A model generated the notes under the pieces. The model saw nothing but the letters and a program-made list of their open reading frames with translations, made no database searches and was not told the origin of the DNA. From Lepas anatifera (taxonomy: Eukaryota; Arthropoda; Thecostraca; Lepadidae), in contig JAOTON010001526.1 of NCBI GenBank assembly GCA_034440635.1, positions 1,187,001 to 1,251,000 of the forward strand: DNA of 64,000 bases, given 5' to 3'. Shown here one piece after another: positions 1 through 64,000 of the stretch (position 1 is its first letter; every line of letters begins with the position of its first letter). The translations under genes were made by a program, and so were the position numbers.

Positions 1-162
1 ACAATAAGAAACATTATCATTGCATTTCATTGTCTGTCTCATTTTTGTGTATCACTTTCTCTTTGACTAGCTTTCCTGCAGCCTCTTTGTGTACCGGACA
101 CGTTGTCTAATTTCGGTAAGAGTTAGTCATTGGTCGACACAAGTTAGAGGCACAAAACCTGT

Positions 163-1296
163 TACCCGTTACCTGTTGGGAACAGGTAACAGGTTTGGTG
201 TTACCTGTTGTCGGGGTCCGTTCGGTGTAAAGTCAGTGTTACCTGTATTAGGGATCCGTTCGGTGCAGTCAGTTACCTGTTGTCGGGGTCCGTTCGGTAT
301 AAAGTCAGTGTTACCTGTAGTCGGGGTCCGTTCGGTATAAAGTCAGTGTTACCTATAGTCGGGGTCCGTTTGGAGCAGTCAGTGTTACCTGTTGTCGGGG
401 TCCGTTCGAAGCAGTCAGTATTACCTGTTGCCGGGGTCCGTTCGGTATAAAGTCAGTGTTACCTGTTGTCAGGGTCCGTTCGGTAGCAGTCTGTGTAACC
501 TGTCGTCGGGGTCCGTTGGTATCGGAGAAGTCAGTGTTACCTGTTGTCGGGGTCCGTTCGGTATAAAGTCAGTGTTACCTGTTGTCGGAGTCCGTTCGGT
601 ATAAAGTCAGTGTTACCTGTTGTCGGGGTCCGTTCGGTATAAAGTCAGTGTTACCTGTTGTCGGGGTCCGTTCGGTATAAAGTCAGTGTTACCTGTTGTC
701 GGGGTCCGTTCGGTATAAAGTCAGTGTTACCTGTTGTCGGGGTCCGTTCGGTATAAAGTCAGTGTTACCTGTTGTCGGGGTCCGTTCGGTATAAAGTCAG
801 TGTTACCTGTTGTCGGGGTCCGTTCGGTATAAAGTCAGTGTTACCTGTTGTCGGGGTCCGTTCGGTATAAAGTCAGTGTTACCTGTTGTCGGGGTCCGTT
901 CGGTATAAAGTCAGTGTTACCTGTTGTCGGGGTCCGTTCGGTATAAAGTCAGTGTTACCTGTTGTCGGGGTCCATTCGGTATAAAGTCAGTGTTACCTGT
1001 TGTCGGAGTCCGTTCGGTATAAAGTCAGTGTTACCTGTAGTCGGGGTCCGTTCGGTATGCAGTCAGTGTTACCTGTTGTCGGGTTCCGTTTGGAGTAAAG
1101 TCAGTGTTACCTGTTGTCGGGGTCCGTTCGGTATAAAGTCAGTGTTACCTGTTTTCGGAGACCGTTCGGTATAAAGTCAGTGTTACCTGTAGTCGGGGTC
1201 CGTTCGGAGCAGTCAGTGTTACCTGTAGTCGGTGTCCGTTCGGAGCAGTCAGTGTTACCTGTAGTCGGGGTGCGTTGGGTGTAAAGTTAGTGTTAC
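163..1296 (-). repeat. 38-bp tandem array made of repeated Duox exon 4 5' splice sites
   Basis: About 30 head-to-tail copies of a 38-bp unit fill the start of Duox intron 4. On the gene's strand each unit carries CCCCGACAACAG|GTAACA and then CTGACTTTATACCGAACGGA, so every copy holds the end of exon 4 plus its GT donor. The copy next to the exon keeps the exon's own CCCAACGCACCCCGAC, while distant copies have drifted to CCGAACGGACCCCGAC. A run of central copies (about 600-960) is nearly identical, which points to recent homogenisation. The far edge ends in a hairpin, GTTACCTGTT-ggg-AACAGGTAAC (168-190). 38 is not a multiple of 3, so use of a distal donor would shift the frame. Confidence 0.95.
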
Positions 1297-1481
1297 CTGT
1301 TGTCGGGGTGCGTTGGGAGCAAAGCCGCTGTTGGACTGGTCGTACCGCGAGCGCAGCAGCGGCAGCAGAGTGTGACCTGGCATCTCACGGTACCGGTGTC
1401 CCTCTGGAATCTCGATATTGAAGTACTCCGGTGGACAGCCGGGCCGCTGCGCGTCCAAAATCTCCTCCACTACCTGTTGAC
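1297..1481 (-). CDS. Duox: Duox exon 4, peroxidase-homology domain
   Basis: 185 nt entered in phase 1 (acceptor GTGACAG|GT) and left in phase 0 (donor CGACAACAG|GTAACACT). It encodes QQVVEEILDAQRPGCPPEYF, NIEIPEGH and LLRSRYDQSNSGFAPNAPRQ, which match the Duox family in order and spacing. The last bases of this exon together with its donor are the founder of the tandem array at 163-1296, so the true donor cannot be told apart from its copies by sequence alone. I chose the first donor after the last family-like residues. Confidence 0.9.
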
Positions 1482-4400
1482 CTGTCACCAGACAATGACG
1501 TAACAGTCATGGCCTTCCGAACGAGAGGTGGGGTAAGAGTCACGGGCACTCCCGCTTGTCAGGCAAAATTTTCCGATTTTAATCATATTGAATGTTTCCA
1601 AACAGCCTGAGCCAAAAGCAAAACGAAACCGAACCCCAATAACATTTGGCTTTTCAAGTGGTTAGTTCTTTGTCAACAAGGGATTCGAAGTTGCAAATTT
1701 ACAGGTCCATAATATTTTTTTCAATGGCGATGTCCATGAATATGGCTAGAACTTATCATCTTCTTTGGAGCCTTTACTCCTTCTCAGGAAAGACAGGAAA
1801 GCTTGGGGGCGGCTTTCTGCTCTGGCCATTTGGGGAACAGAGGTGCCCCTCACTGAGTTTTGGCTGCGCAACTATTTTCTGCTGTACTGTTTGACCTGAA
1901 ATATTTTGAAAAAATGTTGAATTTTGGGACAGAAAACTACTCTTTGAAAGTTTGTCACCATAGCTCTACATAATGTTCCATAACATTTTAATGCCCCTTC
2001 CGGCCCACTAAACATGATAAAAAATCCTTACAGGTTTCAGTCGGTAGGTCTACCCCCCACCTATTAGTGAATTCTAGTAAAAGGTGGCGATACTCCTGCT
2101 GCTATTAGTACATGAGCTGAAACAACTACGGTGCATCTCACAAGCTAAATTCATAATTCCCTTGCACTGTCCCACTTCGCTAATTAACCTACTTCTGAAA
2201 CCATATAAGGCATCGGCAGCTTGCAATCATCTAACGAAGCTTAGCTAATTAAATGACAATTCATTGAATTCAGAGAACGCTTCAAGACTTAAACCACCGC
2301 CTATCTCGCTCCCAAAACAAACTAGCTACCACTGGGTTTCGAGGTGCCACATCAGAGCTGCATCACCTGCAGCCCCTCACTCACCGAAGTAGACGAGCAG
2401 CGCCGACTTGCCGGTGCGGGAGTGGTTGCCGCTGCTGCCGGACATGATGGCGTCCGAGATTTCTATGGGGTTGGGCCGCTTGCCGCCGGAGGGCTGGTAC
2501 ACACCGTCGGCGTAGGCGGGCGGAAGCTTACGCAGCAGCGGCTTCTCTGCACAGAGCACGAACTGGTTTGTGTACAGGGTTAACATGGGCTGAAGACCGT
2601 GGCGGATACAAGGGGGTGGGCACCGAAAATGTTGGAGTGCCTATAGTTAACCCTCGCCCGGTGGGGGTTGTTTGAACACCCCCTCGGGTTTTTCAGGTGG
2701 CACGAAAAAATGGCGGCGCGAGGCGCCGTCGTGCTCGGCACGCCTTATCCTTGATTGATTCCGCAACTTTCCCAAAAGTTTAAGTTTGAGTCATCTCAGG
2801 TCAGGTCACAAGTGCAGGTCAAGTGGCCTCACCTAAAAAATGTTTAGGGTGGCATAAGTAAGAAATGGGTCAATCTATCGGATGGAAACTTATAGCACAT
2901 AATGGCCCCATCAAATTCTACAAGACATGTTCCGATATTTTGCATATCGGTGACCTAAGGTCAAGTACGGACCATAACCTCTCCATTGGAAGTACATGGA
3001 AAAACAGAAAATGGCCTGTATTTGTGTGGATAAAGCTGATAATGCCTTCATATTCTCGAAATCAAAGTATCCTGAGCCCCTTTTCTGGCTAATATTGCAA
3101 TTTGTACCTGTGACCTCTGAGAGGTCATCTGGAGCTACTTTGGCAGTTTTCAGACTCAGGTCAATAACTTTGCATGAAATGAGGATACAGCTTTTATTTT
3201 TATACCATTGCGTTTGAATTGCTATTGCGAGTCGATTTATATGGATCTTGACTATGCTAGGTCAAAGGTGACCTTGACCTGTCCTGAGGTCAGGTCATTT
3301 TTGTGTTTTGACTTAGTATGGTCATATTTAACATCTTTTGATTCGCCGTGACGGAGGATGCGAATGGCGCCCACAGTGATTCTAACTCAACTCTGTCAGC
3401 TGCAAGAGCCCAAAAATGGCTCAAAATGCCAACTTCTTTGAACTGTCAAGACCTCAAAGTGAAATTGACCTGAGCCAAAAAGTGACTGATATAGTTGGGT
3501 CATTCATTCCACCATAAATCGACCAAGGCATAAAACCGTACTATTTTTAATTTCCTCCAAAATTGGTGCATGGGGACTCACAAGGGCGTAGAATCCACCC
3601 ATGGCACCCAAAAAATTATTTAAAAATTAGTTTGGGAAAAATGGCCTCCGGCAATTTCTGAAGGTCATTATACAGGCCTTGATTAGAATGCCTGTAGCTC
3701 CAAAAGTTTTCAAGTGATTTCTGAAAAATTTATAATTTTAGGATGTAAATTCTACGGGCAGCACTTTGGCTATCTTCAATTTTGAAATTTAACCCTTGCC
3801 CCGGTGGCGGGTACGAGTCACCTTCGCCCTGGTGGGGGGCTAAAAAAGACCCCCACGATCTCAAAAACTAAGAGAGCTAGAAAAAATTGCAAAACGGCAA
3901 TCGAAAGCTCTTGAAAAATCATTTCGAAACTACTTTGGTCATTTTTCTTGTCAGGTCAATATCAAGGTCACCAGAGGTCAAAATAGGTCAAAATCGCTAA
4001 TATGAGGTGTACTAAGAAAACCTCATATATCTCAGAAACTATGATAGCTAGAAACATTTTTTTAACACCATTCGAAAGCTCTTGAGATGCTCTTTCATTA
4101 CAGAAGCATTCATTTTCGTGTCAGGTCAAAGCCGAGGGAGCTACAGGTCACTGAATATTGGGAATATTCTTCGGAATGTCCATAGCCACCCATGCAGAAG
4201 GGCGTTTACGTTTTCACTAATAGCTTCCAAACCAAACAAGATACAGCCATAGTTTATGCACCATTGCAATCCTCTCTTCAATACGAATCGAATGATATGA
4301 AATTGCTATGCCAGGTCAAATTTAAGAATTTGACCTGACCCAGGTCAAAGGTCTGACCCAACTTGACCTGGTATAGTCATGATGTATATAATTTGACTTG

Positions 4401-7400
4401 CAGTGACTATAAAAATACTTCGGTGACAAAATAAAAGTTCTATCTTAGTTTATTCAAAATTTATAGAGTAAAACACCAAAAAATGTTTTTCTGACGTAAG
4501 GTGACCTTTTAAAGGTCACAAGTCAAATTTTTTGCATCAACTTCAGAAATGGACTAAGAACAGGTCGTAACCGATGTTTGAAGTTGATTCCATCCATACT
4601 TACTGAGAAAAGCTCATTTCGTGATTTTCCCCATGTATTGACAATGGGGAGGTCATGCTCTGCACATGACCTTAGGTCACCAATATAAAAATCCCGGAAC
4701 ATATGCTGTAGCTCCTGGTGAGTCCAATATGTAATATGAGTTTGAACTTGATCGATTAACACTTCTTTTAGTTATGCGATCCTAAGCATTTTTTGAGGTG
4801 AGGACACTTTACCTGGCCTAGTGACCTGACCTGATATGACCTTGAGCTAAAATTTTCGGGAAAGATGTAAAAATAATGGAGGAACAGCTAGACCAAGTTT
4901 GGCGGCGCTACGCGCCGCCGTTCTTTGGTCGCTTCGGAAAAACCCGAGATGGGGGTCTAAAAAGACCCCCACCCGGGCGAAGGTTAAACAAAACATGTTT
5001 GATGACCTCATGACCTAGTTTTATAACGGTGACCTTGACCCGTAGTACAGTGAAATTAAAAAAAATCTCTTGAAAGCGTTTTGACATATGGTAGTAGTCT
5101 TTCATATCAAAGAAAGAAAAAAATGGCTTTCGAAATGCATATACTACTTTTAGCCTCATATATATAACACTAGGTGTCACTGTGGAGCTATGCTATCGTA
5201 ACTCATGTTCTAATTGACTTGCAACTTTAACATAAAAACATTTGAAGAATCAAAATAAAGTAGTCAACCTAGAATTGAAGCATTTTAACACACAAGCACA
5301 GGAATAGGGGTTGCCCTCCCCTATTTTGAATTCACATTATTGTCCCTTTGGGAATGAACTTAGCTGTTGTAAATGACATGTATGGTTGTTTGGGTCAATG
5401 TACATCTTTTGAAAATAAGTGTGTTCCCGTCACATTGAATCACTGAACTATGATGTCAATTCTAAAAGCATTTAACCCGCGCCCCCACCGGGGTCCGGCG
5501 CCACCTTTGCCCTTCTGGGGGGTCATCAATGACCCCCTAACTCCGAAAATATGGAAGTTAGCACAAAGCTGCAAAAGGCATTAGAAAACTCAAGCGAATT
5601 CAGTAAGATTTTACTAACACGTTTAAGCGCTCAGGTCTATGTTTTAACCTGCAGAGGTCAAGCGATGTCACGATAGGCTATTTCCAGTAAAATATGCAAT
5701 CCTTAAGAAACCTGAGCATAGCTCTCACGCCATTAGAGCTAATAAAATCTAGCAGAAATCGATTGATAGGCAAATTCCAGGACTTTCTCCGCTATGTGGA
5801 AAATAATGGCCTCCCGCCAGTGGTTTGACCTCCAGAGGGTACCTCGTGACTTAATATGACCTGAGGCCTCGAAAAGTATGAAAGTGGCCGTGTTGTATAT
5901 CAAATGAAAACTAGTGACAAGACATACCAGATGACCTTTGATTCAGTTTTGTAGCTTAATTAGGTCAAAATTTATCGTCCAAATGCTGTTTTTGACCTCT
6001 GGTGACCTCTGATGATCTCAGATAAGTCAAAGGACAATATCGCCCCTGGTATCCCTGAAAGGGTGTCCAAGAACGCTTTTCTGAGCAAATTGAGCATTTA
6101 CGATTATTTTGTGACTATTAGCTCATAAGACAGCTTTTCCCATGCTTTTTCTATGGAAGAGGTTACCTGGTGACCTGACCTCAGGTCACCAAATCGAAAA
6201 AATCCCGAAGATAAATTTTGTAGACTCCGGAGGGGTCATGAAGTGTCGAAAGTTTTAAATCGATCGGCTTTGAAATGTAGCTATCGTAGAGCTCAAAAGT
6301 TAAAGTGAGGTGACCTTGGTTGACATCGCCTGGTGACCTGCCTAGGGCGACCCGGGGTAATAAATTTCAGGGATGATGGGAAAATAATGGGGTAAGAGGT
6401 AGAACCCTCAACTGCGGTGCTTCCCCTCGTTTTTTTCTGTTGGTCCGAAAAAAACCTTAGGGGGACCATCGATTTCATTATTCTAGGTGGGGTGAGGATT
6501 AGGGGAATTTTTGTATTTTGAGGCTTTGTGTCGCCTTCCCTCGGAGGAAGCTTGAATATAAAACATGTTATGACCTCAGTTCGGCTTTTATAGCTTTTGG
6601 TAATCTCTTGTGGCATTTTGAAATGTGTTTAAACTTGACCTATGGTAATCTCGTAGTGAATTTTGCTCAGCATACTCATTATTTTAGCTTTTATATGTTT
6701 CCAAAAACATTGGTGACTTTTAGTGGTGCATTGCATTGCATGGGACTGGTTCAGAGCTCACAAATACTCCTTAGAAGTGACAGTAACTAGTTCAGAGTCC
6801 ACATCATTTACATGGACTATTCACAAGCCATTCTGAATCATTTACGCCAATTAAGTGAGTTTCTAATCATCTGTCACTGCTTACTTTCCTTTCAAGGTCA
6901 AATTAGTTCAAAGGTTGAAAACGGTCATGTCCGTTTTGGAAGAAAAACAAACGTCTTGTTCAGTGTCATTTTCATGCAAATTGACTATTCATAAGAAATT
7001 TTGCATCAGTTACGGCAAGTGCCTCCTTCGTCATGTGTTATTGCTTAAACCTCCTTCAAGGTCAAATAAGGTCAAATTTCGAAAAATTCAAGTTCATGTA
7101 ATATGCAAACCAACTAGTTTAGTGTTCATATCATTCAAATTGACTATTCATAAACCGTTCTGCATCATTTTACTCCAAGTAAGTTTGCTTCTTCAATTGT
7201 TTCTGCTTACCCCCTTTCAAGATAAAAAAGGTCACAGGTCGAAAAAGGTTAAGCCCGTATTGGACGCAAGTCAAATAATTCGGTGTTCATCTCATTTAGA
7301 AATACCGAATTGAAATACGTATCTGTAGTCGCTATTGGACACAGAGTTATCACTGAGGTCACGCAAGGTCAAATAAAGGTCATTGAATGTCAAAAAATGA

Positions 7401-10400
7401 CATAAAGGTCTACCCTGATAAAAATGAACCTCGAAGACTGGAAGATAATATTCTGGGACAGTTCATGAGCAAATGATGCAAAAGAACGATACGAGTCTGG
7501 AGCATTCACGTGAAAACGGGTACAGGCGCCCAAATGACCCCAACATGCCTCCACTCTTGAGGTCATAACTCCGTAACCTTGAAGGGTAGGAACAATTCTT
7601 TTGGCAAGATGTCCGCAATGAATGCGTCAGAGGCTATATAAAATTTCAAGACTCTGACTTAAGAAGCTCGTTTTCAATTCTTGAAAAACCTGAGGGGGCT
7701 GCAACACCCCCCCTGTACGTGTAAGGGTTTACACCCCCTATGGCGTTGACGGGAAAGAAATTGGTTGAAAATTCCATGGCGCCCCTCTTAAATTCGGAAG
7801 TTCCGTCGTCACTGGCATTAACCATACCGTGAGTTAGGATGGTACAGCTCCATAGTGACACCTAGTGTCATGTTTCGGAAGTAAGAAGTAGTATATTTAG
7901 CGCGAAAGCCATATTTATTATTACTTTACCTAAACTATTATTTCCAAAGGTAAAAATTTTTTTACACGAATTTATAAATTTCACTGTACTGCGGGTCAAG
8001 GTCACCGTTCAAAAACTAGGTCACGGGGTCATGACGTCAATTTTTCCGAAATATAAAAATCGAAGATAGCCAAATTGAAATGTGCTAAATTTTGAACAAA
8101 AATGTAAAATATCGTTACAATCGTTTAAAAAATTGCAAAATTATAGGCTTTCCAAACAATGCCTACATGGTGACGCCCGAAAAATGCCGGAGGCTATATC
8201 TGCCATACCAAATTTTCAAATAATTTTTGGCACCATGGTTAGATTCTACACCTTTGAAACCACCTTGACACCAATTTCGGAGAGAATCAAAATTAGAAGG
8301 GTTCTATTTTACGAAATTTTTGGTCGATTTATGGTGGAATGACCCAGTTTCTTCATGAATTTTTATGAGCTATTCACCAGTGTAGCGTTTTTCGCTATCC
8401 CGCATAGGAGCCGAGTTCGAGAGGGAATGTCTAAACACCCCCCACCAGGGCCAAGGTGGCTCGGAGGCCCTCCGGGGCGCGGGTTAAAGGCAAAATAGAT
8501 CGGTATTTGAAATTTGGTTGATGAAGGGTTTGGGTTTTGTATCCCTGCCGAGGAAGTGACGTTTGGGACCGTAGCACTGTCCTGGCTACCTGAGATAGTT
8601 TTTTTTACTGCAGCGTAAGAGCTGTCTTTGCTTAAAAGTACTGATTTGAGAGAAAATGTTCTGAGGCCAAAGTTAAAACATTTTTTGCACGTAGTGTGAT
8701 ATTTTTCGTCCCTGTCGATCCTAGCGACGATCACTCTACCAGACTTGGGGCGTTCCAAAACACATCGACCAGCACTATCTAGATTCCACATACCTCCATG
8801 AGGTGCCACGTACTTTTGGGTAATTGTATCATCTCTTAGGGTACGAAAAAAGATGAGTGCGTTTACTTCACCTTCTAAAGGAGACTCTTTTTTATTATGG
8901 TATTAACACGTTCACTACCCATGGGGAAAACGGCCTTCATGGTAAAGGAGGTCAGATATCAGGTGAGCTACCGCTCATGAAGCCCATTGCACCGCAAAAT
9001 TTACATTATGAGAGAAACAAAAACGAAATCAGGGTTTTTCATTGTCCAACGCAACTGATTGATCAGCTAAAATCCCATGAAGGTGCAACATTCCCTTTAA
9101 TGTTTCTCTGAATACGTAAACGCATGAGAAGATTAGTGCTAATCGGTATATTTATAACGTGCGTAGAAAACAAAAAAACGACGAAAAAATTATCAGATGC
9201 ATTTTTGCACTCTTGCCATTTTTCTGGCATACTTTTCAACAGATAAATAGTTGATGACGCCATATAAACCTGACTGTTGGTGCCTCGGTACGTCCCGAAA
9301 AAATTATTAATCGGCTGTGCTCGCTAATTTATCACTCCCTTCTAACCGTCTGCCTGTTGGTCGGTCGGTCGCTCGGTCATCTGTCCGTTTGTCTGCCAGG
9401 TACTCACCGGACGCGCCCAAATCAGGATGGGCGAAGTTGTTGTACCAGCCATCGAAGCCCTCGTACTCCACCGGTCGGTACTGGTACGGCTGACAGCGCG
9501 TGCCGGGGATGCCGCTACAGCCATCTAGTAGCCACACAAGTAAGCCCAGCTTCTGCTCACGCCCACTTCCGCGCACCCAGTCCGTCGGCTTCGCAACTGT
9601 GGAAGTAAGCGTTGACATCGACCAGCATCCGTCACCGACAGTGAAGATGCCTTCACTTCTTCACCACTCTGACAAGATGGAAACAATCACCATTTGAATT
9701 CCAGTGTTCCAGTGCTCCCCGAGACTCAGTATCAGGAGTCGTCCGACAGGTATTCTTGGTTGCCCTCGATAAATAGCCTAAGCGATGCCCCGAGTTTTGG
9801 TCTAAGGGGCCCCGAGAGTCTTTCTCAGAGACCCCCCCAATAGTCAGTCTCGGGGAATGCCTAACAGTTTCAGAGACCCCTAGAAGTCAGTCTTAGCCCC
9901 CTCCCCTCCCCTTGAAAGCTAATAATGTCGCTTCTAGACAGGGCATTTTTTAAGGAAAAGTCAGTGGGGGGGGCATTTCTTGTGCTGGCCATTATAGTGT
10001 CTTCAGGGGATCAAGACCCCATTTTCAGGGGTGTTTAATAAAACTTAGACGCTTTAGTGTTAAACAAATTTTTTTCAATTTTTGTGTTATTCCATTTTAT
10101 ACCAGATTATAGATGCTGCCCAAGGCTGCCAAGTTTTTTTCGGCAGAAAAGGTCAAACCGAGTCAGAAAAAGGGCCAAAGGGGGGCGAAATTTTATTTTC
10201 ACTAAAATGGCCAAATAGATACCACAAAAGACAGATTTGAGGCTAAAAAACCCTATCGGTAGACATGAGCCCACAAAAAAAACGACTTGTATCACTATTT
10301 AAAACTAATTGTTGACAGTTTGATATTGACTTGACGCAATATATTTTTAGCACACCACTCATCTTATAGGACGCCAATCCCGCGTGACCAGCAAATTATT

Positions 10401-13400
10401 TTATCCACATAACCAGAACATTTGTTAGCATCATTAATCATCTTGGCCGCACCACTCCCCGCTAAAATTCAATATTTTCTCTCTTTTCCAATTATGCATT
10501 TGTTTGCTCTTGAACAGTGGTAAATCTAGGATTTTGGTAAGTGGGGAAATGCGGAGCCTCAAACTCTGAGTCAGAGGGCGCACTTTGCCATCAACTTTTC
10601 ACCCAAAGGGCGCCTATATTATCGCATCCTTCGCGTCCGGCTTTCGGCGGCCATCATCTTTGTGGATCTTGTTTTAACAAAGTTCGGTCCCTCCCTCCCA
10701 CCACCATACCAGTTTTTCTGCTGCTCTGCTGCTTTTTCGGTGTCGGAATAATGTATTCAGAGCGGAAGAGGTCAAAATAGGCTATATTTATACAAGGGAC
10801 AAACCAGAAATAGCTCAGGTGCCAGCTGCTAGAAAAAGGGGAAAAAGGCCAGATTCCAAGAAAGGGCGAAACACGACAAAAAGGCCCAATTCGAGATATT
10901 TGACCACAAAATGGTTAACCTGGTAGCCCTGAAGCTGCTGCAATGTATTCAAAATGAAAAGGTTATTTTCTTATTTTTCTTTCTGAGCGTGGCAAGGTAA
11001 GTAAATTCCTCAAGTATCGAACACAATTGCTTTATAGGCTAAATCGAGATAAATCTTTAAGTACATACCTACTATGATGTGTGGCTGTTATTTTCAAAAC
11101 CATCGAGGGAATGTAGTACAACAACCAGTTTAAAATTGGTTAGGCTTATCGACGCACTGACTGTCAGGGTTATATGGCGTCGCCAGCTCTTTCCTTGTTT
11201 GAAAGGTTTCTCGGGAGACAGTTTGATGATTCTAAAGAAGGGCTGTGGCCGAATATATAATCTCTATAATATATATAATCTCTCCCGATTTTCAACATCA
11301 AGGAATCGATGAGAAAGGCAGGCTAACAACTTATCGACTTTGCAAAACAAATTGATGCTGCAATCTCACTATACATTTAACGTATGCTACAACAAGCGTC
11401 GGAAAAGGGGGAACCAGGGCCTTCCCCCGCCCACTTTTTGACCAGCAATTTCCTGATTTCAGTCAAAATGGGAGAAAACCGGAGATTCGTATAACCAGCC
11501 GCTGCGGAAGGCAACGAGGACCCCAAATTCGAACAACTTTCGGTACTAACGTGGAAAGTTTGTTGTCAGCATCAGGTTGAAGTTTGGTTGGCCCCTCACT
11601 TTTTGCCGGTGGTGACGTTTATGTATGCTACCACCACAATAATAAATAAAAAGGCTAAGTACTTCACACCGCCACACCATCAACCAGTCTTACGCGCTTT
11701 GACTACACCGTGTCCCGTCCAATCCGCGAATGAGCTCTAAGCGCTTACAACTGACCGCGTGTGAAATGATATACATCATACAATCTCACGATACTGGCTG
11801 GAGTGTGGGCTTCCGGTCGGATAGAAAATGATGTTTGATTGGTTGTAGGCCATCGTTCATCTCCAGCGTTGTGATTGGTTGATGCTGAGGCTGCTTTGCC
11901 AGGATTTTCCGTAACTACGTGCTTTGTTTCGTCTTCGCACGATGGAGAAAGCCACGGATGACAAATTTCTAACACAATTTTTGTGCAATGGCCAATTTGG
12001 CACCAGGTATAAAACTAAATTATTATTATCGGGTGGTGTTATGTCTTATTTTCGTTAGGTGAGTTTGCCTTTGTTGAAGTTTAAGTCATCTCCTGTCTAT
12101 TTCACTGGGAGGCCAATTTCCGGGCACTGGGGGGGGGGCATTTCGGCCGACTGGGGGGCAAATGCCCCCCAGTTAACATGTTAAAAAATGGCCTGCTTCT
12201 AGAGCCATAACATGTTTTCATGCATTCATACACAAACAGAAATACACGCTAAAACAAAAGGATAGAACTGATATGTCGAGGAGGATGGCGCCGGGTTTAA
12301 GGAGCGATGAGTGCGGACGGGGAGGGTAGTTCTTAGGGTTAGTCTCAAAGCAGCTCCCGAATTTTGGTTTCAAGGGACCGGAGAGTCAGTTTCAAGGGGC
12401 CCCTCGAGAATTAGTCTCAGGGGTGTTGGTCTAGGAGGCCTCCTGAAGTTATTTTCAGGGGATTCCTGGGGTCGCCCTCAGGTGCTCCCGAGAGCTGGTC
12501 TCCGGAAGCACACCTGAGTATCAACCCCTCCTCTCCCCACCCCCCTCCCGCGCTCAGAGTAAGCCTCAGGGCCTCCTGAGAGTGTGTTCCATTGGGCCTC
12601 AATAGGCACTCTCAGGGTCCCCCCCCGAAATGCTGGTTTCGGGGGCCCGAAGTGCTGATTTACGGGACAAGTGCTGCTTTCGGAGGTCCTCCAAGTACTG
12701 GTTTCGCCGGCGTGTCAAGTGCTAGGGACAAGGCTAGAGATCTCTTATCGAACCAGGGGGTCCTGGGTGGGTTAACGCTGGCATAGCAATACAAACCCAG
12801 TACAAAGCCTATGGGAGACCCAAAATCCGGGGGGTCCGACTCCCGAACCCTCGGGGATCTCCACCCATGGCTAGGGAGGGGTGAGTGAGCGGACTCGTCA
12901 GTAGCACCGTCCTCGGAATAGGTATTATACAGCATCTGCGGCGCACTCTCATATCCCTTATATTGAGCGTCCCTTTTTTCTTTCCATTTCTTTTACAATT
13001 TAGAATGCAATCCAAAGATAATGCTTGAGATCCAGACCACCAAAATGTTTCGACGATCACATGCCTCGGAGAAAAAATGTGTATACGCTTATTGTGTGCG
13101 AAGACAATAGACAAATCGAAATATTCCGATTTTTCACCAGTACCGAAGGAAAAGCAAAAATGAACACAGTTTGTAGCATCCACAAGAGCAAATCGAACGG
13201 ATGATTTGACACTTCAGCTGATTCTAAACTGATAAGCTTCACCCCAATAACTACCTACCTAAATATTATTATGAAAGAAACAGCTTTCAAATATCTTCGT
13301 AGGAAATCAAACAAATAAGGGTAGATAATGACACAAAATCATGAACATAATCACAAGAAGAAAAATTGCATTGAAAAGTTAAAAACAATAATAGCATAAT

Positions 13401-14965
13401 GAGTCAAGGCGGTAGATATCTCGGTTGCCGTCAAGGCAGTTTGCTCATTTACAACAAAGCAAGGGTAAGAAAATAACCGTGCCTAATTCAACATGATCTG
13501 TCCGCGTAATAAGTGTTATATAAGGTCCGGAACACACTCCCATTTGCCTTGTATTTTGCTTTAATTTACTTTTCGTTTTTTTTTAAATTTCCTGATCAAA
13601 CAGCTCCTGACTTCGGGACTCACAAAGTATTGATAATCATTTCCCATAGAGGAGCTAATGTACATATGTATGTACGTACACAGTGCTGTGGAGAAATCAA
13701 TGTTGCTCAACATTTGATTTCCCCATATGTGCCATAAAGCTAGCTGCTTTTATAGCGACACCGCCATATATAGGACAGGTGTAGTATTTGGTGCCCTAAG
13801 TTGACCAACTCTTTGCCTGATCGAGCAAAATAAAAATATGACAATATAAAAGGAAACTCTTAAAAAGGACCAGCAAAACTTTGTTTGCAGAAACGGTGAA
13901 GACACAATACGATAAATATAGGACATGGGCCCGGTTCCTAGGGGACCCCTAATGATAGTCAGAACCCCCCCCTCTATTGGCAGAATCCTGGCTACGCCAC
14001 TGCACAGGTCAAACCATAGACTCTAGAAGAACTGCAAATTGTCCGTGCAGAAAAACGCATTACCGATTTCATTTCGTGTTATGTCTCCGATATGAAATGT
14101 TTTCTTAGAAATTTAAGGATGACAAAACATTTCATAACAATTTTTCGTATCCAGAAATTATGATAATGCGATTAAGAGCTGGATTAATTAAAATTCCTTG
14201 CATAAATGTGATCCAATCTTGTATTTGTTTTTTCTAAGTTATTGGATGGTCGGGTTTTGGGACGAAAGCCACATTAAAGTCATCAAGAGACTCGTCACAG
14301 AAGCTCGGAAGCTCGGTCCCCACCATCGCGATGGTGGGGTCCGAGCTTGTATCAAATCGGATCGATGCATTGCAACGAGCAATGCCCGCAATGACGGATT
14401 ACTTTAGAAGCCAAAGTTTAACGTCCGACAAAGCACAGGGATGGCCGCTCCGCTCAGGCCACACTCTCACCAGTCAGTTGCCCGCCGAACTACGTCGAGT
14501 AAAAATTCAGTGCCGCAGCGATTCAGGGGAATCGATCTCAAACTTTTACCGGTGCACTGTCACTGCACGGTTTTATGAGCGGGCCGGAGCCTAACGTATC
14601 AACTGAACTACCGGGGCGGTAGCTGAAAATCGCCTCAGCTTTGCCGTGTGTTGACTGAAGGTTCTGGTTAGCGTCATTCCAAACACTCCTAAGGTCACTT
14701 ACTTGACAGAAGATGAGGTTCAGACACCGACGAAAGAAGCTATCTGCTTTATAATAATTAACGAAACGCTACGTCGCATCCCTGTTGAGGATTTGATCAT
14801 CTTATCAGCTCCGCAACCACCGTCTAACACACCTGCACATAGATTACGTCTGATATTGAATAAATACAACAAACGAAAATATGTTCATCACTTGCCTTGT
14901 CCCCAAACTAGGCCAGCCAACGACAGCAAGAGCACCATCCAAACTCCCGCCTGGAGCCGCCCCAT
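1297..14965 (-). CDS. Duox: Dual oxidase (Duox), N-terminal part, four coding exons; continues past the window start
   Basis: Duox is a membrane NADPH oxidase that releases H2O2 outside the cell; its extracellular N-terminus is a peroxidase-like domain. Four minus-strand exons join in phase: 14965-14896, 9524-9408, 2546-2385 and 1481-1297 (534 nt, 178 residues). Residues 1-23 form a signal peptide. The domain then begins with FDGWYNN (about residues 47-53), PPAYADGVYQPSG (about 71-83), ALLVYFG and PGCPPEYFNIEIPEG, in the order known for Duox proteins. All internal junctions are phase 1 and exon 4 ends in phase 0. The rest of the peroxidase domain, the EF-hands and the NADPH oxidase core must lie to the left of position 1. 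The gene is head to head with DuoxA. Identity is based on motif order and length; the exon 1 to 2 junction is the least certain. Confidence 0.9.
1482..2384 (-). other. Duox: Duox intron 3
   Basis: An ordinary 0.9-kb intron with an acceptor at its exon 4 side and GTGAGTGAG at its exon 3 side. I see no repeat, RNA gene or further coding segment in it; the short open frames are not supported by codon use. Confidence 0.6.
2385..2546 (-). CDS. Duox: Duox exon 3, peroxidase-homology domain
   Basis: 162 nt, phase 1 to phase 1, acceptor CTCTGTGCAG|AG and donor TTCG|GTGAGTGAG. It encodes KPLLRKLPPAYADGVYQPSG, then a segment with NPIEISDAIMSG, and ends SALLVYFG. The YADGVYQP and (V)FFG-like blocks are conserved landmarks of the Duox peroxidase-like domain. 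Splicing to exon 2 restores an uninterrupted domain. Confidence 0.92.
2651..4983. mobile_element. TTAA-flanked element with long terminal inverted repeats
   Basis: Flanked by TTAA at 2647-2650 and 4984-4987. The left end, CCCTCGCCCGGTGGGGGTTG, continues to CTCGGGTTTTTC. The reverse complement of the right end reads CCTTCGCCCGGGTGGGGGTC and continues to CTCGGGTTTTTCCG, so the inverted repeats run about 60 bp. A second TTAACCCTTGCC start inside at 3789 suggests another copy nested in it. The interior is non-coding and rich in AGGTCA. Confidence 0.7.
5476..6499 (-). mobile_element. About 1-kb TTAA-type element, inverted relative of the 41.4 and 43.6 kb copies
   Basis: It begins with TTAA (5472-5475) then CCCGCGCCCCCACCGGGG. 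The other end, GGTGGGGTGAGGATTAG at about 6485-6503, is a decayed GGGTTAA end. Read on the minus strand, the interior follows the same order as the elements at 41,407 and 43,596, including the segment with CATCATCCCTGAAATTTATT and the GGTCAACCAAGGTCACCTCA block. This shows one family in both orientations. Confidence 0.7.
6785..7290 (+). repeat. Three degenerate tandem copies of a roughly 160-bp unit
   Basis: The landmark TTGACTATTCATAA and its variants occur at 6814, 6981 and 7140. Each is followed by a GCATCATTTACGCCA-like segment and then TTCAAGGTCAAA, so the unit is about 160-167 bp. Each unit carries paired AGGTCA half-sites near its end. It is non-coding and inside Duox intron 2. Confidence 0.6.
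7640..7865 (-). repeat. Dispersed repeat, related to 33,050-33,295
   Basis: On the minus strand this stretch can be read as ASDDGTSEF followed by STNFFPVNAIGG; the copy at 33,050-33,295 (plus) reads ASDGGMSEF followed by STHFFPVNAIGL. The DNA itself is conserved in both (for example CAATGCCATAGGG against the minus-strand CAACGCCATAGGG). It is a mobile or repeated segment of unknown class. The shared peptide could be a relic frame or a by-product of DNA similarity. Confidence 0.5.
8488..9237 (-). other. Duox intron 2, remainder; a short dispersed repeat at 8745-8810
   Basis: No gene is seen. The segment at about 8745-8810, read on the minus strand, shares CTGGTCGATGTGT and GGAACGCCCC with about 35,115-35,170 (minus strand), so both are copies of an unidentified repeat. 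A 148-residue minus-strand frame that runs from here into the TTAA element end (8363-8809) is probably chance. Confidence 0.4.
9238..9312 (+). repeat. SINE 3' fragment
   Basis: Contains GACGCCATATAAACCTGACT and then a GTTGGTGCCTCGGTACG-like segment ending in AAAATTATTAATC. The same tail is found at 60,960-61,022 (plus) and 11,125-11,190 (minus). It lies next to Duox exon 2 in intron 2. No tRNA-like head is visible here. Confidence 0.55.
9408..9524 (-). CDS. Duox: Duox exon 2, start of peroxidase-homology domain
   Basis: 117 nt, phase 1 to phase 1. The translation contains CQPYQYRPVEYEGFDGWYNN and then FAHPDLGAS; the FDGWYNN block marks the start of the extracellular domain in Duox proteins. 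The donor is TCCG|GTGAGTAC. The acceptor I prefer is CTACTAG|AT, which matches the phase left by exon 1, but its pyrimidine tract is weak. TGTCAG|CC further in is an alternative that would need a different exon 1. Confidence 0.85.
9730..10030 (+). repeat. Degenerate GC-rich minisatellite, related to 12,340-12,600
   Basis: Irregular units of about 30-38 bp share a CAGTCTC(A/G)GGG core and a CCCCGAGAGTC-like segment. The block at 12,340-12,600 has the same vocabulary (TCAGTTTCAAGGGGCCCCTC, TAGTCTCAGGGG). Both look like decayed copies of one dispersed element with internal short repeats. Confidence 0.45.
11119..11240 (-). repeat. SINE copy, minus orientation
   Basis: The reverse complement reads CTCCCGAGAAACCTTTCAAA and, further on, GCGACGCCATATAACCCTGA then GTGCGTCGATAAGCC. 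This is the same order as the SINE at 60,926-61,022, so it is the same family. Flanking GGCTGTGGCCGAATATATAA also occurs at about 28,710. Confidence 0.6.
12340..12720 (+). repeat. Degenerate GC-rich minisatellite
   Basis: The first part repeats AGTCTCAGGGG / CCCCGAGAG-type units. The second part (12,625-12,720) repeats AAGTGCTGGTTTCGGGGG-type units of about 30 bp. Frames on both strands stay open for 60-90 codons because of the repeat, not because of a gene. Confidence 0.45.
12735..12805 (+). repeat. Dispersed repeat shared with 36,797-36,870
   Basis: Both stretches contain AGATCTCTT(A/C)TCGA(A/T)CCAGGGG, then TGGGTGG(G/A)TTAACG and GCAATACAA. The element class is unknown; it is about 70 bp in both places, so these are probably ends of a longer degraded element. 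Confidence 0.45.
14309..14348. repeat. 40-bp near-perfect palindrome
   Basis: The left arm AAGCTCGGTCCCCACCATCG (14,309-14,328) faces the right arm CGATGGTGGGGTCCGAGCTT (14,329-14,348) with no spacer and one mismatch. It lies in Duox intron 1, about 0.6 kb downstream of the signal-peptide exon. It could extrude as a cruciform, form an RNA hairpin, or mark the junction of a decayed inverted element. Confidence 0.9.
14896..14965 (-). CDS. Duox: Duox coding exon 1, signal peptide
   Basis: The reading starts at the ATG whose complement is at 14963-14965 and gives MGRLQAGVWMVLLLSLAGLV followed by WGQ: a basic start, a hydrophobic core and a small-residue end, as in a signal peptide. The exon itself begins 18 nt upstream at 14983, after a strong acceptor (TTTGTCTTTATTGCAG on the minus strand), so the 5'UTR is split. 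The downstream donor reads CAAG|GCAAGT. This is a GC rather than GT donor, but otherwise a perfect consensus, and it leaves phase 1. No GT donor is available before the in-frame TGA. The assignment rests on position (upstream of the domain exons), phase and the signal peptide. Confidence 0.75.
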
Positions 14966-15040
14966 CTTGGCCGGCGCCCTCTTCTGCAATAAAGACAAAT
15001 TTGTGGAGGGGAAACACATTGATACGAATAATATACCCAT

Positions 15041-15043
<3 letters not shown>

Positions 15044-15109
<66 letters not shown>

Positions 15110-15122
15110 AGAGAGAGAGAAG
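15044..15122. repeat. (GA)n microsatellite in the Duox 5'UTR intron
   Basis: About 39 GA dinucleotides with one interruption near 15,109. It lies about 60 bp upstream of the acceptor of the exon that carries the Duox start codon; on the gene's strand it is a (CT)n tract. GA/CT tracts close to promoters can bind GAGA-type factors in arthropods, but that role is inference. Confidence 0.95.
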
Positions 15123-15269
15123 GAAACAGACCGCGTGAAGTATAATGCAGTTTGGTGTATCAACTTTATCGTTATCATGATACCTGAATAGTCATAGGCT
15201 ATTGTCAGCACTCTAAAGCAGGAATACGGCACACCTGAACACGGCACATGTCCACATCACAGCACTCAC

Positions 15270-15600
15270 AGAGATCGCGGCGAGAGGACGGCAGGGTGCT
15301 CGGCAGACCGGGGTGCAGGGTCAGTCGAATCCAGGAGTCCAGGCAGTCTGCCGACACTGTGGCTCTGGAAAACGCCGGCTGGGCGGCCGGCGACTCTGGG
15401 AGCTCTTCCAAACCATCGCCTGTCAACACTGAGCGGATGCAACGGCGAGATAACAATCGCCGGCTGCGGGTGTCGGAAAACCGCCAGTTTTCCGGCGTGT
15501 ACGTCCGGGGACGACTCACAGAGGAAGCCGAGTGATAGAGAGGCTGGGGAAGTGGGCCACACGAGAGACAGAACACTCTGAAGAAACGGAGGAACACTGG
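15270..15600 (-). promoter_or_regulatory. Candidate Duox 5'UTR exon and promoter
   Basis: The stretch is GC- and CpG-rich compared with its surroundings. On the minus strand it has two consensus donors, CTCT|GTGAGTCG near 15,526 and TCTCT|GTGAGTGCT at 15,269. The start-codon exon opens at 14,983 with a strong acceptor, so a non-coding first exon must exist upstream, and this is the best candidate. The open frames on both strands are probably a by-product of GC richness. No TATA box is assigned. Confidence 0.4.
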
Positions 15601-18097
15601 AAGAAGACAGGGGAGATGGGAGTTCGAGAAATAGAAGATGAGAGAGGGATTTTTTCGGAATTATTTATTTCAGTCAGCAAGCAGTGTCAAGCCACATTCA
15701 CAAGGCAGCCTCAGCATAAAGCACATCAGGTTTACGTTTGTGCATCATCATGTGCACAAAAACAAACAGGGCGCACACGTCTGAAACATACCTTACTGTT
15801 TAGTTCCTTGGCAGCTTTGACACAATCGTCACCGCAAAATGAGCATTCCCCGTTCCCATCCCCATCCCAACCCTACCCATCAGGCAGACGACACTTCCTT
15901 CACAATCTCATTTTTACCTTTATTAGTCATTACAGCTTGTCGGTGCTTTCTAAATTGCTTCCAAACACTTACAAAATAAGTTCTCCATGTTCTCCAATAA
16001 AGGGTGCACATCTCTGTCTAAACTTGGAAATCAACCCATTTTGATTAGCGCTGTGTTGTTCCATTTTGAAACTTTTAACAACAGTTTTCACAAATGCATC
16101 GATTCTGATTTGGCCGCCGCTGAAATACTGATTGGCAATGTATTGTTTACCAATTAATACGATGAAATTCACTATGTCTAAGGTCAACAGGGATCCAAAC
16201 AGTACATTGTTAACGTTGATTACTAACTTGTTGGGAGCTGGAAGTTTCTCATTTATTCTCATAGCCATTGCATTCCAGAAGTTTTGAACATCATTGCATT
16301 CCAAGAAGATATGCTGCATTGTTTCAACTTCACCACAATTGCTACAAAACGGATCAGTTACAACGTTCCTAATACACAAGTAGCGTCTAGTAGGAAAATA
16401 TCTATGTGTTAGTCTAAATTGCAAAGACTGTAATTTTGTCGAGTTAGTTATTTTGAAAGGCATTATCAAGATTTTTGCCAATCTTCACCAAAATCAATTC
16501 CTTCAGTTTGCCATTTTCTTTGAGCGTTGGGGGTAAGGTTTTCCAGCCACTTAATGGAAATACTTTTGGGTTTTAAATGTTTTAAATTAATATCCTCCCC
16601 TTCCATATTGATTAAATATCCCATCACCCGTTCTTCTGGTTCCAATGCCACTGTTCCTCTTATCATCCCTTTCCATACCCGTGGTATTGCTCGGTTCCAG
16701 GCGTAATAGGTCAAAGGATCAACTCTTGTCGCTGGATAACGTTCTTTAAATTGCTCGAAACTCATATAAAGCCCCTGATTGTCAAATAAATCGTCGATCA
16801 AATGCAAACCAGTTTCATATACCCTACGGCAGAACAGGGGCTGTCCTCCTATGCGTATTGCTGAATTATTCCAAAGACACTGTCTTCGCACTTCCTTGCC
16901 GTTTTGGGGCTCTTTGATAGGTAAGGCTTCTCGTAGCCACTTTAACATTTCCTTGTAAAATAATGGTATTTTTGTGAATTAGTCCAGTTATCTCCGTCAT
17001 TCATGTGCAAAATGTGTTCGAACTTGATTTTCAACCTAGCCTGTAAAATTTTAGAACAAGGTGCATCAATGTTTGTTAGAGTTTTCCCAGCCACGATACA
17101 CGCATCGCTTTGTACATGTTGATTACATTCGGAACGTTCAAGCCCCCTTTTTCAACAGTCTGGTATAGGGTATTTCTAGAAACTTTTGGTGGGCGACCTC
17201 TCCATATGAACTTCATGACCTTGCTTTGAAGATAGAGAGGGATAGCACGAGGTGGAAAATGAGGGAGAGAGAGAGAGAGAGAACGCATGAACGTCATCCA
17301 TTCGCTTATTTGGTGCCGACTCTGTCATTGTTGGAAAAGTTTGGTGGCGGCTTTTACCGCGATGCTCTCTTTCCGATGGCTCCAAAAATGAGTTTTGAAT
17401 GCCTATGAAGGCAAAGAGATCAAATTGCACAAGTGTAATAAAATGACATTGTTTTGTTAACCAACCGCATGCTACCAATGAATAGGCCTCCAATTGAACG
17501 AGATGTATTTTTTGATGCATTAAAAACAAACTTGTTTTTCGATGTTTACAATATCTGGCTGCAAGTTTTACTGCCTCGAAGGAGGCAAAACATTGCCCGT
17601 TTATGGAGAATAGAACACTCTGCACATATATAGAGCATAGGCGGGTTCAGGATTTCCGTTGGGAAGGGGGTACCAGATCAGGGTGGCGCCATTTGGACCA
17701 GAGAACGCCACTTTTGGACGGCACAACCTATCAGGGGGTACCAAATCTCATCGCCTAGGCGCCGATACTCTGGGGTAGGGTGGGAAGCGACGTTTCAGGG
17801 GGCGTCAAGAACGCTCCAGGGGTGGGGGGGTTGCAGCCAATTCAGGGGTCGCTGAGGGGTCAATAAGGAGAGGGGAGGTGCGTGCCTCCCGCTCTCCTCT
17901 CTCTGTATGCGCCCATGGGTTTGGTTTCCTGTTTGCGGCAACTGAGTAGCGGGAGAGCAAAACTGAGGCTCGGAGATAGCCGCCGGATCCGGATGCGGTA
18001 CCAGGAGGTGAGAAACCTTCCAATGCATGCAACCAGGCCCTAGACACACTGATTCGGCTTTCCTCACCAGCAATCATAGCTCTGCTGCTTAGTCCAG
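15601..18097. promoter_or_regulatory. Intergenic core of the divergent Duox/DuoxA pair
   Basis: The shared upstream space between the candidate first exons of the two genes. Once the LINE relic (15.97-17.30 kb) is set aside, little more than 1 kb is left, so bidirectional control is possible. 17,640-17,830 resembles the dispersed TTCAGGGGGCGCC family also seen at 34.6, 45.9 and 51.0 kb. I see nothing else that I can name. Confidence 0.35.
15966..17300 (-). pseudogene. 5'-truncated, frameshifted LINE relic (L1/Tx1-like C-terminal region)
   Basis: Three minus-strand frames follow one another: 17,297-17,076, 16,948-16,466 and 16,481-15,969. The first reads MKFIWRGRPPKVSRN and GGLNVPNV, typical of the region after the RT domain in L1/Tx1-type elements. 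The last contains a CCHC finger, CSNCGEVETMQHIFLEC, preceded by LQFRLTHRYFP, the zf-RVT type end of such proteins. Frames are broken between them and a (GA)n tract sits at 17,264-17,282. No RT catalytic motif or endonuclease is present, so it is dead. The element inserted in the Duox/DuoxA intergenic space. Confidence 0.8.
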
Positions 18098-18361
18098 ATG
18101 CGGTGTATCAGAAATGAAGCCTCGCTTTTTTCTACCGTTGGGTGGTGCCCCCTCCCTTCCCCGGCCCTCACCCGGGAAACAGGCGACCGCAGCTTCAGTT
18201 CCGGCCTCAGGCGTTCGAGCGACCAGTCTGCGATCGCCGACGGTGAAGGCGAGCTCCAGCTCCATCCGAGCTGCGGTCCAGCAGAGGCCAGCGCCATCCG
18301 AGCTGCGACCCAGCAGAGGCCAGCGCCATCCGTCAGTACAGACAGCTGACGCGAATTGCCC
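18098..18361 (+). other. Candidate DuoxA 5'UTR exon, CpG-rich
   Basis: The GC-rich stretch ends in a good donor, TTGCCCAG|GTACGG (exon end 18,361). DuoxA exon 1 has an acceptor upstream of its ATG (TTATCACCTCCACAG at 21,302-21,316), so an upstream non-coding exon is expected. An internal 32-bp unit starting CCATCCGAGCTGCG is tandemly repeated (18,262 and 18,294). Frames are open on both strands but show no family resemblance. Confidence 0.3.
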
Positions 18362-18479
18362 AGGTACGGAGTTAACACAAGGCTGCAGCCAGAGGCGCGG
18401 TTTTTTAAAGGATCGTCTGTGCCTAGATTTGAAATGATGTCAATATCCACGGTAATAAAAGGTGTTAGCATAATTTAAA

Positions 18480-19660
18480 GTGTGTCTTAACCTTCTCTCT
18501 GGTCTGTTGAAGAACACAAAACCAATTAAAAACCCCTGAAATGGAAAACACCACAATTTAAAGGGTATTTTAAGACTTCTTTAACATTTCAATTAAAATG
18601 CCTGGGCACCCCTAAAGAGCCATAAATCCACATCCTTGGTTGTAGCACGATTCAGGATAAATGATGGGTTGGGAGGAAGTGGCAGTGGACGTTAGGTTGA
18701 TGTTCAGAGTCCAAAAGTATTTATGAGAATACGTACTGGCATGCTGCTGGAGCGTGGCCGTAGGTATTAAAAATTGCAGCACTGTGAGTCAAACTTTGAG
18801 ATGCCACGCACCTTACATGCAGGCTAACCCGGACTTAACTTCATTTCATCGAACATATTGTACACCTTTGAGCACGGACGTAGGAAGCGGGGGCTGCAGA
18901 ATAGTCACCCTCCCCAACTTGAGAACTTATGTGGTCTCGCACCTAGTTTTGGGTACCAACCGGCCGGTTTCTTTAAGATTGATTTGTAATATTTGGTTCA
19001 GACGTCACCTCTGGCCCCTTTTATACGGTTTCACCTTGATCTGCTCTTGCTGCCACTTGCTCTGTTTCAGAGGAATTTCCGCGTATCCGTAAAAGTTGTT
19101 TGCACTTATTTAATGAAAGCAGTCCAGCACGCAGATTTCTCCCTACCCTCACAGCTTTCTATTTCACCGTCACGTCTACATCACCGTCTCGGACTGCTCA
19201 CTCAAGCTCTAGGAAAGCTTTTCCGAGTTTGGCATAATCAACAGAAGAGCGACCTCTTGATATCGGACTGTTCTTACCACTATACAGGGGCGTCGCCACG
19301 GAATTTTTAGCACGCGGGGGGGGGCAGACTCTGGGCTGGAGACGATGAGAGGCATGTCGGTGGGAGTGGGAGGCGAATTTGTTTCAGATTGACTGTATCT
19401 AAAAAGCTTCTGACGATGCACTTCACCTACACATTTGCATGTACGTAATTGGTAGATTGAAAAAAACTAGATTGAGTAATTTTTTGGGAGGAGGAGTCCA
19501 CCCTGATTCGTGAGTTGGGGAGATGTGTCTCCCCCTCGCCCGCTTTCAACGCCCACGTCACTTTACTACTGCAAAAGATATTGTTTGAATTATGGTGATA
19601 CTCACCGCAGGATTTATGTCTTGAATGTGGACACTTGAATATGTAACTTAAAAGTATACA
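18480..19660. other. Intergenic, no gene seen; one transposon terminus
   Basis: No coding segment is supported. At 19,287 the sequence CAGGGGCGTCGCCACGGAAT recurs almost unchanged at 41,310 (CAGGGGCGTCGCCACGAAAT). It resembles the CAGGGGCGTAGCC ends of the hAT-like MITE at 26,186, so this is probably the left end of a related element whose right end I cannot find. Confidence 0.4.
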
Positions 19661-20850
19661 TTAAAGGCATGCTTGTAGGATAGACAACTTAAATGGTCAA
19701 ACATTTGATACCGTTAGCTCCGAAATTCTTTTGACAAAAATGAACCATATTGGAATCCGTGGTAAGCTTTATGACATTCTGTCTTCTTATTTGAAAAAAC
19801 AGACATCAGGTAACAAAAATTAATGGGAAATGCTCAGATTTCCAAAAGGTTTTGATGGGAGTCTCACAAGGCTCAATTCTTGGCCCGCTCCTGTTCATTA
19901 TTTACGTATATGATTTGTATCGAGTCTCTGAATTTGCTATATTTTATCACTTTGCTGATGATAAGGCTATAATCGTATCAGGAGAAAATTCTAAGGTTCT
20001 TTAAAATAAAATTGATGCTGTTTTGTCAAAAGTAACCCAATGGTTCATTTTAAATCGACTTTCACTCAATCCTGAAAAATCCCACTTCCAAATTTACTCA
20101 AGAAATGTGATAAATGATATTCAGGTAAAACTTAACGGGGTAGAAATTGCTAGGGAACCAGTAGTGAAATATTTGGGTATTCTCGTGGATGAAAATTTGA
20201 AATGGGAAGCACATATAGACAAAATAGCAACACAACTAAGTAGAAATATTGGGATTATGAGTAGAGTAAAATACTATTTAAATTCTCGAGAACTTCTTTG
20301 TGTTTACAATGCTCTTGTGCTTCCGTATCTCAACTATTGTGCTGTTATCTGGGGAAGTAATTATTCATCTAAATTACAGAAACTAGTCAGGCTACAGAAG
20401 AGAGCTTTAAGAATCATCTTGAAAAAAACCTTTCTTTCATCCTTCTAAAAAACTTTTTGTTGAATTAAACTTACTGAAGCTACAAGACTTGGTCATTGAG
20501 CAAAAAATCATAGTTTTGTCCAAATTTTTAAAACATTCTTTGCCAATATCTATATTGTCACTTTTCCAGCTTCATGATTCCAATAATACTCGTCTCATTG
20601 AACATTTTTCTGTGCCACTATCTACCACAAATTATAGATCCTTCTCACTTTCATGTTCAGCGCCAAAGGCTTGGAACCAAGTAATTTGCTCTATCTTTCC
20701 AGATATTAATGATGTACCTTTAGAAAAGATTCAATTAAAAAAATTTTACGGAATTACTTCATTGATGCCTATAAAACATTGCAGGAAATCTGATACTAAT
20801 TTTGAGTTTGCACACATGGGCCGTTGGTATCACTAACTTTTTTCTCCAAA
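19660..20850 (+). pseudogene. 5'-truncated non-LTR retrotransposon, reverse transcriptase end
   Basis: A broken plus-strand frame reads TFDTVSSEILLTKMNHIGIR, then QGSILGPLLFIIY, FADD in the catalytic motif position (YHFADDKAII), LNPEKSHFQI and VKYLGILVDENLKWEAHI. This is the C-terminal half of a Jockey/CR1-superfamily type RT. The last part (20,489-20,836) holds the C-terminal segment with APKAWNQV. There are at least two frameshifts and stops (around 19,823, 20,002 and 20,445). The 5' end with the endonuclease is missing. Confidence 0.85.
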
Positions 20851-20916
20851 TAATGTTCACTTTTACCTTCTTCTCTTCTAAAAACACACTAGAGGTTTTT
20901 ACCGATTAATAATTAA

Positions 20917-21175
20917 CCCACTAATATCCTCTCTGTAGTACCCGTGCACTCCCTGAATGTTACTAGTGTTACTATTCTTTTCGGGGGTGCACGGGGAAAT
21001 ATTCTCAACAATGTATGTAACCTGGGCATGGAAAATATAAAAAAGTTGGAGCGGGGAGTGGTGCGACCCGTTAACAATGTAATAATACCTAACTGTCTAA
21101 TCCTATGGAGCCTTAGTTATTGGGTCGCACGGGTAAGGAAGGCCACTCCTGCCTACCTAATCAATGGGTAGTGGG
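20917..21175. mobile_element. TTAA-flanked 259-bp MITE just upstream of DuoxA
   Basis: It is flanked by TTAA at 20,913-20,916 and 21,176-21,179 and begins CCCACTA and ends TAGTGGG. Subterminal TACCCGTGC near the left has its partner GCACGGGTA near the right. TTAA duplication with CCC/GGG ends is the mark of piggyBac-type elements. No coding capacity. It lies within 200 bp of the DuoxA start codon. Confidence 0.8.
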
Positions 21176-21371
21176 TTAAAAAAAGAAAAAACAACCGGTA
21201 GTCAAATGAAGAAAAGTTTGATTACAGAAGTCCAATAGACCAAAAGATAGCAGTTGCAAATCACCTGCGCTAGTATTACCCAAGCGGGAAAGTTAGATGC
21301 GTTATCACCTCCACAGAAGGTTCGTGCGTTCGATTCCCGTTGCCGCCACCAGCTCCGCCACCTCAGCAGCC

Positions 21372-21539
21372 ATGGCGGGCTCCATCTACGGCGCCAGTCG
21401 GCTGGAGGGCTTCCCGGCCATGTTCGCCGAACAGCGCACCCCCGTGACCGCCGACACCGTGGAAGCAGGCTGGATCTTCGCCTTCGGCATTTTACTTCTC
21501 AGCTTTATTGCCATTTTACCCGCCTACAAGGGAAAACGA
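21372..21539 (+). CDS. DuoxA: DuoxA exon 1, first membrane segment
   Basis: 168 nt ending in phase 0 at donor AAACGA|GTAAGT. The start ATG has a good context (CAGCAGCCATGG); an in-frame ATG at 21,297 is upstream of the likely acceptor and is not used in this model. The exon encodes residues 1-56, ending with the first transmembrane helix (GWIFAFGILLLSFIAILPAY) and the positively charged KGKR stop. The likely 5' exon boundary is 21,317 after a CCTCCACAG acceptor. Confidence 0.92.
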
Positions 21540-24500
21540 GTAAGTCGTAGAATCAGCTATCAGCTGGGTACATATAAAACATTGTATTTATTTTTACATG
21601 TATTCTATAGATCCACGATTAAACCGTTTACAAGCAAAATAGCAACAACGACATTATGTTTGCCCAATCGCGCTGAATCGCAGCGCACTGACTTTCGTTT
21701 GTTGACGACATCAGCTGAGTGTATTGACTGTTGTTTGTTGACGACACCAGCTGAGAGCAGCGACTCGCTTGTTGACGACATCAGCTGAGTCCAGTGACTG
21801 TTGTTTGTTGACGACACCAGCTAAGTGCAGTGACTAAGTGCAGTCGTTTTGTCTTCCGCGCGTTTCTTTTTGTTCTCTTCTGTTTGCAGCTTTTTGTTTT
21901 TTGTTCTGTTCGTTGGTCTGATTCGATTAGTGTCTTATTCTTGATCTCGCCGAACACTTCTTCGTCCTGCTTACTTGCTGAAACATGTCTTCTCCTTGTT
22001 TTTTGTTTTGTTTTGTTTTTGTTTTGTATTTGTATTGGCTTGGTTTGTTCCTCCTTATTTTCGCTTAGTAATGGTTTCGTTAGACTAAACAACGCAACAT
22101 ATGTGGGTCCGCTACTTATCTACTGTACTTATCTATTAATAATTTACTACGTTGATTTGTATTTGTTCCTGTCTGTTTTGTTTGCGCTCAACTTTCACTT
22201 GCTTGCAAGTGTGTTTTGGCATTATGTTTTCTCCTCAGTTCGTTTGTTCTGTTTCGTTTGTTTTTGTAACGGCTCTTCTCGTTTTCGTAATCTAACTACG
22301 TGCTCGCTTGCTTCCTTTTGTTCGATGCTGTATACCTATGTCTTCCTTTTGTTGCTCCTTATTGCTTTGCTCTGCTCATGTCATCTCTTGCTGTTCTGTT
22401 CCCTTACTTCTGTTCCCTATCATTATGTAAAAATGATATAAAAGATCATGATGATGATGACTGTTGTTTGTTGACGACATCAGCTGAGAGCAGCGACTCG
22501 CTGGTTGACGACAACAGCTGAGTCCAGTGACTGTTGTTTGTTGACGACACCAGCTAAGTGCAGTGACTGTTGTTTGTTGACGACATCAGCTGAGGGCAGT
22601 GACTGTCGTTTGTTGACTGAGTGTCAGCTGAGTGTATTGACTGTTATTTGTTGATGCCATCAGTTGAGAGCAGTGACTCGTTTGTTGACGACATCAGCGG
22701 AATGTATTGACTGCCGTTTGTTGACGACACCAGCTGAATGCAGTGACTGCTGTTTGTTGACGGCATCAGCTGAATGCAGTGACTGTTTGTTGACGACACC
22801 AGCTGAGTGCAGTGCCTGTTGTTTGTTGACGACACCAGCTGAGTGCAGTGACTGTTGATGACATCAGCTGAATGCAGTGACTGTTGTTTGTTGACGACAC
22901 CAGCTAAGTGCAGTGACTGTTGTTTGTTGACGACATCAGCTGAGGGCAGTGACTGTCGTTTGTTGACGACATCAGCGGAATGTATTGACTGCCGTTTGTT
23001 GACGACACCAGCTGAATGCAGTGACTGTTGTTTGTTGACGACACCAGCTGAATGCAGTGACTGTTGTTTGTTGACACCAGCTGAATGCAGTGACTGTTGT
23101 TTGTTGACGACACCAGCTGAGTGCAGTGACTGTTGTTTGTTGACGACACCAGCTGAGTGCAGTGACTGTTGATGACATCAGCTGAATGCAGTGACTGTTG
23201 TTTGTTGACGACATCAGCTGAATGCAGTGACTGTTGTTTGTTGACGACACCAGCTGAGTGCAGTGACTGCCGTTTGTTGATGACAGCAGCCGAGTGTATC
23301 AGCAGACGGTGCTTTGTTCCAGCTGTGGTACGTTCTGATCCGGGTGACGTGTAGCTGCCTGATCGGACTCATCCTCATGCGTAAGTAATGGTGCACACGA
23401 AAGAAGTTCCCTGCAGGATACATAAACAGCTTCCAGAATGCTCTATTTACGTACCAGGCACGGAACAGATTTATTGATTCATGTAAGCAGGATACTTCTT
23501 TCGAGATTTCTGGTTACATGAGTCGATAAGTCCTTTTCCGCGGTTGGTACGTAAATAGAGCGTGCTGAAGCTGCTCATGTATCCGGGGTAAGTAATGATC
23601 GAGCGATGTCATTGGCTCCAGATTTTTTTATCTAGGAAATGGACGATCGCTGCCTAGATGGTACGTTTGGTCAGTTCACCACATTTCAATTAAAGGTAAA
23701 ATTTAATTTGAATTAATGTTTGAAGTGTGCAGCATTGTATGGCCAAAGTGAGAAAAGTGAAAGTGAAAAATTATGAAGAAGGGAACAGGTCAAGAAGAAA
23801 TTGCTCTGCAATTCCCTTTTAGGGATTGTCCCACTTTTATAATGGGTTTTCAGCTGAGAGAGCATTGTTGTGGGGTGTGTCGAGAAACCACTATTGACAT
23901 TTTCGTTTCACCAAAAGCTCTCTGTACTAAATTCCTGGCACTTAGTTCGAAATAACATACCTGTCCCCCTGAGCGAAATAGAGGGGTCCAGACCCTGGAT
24001 CAATTGAGCAGAACGTGTTTGTCGGTAAGAACAGTTTTAAGCATTTTGTTTATTCAGAAGGCATGTACTTCTTTGAAGATGAAAGCAATTTCCCTGAAGA
24101 GAAAGCAAAACTGAAGGGGATCACCCCGCAGCGCGGTGTATTTTTCTAGTATGAGTTCCCCCTCCTCCAAACCAACAACTGGATCCGCTCCCACCGGCAA
24201 CATCACCTCTTCCGCTTTATGCAATTTCATGACTGCGTAGATGCCTCAGAAATGGTCTGGAAGGTGCAAAGGTGTAGCTGGTCTTATGCCATCCTTCCTT
24301 ACGGCTGAACCAAATTCAAGGCCAGGTTCCGTGAGTAATGAGTGAACGGATTCGCGGTGGAACCCCTTTAAAGAGGAGAAGAGAAGCCGAAACCATCTCA
24401 CTTTGTCGCGTATTGTGTCGATGTCTCCTCCCCATCCGTCCCAAGATTAAGTCTAGGAACATGACCGAAATACACCTGACCAGCAGATTTGGGTTCCCGC

Positions 24501-27500
24501 TTAACACGCGCACTGGAGGGGGTCTCGGAGGCCTCCCACCTGTTTTTCCAAGGTGGCAGGAGAACCGCTCGTCGCCGAATCACGATACTTTGCCACCTTA
24601 AACAGAATCTAATAGCGCGTCGATTGGTGAAGATTTTTTGAAAATCGGTCAAAAATTTTTGACTTATAAGCTTTTAAAGTCAGACCTGCATTTTGAGATC
24701 GCCGTAATCGCGTGGTCGGACCAGTTAGCTTGCATTGGAGACCGAGTGGTGAAGTCATAACACCATATAACCGGAATTATATGTCAAGGTCACCTCACAT
24801 GAAGGTCAAGGTCAAGGTCAAAGGTCACAGGTCAAGGTCATATATGCACTTTCAAGGTCACTGACCACAGTGCTTCCGGTCAAATGAAATTACCCGGTCT
24901 GACGTACATTATGCTATGACGTCATCGATAAGGTACCCCAATACCAAGGTCAATGTCAAATGGCAAGGTCAAAGGTCATTTGCAAGGTCAATCCTCATTT
25001 CCCGCCAAACAGTGGCTATAGTGTTAGTCAAAGTGTACATTATAAGTAGTATACTATATTGTGACCTTACAGGTCAATGACCTTAAATGACCTTGACCCC
25101 AAAATTGAAGGGAAGGCTCTTTGAGACGTTCTCTATATGACCCTGGTCCGCCTTTAACTTATTCCCGCCATTTTCCCGCATAATTACGGCATTTACCAGT
25201 CGGTCCCCAGCATTGCCAAGTTTTGACCTTTATGACCGCGTTTGACCTTGAAGATATTGACCTAGGTCAATAAAAATTGGTCATGATGTAGATCACTATA
25301 ATCCCCATCCACCTTTCAAATTTAGTTTTTCTATGCCTCTTAGTTTCTGAGATCTTAGGGGGCCTACCAGGCACCCCTCCAGTGTGCGTTAGTGCCAGAC
25401 CCCCTTCCAGTGCGGGTGTTAACCACCCGCCAAAGTTTCGAATCTTTAGATGAATCACCTATTACGAACACCGATATTCCCGTACAGATCTATATCGCTA
25501 AGGATGGCTTTCATTGCCGGCAGCCATTCTGGGATAGCATGCATTAACCTGAGTTTAATGCCCACGGGGGAAGACCGCCTTCCGTGTCCGATGGAGAGGA
25601 TCCTTCAAATGTGAAATTAATTTAGTATCATCCAGCTCTTGTTTCACGTCCGGTATTCTGTGTACTTGCTAGTGTGTAACTTCGGCATGGAGTGGGAGGT
25701 GGCCCGGCTGGTCACCAAGACTCCCTACAAGGCGTACACCAGCGCTGAGCTGGAGGCGGCTCATCTGGGCATGAAAATCGGCCTGCGGGGTGTCAACGTT
25801 ACCCTGTACGGTACGTGGCAGACGGCGTCAACGTAACCATGTACGGTATGTGGTAGACAGCGTCAACCTCGTTTGATACGACATGCTAGACTGTATTGTG
25901 CCAATGTGAGTCGCCCGTAAGGATTGCGTTTGGTCATTACCCTCCAGAGGCCGGGTAGCGCTGTCGGTTTACGCGCGCTCAGCTCGGCCTGAGGAACTCT
26001 ATAAGTGCAGTGTCGCGGGTTCGAACCCACCCAGAGGCAGGATTTGGCGCCCTGACCTAGCTCAAGCCAATAGCTTCTCTCTTGTCCTTCCGGCAATGTA
26101 TTACCTAAGGAGTAATTAAGTCATTAAACCTCTAAAATTATTATCATTACGATTCGAATAGCAAAAGTAGCTACCCGGTCACAGTCAGGGGCGTAGCCAA
26201 GGGGTGGCAGGGACAGCCGCCCCCTGAGGGCCCGAAGGACCTCCTGAGGACACGGGCAGCGCGAAGCGCGGCTCACCCGCACTATGCTCTGTGGCCAAAT
26301 TTGAAATTTCATACCAGACAGGGCCCTCTTAAGCCCTATTCAGCACTCTATTATGTAACAAGCAGGCCCTTTTTACCCATCAGGACCCTTTTGGCACTGT
26401 CGCGGGGGCCTTTTTCGGGGTTCCCCCTGAGGCGAAATCCTGGCAATGCCCCTGGTCACAGTCATGGTCCAGGAGGGGTGGAGTAATGTCCCGTAGGGCA
26501 AGGGAATAGATGGAGTATGAAGAACATGGAGAACAGCTGATAGCTCGCAGCCGGCAGTAAAAACTCCATTTCTAAGCTGATCCAGAGGTAATGAATGAGT
26601 AAGGAAAGGTGCGACAAAACCTTGTGAGAAGTATCCTGCCGTCTGCGCCTGGACTACTTCTAAGGATCGGCCCAGCTTAAAGTATCCGCAGTGCACCCTT
26701 CTATGGAGGTGTGTCCCTGACTGGTGTGACGTCTGCGACAGTTCCTCCGGAGGGCACCTACCGGAGGAGCTGGAAGGTGAAACCATCAACTACAACGAAC
26801 GCTTCTGGTGGAGCTGGGGCCAGGGCCTGCTCGGCTTCGGACCCTTCGGTAAGGGTGCTCGGGATAGCTGAACTGTGCATCTCGGATGCGGCGTGGCCGC
26901 TGTCCAGGCTTGCGCTGTGATCACGGCTCCAGCATTTCTGTCATGCAGGGTACTGACTAGAAACAACAGCGTATGTGGAGCTGCTTTTTCAACAGAGAAG
27001 CGGCTATATATGAGACCTAGTTGACATGTGGGCGGAATTTTCAGCTGGGGAGATACAGCGTGAGTTTCGGCGCGCTCAGCAGCAGGGCGCGCCGCTGCCC
27101 ATCCTCTGGATCTCAGAGTACTTCACCTTCGACGGCGAGGGCATCCGCTTCGGCAGACACTACATGCGTGCTGGCTGGTACGCCCACATTGTCATATGGT
27201 AAGCGTCTTCCAGTAGGCGAGGATATGCTTGCATTTTTCTTCTTCTCTAAAGCACTAATTATCTGGCAAATGAGGCACAATTTCGGAGCATGTCACCCGG
27301 ATCCCCGTTGTCTGTTTTCCAAGTACTTGTATTTGAGGGCCACTGTGGTCCGTCTCTTGTTTGATGTATAAAATCGTATGAATTGCTAATAACAGTGCTT
27401 TTATGCATATAATAATATACTCTCCGTATGCGAGAGGCAATGCACATACATATTAACGTTTCGATTTACAACTTGATGTTAGTGCGTTCTGCTGGTGTAA

Positions 27501-30500
27501 CTCGCGGACCCATGTTTTCGCCAGGGCGGCGTTTCCGACATACCTGTTGGCCAACATATCCTTCTTCATGGTGTTGAGGTACGGCGCGTTCTTCACCTTC
27601 ATCACCGGCCTGCTCCAGATCTGCGGCTGCCTGATCTGGGCGTCCGTGCGTAACCCCATTCCGCTGGCGATCCCCTTCGAGGAGGGCGCCCTCCGCACCA
27701 GCTACGGCGTCCACTTTTGGCTCTGCTTGGTCAACGGTAAGTGAACTGCCAATGGGAAGGGAGCGTTTGTTAGTCATGATATCGATCCACCAAGTCGTCA
27801 AAGATTGTCTCGCTATGAATGGATATCCTCTCTTTGGTTCATGCTTAGACCAGTAAGTAATGAAAGGAGTGCAAGGCCGATAAATAAATTTTAGGCTGTC
27901 CTTCGGGAAATCTGGCAGCCCCTCCCAACACAATTTCCGTTAAATTTACGCTGCCTGGCAAATATGTTCCAACGTTTGTCTTCCACCTTCGCCTGAAAAT
28001 ATTTCAGTTAAAAGTTCTGGTGGTAGTGAATGAATTTCTCTCTTACCACCCCGATGAAGCATAGTGTGTTGCAGCCGATTGTAATGTTTTCCGAAGTCAG
28101 GAGGCAAAATACATGACAAGATAGCAAAGAGACTGGGATGTAAAGGGCCACTATTCTAGCGTTCTTTGAGACTTCTTTGGGTTTTCTGCCTTTTAAACAC
28201 TCTTCAGCTATTACCCCTGGGCATGGGTGCCACATCACGGTGTAGTTGTGCATACTTTTACCACTTACCTCTTATGCATTATGCATATTTTTATCATTTT
28301 ACTCTTTGTGCTTTCTTAGAAGGTTGTCAGCTGGTACACATATATCGTGTAACGTTGATCAATTTTGGAGTGTTTAGGCGAGGAGCATGATTAGAAGTTG
28401 ACAAGATCTTTAATGACCTGCATCCTCAAATTTTGGATGCCTTCTCAAATTCTGCCTTCTGCCTTCTCAAAGTATGGTCTAATACATACTACTATTATAC
28501 ATACTATTATACTATTACATTATACTACATACTATTATATAATCGGGTACAACCCTTCAAGAGAATCACCTTAATACAATGTGTAAAATCACAATTGATT
28601 GCTTATTGTGTATACACAATTGCTATAGCAAGACAGTCCATAGTCTTGCTACACTATGACCAAAAATTTGAGATTTTACCAATTGCATTATGCTGATTCT
28701 GATGAAGGTCTGTGGCCGAATATATAAGCCCAGTGTATGAGATCCATTTCACATCCAGGATTCGAGGAGGCAGGGCATTTAACCTATTGTCAACTTATCT
28801 CGTGTAAATATCGTTTTTGTTCCTAGTAATGACTTCACGGATTAATGGTTAAACCCGTCTAATTCTAAATTTAACCTGCGCGCCAATGATTTTCACCGGC
28901 TGCCCAAAAACATATTAGTGATGTGTGTCCCTTCGGAGTCCCGAACACAAACCTACACTGTTTATTGATCTTTTCACTGATTTTGGAAATTGCATGAACA
29001 CTTCTGTCGTGTTTCATGTATTCATGGTCACGCAAGTTCAGATCCGATGAAGTCCGCAGTCATTTTTCCGACGAATCAAAGCCGATCCGTATGCTCACCA
29101 CCATTACCAATCTAAATCCAATCCCATCCAAAATACGTTCCAATCAACAAACAAAAATAAATTGTAATCCTTGTGCATATAAACCACCCCATTTTCTCTG
29201 ACCAGTTCAATCCGATTCCATCTTTGGATTGGATTGGATCATCCAATCCATAACGTTCTGTAATATATCCAGGACTGATCTGCGTCACTATCGGACTGGG
29301 GGTGGCGTTCATGGATATACGCTATCCAGAGAAGATAGCCGACTTCTTCGGCGTCGACCCTCTTCAAGACTATGAGGAACACTACTACAGTGAGTCGGGA
29401 CGTGGGGTTGATTTCTGGTAAAATGGTCGTTATCATGGGATATCGAAACATTGTTGCATTAGTATTGCTGGGGGGGTTGTGTCGATTCAGGGCTGAGCCG
29501 ATTAATGATGGAAGGGAACCTCGAAATACAGTCACCCTAGTCACTTAGATCTGATCGTTGTGGTGTTAAGATTGATGCAGCCACATCATCATTTGGGTTT
29601 TGCCTACCATTATTGCCATCACAGAAGGCTCAGCCCCGAGGATAGAGAATATACTCGGGGGTTCGAGTCATGGACGGAGGTCAAGCGAGGTCGTTGCCTG
29701 TTCCCTAAGCTGTGGAGTCACACATTCGTAACAGGTAAAGAAGAAAATTCATGCAATATATAACATGTCTGCCATTATAAGCCAATGACGTGACTCTAGA
29801 GCTAAATGTCGAGATCCTACATCATATTGATTCGATTTATTCAGGTTTATGTTTGTATCATTGGTATCTCTCATCTGAGTGGCGTCTTGTCGTGACTCGA
29901 ATTTCCCTCAGCGGCGGAGGAGCTCAAAGCCAAAGAACCAAAGACGAGTAAATCAAATGGGGATGCAGTGGAGATGGCGGAGAAAGGCGGTCCTCCGGAA
30001 CAGAACGGCGGCAGCTCCTCACAGGTAAACCAATACTTGGGTGCAATGGCAGATCCAGGAAAAAATTTCGGGGAGGGACCTAGGGGGCTCGAGCCTCCTC
30101 CGCCATTGTCTCGGAACAGGCTCTGGCTATGCATTAACTATAGACACTGGCACTGGGGGAGGGGGTTGAGCCCACTAGCCCCCTTTCATTCGCCACTGCT
30201 TGGGTGTCGATCAAACGCACCTTTTGCAGTTGGGCACGAGCTGGGGTGGGTGGCAATTTACGCATATTGTACATATCAGATATGCGGGGACGCACTGACG
30301 AATACAATGGGGGAAGCTGGCAAATAATATATTTGCCTCCGGACCACGCGATTTGGCGAGATTTTCTTACAAAAACGTTATGTAGATTCACCACTGTCAC
30401 AGTTATTAAGGTGATTAGTTGGCGCGCCCCTAAAGCCCAATAATCAATCAACAGTTATTAATCCAAAAATTCATTTGGGGGGGGCTAAGGGGCGCGAACC

Positions 30501-31665
30501 TCTCCCACCATTGTCTCGGATCAGTCTCCGTCTATGCATTAACTATAGGCACTCTGACATGTCGGGGGTTGAGCCCCTACCCCCTCCTTGTACCCGCCAC
30601 TGACCTTTCGTCGTGCGCCGACCTTGGGGTGATATTGTACTCGCTGACCCTAAAGTTAACAATCCGATTTCAGTCACAGTACTCTGAAGGGCCCTGGTAG
30701 GAAGGAATGTTGAGAATGCTATCGAATGGAAGCTTCGGCGCCCCCGTCTGAAACACAGATGTGGTGAGCAGTGAGAGAGAGGCACGTTGGCTGACATTGG
30801 GGAAGTTACCCAAAGCGTTTCCTAAAGAACGACAACTTGTTTAGCATGAATAGTTCTAGATCTACACGGGATGAAGAGCAGACCAAGTTCAATCGACATC
30901 AGAAGGCTGCAGTCGCCGCTCCTGGTAATCTGCACCATGGGGATAGTATCTTGCCCGCGTAACGTGGTGATGTGTACCATGGTGATACTATTCTGCCCGC
31001 GTAACGTGGTGATGTGTACAATGGTGATAGTATCCTCCCGCGTAACGTGGTGATGTGTACCATGGTGATAGTATCCTACCCGCGTAACGTGGTTATTTCA
31101 GCAAGAGGCCGAACATTTATTCGTTTCAGTCTATTGTGCTGGTTATTTTAGGCTACCGACGGATTTTCATATATTTCCCCACCCGGCGTTTTTTAACATG
31201 AAGTAGAAGACACTGTGCCCTCCCTTCTTCGGAAAAAGCTCCCTGGTTGAGTACTGTTTGGAAACGACGGTTCTATTCATTTTCCCCATAAATATTCCTC
31301 AACCAAAGTGGTCATTTGGTACCAGCGATATACAGTACATACAGTGCACGTTACAGTATATGCAGTGTATACCGTACATCTACTTAGTGCTCTGCAGTTT
31401 CCATGAGACTGCTGCTGAACACCCACTGTCATGCCCACCGGCTCTGTCACTTACGCCGCCTTGTTTTCCAGGCACCGGTGTACGTCCTGAAGCGCCGGTC
31501 TCACCTTCCAGCGCAGCGGCGCACCGTGGTGCGACCTCTGGTGGCGCCCGCACCCGCTTCCAGGCCGCTGGAAACACCATTCACGAGGAGCAGGAGGCCC
31601 AGGAGAACCTGTATGAGAACGTCCAGGTGCAGGGCGTGAGCTACAACGCCAAGCCTGCGCAGTAG
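21372..31665 (+). CDS. DuoxA: Dual oxidase maturation factor (DuoxA), 10 coding exons
   Basis: DuoxA is an ER-resident multi-pass protein that pairs with dual oxidase and carries it to the cell surface. Ten plus-strand exons join with matching phases: 21372-21539, 23323-23380, 25673-25810, 26753-26848, 27045-27198, 27525-27736, 29273-29389, 29912-30024, 30828-30924 and 31472-31665 (1347 nt, 448 residues plus TAG). There are five hydrophobic segments (about residues 35-52, 57-76, 197-214, 218-243, 265-288). The large loop has the family's glycosylated NVT (N117) and INYNERF motifs. The tail after residue 315 is Lys/Glu- and Ala/Pro-rich and poorly conserved. Exon 9 is my own prediction; without it the frame ends at 31,639 with a different tail. 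The fly homologue is moladietz. Confidence 0.9.
21690..23290 (+). repeat. 36-bp tandem array in DuoxA intron 1, interrupted once
   Basis: The units resemble TTTGTTGACGACACCAGCTG followed by AGTGCAGTGACTGTTG and vary by a few bases. They lie at about 21,690-21,836 and about 22,455-23,290. The interruption (21,837-22,455) looks like one inserted element. The array stops only about 30 bp before the exon 2 acceptor. Each unit contains TTTGTTGAC..ACCAG|CTG, which resembles the true acceptor TTTGTTCCAG|CTG. Because 36 is a multiple of 3, both strands stay open (a 12-residue repeat, LLTTPAECSDCC on plus); this is not taken as coding. Confidence 0.9.
21837..22455 (+). mobile_element. T-rich insertion within the 36-bp array, probably a retroposed 3' end
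   Basis: The array breaks off at about 21,837 and resumes at about 22,456. The insert has a strongly pyrimidine-rich plus strand, ends in TGATATAAAAGATCATGATG followed by ATGATGA, and has no inverted ends. A short ATG/GAT tail after an AT-rich 3' end is common in truncated LINE copies, so I infer a retroposed fragment. A 203-codon open frame (21,830-22,441) rich in Leu, Phe, Cys and Ser is a by-product of T richness. Confidence 0.4.
23323..23380 (+). CDS. DuoxA: DuoxA exon 2, second membrane segment
   Basis: 58 nt, phase 0 to phase 1, acceptor GCTTTGTTCCAG|CTG and donor CATGC|GTAAGT. It encodes LWYVLIRVTCSCLIGLILM, a transmembrane helix that matches the family's position right after the first helix. 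It is bracketed by the 36-bp array upstream and a hairpin element downstream. Confidence 0.88.
23391..23587. repeat. Hairpin element flanked by a duplicated splice-donor decamer
   Basis: The left arm, GGATACATAAACAGCTTC and on through GCTCTATTTACGTACCA (about 23,417-23,453), faces an inverted right arm, GGTACGTAAATAGAGCGTGC through GAAGCTGCTCATGTATCC (about 23,544-23,584). The decamer GTAAGTAATG occurs directly at both edges, 23,381-23,390 (the exon 2 donor itself) and 23,588-23,597. This looks like a small inverted-repeat element with either a 10-bp target duplication or a locally duplicated donor. Confidence 0.75.
24505..25418. mobile_element. TTAA-flanked element carrying dense AGGTCA half-sites, in DuoxA intron 2
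   Basis: TTAA is at 24,501-24,504 and 25,419-25,422. The left end reads CACGCGCACTGGAGGGGGTC and the right end, reverse complemented, CACCCGCACTGGAAGGGGGT. The 914-bp interior has no open frame. At 24,803-24,840 six AGGTCA half-sites lie in 38 bp with spacers 0, 0, 1, 1, 0, and more lie nearby (24,970-25,100). TCAAGGTCA (the extended monomer site type of FTZ-F1/ERR receptors) and AGGTCAAAGGTCA (DR1 type) are both present. Whether any receptor binds is unknown. Confidence 0.85.
25673..25810 (+). CDS. DuoxA: DuoxA exon 3, extracellular loop
   Basis: 138 nt, phase 1 to phase 1, acceptor GTACTTGCTAG|TG and donor CTGTACG|GTACGT. It encodes CNFGMEWEVARLVTKTPYKA and then a segment ending GMKIGLRGVNVTLYG. 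NVT (N117) is the conserved glycosylation site of the family's large loop. The last bases of the exon and its donor are tandemly duplicated just downstream. Confidence 0.93.
25788..25872 (+). repeat. 35-bp tandem duplication of the DuoxA exon 3 end plus donor
   Basis: GGTGTCAACGTTACCCTGTA CG|GTACGTGGCAGAC is followed directly by GGCGTCAACGTAACCATGTA CG|GTATGTGGTAGAC and then a partial third copy, AGCGTCAACCTCG. Each full copy has its own GT donor. In the second unit an in-frame TAA and the drifted bases show that it is not constrained as coding. The layout is the same as the Duox exon 4 array, but young or short. Confidence 0.92.
25905..26155 (+). repeat. tRNA-derived SINE in DuoxA intron 3
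   Basis: A tRNA-like head has GGGTAGCGCTGTCGG in the A-box position and GCGGGTTCGAACCCACCC as a clear B box, followed by AGAGGCAGGATTTGGCGCCC. The 3' part ends TTAAACCTCTAAAATTATTA. The copy at 63,163-63,352 has the same B box, GAGGCAG and GGCGCCCTG parts. It is transcribed from internal Pol III boxes in active copies; this one is degraded. Confidence 0.8.
26186..26454. mobile_element. 269-bp hAT-like MITE with 8-bp target duplication
   Basis: It begins CAGGGGCGTAGCCAAGG and ends CCTGGCAATGCCCCTG, which are imperfect inverted ends. The direct repeat GTCACAGT flanks it on both sides (26,178-26,185 and 26,455-26,462). An 8-bp duplication with CAGGGG ends fits the hAT superfamily. No coding capacity. 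It sits in DuoxA intron 3. Confidence 0.88.
26753..26848 (+). CDS. DuoxA: DuoxA exon 4, extracellular loop
   Basis: 96 nt, phase 1 to phase 1. The acceptor chosen, TTCCTCCGGAG|GG, is the only nearby AG that keeps the phase and gives HLPEELEGETINYNERFWWS. The ETINYNE block is a family landmark. The donor is CCCTTCG|GTAAGG. The alternative AG ten bases upstream (GCGACAG|TT) would break the frame. Confidence 0.88.
27045..27198 (+). CDS. DuoxA: DuoxA exon 5, end of loop and start of third membrane segment
   Basis: 154 nt, phase 1 to phase 2, acceptor GGAATTTTCAG|CT and donor ATATG|GTAAGC. It encodes GEIQREFRRAQQQGAPLPIL followed by WISEYFTFDG and RFGRHYMRAGWYAHIVI. This matches the family's stretch from the amphipathic loop helix, through the F-P/D region, into the third helix. 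The preceding CTGGGGAGATACAG offers a second AG, but with a different phase. Confidence 0.9.
27525..27736 (+). CDS. DuoxA: DuoxA exon 6, third to fifth membrane segments
   Basis: 212 nt, phase 2 to phase 1, acceptor TTTTCGCCAG|G and donor AACG|GTAAGT. It encodes the rest of helix 3 (AAFPTYLLANISFFMVLRYG), helix 4 (FFTFITGLLQICGCLIWASV), a short loop with EEGALRTSYG, and the start of helix 5 (VHFWLCLVN). Hydrophobicity and order match the family. Confidence 0.93.
28486..28546 (+). repeat. AT-rich imperfect microsatellite in DuoxA intron 6
   Basis: Repeats of TACTATTATACA-type units (CATACTACTATTATAC, CATACTATTATACTATT). The rest of intron 6 (27,737-29,272) shows no gene or other feature apart from GGTCTGTGGCCGAATATATA at about 28,708, which is shared with the flank of the SINE at 11.2 kb. 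Confidence 0.6.
29273..29389 (+). CDS. DuoxA: DuoxA exon 7, end of fifth membrane segment and juxtamembrane tail
   Basis: 117 nt, phase 1 to phase 1, acceptor TAATATATCCAG|GA and donor CTACA|GTGAGT. It encodes LICVTIGLGVAFMDIRYPEK and then IADFFGVDPLQDYEEHYY. The glycine-rich helix followed by a basic and then acidic tail is the expected end of the conserved core. Confidence 0.9.
29912..30024 (+). CDS. DuoxA: DuoxA exon 8, cytoplasmic tail
   Basis: 113 nt, phase 1 to phase 0, acceptor ATTTCCCTCAG|CG and donor TCACAG|GTAAAC. It encodes AEELKAKEPKTSKSNGDAVE and then MAEKGGPPEQNGGSSSQ, a charged, low-complexity tail that is not conserved in the family. The call rests on strong splice signals, matching phase and GC-rich third positions. 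Confidence 0.82.
30043..30203. mobile_element. Small MITE-like element, with a related fragment at 30,470-30,605
   Basis: It starts GGCAGATCCAGGAAAAAATT and ends CATTCGCCACTG; these ends belong to the widespread AGTGGCGGATCC type seen in many places here. The second stretch, 30,470-30,605, shares ATTGTCTCGGA, CTATGCATTAACTATAG and GGGTTGAGCCC and also ends in CCGCCACTG. Both lie in DuoxA intron 8. Confidence 0.55.
30828..30924 (+). CDS. DuoxA: Predicted DuoxA exon 9, frame-setting cassette exon
   Basis: 97 nt, phase 0 to phase 1, acceptor GCGTTTCCTAAAG|AAC and donor CGCTCCTG|GTAATC. It encodes NDNLFSMNSSRSTRDEEQTK and then FNRHQKAAVAAP, with no stop. I propose it because the next exon has a well-coded acidic end in a frame that cannot be reached from exon 8 (phase 0) without a 3n+1 insert, and this exon supplies exactly that. 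Its donor is followed directly by a 42-bp tandem repeat. No family resemblance supports it; only splice signals and phase do. Confidence 0.55.
30914..31096 (+). repeat. 42-bp tandem repeat starting at the exon 9 donor
   Basis: About four units, with TGGTGATGTGTACCATGGTG then ATAGTATCCTGCCCGCGTAACG. The first unit reads CTGGTAATCTGCACCATGGG and so contains the proposed exon 9 donor (CTG|GTAATC). Later units carry GTG|GTGATG at the same place. The third instance in this locus of a repeat whose unit spans a 5' splice site. Confidence 0.8.
31472..31665 (+). CDS. DuoxA: DuoxA last exon, C-terminal tail (two usable frames)
   Basis: Acceptor CGCCTTGTTTTCCAG|GCACC. Entered in phase 1 (after exon 9) it encodes a Ser/Ala-rich stretch, then AAGNTIHEEQEAQENLYENV and QVQGVSYNAKPAQ, ending in TAG at 31,663. 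Entered in phase 0 (exon 8 spliced directly) it encodes APVYVLKRRSHLPAQRRTVV and a further Arg/Pro-rich stretch, ending in TGA at 31,639. Both frames have GC-rich third positions over part of their length. I favour the acidic frame for the end, since that part reads like constrained coding sequence. Confidence 0.7.
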
Positions 31666-31701
31666 CCCTGCAGCGCCCTGCGAGCAGAAGAGCCTGCATT
31701 G

Positions 31702-31915
31702 TGCCGCCCCGGTAGCTCCGTTGGTAGAGCGTTGGGCTCCCCTGCTCAGAAGCATGCAGTGACAGTGCATGCCCAGGCTTGGGATCGGTTCCCCTGAGAC
31801 GCTCCGGCGCTCAAAAGTTTACCCGACGTACAGGTCGGCTGGCAACTGACTGGTGAGAGGGTGACCTGAGCGGGGCGGCCGTCCCTGTGCTTTGTGGGAC
31901 GTTAAACTTTGGCTT
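31702..31915 (+). repeat. tRNA-derived SINE in the DuoxA 3' region
   Basis: A tRNA-like head, CCCCGGTAGCTCCGTTGGTA GAGCG, gives a clear A box; GGGATCGGTTCCCC is a degraded B box. It ends near CTTTGTGGGACGTTAAACTT. It is a different head from the SINEs at 25.9, 60.9 and 63.2 kb. It lies 40 bp after the DuoxA stop, so it is probably part of the 3'UTR. Confidence 0.65.
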
Positions 31916-33046
31916 CGAAATCAAACCTTGATTGTGGGAGTTGCTCATTCGGGTGGTGGGGTCGGGGTCTCCGTGAAAAGTCCATTGATGACTTAAGTGA
32001 GACTCCGACTCCAACAGCCGAACTGGGAACAACTTGGACAAAAATTAAAAAAATGAAAAAGAATGGATGGACAGTTACCAGGATAAGGCAGATGTGTTTA
32101 AAATTTTTCTTATTTTCCTCTATATTTTTAAGATGTGGTTTACCGTCTGCCAAGAAGCATGTATGGCAGGTGCATCAGATATATTCTCAGGTTTGGCGGT
32201 AACCTTCCCTTTGAATTAATATTTGTTGCTGAAATGGCACCATCGGTCATGTTTACTGAAGTTAAAGATGAACCAAAATCCTTTTTTAAGAGCAGATGAG
32301 GCCGAGACCACTCGAGGGAAATAAACAAAAAGGGGTTATAGTGTATATATGAGAGAACTTTCAAGCTACTTCGCGTGTATGCTAAATGCAGTGCTATGGG
32401 CAAATAGTGTGATGCTACGTTCATGATAATTGCAGCAGCAGACAGCCGTGTGAGACGACATTGGTTTGATGCTCAGCTGCCATGGCCGAGTAATGCCTAA
32501 CTAAACTGGCTCAGAACTTATATAAATCCTATGAAAGCCCCGTTTATTTGGATATGTACTTTCAGGATTTATGTGATGTGAATAAAGATGAGCGATAATA
32601 TTCCACAAAAAGTGATTTTTCTTCACAAAAAAAACAAGTCAGACAATACCAGAGGAACTATTTCCTATTAGATCACTGGGAAAATGGCTCCGTAGACTAC
32701 GTCTTTAGCAATCTATATTATAAAAGTCACTTAAAAAATGCTGATGAATATGAGGCATGTCCAAAATGAAGTGACATAAATCCGAGTAAAAGGTAATTAG
32801 GGGAGGTCAGACGAGCCCGCAGACTACATTTGGTCCCTTCCAAAATGTTCAGCTGCTGGGTACGCAGAGCTGTGTACGCAAGAGTGTAAAATGTGTCCTT
32901 ACAATTTAAGAGACCGTGGCTACGCCACTGTGCGAGATAAAACGTAGCGTAGTGAGGAAAGGCATTGAAACAAATAAATTTAAGTACCTGCACCTTTCAT
33001 TGGATCATCTCTCTTAATTAAGCGTTCTCCCTTATGTTCATGGGCG
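31916..33046. other. DuoxA 3' flank, no further gene seen
   Basis: The stretch is AT-rich and holds only short frames. GTGGCTACGCCACTG at about 32,920 is the terminus type of the AGTGGCGTAGCC elements, with no partner end found. Confidence 0.4.
32581..32586 (+). terminator. Candidate polyadenylation signal for DuoxA
   Basis: AATAAA in GTGAATAAAGATG, about 0.9 kb after the stop. Other AATAAA hexamers at about 32,320 and 33,512 are alternatives. Position only; no further support. Confidence 0.3.
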
Positions 33047-33049
33047 TCA

Positions 33050-33295
33050 TGACGTGCCGGGAAGTAGGGCGGGCGCAGCCGGGGGGGCTAGAAAGGAATT
33101 GTCCTCCGCAACAACTGTTTTTGGGAGTGTAACCGAAAGTGCAACTGGCACTCTTCTTATGCTAAATTCGTATTGTATAGCCAGTGACGGTGGAATGTCC
33201 GAATTTACAGGAGGGGGAGGGGGCATCATTGACTTTTCGACCCATTTCTTTCCAGTCAATGCCATAGGGCTAGTGTTAAAATTTATGATTTAAGG
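33050..33295 (+). repeat. Dispersed repeat related to 7,640-7,865
   Basis: The plus strand here matches the minus strand of the copy in Duox intron 2, including the frame that reads ASDGGMSEF and STHFFPVNAIG. It is flanked by GC-rich CGGGCGCAGCCGGGGGGGCT on the left and GGGCACGGTGCCCCCCAG on the right, possibly element ends. Confidence 0.5.
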
Positions 33296-33612
33296 GCACG
33301 GTGCCCCCCAGTTCCGCCGTCAGTGATTGTAACCAATTGTTCTTTGTTATGATACCAGCATATTGAAGAAATCCATCTCCAAGTATCTTGGAGTCTTAGC
33401 TGGACTGTATAGCTTTTCATATTTTAGATTCCTGACTATTATGTTTTTAACAGTTCTTTTATTTATATTTTAACTCGCATGTGTATTCATACGGTAGCTG
33501 TACTGCATACAGAATAAACGGAGTTATTCAAACTGGGCAAACAGTTGTGCCAAGCGAGAGGAGGGGCCTTGTCCGCATCTCTCGAGCTCTCTCCAGTCTC
33601 TCTAGATGATCT

Positions 33613-33614
<2 letters not shown>

Positions 33615-33658
<44 letters not shown>
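33615..33658. repeat. (AT)n microsatellite
   Basis: About 22 uninterrupted AT dinucleotides followed by CACCCCCCCCC. It immediately precedes the CpG-rich island at 33.7 kb. Confidence 0.97.
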
Positions 33659-33660
<2 letters not shown>

Positions 33661-33719
33661 CCCCCCCCTGCACACTCACACAGCGCCATGCATTCGGCGG
33701 CAAACAATGTTTAAAATAT

Positions 33720-34170
33720 GTAAATTCTCGCGGAACTCCACTTCTGTCGCCGCGAGGCGACGCTTCCCAGGCCTCCCGTCGGCGGCAGCCTCTCATGTCG
33801 CCGGCACTAACGCTGCCGGGGGTCAAAGTTCAACCCACAGTAGTCGCCGCAGCCAATGGGCGTCCGCGCGGCAGATGCCTTCAGGCAGCGTTCGCTGCCA
33901 TGCCGTTCGGCGGAGCCGCGCTCTGATTGGTCAGGGTTTGAAGGCGATGAACTCAGTCGTCTTATTTTCCTCGCAATGCTGCGGTGTAACTGAGGTGTGA
34001 TGGAAGTGCGTTGGGTGAAACGTGTACTTTCGGCGCCGAGCGGAGCGTGTTTATCGGTTTTTAGACTGTGTGGTGTGATTTAGATTTAACAGTGACGTGA
34101 ATAATTGAAGCGATCAAATGTATTGCGGAAGGACACTGGCTCCAGCTTGAACTTCAGCTTCGACTTGTAG
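33720..34170 (+). promoter_or_regulatory. CpG-rich island with CCAAT boxes, candidate promoter and first exon
   Basis: 33,720-33,940 is dense in CG dinucleotides (GTCGCCGCGAGGCGACGC, GGGCGTCCGCGCGGCAG) in an otherwise AT-rich region. It has CCAAT at 33,853 (GCCAATGGGC) and an inverted one at 33,926 (CTGATTGGTC). A possible donor, TTGTAGCG|GTGGGTACC, follows at about 34,170. This is the typical look of a housekeeping promoter with a non-coding first exon, but I cannot find the gene it would drive. Confidence 0.4.
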
Positions 34171-34619
34171 CGGTGGGTACCCTAAAGGTCAGCCTACTCT
34201 TCCGTTCTTTTTTCGCTTTTTCGTTTTCGTGTCTCTTCTTGTCCACCCACTCATCACGTGTCTTTCTGCGCGATTTTGACAAATATCGACGCCAAACTAA
34301 GATTTTTATTGGGGAATTGAGCTATATGATTAGTAAAAGTAGCGTGGCGGCAGTGAGAAAAGGCCGTCGATGAACTGTGGGTGGGGTCAGCGGGAATGCA
34401 ACAGAGGCAGGTGCCCCACGTTTATCCCACATTCCCACCCCACCCAACTGCGCTCCCAACAGCATGGGTCTATCCGTAATTTCTAATGGGTGGGGGGAGC
34501 CGGTGAGAAGGTGCCATTCGGACCAATGAAGGTGCCATTCGGACCAATGGGCGCCATTATTTGGACGAAGCAACTGATCAAGGACGCCAATCTTGTAACT
34601 GAGGATACCCGCATCCCGG

Positions 34620-34772
34620 GAGGTGAGAAGTGAGCTTTCAGGGAACGCCATCGACCTTTCAGGCGAGCGCCAGCGATACCTTTCAGGCGAGCGCCAGCGA
34701 TACCCTTCAGGGGGCGCCAAGGGGCGATGGGGGAAGCAAGTGCCCCCTTCGCCCCCTGGATCCGCCTATGTC
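34620..34772 (+). repeat. Copy of a TTCAGGGGGCGCC-type dispersed element
   Basis: Short internal repeats (CTTTCAGGCGAGCGCCAGCG twice, then a GGGGGCGCCAAGG unit) lead to CCCCCTGGATCCGCCTATG. The same vocabulary and the same terminus are at 45,900-46,015 and in the 51-kb, 55-kb and 59-kb satellite blocks; 17,640-17,830 is a weaker relative. Confidence 0.6.
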
Positions 34773-34779
34773 ACGCGGA

Positions 34780-37700
34780 ATGCAGATGTCTAGGCACCTG
34801 CGGTGTGATCACATCCCCAACATCATGCACATACCATAAAAGCCATCTGAGAGCAGTATTTGTACATGCTATCCTTACTTTTAGATAGCTCCGTCTCGCC
34901 AAAGGGCACTACAGGTGCTCTTGGTGGACAACAATAATATCAAAATTATTTCAATATTTAATCATGCCACCCTACACTACCGCTCACCACTCCCAGCCAG
35001 CCCCCATCACCACTCTATTAATGATTACAACAGCTGCGCTGGAACCGTAAACAATAATAAAAAGCGAAAAAGTCAAACACCCAAACGTTACCTTTTTTGT
35101 TAGTAAAGGACGCTCTTCCTCCCGGGGCGTTCCAGGACAAATCGACCAGACACCACCTGGATTGTACATAGCATAGTCTCAGACTTCGTTCTAACTTCGT
35201 ACACAGTGTTATCAGAGGCGTATAATTCAGATTTGAGAATATGTATTTCCTCTAAATAAGTTATTCGGAATTACAGCTTGCTGAAAGTCGTAAAAATCCG
35301 TGTTTTTAGCAAAACATAGTGGCATACAATCATTATTTTCTGTGTAGCCATTCGTCATGGATGCTCATTTAAAACGTGATTGTATTTATAATTTGATTAT
35401 CCAACTTTGAGAATTTATTTTGTCAAAAATATTGATTTTTAAGTTTTTAAAAATTTGTATTCAATTGTTGAAACAATTTATTTTATATGTGGCCAGTGAT
35501 TCATCTTAAATTGACCTACAGGGAAATGTTTTCCCTTGTCTGTGCTTTCTAATAACATCAATTAAATTTTGCGTTCTTTAATTTATTGATGTGTAATGAG
35601 CCAAAGGGTGACGCCATGCGCGCGAAAATCGGCCGCACGGCGCGCCCCACCGATAGCCGACTGGCACTTCGGCCAACCGACGACACGCACGCGTGTGGTG
35701 CTCAGCGGAGACTATGGGTTAGAAGTTTGTTGCTAGGAAAACATGCATCCACATAAGCACATGATATTGTGGAAATTTTCATAAGGTAAGGGAGTGTCGA
35801 TGACAGGAAATATTTTCTAGACTTTTTTTTTCTTTCCTCTTTTGTTTTTGGCTTCAGTAAAGCAAATTTTCAATTTTCTCTCATTAAGAATAAAGAAAGT
35901 TAAAAACATACGTTATAAAGCATGTGTTTTGAAGCAAGGTGGAATCGATATTATTCAGGTCCTGGGTGGAAGCGAATTCATAGTTAAAGGGCTGTGTTAA
36001 TGACAGCAGTGTATTATATTTAGTGGCATTTGATTCGGTTCACCAGCAGAGGAGGCTGAATCAATGTACCACATTTTTTTAAATTTCTATTGAGGCATGA
36101 AAGTGACCTACCTTGCTTCACAACGGTGATAAGAAATTGAAAGCACACAGCGAAGTATAAACCAACTTCAAAGGATCAGTTCAACCAAAGCCTATCTGTT
36201 ATGACGGTAGTCCCGTCCAGCAGCGGCAATAAATGGGAAACATCTACTTCGGCTGAAACTGTTGGGGCCCCCAGTGAGTCAGTCGATGATGGTTGTGTCT
36301 CCGCAGCGAGCAGCTCTTCAGTAACTGCCTCCGGCTGCTGTCTGGCTCTTTTTGAGCAATTTTGACGTTTTCCGAATTTAAATTTACTCTGTCTTGTAAG
36401 TTGGCGTCTTTTGCGGGGAACACTCGACGGGGTCAGTACCAGAGGTTTAATTTTTATATTTTTTTATCCCGGTGTCCCGGAGCCGGGACCGGATGCTGGG
36501 CTCGGTCGGGACTTTTCCGGGATCAACTGTGTTTGTACTGGGACCATGCCGGTACCTCTGTGGATTGGAGAACCTAATAATTTTAACTAGGACCTGTGTT
36601 CCTTGGGGCCCATATCAGATTGAAATTAGTTAGTTTTTAACCAATTAAGTTAGTTTTTCCTTAGTATTTGACGAATGAATAACCTAATATGGCTAACTAC
36701 GCACGCACAAATTGTCTTGCTTAAGACTATATGGGGCTGATCATAAATGACGTCGCGGGAGGGGGGTGCGGGTCAAAAAGTGATGTACCATGGCCGGAGC
36801 TGGAGATCTCTTCTCGATCCAGGGGATTTTGGGTGGATTAACGACACGGGCAATACAAGTCCTAATTTAGTTGTAATAAGCTCCATTTGAAATAGCACAA
36901 TTAGGTACACTTAATTCGTGGCTGAAATAGAACATCGAAGTCACTGGTTGAAACGTATAAGACAAGGCTGCAAATGTATTCCTATGAACCCGACTTTTTG
37001 CCAAGACCACGTTGGTTCGTGCCGGGACCGATCGAGGCGTGCTGGCGCCGGGATTATCTAGAAGAAGTAAATCCTCCAGTCAGCGCAATAAATCCTCTTA
37101 TCCCGCGGTATTCTACCACTCCTATGTCGCACAAAAGTGTGAACACCAACACCGACAGCAGAAAATTGGCGTCCGAAACGAAGTAGCCAATTTGAAGCCA
37201 TGCCTTATCTCCATTTGACGCCCAACTGTCCCAGTAACAATGTCATACTAACTGTGGAGGATGTGCTCCCAGCTTCATGAGCTGCGCACTGGACATCTGA
37301 CACCTCGTGCGTCTCATAAACGCACTGACGCACAATCTGGGGTGGAGACCGCACAACTGCGGCCAGGGTTCATCCATGTTGGATACGATGTCGTTTCAAC
37401 ACTAAAAAGACCAAGTTCGCGCAAATGCACAAGTGTCTTCATTTTCAAAATCCAAATGTAGGACTCAAATCCGTGATCGATTTTATGGGCAACGGTAAGA
37501 TATGGCGAGTCGTACCCCCTCAACCGAATTGAGATTGCATCGATTTCACCCTTTTTGTTGAACACGTGTATTTCTGCTTTTGTTTCCCACATTTAATCAT
37601 GATTTCAAGAGTTCATACGCTGTCGAGTCGGTCACTGCCCGTGACACGCACCGGGCGCGGCCGGGAGCGCCGGGCGGCCGATTTATGCGCGCATGGCGTT

Positions 37701-39702
37701 ATTCCTTTGGCTAATTATACATTGATAAAGTATAGAACGCAACAAATTACTGACTTCACTAAAAAGAAGAGAGACGGGAGCGCATTTTTCCCATCAATAC
37801 CTTTCACGTGAATTATTGGCCACAATTTGAACTAAATCGTTGGAAAAGTGGTCAAAACATTTCTAAAATTTTTGAAAATGCCTAATAAAAAACGAGATGC
37901 TTCAACCTTAGCTGTTACATGTTCAATCTAATCCCGTGTCATTTGAAGGTAAGAAGTGAACGAAGGCTGAAAATCATCGTTGTATTTCGCCATGTTTTTT
38001 ACGAAATCGGTGATTTTCACGATTTTCCTCAAGTTATAACTCCAAAATCGTACGTCTGAGGAAATAAATAATTTCGGATCAGGATTTCACGTCCCTGAAA
38101 ACCCAGCAGACGAAATTTGAACGAAATCCGAGACTATGCTATGTAGGGGCCTGATCCATCTGTGCTGGAATGCTCCACCTTTAACTTTGCTTTTCGCTTA
38201 TTCAAATACTTTTTTCCTTTTTTCACTTTTTCATTTTTATAGTTTTGCGCAGTGTAGATTGCCCAATGCATTTCAATGGCGCAGGCTTATTTTCGGCGAC
38301 GAAAAATTGAAAACAAAGCCCTTAAAAAACAACGAAAAACGAACAACGTCATTAAAAATGCACAGCGTAGCTGTCACTTAACCTTTATAATGCACTTGTT
38401 TGTAGGGTCATTTGGCCTCTCAAACTCTCACCCAATTGGGAAGGTATTATGGGGACCGGAAATGCTTACGCAGGTTCAAACACCCGCTCGGGTATTCCAT
38501 TAGGGAAACATCTGGTCACCTTTTCCAGAAATCGCTACGTGCCCAGTGATAGAAGCGGTAACCCATAATGATGATAACTTTATCTCTAGTTTCTATCTCA
38601 CTTTATTCCATTTTTCTATAATTTTAAAGATTTGGCAAGTTTCTTGATTCTGATTTTACTTGATTCTGTAGAAGCTTGATTTTGAAGCACCAGTGCCTTA
38701 TCTTCAGAGATCTCGAACTCTTAACTTTTGCAAAATGTTTCATTGAAAATTGAGCATAAAACACGAGAATGAGTTAAAGGCATACAATATGGTATCTTTA
38801 TTGGACATTTTGTGAAACTCTCAAAATTCATTATATATAAACTATTGCGAGTGCTCGCACTTTTTAAACTACACATGCTGTACAAGAATACAAGCAAAGA
38901 AATATATAAAGCTTACAACTTTGGGAAATATTTCGGAAATTTTAAAACTCACAATCAGAAATGGACACATTTCGGTCCAAACGCTTCACCCATAGAAGTT
39001 TCAAGTACTGCTATAAGTTTAATTTAAGAGGTACAAAGTGTAAGATTAGAAACCGTTTTCGCCGTCACGGTTTCTGAAGAGAAAATTCTGGTTGAACAAA
39101 AGTCCGATATTGATTTTCGTCTTGGCCATCCTTAAGGGTGCGTTATCAATGTTAACCCTATGGGAGCATATTTCGTGAAATATCTCGTAAAGTAACGTGG
39201 CTATCGTCGTGATTTTTTCACCAGATGTAGATAACAAGTGTATCCTTACAGCAGTTGCTTTTCAGGCCTGATGCATTTCTAGTTTTTGTACAAATTGACT
39301 TTCTTTTTCAAATTTCTCAAACTTAAGGTTTGAATAACTTTTTACACGATATAATCATTGAAAGAGTGTGGGTGGGCCTATGTTCCAGGAGCCAGTCTCC
39401 ACAACTCTGTTGTTTTACTTTTTTGAATTTTTGTCTTATAGGAAAGATATGAGAAGCTGAAATTTGAAAGCGTTTTCCAAAAATTCAGGGTAAAAATCGG
39501 GAAAACGGAAACAACAGAGTTTTGCGGCTATCTCCCCTATACAACTTACATACAGAATCAAAACCAAAAAAGGCTCGGCGAAAAAGTTATTTCAAGTTTT
39601 ATAAAACTTTCCCAATAGATGGCACTGGCAGTACCGGATTCGCATGAGTGGTCGCTGTGGTAGGTCTGTTCATTCATGCTTTGGTGAATGGGACGGGAGC
39701 AG
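34780..39702. other. Intergenic, no gene recognised
   Basis: CpG-rich patches lie at about 35,605-35,715 and 37,615-37,700. A repeat shared with 12.74 kb is at 36,797-36,870, and one shared with 8.75 kb is at 35,115-35,170. TGTGTCTCCGCAG|CGAGCAG (36,305) and CACCTTTTCCAG|AAATCG (38,526) have the look of acceptors, but no convincing exon follows. Nothing else is seen. Confidence 0.4.
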
Positions 39703-39844
39703 TGGCATAGCCAGAAATTCATCAAGGTAGTTGATAGCAGAGAATCTGCAGTTTGAAGCCAAAGTAAATACCTTCACGAACGTGGATAGGAAGTATTGAA
39801 CAAAAGGAGAGCCTATAGCCTGGTCATCCCTGGCCACACCACTG
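39703..39844. mobile_element. Short MITE-like element
   Basis: The left end CAGTGGCATAGCCAGAAATT and the right end CCCTGGCCACACCACTG are imperfect inverted copies. No target duplication is clear. It adjoins a GC-rich patch (39,850-39,960) and another CAGTGCCGGATCTAGCC terminus at 39,979, whose partner may be TTCTGGATCCGCCACAG at 40,371. Confidence 0.5.
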
Positions 39845-40978
39845 GCACACGGACACCTGTTTACCGGCGTGTGACCGGTGCCTCTGCGCCCCGGGCGCGC
39901 GCCAGTCACGTGGCAGCCGACTGGGGACATGATCCAGCTGCTCCGGCCCTGCTGAGTGGACAAGGACGTCTCATTGAGCAGTGCCGGATCTAGCCGGTCG
40001 GTTTTGGGGGCAAGCCAAAGTCGCAACAAAAAAACGTCACGCTGTGAAAAATGTTGCTGCAATATAACTTGACGGTGACTTTTGGGGATATCCAAGGCGA
40101 AAGGCAAACAAAACCGTGACGGGGTGAAAAAAATACGCACAAGATGGTTAGCTTTTGTTATCCATAGCCCAATGTTTACACCAAAGTTGACTGGTTCTGT
40201 TTGGAGTTTAGAGTTAAAGGAACAAAACTCTTGCTTATGAACTCAAGAGGATTCGGGGCAAAAAGGAGGTCGATCGCTGTGTGTGTGTGTGTGTGTGGGG
40301 GGAGGGTGCAAAAGCGTAGTTTATTCCTAGCTTTTCCGTTAGGGGGTTTGAATTCCTTTTTGCCCCTCCCTTCTGGATCCGCCACAGCCATAGAGTCTTC
40401 ATGAACTTTGACTAACGTGTTTTCAAATCAAGTATTTGAAATGGGGAAATATGAAGGCATTGTAAAGAAAAATAATGGGAATGACCCTTACTAATATTAC
40501 ATGATCCCGGGCATCAAAACTGGTTCGGTTTTTACCGCCCCCCCACATTCAGTAATCTCAGCAACGTGTTCTCTTATTGGATCGATAATCTAAGCAAGCG
40601 AGAGGTCAGCTACAATGATGTTTCAATGAGTTTTTGTGTTTGAAAAACTGCCAGCAATCTATAAGGGTGTCTCGTACCTCCTCGTACCCAGAAGTGAAAT
40701 CTGGCAGCTGATGTTCCATCATTTTAAGTCAGTCTAACAATTTGCTGTCCCTCAAAAACCATGATCAGTGCTTTTACAATCGCCAAACTGAGCTCGAAAG
40801 CATCAGACTTCACCCGACCAATTATCCAATCATGATTGATGATATTTCGGTAACTTCTGTATTCCATTACCCAGAGAAATAACAACCTGTTTTATAAAAT
40901 AATATTGTGGCAATGAGACGAAAATAGCTGATTCGGCCTTGCAAACGTTCCCCAGAATAAATATGTGGGTGTTTTAGA

Positions 40979-40992
40979 ATGACTAAACTACC

Positions 40993-41038
<46 letters not shown>

Positions 41039-41044
41039 TGGGGG
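40979..41044. repeat. (GA)n microsatellite; (GT)n nearby
   Basis: GA repeats at about 40,995-41,036. A GT repeat of about 9 units is at 40,279-40,297. No gene is seen in 39,850-41,400. Confidence 0.9.
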
Positions 41045-41406
41045 GAGACAAAAAGTCAGACGGGAGTGTTTACCTGTACAGGGAAGCCTTGCTGAGGGGG
41101 TGATTTTTAGGTCGAAAACAGCCGAAGCTAAGCCATAACAAAATTCTGATTTTTTAATGGGACTGGTGTTTTAAATCAAAACAACTATGTATTATTTTTG
41201 TGCTATAAAACACACCATGAATAGAATAACACAATTTTGAAATTGGGTAGGAGTAAGAAATTGGGACAACACTTTTCAGTTATCACACATTTGTATTTCC
41301 TAAGAAGCAGGGGCGTCGCCACGAAATTTTCGCAGGGGGGACGGACCCAGGTTGCTGCTGACCGGGGAGGCGTATTTTGAGCATATTCGGTACTTGATAG
41401 CATTAA

Positions 41407-42437
41407 CCCTCGCCCCACCGGGGAGGGCCATCGATGGCCCCCCTAGGGTTTTTCCGGGATAGCAGAAAAACGACGAGGCGCAGCACCGCGGTTGAGGGCT
41501 CTACCTCTCACTGCATCATTTTCCCATCATCCCTGAATTTTTTTACCCCGGGTCACCCAAGGTCAGGTCACCAGACGAGGTCAACCAAGGTCACCTCACT
41601 TCACCTTTAGAGCTCTGTAAGAGCTACATTTCAAAGTCGATCGATTTGAAACTTCCTACACTTCATGACCCCTTCAGGGTCTACAAGGTGTATATCCGGG
41701 ATTTTTCGATTTCGTGCCCTGAGGTCAGGTCACGAGGCGACCTCTCCCATTGGAAAAGCATGGGGAAAAGCTATTTCATGATATAAAAGCCACAAAAATG
41801 ATTTTAAATACTCAGACTGCTCAGAACAACGTTTTTGGACACCCTTTCACGGATCCCTGGGGTCATATTTGCCCTTTAACTTTTCCAAGGTCATCCAAGG
41901 TCACCAGAGGTCAAAAACAGTATTTTGACAATAACTTTTGACCTAATTGAGCTAGAGCGGTGAAACAAACACCATCGTGTTTGTCTTGTCACTGGCTTTC
42001 ATTTGATATACGGCAAGGTCACTTTTGGACCTTTCGTGACCTCAGGTCATATTAGGTCACGAGGGGACCTCTGGCGGTCAAACCACTGGCGGGAGGTCTT
42101 TACATTCCACATAGCGGAAAAAGTACTGGCAATTTGCTATCAAATGTACTTTACCAGGCCTCAATAGCTCTAATGACATAAGAGGTATGCCCAGTTTGCT
42201 TAATCATTGCATTTTTCAGTGAAAATAGCCGATCTTGACCTAATTTGACCTCTGGAGGTCAAACCATTGACCTGAGCACTAAAACATGTGAAGTAATTTC
42301 TTACTGAATTCATGCGAGCTTTCTATTGCACTTCGCAGATTTGCGCTAACGCCCATATTTTCGGAGTTAGAGGGGGGCCATCGATGGCCCCCTCTCGGTG
42401 GGGCGAAGGTGGCGCCGGACCCCCGGTGGGGCGCGGG
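41407..42437 (+). mobile_element. TTAA-flanked AGGTCA-rich element, copy 1
   Basis: Flanked by TTAA at 41,403-41,406 and 42,438-42,441. It begins CCCTCGCCCCACCGGGG and ends CCCCGGTGGGGCGCGGG. It is about 1.03 kb with no open frame. AGGTCA and TGACCT hexamers are frequent, often as close direct or inverted pairs (AAGGTCAGGTCACC, CTGAGGTCAGGTCA). It is colinear with the copy at 43,596 and with the inverted copy at 5,476. It cut into the CAGGGGCGTCGCC-ended element at 41,310. Confidence 0.88.
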
Positions 42438-42441
42438 TTAA

Positions 42442-43595
42442 TGACGATTTACCCAAAAATTTTTTGGGGGACATCCCCCTGGTTTGCCAACAGGGGGGAC
42501 GCGTCCCCCGCTTTCGGCATCCATGCTAAGAGTCTCATTAAAAACATGAATGGAGCTTTGCGAATTCTACCTGGATTTTTACTTTACGATTGCTGTAATT
42601 ATCTAATTATGTGACTGACTAATAAATCATAGCATGATCAAAGGGACTGAGGATCATAACTGAGCCGATGACTACCACATGGTGTTATGTTTTGAACCCC
42701 AAAATAGTCACTTATGTGAAGACCCTACTCCGTCACCGTCATGGATGCTGTTTTATGCCTATGCAACAATGCCGGAAATCATGAATCTCTCGATGTGATA
42801 CTTGTTCCAATTGGTCCCATAGATCCGACGGGTGGAGTTTATTCTTCATGGCATCCAAAATAGATTCAGCACAAAGAAGTAATTTGTAAAATGCATTCCT
42901 GCGTTCAGTTCCTTGCTTTCGCTCGGAAGCTTATTCCGTCTGGTGACCACATTTCAATCACGTCCTTTCTTTCCAGGTCTTACGTGCTCTTGTGGACCAG
43001 TGAGGGTAACTAATATGCTGAAATCACAAACAGAGCCTCTCCTGAGGCTAGGCCGCTCACTTCCAGCAAAAATTTATATTTCGTATTTAACGGATTTGGC
43101 GGCACAGGGAATGTTCTAATGTACTTAACTGGTAGCAAAAATGGGTCAGAATCTGGTTAGCTTTCCGTTTTGCTGTGGAAAATGTAGTGTCAGAGTTGGA
43201 AGCTAAAGTTGTATGGTCCTTCTTACTTTCTGGCCAGTTGCGACCTGCCTGGCCGACGCTGGATGGCGCACACCGTTCTGCAACTGGACAATGTGAGCCT
43301 TCATGAATCTACTAACATATGAAACGTTGAAATGTTGCTGAGTTGGTGTTTTGATAAGCAATATTGCTTTATAGTTTGCACACTTTTTTAAAAATGCCCC
43401 CGAAAATTTTTCATTATTTGGATCATTTTGGACATCCGTTCAAAATTTCGTCGCAATCAGATCACCGTCTGCGGTCGAATATCAGCCTGAAGTAAATGTT
43501 TCATATTCGCAGCTCATCAAAAATCTTACCGGAAAGCTACGTGGGTGTATTTTCCAAATAATATTGACAGAATAGAGCGTTCCAAATATAACTAA
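42442..43595 (+). other. Two candidate small exons of an unknown gene (42,977-43,005 and 43,238-43,292)
   Basis: The first has acceptor CGTCCTTTCTTTCCAG and donor GTGAGG|GTAACT (29 nt, reads SYVLLWTSE). The second has acceptor CCTTCTTACTTTCTGGCCAG and donor GACAAT|GTGAGC (55 nt, reads ATCLADAGWRTPFCNWT). Their phases fit each other (2 to 1, then 1 to 2). I do not recognise the protein and no other exon is seen nearby, so this could be chance. The rest of the stretch is empty. Confidence 0.25.
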
Positions 43596-44614
43596 CCCTC
43601 GCCCCACCGGGGGCATCGATGGCCCTCCTAAGGTTTTTCCGGGATAACAGAAAAACGACGAGGCGCAGCACCGTGGTTGAGAGCTCTACCTCTCACTGCA
43701 TCATTTTCCCCACCATCCCTGAAATTTTTTACCCCGGGTCACCCAAGTTCAGGTCACCAGACGAGGTCAACCAAGGTCACCTCACTTCAACTTTAGAGCT
43801 CTGTAAGAGCTACATTTCGAAGTCGATCGATTTGAAACTTCCTACACTTCATGACCCCTCCAGGGTCTACAAGCTGTATATCCGGGATTTTTCGATTTCG
43901 TGACCTGAGGTCAGGTCACGAGGTGACCTCTCCTATTGGAAAAGCATGGGGAAAGCTGTCTTATGATCTAAAAGTCACAAAAACGATTGAAAATGCTCAG
44001 CTTGATCAGAGAAGCGTTCTTGGACACCCTTTCACGGATTCCAGGGACCATACTTGGCCTTTGACCTCTCCAAGGTCATCCAAGGTCACCAGGGGTCAAA
44101 ACAGTATTTTGACAATAACGTTTGACCTATATAAGCTTGAACGCTGAATCAAACACCATCGTGTATGTTTCGTCACTGGCTTTCATTTAATATACGAAAA
44201 ATCACCTTCTGACCTTCCGTGAACTCAGGTCATATTAGGTCACGAGGTGACCTCTGGAGGTCAAAACACTTGCGGGAGGTCATTACGTTCCACATAGCGG
44301 ATAAAGGTCTGGCATTTTCCTATCGAATGGACTTTATCACATCTCAATAGCTCTAATGGCATAAGAGTTATGCCCAGTTTGCTTAAGCATTGCATATTTG
44401 AGTGAAAATAGCCGATTTTGATCTACTTTGACCTCTGGAGGTCAAGCCATTGCCCTGAGTGCTAAAACATGTGAAGTAATTTCTTACTGAATTCACGCGA
44501 GCTTTCTATTGCACTTTGCAGATTTGCGCTAACCCCCATATTTTCGGAGTTAGAAGGGGGCATCGATGGCCCCGGTGGGGTGAAGGTGGCGCCGGCCCTC
44601 CGGTGGGGCGCGGG
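43596..44614 (+). mobile_element. TTAA-flanked AGGTCA-rich element, copy 2
   Basis: The left flank is CTAA (decayed TTAA) at 43,592 and the right flank TTAA at 44,615-44,618. It begins CCCTCGCCCCACCGGGGG and ends CCTCCGGTGGGGCGCGGG. It is closely similar along its length to the copy at 41,407, with a few indels, and in the same orientation. The two lie 1.2 kb apart. Confidence 0.88.
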
Positions 44615-44619
44615 TTAAA

Positions 44620-45895
44620 GTACAAAGGAAGAATACGTTGTTAAATTTTATCTGATTTGCGTCAAATAGCCTAGCTGACCCAAGACGGTGTTTTTACCGA
44701 CGTGAGCTAAGTGCAATAGCAAGGAGAGGCGGGTGACAGGGAACGATCTTGAGGGAGGTTTAAGCCGAATTAGCCCGCCCGAATCCTGTTCGTACTCTTA
44801 TGTACTCAAGTAATGGATTTTTGGAGACATCTAGAAATTGATAGGCCTATGATCATTAGAAGCAAAAGCCGCCGCGAGAGAGCTGTTCCAACGAGTGAAA
44901 ACCCAAAACATTATCCCCCAGGGTCAGCTAAGATCTATAGAAGCCTTCTTCATTTGATGCCCATCATCCTCCCTCAGTGCAGAGCAAAACTTCCAACAAA
45001 GCAAGAGGTGCTAAAATACGACCTTACCAGCAGCAGGAACATCCTCGCCTTTGTGGAGATGCCACTGCTACCAGTGCAAGTGTAAATGTGAATATGTTTT
45101 GAGCCATGTCGTTCACGGAATATAACTGCAAGGGGAATTTGCGACGGCTGCTGGATGGAAGATTTTTTTCTGACAAAGAACAGAGTGAGAGGGTGACGGT
45201 AAAAAATGAAAGACGCGTTTAGTATGCTGGCTAATCCTTGGGATGTCGCAGCGCCCCACTCCGCAGTGTCTCAAAAATGGTTTTGCACTGGGATACTGAG
45301 TGTAAAATTCACATTTGAAAATATGGTAGGCGAGTGGCAAATCCAAACGGTGTAATATTGTAGGAGTTAGTTTAAACTCAATTGCATCCCTTACTTAAAG
45401 TTTGCTCATTTTTCATCCAAATTGTCCTTCCACACTAGATGATCTTTATACACTAGGATTGTTGAATTCTGCCAAAATAAGTCCACTAAAAAAGTGGGTT
45501 CAAAAGTGGGAAAGAAAAAAGTGAATGCGAAATTCAGAGCGCCCAGGTGTCATTCTCTACTAAGCATTCTAGGGTTTTGATCATTGTGCCTCCATCGCCA
45601 TGGTTAAGGATGACACTCTCGTGTCAGAGGAATACAAACGGCAGAACACTAGGCTCTACCAATATCAGTAAGACCAATTTCTGGCCGCCATGAACTGGAA
45701 TGACAAGAACTTTCAGGGAAAAGAAAGCGGCGATGTCCCAGGAGCAGAGTGGAAAAATGACGACGACGAACACAGGGCAGAAATTCACTCAATTAGTGTG
45801 TCCCCATAGTACACTCCTCATAAGAAAAGGCAAACAATTGTGTGAGTCAGATTTCTGTGTCATATTCTGCCAGCACCTGTTATCGCCGAGGCTGC
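44620..45895. other. Intergenic, no gene recognised
   Basis: ACCTTACCAGCAG|CAGGAACATCC with a following open stretch (ILAFVEMPLLP) near 45,035-45,080 resembles an exon but has a weak donor. Nothing else is seen. Confidence 0.3.
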
Positions 45896-45899
45896 TGAC

Positions 45900-46016
45900 T
45901 AGCGACCTTTCAGGGGGAGCCATCGATCTTTCAGAGGGGCGCCGCGACCATTTCAGGGGGCACCGAGGGTCGAACGAAGGAGGCACGTGCCCCCTTTGCA
46001 CCCCTGGATCCGCGAT
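45900..46016 (+). repeat. Copy of the TTCAGGGGGCGCC dispersed element
   Basis: It has CTTTCAGGGGGAGCCATCGA, CATTTCAGGGGGCACCGAGG and the terminus CACCCCTGGATCCGCGATTG. It is the same family as 34,620-34,772 and the satellite blocks. Confidence 0.6.
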
Positions 46017-46458
46017 TGATTCTCCCACTTTGGGGTGGCCATGTGAGGAATTGCGTGTCCCGTTCCTTAGTCCATCAGTTTTATTGCATTCAATGTTCCG
46101 AATTTTCAAACGGTAAACTGTCTTCACCCTCGGTGCTTGAAGCTCAAGCCCGATTCAATTTTTTTTTTTGCTGCTGATGTTGCCACTTTGGAATTTCTTT
46201 AGCAAAATAACCATGTATTCCTCTTTTTTCTGTGGTTTGTACACATTTTTGCTTCCCTGACATATTACGGTATTTCCTGTTTCCTTTAAACTCCATAAAA
46301 GTCATTCTTGAATCTATAAATTTCCAGCAAGATAATATTTTCTCGTCCAATTGAACTAGTGCCTTCCCTGAAATGATCACAATACTACTTGAAAGGCCGA
46401 TGACACCCCACTGAAATTTCGCGGGGAAGTCGTGCTGCATCACCCCTAATGCTTCCGA

Positions 46459-46627
46459 ATATTGCAGTAACGTCGTTCAGTTCTTGAAAATCGGTACGGA
46501 CTATACAACTTTTATTGTGCGTGTTGTGCAAGAACATGCCCCAAATATTGCAGTAACGTCGTTCACTTCTTGAAAATCGGTACGGACTATACAACTTTTA
46601 TTGTGCGTGTTGTGCAAGAACATGCCT
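46459..46627 (+). repeat. Two tandem copies of an 85-bp unit
   Basis: AATATTGCAGTAACGTCGTT starts at 46,459 and again at 46,544. The copies are almost identical, so this is a recent duplication. There is no known function. The following 46,628-48,290 holds no gene that I can recognise. Confidence 0.93.
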
Positions 46628-48291
46628 TTAGCTCTTAACATCAGGGAACTATGGCCTCGTGACTGGAGGTATGTGAGGGTTATTTGGACATCAGGACACA
46701 TTTCAGTCAGAGCTGAGGGCCTATCCATAAAATACTTAACATGTGTTCTTATAATTTTAATCCCCCTCCCTCATGGTAATACTTCCTTACGCCCTGTTGT
46801 AACGTCTAACAAAACGGTTGCTGCCTTCCCACCCCCTGTTTTTCCTTAGGTACTTTATGGACGGTCTCTTGTTTAGATCATCTTTTGATCCTGACTTAGG
46901 TCAGGGCCTATAACTTGGGAAACTGCTTCCAATACATTACAAAAGCTTCGGTTTATGTCGAACTGATGTGGTCAGGAAGGGTCTGAACGGGATTGAGATC
47001 GTACACGTGTATTGTCGATTACAACACAAACTATCCTATAATCAGAAACACCTCTCGATCACAGTGAGGACAACTCCGCACATGATCAGGGGTAGAACGC
47101 TACCCCTTCTCCGAGCACCAGAAAAATGTTCCACAATAAATACTTGGGCAAACACATGGAGCTGCGTGCCTCAGGGTTCGGTGGGTGAGTGAGTCAGTGA
47201 ACCCCTTTTCATGACCGCTACGAGGCGGGGGATCCCTAAGATCCGCCAAGGCGGTCACAAATGCGGGCGCCCTGCCCATGTGTCATGTTTATGTGCATGT
47301 GTGTGTACGCGCGGAGAATGACGACCCACCGACGCAAGGCGGGCCAAGAACATACAATTTGGTCACGAAAGTGGCCGAAGTGGAAAGAAGGAAATGGGCG
47401 CGGATCCTACCGCTGACTAGCTGCTAACTAGCGCAAAAAAGGGTAGCCAATCCACAGCCATGCTTAAACTGCCATTTGGCTAGCTTTGGTCCATCCCAGG
47501 TGACAATGGTGCGAGCTACAACCGCTTTCTCATTTAGAAAAATCAAGACATTTGCCCAATAGCAGTCTGTCCCCGGAAAAATACTGGGCCCGCCTCTGCG
47601 AGAGCACCTGTTACTGCGACGCGTCTGACCTTGCCCGCAGCGGTTCTTGGTCACCCGAAGGGTCGTAATGCGTGGAATACGCAGCGTACTACAGTTTACA
47701 ACCAACGTGTCACGTGGGCGATCTGTGTATCAGGATGAATGAACGAATGACCTGACATCTGTTGTTGGGGAAACAGGGTATTAGTTCTGATGGGTCATGT
47801 CGTGTGGCGCATGTGTCGAGGGTAACGCACCCTTAAAGTTTGAATTTTGAAGGGAAAATAATATTGAAAATGAAGTATCCATTCCAGCCCCAATTCTTTT
47901 TATGCCTGTGATCAAGGCCTTACAGCTTCCAAAAACCTGTTTTATGGCATGATTAATTGTATGAAAAATACTAAATATTTCTTATGAGCGGTTTATGGTG
48001 TAAAAAACTTTTCCAAATGTATACGCTTGTTTTGGAAAAAATGTAGAATTGTATGCTTCGACAAAGTGGAAAATTCCATTTAGAATGTAAAACATTCATC
48101 GCACTTGAGTTTTAAGGACACAACCGATAGGTTGAACACCACCTTTCAAGATAAATTGCTGCCGGCACTAGTTAGTTTCTCCCAGAAACAATAGCATATT
48201 CAATCCCTGGCCTACAAAAATTAATCCCCACAGCAATTGGAAAAAATTGAAGTCGATACAAAAATTGAAGTCGATACAAACTAAAACATAA

Positions 48292-51200
48292 CCTCGGCCT
48301 GCGGCCTCGGCAGGTGCCGCTCTGGCGCAGGAGAAGCCGGTGACAATGTACGTTAGCCAAACAGTTCGATTGACAGGCGAGTGTTTTCAGCAGTTTGATA
48401 CTTATAACAACGCAATGTTGGAGTTTTAGGTTTTGTGTTCTCATTATGGCTCCATTCAATCCCCTGTCTAGGCCCATGTTTTCCTAAATTAGCATGTCTC
48501 TGCATACTGCACCACGCTTGCCCTCTGTTCATATCATCAAAGAAATAAACACACGCATAATGTTTGTTTTGTTAAGCAAAGACTGGGCATGACGAGAAGA
48601 AAGGAGATACAATATAAAATATGATGGGTTTTCCGACGGTATTTCACCTATACCTGCAGATTTTCACCCAATTCAGCCTATTTGTTACCGAATTATGCCC
48701 CAGCTCGAGACCTCAGCCCCACCACCGAACTGATGTCCTGGATCCGCCTATGTTCGAGCTCCTTACCCCACCCCCTTACATATGTCCTGGATTTGCCTAT
48801 GCTCGAACTCAGTAGCCCCACCTCTATACTGCCCTGGATCCGCCTATGCTTGAACTCCTTAGCCACTACCCCTACTGATGTCCTGGATCCGCCTATGCTC
48901 GAGCTCCCGAGCCCCACCCACGTACTGATGTCCTGAATCCGCTTATGCTCGAGCTCCTTAGCCCCACCCCCGTACTGACGTCCTGGATCCGCTTATGTTT
49001 TAACTCTTTAGCCCCTACCTGTTTTAACTCTTTAGCCCCTTGAGGTCCTGGATCCGCTTATGCTCGAGCTCCTTAGCCCCACGCCCGTACTGATGTCTTT
49101 GATCCGCCTATACTCGAGCCCCTTAGCCCCGGCCCCGTACTGATGTCCTGGATCCGCCTCTGCTCGAGCTCCTTAGCCCGACACCCATACTGATGTCCTG
49201 GATCCGCCTATGCTCGAGCTCCTTAGCCCCATCTCCGTACAGATGTCCTGGATCCGCCTATGCTGGATCTCCTAGCCCCATCCCCGTACCGATATGCTGG
49301 ATCCGCCTATGCTCAAACCCCTTAGCCTCTAACCCCGTACTGATATCCTGGCTCCGCTTATGCTCGAGCTCCTTAGCCCCACACCCGTACTGATGCCCTG
49401 GATCCGCCTATGCCCGAACTCTTTAGCCCCTACCCCTCTGCTGATGTCCTGGATCCGCTTATGATTGAGCTCCTTAGCCCCACCTCTGTACTGATGTCCT
49501 TTATCCGCCTATACTCGAACCCCTTAGCCCCACCCCCGTACTGATGCCCTGCATCCGCCTCTGCTCGAGCTCCTTAGCCCCACACCCATACTGATGTCCT
49601 GGATCCGCCTATACTCCAGCTCTTTAGCCCCACCCCTGTACAGATGTCCTGGATCCACCTATGCTCGATCTCCTTAGCCCCACCCCCGTACTGATGTCCT
49701 GGATCCGCCTTTACTCAGGCTCCTGAGCCACACCCCTGCACTGATGTCCTGGATCCGCCTATGCTTGAGCACCTTAGCCCCACCCCCGAACTGATGTCCT
49801 GGATCTGCCTATGCTCGAACTCCGTAGCCCCACCTCCGTACTGCCCTGGATTCGCCTATACTCAAAATCTTTATTCCCTACCACCCTACTAATGTCCTGG
49901 ATCCGCCTATGCTGGAACGCCCGAGCCCCACCACCGTACTGATGTCCTGGATCCGCCTATGCTCGAGCTCCTTAGCCCCACCCCCGTACTGAGGCCTGGA
50001 TCCGCCTTTGCTGGAGCTCCTTAGCCCCACCCCCGTACTGATGTCCTGGATCCGCCTATGCTCGAACTTCTTAGCCCCACCTCCGTACTGATGTCCTTGA
50101 TCCGCATATGCTCGAACTCCTTACCCCTACCCCCCTACTGATGTCCTGGATCCGCCTATGCTCGAGCTCCTTACCCCACCTTCTTCCTGATGTCTTGGAT
50201 CCGCCTATGCTCGAACTCTGTAGCCCCTACCCCCCCCACTGATGTCCTGGATCCGCCTATGCTCGAGCTCCTTACCACACCCTCTTACTGATGTCCTGGA
50301 TCCGCCTATGCTCGAGCTCCTTAGCCCCATCCCCGTACTGAGGCCTGGATCCGCCAATGCTCGAACTACTTAGCCCCCACCCCCTACTGATGTCCTGGAT
50401 CCGACTATGCTCGAGCTCCCGAGCCCCACCCCCGTACTGATCAGCTGAATCCGCTTATGCTCGAGCTTCTTAGCCCCACCGCCGTACTGATGTCCTAGAT
50501 CCACCTCTGCTCGAGCTCCTTAGCCCCATCCCCGTACTAATATCCTGGATCCGCCTATGCTCGAACTCCGTAGCCCCTACCCCCTACTGATGTCCTGGAT
50601 CCGCCTATGCTGGAACATCCGAGTCTCACCCCGTACTGATGTCCTGATTCCGCTAATGCTCAGCTGCTTAGCCCCATCCCCGTACTAATGTCCTGGATTC
50701 GCCTATGCTCTAACTTCCTAGCCCGACCCTCGTACCGATGTCCTGGATCCGCCTATGCTCTAACTCCCTAGCCCGACCCTCGTACCGATGTCCTGGATCC
50801 GCCTATGCTCTAACTCCCTAGCCCCACCCTCGTACTGATGTCCTGGGTCCGCCTATGCTCGAACTCTTTAGCCCTTACCCCCATGCTGATGTCCTGGATC
50901 CGCTTATGCTCGATCTCATTACCCCCACACCAGTAACGCCCCACCTCCGTGCCCCCCGCCCCCGAAACGACATAGGCGGATACAAGGGGAAAGGGGACAG
51001 GTGCCCCCATAGAAACTTAGTGCCCCCTGAAATTGTCCCGGAAACCCCTGGAAAGTTCGATGGCACCCCCTGAAATGTCGGTTTCCCCGAGATGCAGGTA
51101 TCGGGGTCTACTGATAGGTTTTAGCGCCTACTTGATAGGTTTTTCCGGCCAAAAGTGGCGTCCCTGGTGTAGATAGCGCCCACCAGGAAGTTTCCCCTTC

Positions 51201-52562
51201 CACCTCGCCCCCGATAGGCAATCCTGGATCCGCGTATGGGAAGCGACATTTCAGGGAGCGTCATTCGCCTTGAGAGGCGTGTCTTTACAATTTCAGAGGG
51301 CGCCGATGGTCGATTGGGGGTTGGGGGAGGGGATGGGGGGAGAAGGGTGGGGGGGGGGGCACCTAGCTTATTTATTCCCTGGATCCACCCATGGTCCAAA
51401 AACAGAAACATAATACTGTTATTGTAAACTCAGACTTTTACGGTACTCTAATTACTTGTGATGCATTATGGGTAGTGTTGGGTACTTTTTACCAGACCAT
51501 AAATAAACAGAAACGGCCGCGCCGATCGCCGGCGTTGCCGCGACGTGGACGCAGGGGTGACGCGTGGTGATTTGCTACAACGATGCGTGGAGGAACGGCA
51601 TGTTAGTAAAGGTAACTTGGTGTTTCATTGATATATATGCAGATAGAATGTCGACATATGTCTCTTACCTAGCTGCATGCAAAATTTCATTTCCCTCCAA
51701 TGACTCTAACCACCCTAAACCCCGGTGTGAAGCAAAAATGAACTGATAAAATTACCACTTTGAAATGCATTTTACGGCTTATAGCGCGGAAGCCGTAAGA
51801 GATAAGTGGGGGTATCAGTGAGAAAAATGACGGCAACGAAGTTTTCTATCCAGCCGTGTTAAGTTCAATACCGTAGCTATCATGGTCTGGAAACCAGGGG
51901 GCTGAGAATAAAAATTTTAAAAACTTATATTTTATTTTTGCCTATAAAATAAAAAGTTTCAGCCTGAAGGTTTTTATCTCTAAATATATAATAAAGGAGG
52001 CTATTCTCTCTTATTATCTGAAATGGGAACTAATTTTTATCAATTAGATCGGAAGATATAAGGGTTTGAATCATATTTTGGGAAATGCAGACCTTCACGG
52101 AATGGGCCAAAAAGGACCCTTAAATTTCCGTTTTTGTTTTGTTTCTGTGTTTGTGCAGTACTGCACAAACCGGCCTTTAAGTTGACATTTGACTCAGAAC
52201 CTGAACTGCTGTAGCTTCAGATATTTCGAGCCTGTAGTTTAGACCATGAGTTTTATGCCAAATTTAGGGTGCAAAGATTAAAAGCTAATTTGGAGCCCTA
52301 AATTTAGAGCTTTTTCTTTCCAACTTTTTGTGTGAACTACAAATTTCCCTGATGTAAAAGGGTGCAAGTTTGAAGAGTCTAGATGAATTAGCAAAAAATA
52401 GAAAAATAAAAGTTAAAAATCACATAATGCAAAATTCTGGGCAAAATTTTGAAAATTTTGAAAATTGACAACCGTGGTGCTTATTCATTTGGAAGTGCCT
52501 TCTATCCACAAAAATTTTAGGTCTCTGATACCAGCGCTCAGAACAGACAACAACAACAACAA
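48292..52562. repeat. Higher-order satellite, copy 1 (4.27 kb)
   Basis: Three parts in order. The first is a head block (48,292-48,715) starting CCTCGGCCTGCGGCCTCGG. The second is a 50-bp minisatellite of about 44 units (48,716-50,935) with CTGATGTCCTGGATCCGCCT ATGCTCGAGCTCCTTAGCCC. The third is a 1.6-kb tail block (50,940-52,560) with a TTCAGGG-type region, a CpG-rich patch (GGCCGCGCCGATCGCCGGCG), a hairpin (TTACGGCTT-n9-AAGCCGTAA at 51,772), a 20-bp palindrome at 52,150 and a terminal (CAA)n. The left edge, near 48,290, follows an 18-bp tandem repeat (AAAAATTGAAGTCGATAC). No protein is coded. Confidence 0.92.
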
Positions 52563-55500
52563 CCTCGGCCTGCGGCCTCGGCTGGTGCCGCTCTGGCGCA
52601 GGAGAAGCCGGTGACAATGTACGTTAGCCAAACAGTTCGATTGACAGGCGAGTGTTTTCAGCAGTTTGATACTTATAACAACGCAATGTTGGAGTTTTAG
52701 GTTTTGGGTTCTCATTATGGCTCCATTCAATCCCCTGTCTAGGCCCATGTTTTCCTAAATTAGCATGTCTCTGCATACTGCACCACGCTTGCCCTCTGTT
52801 CATATCATCAAAGAAATAAACACACGCATAATGATTGTTTTGTTAAGCAAAGACTGGGCATGACGAGAAGAAAGGAGATACAATATAAAATATGATGGGT
52901 TTTCCGACGGTATTTCACCTATGCCTGCAGATTTTCACCCAATTCAGCCTATTTGTTACCGAGTTATGCCCCAGCTCGAGACCTCAGCCCCACCACCGAA
53001 CTGATGTCCTGGATCCGCCTATGCTCGAGCTCCTTACCCCACCCCCTTACATATGTCCTGGATCTGCCTATGCTGGAACTCCGTAGCCCCACCTCTATAC
53101 TGCCCTGGATCCGCCTATGCTTGAACTCCTTAGCCCCTACCCCTACTGATGTCCTGGATCCGCCTATGTTCGAGCTCCCGAGCCCCACCCACGTACTGAT
53201 GTCCTGAATCCGCTTATGCTCGAGCTCCTTAGCCCCACCCCCGTACTGATGTCTTTGATCCGCCTATACTCGAGCCTCTTACCCCAGCCCCGTACTGATG
53301 TACTGGATCCGCCTCTGCTCGAGCTCCTTAGCCCAACACCCATACTGATGTCCTGGATCCGCCTATGCTCGAGCTCCTTAGCCCCACCTCCCGTACAGAT
53401 GTCCTGGATCCGCCTATGCTGGATCTCCTTAGCCCAATCCCCGTACCGATATGCTGGATCCGTCTATGCTCAAACTCCTTAGCCTCTACCCCCGTACTGA
53501 TATCCTGGCTCCGCTTATGCTCGAGCTCCTTATCCCCACCCCCGTACTGATGTCCTGGATCCGCCTATGCTCGAACTCTTTAGCCCTTACCCCTGTGCTG
53601 ATGTCCTGGATCCGCTAATGCTTGAGCTCCTTAGCCCCACCTCTGTACTGATGTCCTTTATCCGCCTATACTCGAACCCCTTAGCCCCACCCCCGTACTG
53701 ATGCCCTGGATCCGCCTCTGCTCGAGCTCCTTAGCCCCACACCCATACTGATGTCCTGGATCCGCCTATGCTCCAGCTTTTTAGCCCCATCCCCGTACAG
53801 ATGTCCTGGATCCGCCTATGCTCGAGCTCCTTAGCCCCACCCCCGAACTGATGTCCTGGATCTGCCTATGCTCGAACTCCGTAGCCCCACCTCCGTACTG
53901 CCCTGGATTCGCCTATACTCGAACTCTTTAGCCCCTACCACCCTACTATTGTCCTTGATCCGCCTATGCTGGAACGCCCGAGCCCCACCACCGTACTGAT
54001 GTCCTAGATCCGCCTATGCTCGAGCTCCCGAGCCCCACCCCCGTACTGATCAGCTGAATCCGCTTATGCTCGAGCTTCTTAGCCCCACCCCCGTACTGAT
54101 GTCCTGGATCCGCCTATGCTCGAACTCTTTAGCCCCTACCCACGTGCTGATGTCCTGGATCCGCTTATGCTCGAGCTCCTTAGCCTCACCCCCGTACTGA
54201 TGTCCTTGATCCGCCTATACTCAAGCCCTTTAGCCCCACCGCCGTACTGATGTCCTAGATCCGCCTCTGCTCGAGCTCCTTAGCCCCACACCCATACTGA
54301 TGTCCTGGATCAGCCTATGCTCGAGCTCCTTATCTCCACCCCCGTACAGATGTCCTAGATCCGCCTATGCTCGATCTCCTTAGCCCCATCCCCGTACTAA
54401 TATCCTGGATCCGCCTATGCTCGAACTCCGTAGCCCTACCCCCTACTGATGTCCTGGATCCGCCTATGCTGGAACTCCCGAGTCTCACCCCGTACTGATG
54501 TCCTGAATCCGCTAATGCTCAGCTGCTTAGCCCCATCCCCGTACTAACGTCCTGGATCCGCCTATGCTCTAACTCCCTAGCCCGACCCTCGTACCGATGT
54601 CCTGGATCCGCCTATGCTCTAACTCCCTAGCCCGACCCTCGTACCGATGTCCTGGATCCGCCTATGCTCTAACTCCCTAGCCCCACCCTCGTACTGATGT
54701 CCTGGGTCTGCCTATGCTCGAAATCTTTAGCCCCTACCCCCATGCTGATGTCCTGGATCCGCTTATGCTCGAGCTCCTTACCCCCCACACCCGTAACGAC
54801 CCCACCTCCGTGCCCCCCCGAAACGACATAGGCGGATCCAAGGGGGAAAGGGGACAGGTGCCCCCCATAGAATCTTAGCGCCCCCTGAAATTGTCCCGGA
54901 AACTCCTGGAAAGTTCGATGGCACCCCCTGAAATGTCGTTTTCCCCGAGATGCAGGTATCGGGGTGTACTGATAGGTTTTAGCGCCTACTTGATAGGTTT
55001 TCCGGCCAAAAGTGGCGTCCCTGGTGTAGATAGCGCCCACCAGGAAATTTCCCCTTCCACCTCGCCCCCGATAGGCAATCCTGGATCCGCGTATGGGAAG
55101 CGACATTTCAGGGAGCGTCATCGACCTTGAGAGGCGTGTCTTTACAATTTCAGAGGGCGCCGATGGTCGATTGGGGGTTGGGGGAGGGGGATGGGGGAGA
55201 AGGGTGAGGGGGCACCTAGCCTACTTATTCCCTGGATCCACCCATGGTCCAAAAACAGAAACATAATACTCTTATTGTAAACTCGGACTTTTACGGTACT
55301 CTAATTACTTGTGATGCATTATGGGTAGTATTGGGTACTTTTTTACCAGACCATAAATAAACAGAAACGGCCGCGCCGGTCGCCGGCGCTGCCGCGGCGT
55401 GGACGCAGGCGTGACGCGTGGTGATTTGCTACAACGTTGCGTGGAGAAACGGCATGTTTGTAAAGGTAACTTGGTGTTTCATTGATATCTATGCAGATGG

Positions 55501-56423
55501 AATGTCGACATATGTCTCTTACCTAGCTGCATGCAAAATTTCATTTCCCTCCAATGACTCTAACCACCCTAAACCCCGGTGTGAAGCAAAAATGAACTGA
55601 TAAAATTACCACTTTGAAATGTCCTTTACGGCTTATAGCGCGGAAGCCGTAAGAGATAAGTGGGGGGTATGAGTGAGAAAAATGACGGCAACGAAGTTTT
55701 CTATCCAGCCGTGTTAAGTTCAATACCGTAGCTATCATAGTCTGGAAACCAGGGGGCTGAGAATAAAAATTTTAAAAACTTATATTTTATTTTTGCCTAT
55801 AAAATAAAAAGTTTCAGTCTGAAAGTTTTTATCTCTAAATATATAATAAAGGAGGCTATTCTCTTTTATTATCTGAAATGGGAACTAATTTTTATCAATT
55901 AGATCGGAAGATATAAGGGTTTGAATGATATTTTGGGAAATGCAGACCTTCACGGAATGGGCCAAAAAGGACCCTTAAATTTCCGTTTTTGTTTTGTTTC
56001 TGTGTTTGTGCAGTACTGCACAAACCGGCCTTTAAGTTGATATTTGACTCAGAACCTGAACTGCTGTAGCTTCAGATATTTCGAGCCTGTAGTTTAGACC
56101 ACGAGTTTTATGCCAAATTTAGGGTGCAAAGTTTAAAAGCTAATTTGGAGCACTAAATTTAAAGCTTTTTCTTTCCAACTTTTTGTGTGAACTACAAATT
56201 TCCCTCATGTAAAAGGGTGCAAGTTTGAAGAGTCTAGATGAATTAGCAAAAAATAGAAAAATAAAAGTTAAAAATCACATAATGCAAAATTCTGGGCAAA
56301 ATTTTGAAAATTTTGAAAATTGACAACCGTGGTGCTTATTCATTTGGAAGTGCCTTCTATCCACAAAAGTTTTAGGTCTCTGATACCAGCGCTCAGAACA
56401 GACAACAACAACAACAACAACAA
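52563..56423. repeat. Higher-order satellite, copy 2 (3.86 kb)
   Basis: The same three parts in the same order: head block 52,563-52,985, minisatellite 52,988-54,795 (about 36 units) and tail block 54,800-56,423. The tail block is almost identical to that of copy 1, while the minisatellite differs in unit number, so unit gain and loss goes on inside an otherwise conserved frame. The 20-bp palindrome is at 56,005-56,024. Confidence 0.92.
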
Positions 56424-59400
56424 CCTCGGCCTGCGGCCTCGGCAGGTGCCGCTCTGGCGCAGGAGAAGCCGGTGACAATGTACGTTAGCCAAACAGTTCG
56501 ATTGACAGGCGAGTTTTTTCAGCAGTTTGATACTTATAACAACGCAATGTTGGAGTTTTAGGTTTTGTGTTCTCATTATGGCTCCATTCAATCCCCTGTC
56601 TAGGCCCATGTTTTTCTAAATTAGCATGTATCTGCATACTGCACCACGCTTGCCCTCTGTTCATGTCATCACATAAATAAACACACGTATAATGTTTGTT
56701 TTGTTAAGCAAAGACTAAGCATGACCAGAAGAAAGGCGATGCAATATAAAATATGACGGGTTTTCCGACAGTATTTTACCTATACCTGCAGATTTTCACC
56801 CAATTCAGCCTATTTTTTTTACCGAGTTATGCCCCAGCTCGAGACCTCAGCCTCACCACCGAACTGATGTCCTGGATCCGCCTATGCTCGAGCTTCTTAC
56901 CCCAACCCCTTACATATGTCCTGGATCTGCCTATGCTCGAACTCCGTAGCCCCACCTCTATACTGCCCTGGACCCGCCTATGCTTGAACTCTTTAGCCCC
57001 TACCCCTAATGATGTCCTGGATCCGCCTATGCTCGAGCTCCCGAGCCCCACTCCCGTACTAAAGTCCTGGATCTGCTTATGTTTTAACTCTTTAGCCCCT
57101 ACCTGTTTTAACTCTTTAGCCTCTTGATGTCCTGGATCCGCTTATGCTCGAGCTCCTTAGCCCCACCCCCGTACTGATGTCTTTGATCCGCCTATACTCC
57201 GGATCCGCCCCGTACTGATGTCCTGGATCCGCCTCTGCTCGAGCTCCTTAGCCCGACACCCATACTGATGTCCTGGATCCGCCTATGTTCGAGCTCCTTA
57301 GCCCCATCTCCGTACAGATGTCCTGGATCCGCCTATGCTGGATCTCCTAGCCCCATCCCCGTACTGATATGCTGGATCCGCCTATGCTCAAACCCCTTAG
57401 CCTCTAACCCCGTACTGATATCCTGGATCCGCTTATGCTTGAGCTCCTTAGCCCCACCTCTGTACTGATGTCCTTTATCCGCCTATACTCGAACCCCTTA
57501 GCCCCACCCCCGTACTGATGCCCTGGATCCGCCTCTGCTCGAGCTCCTTAGCCCCACACCCATACTGATGTCCTGGATCCGCCTATACTCCAGCTCTATA
57601 GCCCCACCCCCGTACAGATGTCCTGGATCCACCTATGCTCGATCTCCTTAGCCCCACCCCCCGTACTGATGTCCGGGATCCGCCTTTACTCAGGCTCCGG
57701 AGCCACACCCCTGCACTGATGTCCTGGATCCGCCTATGCTCGAGCTCCTTAGCCCCACCCCCGAACTGATGTCCTGGATCTGCCTATGCTCGAACTCCGT
57801 AGCCCCACCTCCGTACTGCCCTGGATTCGCCTATACTCAAACTCTTTATTCCCTACCACCCTACTAATGTCCTGGATCCGCCTATGCTGGAACGCCCGAG
57901 CCCCACCACCGTACTGATGTCCTGGATCCGCCTATGCTCGAGCTCCTTAGCCCCACCCCCGTACTGAGGCCTGGATCCGCCTTTGCTGGAGCTCCTTAGC
58001 CCCTACCCCCCCTACTGATGTCCTGGATCCGCCTATGCTCGAGCTCCTCACCCCACCTTCTTCCTGATGTCTTGGATCCGCCTATGCTCGAACTCCGTAG
58101 CCCCTACCCCCCCCACTGATGTCCTGGATCCGCCTATGCTCGAGCTCCTTACCCCACCCCCTTACTGATGTCCTGGATCCGCCTGTGCTCGTACTTCGTA
58201 GCCCCACCTCTTTACTGCCCTGGATCCGCCTATGCTCGAACTACTTAGCCCCCACCCCCTACTGATGTCCTGGATCCGACTATGCTCGAGCTCCCGAGCC
58301 CCACCCCCGTACTGATCAGCTGAATCCGCTTATGCTCGAGCTTCTTAGCCCCACCGCCGTACTGATGTCCTAGATCCGCCTCTGCTCGAGCTCCTTAGCC
58401 CCATCCCCGTACTAATATCCTGGATCCGCCTATGCTCGAGCTCCGTAGCCCCTACCCCCTACTGATGTCCTGGATCCGCCTATGCTGGAACTCCCGAGTC
58501 TCACCCCGTACTGATGTCCTGATTCCGCTAATGCTCAGCTGCTTAGCCCAATCCCCGTACTAATGTCCTGGATCCGCCTATGCTCTAACTCCCTAGCCCG
58601 ACCCTCGTACCGATGTCCTGGATCCGCCTATGCTCTAACTCCCTAGCCCGTCCCTCGTACCGATGTCCTGGATCCGCCTATGCTCTAACTCCCTAGCCCC
58701 ACCCTCGTACTGATGTCCTGGGTCCGCCTATGCTCGAACTCTTTAGCCCTTACCTCCATGCTGATGTCCTGGATCCGCTTATGCTCTATCTCCTTACCCC
58801 CACACCAGTAACGCCCCACCTCCGTGCCCCCCCGCCCCCGAAACGACATAGGCGGATCCAAGGGGAAAGGGGACAGGTGCCCCCCATAGAATCTTAGCGC
58901 CCCCTGAAATTGTCCCGGAAACCCCTGGAAAGTTCGATGGCACCCCCTGAGATGTCGTTTTCCCCGAGATGCAGGTATCGGGGTCTACTGATAGGTTTTA
59001 GCGCCTACTTGATAGGTTTTTCCGGCCAAAAGTGGCGTCCCTGGTGTAGATAGCGCCCACCAGGAAGTTTCCCCTTCCACCTCGCCCCCGATAGGCAATC
59101 CTGGATCCGCGTATGGGAAGCGACATTTCAGGGAGCGTCATCGACCTTGAGAGGCGTGTCTTTACAATTTCAGAGGGCGCCGATGGTCGATTGGGGGTTG
59201 GGGAGGGGATGGGGGAGAAGGGTGGGGGGGGGCACCTAGCCTACTTATTCCCTGGATCCACCCATGGTCCAAAAACAGAAACATAATATTCTTATTGTAA
59301 ACTCAGACTTTTACGGTACTCTAATTACTTGTGATGCATTATGGGTAGTGTTGGGTACTTTTTACCAGACCATAAATAAACAGAAACGGCCGCGCCGATC

Positions 59401-60419
59401 GCCGGCGTTGCCGCGACGTGGACGCAGGGGTGACGCGTGGTGATTTGCTACAACGATGCGTGGAGAAACGGCATGTTAGTATAGGTAACTTGGTGTTTCA
59501 TTGATATATATGCAGATGGAATGTCGACATATGTCTCTTACCTAGCTGCATGCAAAATTTCATTTCCCTCCAATGACTCTAACCACCCTAAACCCCGTTG
59601 TGAAGCAAAAATGAACTGATAAAATTACCACTGTGAAATGCATTTTACGGCTTATAGCGCGGAAGCCGTAAGAGATAAGTGGGGGTTATAAGTGAAAAAA
59701 TGACGGCAACGAAGTTTTCTATCCAGCCGTGTTAAGTTCAATACCGTAGCTATCATGGTCTGGAAACCAGGGGGCTGAGAATAAAAATTTTAAAAACTTA
59801 TATTTTATTTTTGCCTATAAAATAAAAAGTTTCAGTCTGAAAGTTTTTATCTCTAAATATATAATAAAGGAGGCTATTCTCTTTTATTATATGAAATGGG
59901 AACTAATTTTTATCAATTAGATCGGAAGATATAAGCGTTTGAATGTTATTTTCGGAAATGCAGACCTTCACGGAATGGGCCAAAAAGGACCCTTAAATTT
60001 CCGTTTTTGTTTTGTTTCTGTGTTTGTGCAGTACTGCACAAACCGGCCTTTAAGTTGATATTTGACTCAGAACCTGAACTGCTGTAGCTTCAGATATTTC
60101 GAGCCTGTAGTTTAGACCATGAGTTTTATGCCAAATTTAGGGTGCAAAGTTTAAAAGCTAATTTAGAGCCCTAAATTTAAAGCTTTTTCTTTCCAACTTT
60201 TTGTGTGAATTACAAGTTACCCTGATGTAAAAGGGTGCAAGTTTGAAGAGTCTAGATGAATTAGCAAAAAATAAAAAAATAAAAGTTAAAAATCACATAA
60301 TGCAAAATTCTGGGCAAAATTTTGAAAATTTTGAAAATTGACAACCGTGGTGCCTATTCATTTGGAAGTGCCTTCTATCCACAAAAGTTTTAGGTCTCTG
60401 ATACCAGCGCTCAGAACAG

Positions 60420-60452
<33 letters not shown>
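56424..60452. repeat. Higher-order satellite, copy 3, ending in an expanded (CAA)n
   Basis: Head block 56,424-56,845, minisatellite 56,850-58,810 (about 39 units) and tail block 58,815-60,418, then (CAA) about ten times. The palindrome is at 60,023-60,042. In place of a fourth head block, a different minisatellite begins. The shared order of 50-bp unit variants in copies 1 and 3 (for example the GTTTTAACTCTTTAGCC insertion near 49,005 and 57,085) suggests these two are closer to each other than to copy 2. Confidence 0.9.
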
Positions 60453-60830
60453 GACAACCACGACGAGACCGGAAAAACTGTCAGAATAGAAGCCGTTTCT
60501 TACTTCGTTCGTCACCGGCTTCTGACAGACAACAACGACGACGAGACCGGAAAAACTGTCAGAATAGAAGCCGTTTCTTACTTCGTTCGTCACCGGCTTC
60601 TGACAGACAACAACGACGACGAGACCGGAAAAACTGTCAGAATAGAAGCCGTTTCTTACTTCGTTCGTCACCGGCTTCTGACAACGACGACGAGACCGGA
60701 AAAACTGTCAGAATAGAAGCCGTTTCTTACTTCGTTCGTCACCGGCTTCTGACACGACGAGACCGGAAAAACTGTCAGAATAGAAGCCGTTTCTTACTTC
60801 GTTCGTCACCGGCTTCTGACAAGGCTTTTG
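60453..60830. repeat. Five-copy minisatellite (67-78 bp units), each able to form a hairpin
   Basis: GAGACCGGAAAAACTGTCAG starts at 60,465, 60,543, 60,621, 60,692 and 60,759. The units differ only in the length of the CAACAACGACGA linker. In every unit TGTCAGAATAGAAGCCG faces CGGCTTCTGACA across a spacer, giving an imperfect stem of about 12 bp. A 167-codon open frame over the array is a by-product of the repeat. Confidence 0.93.
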
Positions 60831-60855
60831 GTCGCCTTTAAGAAGTATCCTCTTT

Positions 60856-61022
60856 CTTTCTGAGGGTGGCCGCCTCGCAGCCGACCCGGGTTCAAGGCCC
60901 GGCAGCTTCCCTGAACCAGGAGCAAGCTGGCTCCCGAGAAACCCTTCCAACAGGGAAAGAGTTTGCGACGCCATATGACCCTGGCAGTTGGTGCATCGAT
61001 AAGCCCCAAAGATTATTATTAA
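60856..61022 (+). repeat. tRNA-derived SINE
   Basis: Head with GGTGGCCGCCTCGCAGCC and the B box CCCGGGTTCAAGGCCCGGCA. The body has CTGGCTCCCGAGAAACCCTT, then GCGACGCCATATGACCCTGG, CATCGATAAGCCCC and AAAGATTATTATTAATC. It is the same family as the copies at 9.2 and 11.2 kb. Confidence 0.75.
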
Positions 61023-61345
61023 TCTAGTGGTGGCTGCACCGAGCCAGGCAAATATACTGTCTCACTTTTGAGATCTACAATCTGAGGTTGATCGCCCCGC
61101 CCCCCCCGCTCCCCGTGCGTGCAGATCTTGATTTGCTTTGCAACCCTGAAACCAGACGGGCATCCCGCTATGTGGTAAATCTGACGAACGTACACGCGTG
61201 TGACACCATTAATAGAGGTCGGGGAGGCTGAGAGCCGAGTGCAGTTCGCGTTATTAATTGTTTAAGAACAACAAAAACAGAGACTTGTATTGGACAAAGC
61301 ATAGAGCAAATATTCGGCAAATGATACCGATGAAGTTTTAACCAG

Positions 61346-61465
61346 GGATGCGGAGCCGGAGCCGGAGCCGGTCGGAGCCGACCATTTTGCCCGGAGCCGG
61401 AGCCGCCGAAACACTTTTGATCAAGCCGGAGCCGGAGCCGTCAGAAAGGGTCCGGCTCTGGCTCC
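61346..61465. repeat. (GGAGCC)n hexamer cluster
   Basis: GGAGCCGGAGCCGGAGCCGG and several shorter runs, with inverted GGCTCTGGCTCC at the end (61,453). Hexamer runs of this kind are common near ends of transposons, but no element limits can be drawn. The rest of 61,023-62,549 shows no gene. Confidence 0.7.
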
Positions 61466-62549
61466 CAAAGAGCTCTAAAATTACCAAAAATCAAACGTGA
61501 AATGGTCACATTTTACCTCGTGAGATGTCGCATGGAAACACCTTTATTCACATGAAATATTACATTTTCGCAATATGTTATGTATATCGAGATTAATGAA
61601 ATATTGCAACTAGGGTGTTCCGTAGACGGTCTCACTCTCGGGTAGGTAATGCGCCCCGACCATTTAGCATGGCCAGAAATTGGCAACAAATGAAAGCATT
61701 GACGAACACTGGTGAATCCATTAAGGGGGAGCAAAAAAGGCATTTGCCTCCCAAACTGCCCAATTTTTGGCGATTTTCTTAAAAAAAAACATATGTTTTT
61801 CACGATTTACCCCATACCGTCGGCCTGCATCCGCCCCTGTTGACAGACGCAGGGGGATGCCATTCCGGTCATGCCCCCCACCCAAAGTCCTGGAAGGGGG
61901 CAGACTATCTTTGGCCCCCAAAGGCCGAAGAAATTGTTTGAAAAATGTGTTTACACTAGGTCTGTCGAGCAATAAAATCTTTGCTCCTACCTCCCCATAG
62001 TGAACAAACCAGCTGCTGGGCCCTGGGCAGTAGGGTGGTTGGTTCCGATTTTTCTCGAAAAGGAATTATGCCATCAGCCTATCTGATGTATTATTTGATG
62101 TTGAACACCGTTAACTTAGGGTCGTTCAAACAAACGTTTTTTCTTTTCAGACTCGAACCCACTTTTTGCCATTATATATTCAATTCTGATTTCAATGAGC
62201 TACATTCCAAGCGTCTACGACAGCGGGAAAGATCACCTCAAAACGGTTAAAGATTTCATGTTTTGGGCGCCATTGGCCGCCCGGCGTTGCAGCCTCCCCT
62301 TGTTAAATTGGGATATAAGGGGTGCATAACCTCCCAGTAAAGACAGCGTGGCATGTGCGTGCGTATAAGAGCGGTAGATGGGATTTAACATGCAGGCATT
62401 TACTTGTCAGATGTATTAAATTAAATGATTCAGCACCCTTGTACTCTAAATCCCGACAGAACATGAATGCCTTCCGGTGGCGAACCTTTCTCTAGTAACT
62501 ATCGCTGGGGAACGTCGTGGGCAGGTGCTTCTCCATATTCTTCTGCGAA

Positions 62550-62858
62550 CTATTTAAGAGCTCTGGTACTGATAAAAGAAGATACTGTTTCATATTTTTA
62601 TCCTTTAGGTGGCTCACGAAATCTTCCACTAGCTTCACACCACGTTCTGTGGGACCGTTCACGACAGTAAGTTCTGGAATACCTTGAAACAGGGGAAGCT
62701 ATACCAGCTTCTCAACGGAGCCATTTCTGGTCAGAATATTTCAGATTCAGGCAATCGAATACCAGCCAGCTGTCAGGAGTAACAAGCTGGCTGAGGCTTA
62801 GTACCGACCATTTACAGAGCTCTTCATAGCCTCTATGGGAAACTTAAGCCTGCCCTAG
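62550..62858 (+). repeat. Left arm of a long inverted duplication, with a disabled exon-like core
   Basis: It matches the reverse complement of 63,690-64,000 over about 300 bp with scattered differences. Inside, TATCCTTTAG|GTGGCTCACG leads to CGTTCACGACA|GTAAGT, an exon-like block. Read in the frame VAH.IFH it hits a stop (CAC TAG) here, whereas the right arm has CAC CAG. The arm may extend further left than the window's right edge allows to be compared. Confidence 0.85.
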
Positions 62859-63162
62859 TCAAATGTGAATCGTTTGCTGTTTTGGCCAATTGTTGTGCGA
62901 CTGGCTCCTTACCTCCACGATAGTGGTTCTCACCAGCGCGACAGAATATAACTTCTGTGCACAGATACCACAGCTGATGACAAATTGACTTCAGCACATT
63001 CAGGGTGATTTCTATATTAACTTAATGAAAGCACTGCATTGCATTTTATGGATAGCTTTGAGGCTCATAGAAGGCTCTAAAGCTGACTATCCGCGACGGA
63101 GGAACCCAAATGCATAGTTTAGAACCACTTATAAGGAAAGCCGCTAACTATTCCGGAGTCTG

Positions 63163-63352
63163 AGTGGCTCAGTCGGTTAGCGCTTGCGCTCGGCTTGGCC
63201 AATGACATTCATTATGTGCTGGGTGTCGTGGGTTCGAGCCCACCCAGAGGCAGAATCTGGCGCCCTGCTCTAGCCCGAGCTAATTCTTTCCCTCTCTCCT
63301 CTGATGCCGTATGACCTGAGCAGTTGATGCGTTGTTAAACTCCAAAAATTGT
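63163..63352 (+). repeat. tRNA-derived SINE between the inverted arms
   Basis: A box GTGGCTCAGTCGGTTAGCGC and B box GTGGGTTCGAGCCCACCC, followed by AGAGGCAGAATCTGGCGCCC. The 3' part holds GATGCCGTATGACCTGAGCA, GTTGATGCGTTGTTAAACTC and CAAAAATTGTAAT. It is a sister of the copy at 25.9 kb, and its tail matches the tail of the 60.9-kb family. Confidence 0.82.
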
Positions 63353-63689
63353 AATATTCTGTTTTTAACTATCTTCTGGAATGATGAACGGAATCTGACA
63401 CAGTAGTAGCACGCACTTCATGCTATAAATGTCCTATATTCCATAATATGGCTCGCTGGTGAGCTCCGGGTCTTCTAAACAGACAGTTGTGGAGACAAGC
63501 CACACGTAAACCAGCTTGCGCAATTCGAGATAATACTCCGATATTGTGTAGAGGCGCTGAAGTCAATGTGCAAACGCAACTGTTATTTGTGACCAGAAAG
63601 TTATAATCTGCTTCGCAAATAAGAATCACAATGCTAAAGGTAAAAAGGCAGTGATACAGTACCTGGCCTAAACAGCAAAACCATCCACC

Positions 63690-64000
63690 TTTCAGTTAGG
63701 TAGGCTAAAGTTTCCGACAGAGGCTATGAAGAGCTCGGCTCGATACCAAGCCTCTCCCAATTTCTCATTCCTGAAAGTTGGATGGTATTCGAGCGCCTGA
63801 ATCTGAAAGATTCTGACATGAAATGGCTCCGTTGAGAAGCTGGTGGCTCGTATAGCTTCCCCTGTTTCAAGGTATTCCAGAACTTACTGTCGTGAATGGT
63901 CCCACAGAATGTGGTGTGAAGCTGGTGGAAGATTTGGTGAGCCACCTAAAGGGTAAAAATATGAAACAGGATCTTCTTTTATCAGTACCAGAGCTCTTAA
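63690..64000 (-). repeat. Right arm of the inverted duplication, with an open exon-like core
   Basis: On the minus strand, TTTTTACCCTTTAG|GTGGCTCACC opens a 58-nt block that reads VAHQIFHQLHTTFCGTIHD and ends at ACGACA|GTAAGTTC. Codons end mostly in G or C, and both splice signals are strong. I do not recognise the protein. Either this is a real exon of a gene lying mostly outside the window, with a dead inverted copy at 62.6 kb, or both are copies of one repeat. Confidence 0.6.

Follow-up and report, generated by a model that had tools for sequence, protein, structure and literature searches.

The closest described counterpart of the locus reported here is intron 7 of human factor VII (F7), in which 37-bp tandem repeats lie at the exon/intron border with a donor site in each repeat (PMC6627357, which cites Borensztajn et al. 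2006 as the primary paper on this repeat). The first repeat holds the authentic donor, and under normal conditions splicing is confined to this most upstream site, for which 'oriented scanning' was reported; a mutation at position +5 of the first donor resulted in exon skipping and in the use of downstream donors, without functional protein (PMC6627357). In the Rogers model, introns are gained by tandem duplication of a segment containing AGGT, with vertebrate ATP2A1 and the 24-bp AGGT repeats of two fission yeast genes as examples (PMC4974935). Tandem donors four bases apart have been described (PMC2423196), as have tandem repeats in intron 1 of earthworm metallothionein genes (PMC12783039); the latter resemble the present case as minisatellite-like arrays in an invertebrate intron, and the accessible part of that report does not describe a splice border in the unit. 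The literature searched, which included a word search of the barnacle genome paper (PMC8917513, where the Lepas anatifera RNA-seq accession SRR6818896 is listed), yielded no account, in the accessible parts of the texts, of recurrent border arrays within a single gene or among barnacles, and reports of them may exist. A border minisatellite with repeated donors is thus known from factor VII; what is new in the barnacle Duox gene is its scale and its recurrence.

The window analyzed is a 64,000-nucleotide stretch of the Lepas anatifera genome. A mitochondrial-type COX1 copy from this assembly (L019), translated with the invertebrate mitochondrial code, showed 100% identity to a Lepas anatifera COX1 across 97% of the query, ahead of an unnamed barnacle hit at 95% and the next named one (Balanomorpha) at 92%. 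Coordinates are window positions, with 0 for the base adjacent to the window on its left and negative numbers further left; a slash marks a splice border. The array-bearing gene lies on the minus strand and is identified by homology as Duox (dual oxidase). The minus-strand exons at 2546-2385 and 1481-1297 matched Dual oxidase 1 in the PDB (E = 2e-20), and a Pfam scan of these exons (Duox exons 3-4) found An_peroxidase, the animal haem peroxidase family. The Duox proteins of Amphibalanus (P0122) and Pollicipes (P0121) were aligned by tblastn as exon blocks in order, with 26 ordered exon matches of P0122 covering residues 37-1543 of 1620. The match to full-length Duox therefore holds exon by exon and in order, and we infer that the gene is intact across the matched span. 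The matched exon blocks extend from 9594 in the window to ~60.6 kb left of the window edge. Its 25 introns were defined by a splice-site fit in which every exon pair had to join stop-free and ties were broken by U1 pairing; for a few ends the fit scored low, and these are uncertain.

The first upstream coding exon matched by the homologues used lies at 9408..9594 (minus strand; tblastn and splice fit). A 162-nt exon at 2385..2546 (minus strand; barnacle Duox tblastn and splice-site fit), with a phase 1 end at TTCG/GTGAGT, precedes the 185-nt exon at 1297..1481 (minus strand; PDB, Pfam An_peroxidase and gene model), which encodes QQVVEEILDAQ...SGFAPNAPRQQ and is the source of the repeat unit. 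The latter is called exon 4 here, a label taken over from an earlier, sequence-only reading of this DNA. Intron 4 is 1,495 nt long in total, with its in-window part at 1..1296 (minus strand; gene model) and its end at -198, and the following exon begins at -199, just outside the window (...TTCTGTTGCAG/CTGAACGAGATCACGCCATGG).

Directly behind exon 4 lies a tandem array of 29 units, each composed of exon tail plus intron start (205..1296, minus strand; TRF and unit list). TRF reported the repeat at 198-1314 with a period of 38, 29.7 copies, 90% matches and a score of 1750. Read in the gene's sense, 30 AG/GT sites run from 1296 down to 204, since every unit starts with GT and ends with AG and donor 30 then follows at 204. 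As in the factor VII type of border minisatellite, the repeat starts at and includes the exon/intron border and a donor is present in each repeat (30/30 AG/GT). The units are 38 bp long in 22/29 cases, 36 bp in four, and 41, 37 and 34 bp in one each, and together account for 73% of intron 4 (1,092 of 1,495 nt). CAG/GTAA is found at 28/30 donor sites, and CAG/GTAACACT at 25/30, which are identical from -3 to +8.

The sequence-only reading, whose span of 163-1481 corresponds to the array plus exon 4, had described about 30 tandem copies of a 5' splice site behind Duox exon 4, with a 38-bp unit containing the exon 4 end and the donor; both descriptions are borne out by the TRF result, the 30 AG/GT sites and the match between exon and unit. 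Exon 4 ends, in the gene's sense, with ...CCCCGACAACAG before the 29 units begin, and its last 21 bases match unit 1 at 20/21 positions and the other units at 15 to 19. The same reading held that exon sequence is best preserved in the copies closest to the exon, which is true of unit 1 and does not extend to units 2-4, where 17, 18 and 16 bases match versus 19 in the homogeneous central units. An exon end lying elsewhere would have detached the array from coding sequence; on checking, the exon end proved correct, and because the exon is Duox and the next exon starts at -199, the array touches a coding exon. Since the exon tail encodes a conserved part of Duox, the direction of copying was from exon to array. 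The unit is estimated from the alignment to comprise ~27 bases of exon tail and ~11 bases of intron start. The array carries a GGA codon where the exon has GCA, and the idea that GGA is an ancestral fossil was rejected, as Amphibalanus has Ala like the Lepas exon (Pollicipes has Ser at this residue); the array is therefore probably the derived side.

Among the 29 units 17 are distinct, and the nine central ones (units 10-18) are identical. Varied units lie toward both array ends, where the shorter units have a more exon-like middle (TGCTCC and near forms). Identical central units together with varied ends are the usual look of minisatellite homogenization. A search of the 1.04-Gb genome with two units, which was word-based and skipped very common words, returned 15 matches, all inside this array.

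Donor 1 (1295..1296, minus strand; CAG/GTAACACT) is the sole frame-keeping donor of the 30, as judged by homologue alignment and coding outcome. Its junction product reads PRQQ/LNEITPWLDGG, and 119 of 120 homologues aligned across the junction (120 listed of 726 found) are ungapped there, most of the 120 listed having PRQQ or a one-residue variant before it. Homology thus identifies donor 1 as the predicted productive junction. One beetle protein (P0230, Aromia moschata) carries an insert exactly at QQ/LN of Duox; the insert looks like an exon extension or an annotation slip at an intron of the same position, and hints that the position of intron 4 may be older. Only with donor 1 does the reading frame stay open across the following two exons, and 29/29 of the others lead to a stop: donor 2 shifts the frame and meets a stop at the start of exon 5, and for donors 3 to 30 (28 donors) the stop is the TAA within the GTAA of donor 2.

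Donor 1 is a weak site. It has C rather than G at +5, and its calculated pairing with U1 is -8.0 kcal/mol; among the other 24 Duox donors, 14 pair more strongly and 10 more weakly. Eight array-side sites were also scored, six of them at -8.0 or -8.1 kcal/mol. With equal donors an intron-side site could win, as in vitro work indicates. By analogy with factor VII, the exon-proximal donor would be the one used in the cell.

These outcomes bear on two functions previously proposed for the array. Buffering of the splice site against mutation is out, because each of the 29 other donors ends in a premature stop and the array cannot stand in for a lost donor 1; the +5 mutation of factor VII likewise gave no functional protein. 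Isoforms staggered by 38 nt are conceivable as unproductive RNAs, and the part of that proposal concerning useful isoforms falls with the 29 stops.

The array is most likely a near-neutral minisatellite that was seeded by tandem duplication of the exon 4/intron 4 border of Duox, with the exon-proximal donor chosen in splicing. A tandem duplication would have captured the end of exon 4 together with the donor, and unequal exchange or slippage would later have homogenized the center of the array. Splicing would take the exon-proximal donor, either through exon definition or through 5'-to-3' 'oriented scanning', leaving the 29 further donors as mostly ignored decoys, any use of which would give a stop-containing RNA. 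More generally, the exon-proximal copy, bounded by a real exon, would serve splicing on the donor side and on the acceptor side alike. The array itself would be near neutral, tolerated because the productive site stands first in line beside the exon. It resembles the factor VII repeat in having border repeats that each contain a donor, the first nearest the exon, the use of the Lepas sites being predicted from that analogy. It differs in its 38-bp unit, its 30 donors, and its gene and phylum, in a terminal hairpin with an anti-donor arm, and in the presence of similar arrays, acceptors included, at other borders of the same gene. The copy number of the factor VII intron 7 repeat is about 5 to 8. 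With 30 near-identical donors of which the first alone fits the protein, the Lepas locus offers a naturally occurring test of spliceosomal choice between equal sites, and it asks if the exon-proximal choice of the short human case extends to 30 arthropod copies.

Regulated unproductive splicing would be a functional alternative, in which donors 2-30 give early-stop RNAs that are degraded, so that the array and its copy number tune Duox. This is consistent with the stops behind all 29 alternative donors and with the sequence of the units, in which AGGT is the sole invariant 4-mer among 38 circular 4-mers and AG/GT is kept in 30/30 sites. As a test of position, however, this invariance amounts to 1 in 38 and is confounded by homogenization, and the use of donors 2-30 is a supposition from the DNA. 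We consider such regulation unlikely. Because all 30 sites retain AG/GT, the same observation faintly suggests that the decoy donors are not being weeded out.

The GT...AG structure of the units also invites the possibility that they excise themselves, the extensions from donor 1 to donor k being spliced out or the intron being removed stepwise, with CAG/GTAACA restored each time. Recursive splicing (ratchet) sites consist of a pyrimidine tract followed by AG/GT, and the Lepas unit boundaries are similar in having AG directly followed by GT. The array likewise parallels the Rogers model of intron gain in that tandem copies with AG/GT at each join delimit GT...AG units (29/29 extensions), and a branch-point-like CTRAC motif is present in 29/29 units, in one or more cases just 6 nt before the unit end. 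The would-be acceptors, however, have a mean of 0.5 T in 17 positions versus 5.6 at the 25 Duox acceptors, and 7.3 pyrimidines versus 10.6, and the shortest modeled Duox intron is 100 nt, so that one or two units would be too short. The array therefore has AG/GT and a candidate branch point and lacks the pyrimidine tract that ratchet sites and acceptor-capable Rogers copies have. It differs further from recursive splicing in its short intron and 30 consecutive sites, and from the Rogers model in that a real donor was already part of the segment that was duplicated and an existing intron houses the copies. The missing pyrimidine tract makes self-excision or recursive splicing highly improbable.

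A similarly slim chance is given to a role of the array as a U1 trap, in which dozens of U1 sites would guard the transcript from early polyadenylation or retain it rather than splice it: CAG/GTAA does offer seven bases of U1 complementarity, in one orientation, at 28/30 sites, but an intron of 1,495 nt leaves little to protect. That an ordinary intron minisatellite or an assembly effect met the exon by chance is the least credible reading, since, frequent as arrays are (35 in 164 kb and 20 in five 10-kb stretches), the unit includes the exon tail and the donor itself, and misassembly would not invent an array whose units differ from one another (17 distinct of 29), although the central copy number could be mis-sized in the assembly.

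Seeding of a minisatellite at an exon border was also evaluated at the other junctions of the gene. For each of the 50 Duox junctions, 28 bases across the junction were compared with its own intron, with the other introns of the gene as control. A border copy of at least 20/28 in the own intron was found at 5/50 junctions (26, 21, 27, 27 and 20 bases), and one more junction reached 18/28, one above its own controls; the maximum among the controls was 18/28 in 1,062 cross-intron comparisons. A GTA-like repeat at donor -4227 and a GA microsatellite at locus L043 were excluded from the border-copy count. The claim of the sequence-only reading that an exon border can seed a satellite is supported by these five copied Duox borders and by a peroxidase locus, L050, described below.

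A second donor array begins at donor -31980 (~-31948 to -32280; L012) and consists of 50-bp units with six GTAA donors, five of which read CAG or CGG/GTAAG; each of the five extra donors leads to a stop. Acceptors are copied in the same manner. At acceptor -21576 (~-21251 to -21595; L011), four copies lie 74 or 77 bp apart, every copy having GGCAG and the exon start; all four decoy acceptors retain GGCAG and lead to a stop, and the last acceptor is the productive one. Preceding acceptor -59734 is a 74-bp array of 2.7 copies that includes the exon start, in which both full upstream copies have CTCAA in place of the CTCAG of the real site, so that the decoy acceptors are broken. In addition, the exon end and donor that open intron 5 recur within that intron ~330 nt downstream, and the 3' end of intron 4, before the acceptor, forms a weak array with a 23-bp period (4.9 copies, 71% matches), built from branch-point-like, pyrimidine and AG modules. 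The acceptor array at -21576, with five similar sites of which the last alone is productive, is a mirror image of the donor array, and the choice of the exon-proximal copy is thereby testable on both sides in one transcript.

The proximity of arrays to Duox junctions was assessed with tests that, like the border-copy comparison, were picked after the pattern had been seen, and on that footing array edges lay within 35 nt of a junction for 6/12 arrays (expected 1.10, p 0.0004), for 6/22 when arrays down to 1.8 copies were admitted (expected 1.97, p 0.011), and with p values from 0.0001 to 0.011 across five filter settings. Arrays that contain a junction were weakly in excess (4, expected 1.37, p 0.033; 1.74 expected with the looser list, p 0.08). 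Two of the six junction-near arrays (-4227 and -199) include little or no exon sequence. Among 35 arrays of at least 2.5 copies in a 164-kb stretch, two have an AGGTRA consensus, namely the 38-bp and the 50/101-bp arrays, both at Duox donors.

In peroxidase genes such border copies were rare. In 15 stretches around peroxidase exons, arrays were not enriched at exon edges (3/12, expected 4.38, p 0.9), a count in which the 42-bp array of L050 was scored as a miss, its own exon being absent from the HMM list. A strong border copy (28/28) was found at 1/78 edges of 39 homology-defined peroxidase exons, and one further edge of the 78 was one base above controls. Of 64 HMM-based edges, 4 were above controls: a pyrimidine-rich array at an acceptor (28/28), a GA microsatellite at a donor (28/28), and two that exceeded controls by one base (18 and 19). 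Pooled over Duox and peroxidase exons, strong border copies amount to 6/128 edges.

The L050 array (C285, ~2505-2342, minus strand) consists of four 42-bp copies in which the end of a peroxidase exon (HFTTQ) is followed by its donor, GTGAGAA. It is in frame and stop-free, so that use of each further donor would lengthen the product by 14 residues (VRSHRSTDTHFTTQ and near forms), and one of its donors is GC. At L048 (720-1282, minus strand), a ~22-bp array of branch-point-like and pyrimidine modules abuts a peroxidase acceptor, and at L043 (5916-6179, gene on the minus strand) a ~260-bp GA microsatellite runs from an apparent peroxidase donor (GTGAGAGAGA...). Because of the strong border copy at L050, border seeding is not confined to Duox, but in this small sample it is infrequent outside that gene. 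Given that arrays around peroxidase exons are not enriched and 1/78 edges is strong, border seeding may be special to Duox, or the Duox cases a chance cluster. We therefore put forward only tentatively the broader idea that splice borders in this barnacle repeatedly give rise to satellites, such that introns would grow from their edges through tandem duplication of exon ends with a donor or an acceptor, a sizeable share would start or end with arrays of near-equal sites, and the exon-proximal copy would win on both sides. If border seeding is general, it would provide a route for intron lengthening and for in-frame exon repeats like those of the 42-bp peroxidase locus.

The intron-side end of the 38-bp array is marked by a hairpin (151..200, minus strand; fold and inverted repeats). 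Folded as 210-150, it reached -30.2 kcal/mol (z -5.96), and 0/200 shuffles were as good. In one arm lies TGTTACCTGTT, which is exactly complementary to the donor core AACAGGTAACA, and the other arm carries two further AG/GT sites beyond the array, at 172 and 158. Among the 25 longest of 31 pairs, the anti-donor arm finds 20 exact 11-base partners within the array, one of them donor 1. The hairpin may be the mark of an inverted duplication at the growing end of the array; in the transcript, the fold would mask the extra sites at 172 and 158.

Other repeats were recorded in the same material. The sampled 10-kb stretches contributed their 20 arrays at a threshold of at least 1.8 copies. Within the window, a 36-bp minisatellite at 21685-23296 comprises one block of 23.9 copies and another of 4.2 copies and lies at least 12 kb from the nearest modeled Duox junction, and the region at 48290-60442 is built from a ~4-kb tandem unit (longest matches 88-92% identical), each with a ~2-kb minisatellite of 50-bp period. 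Several mitochondrial COX1 copies, differing in completeness, were present in nuclear contigs (L019-L024).
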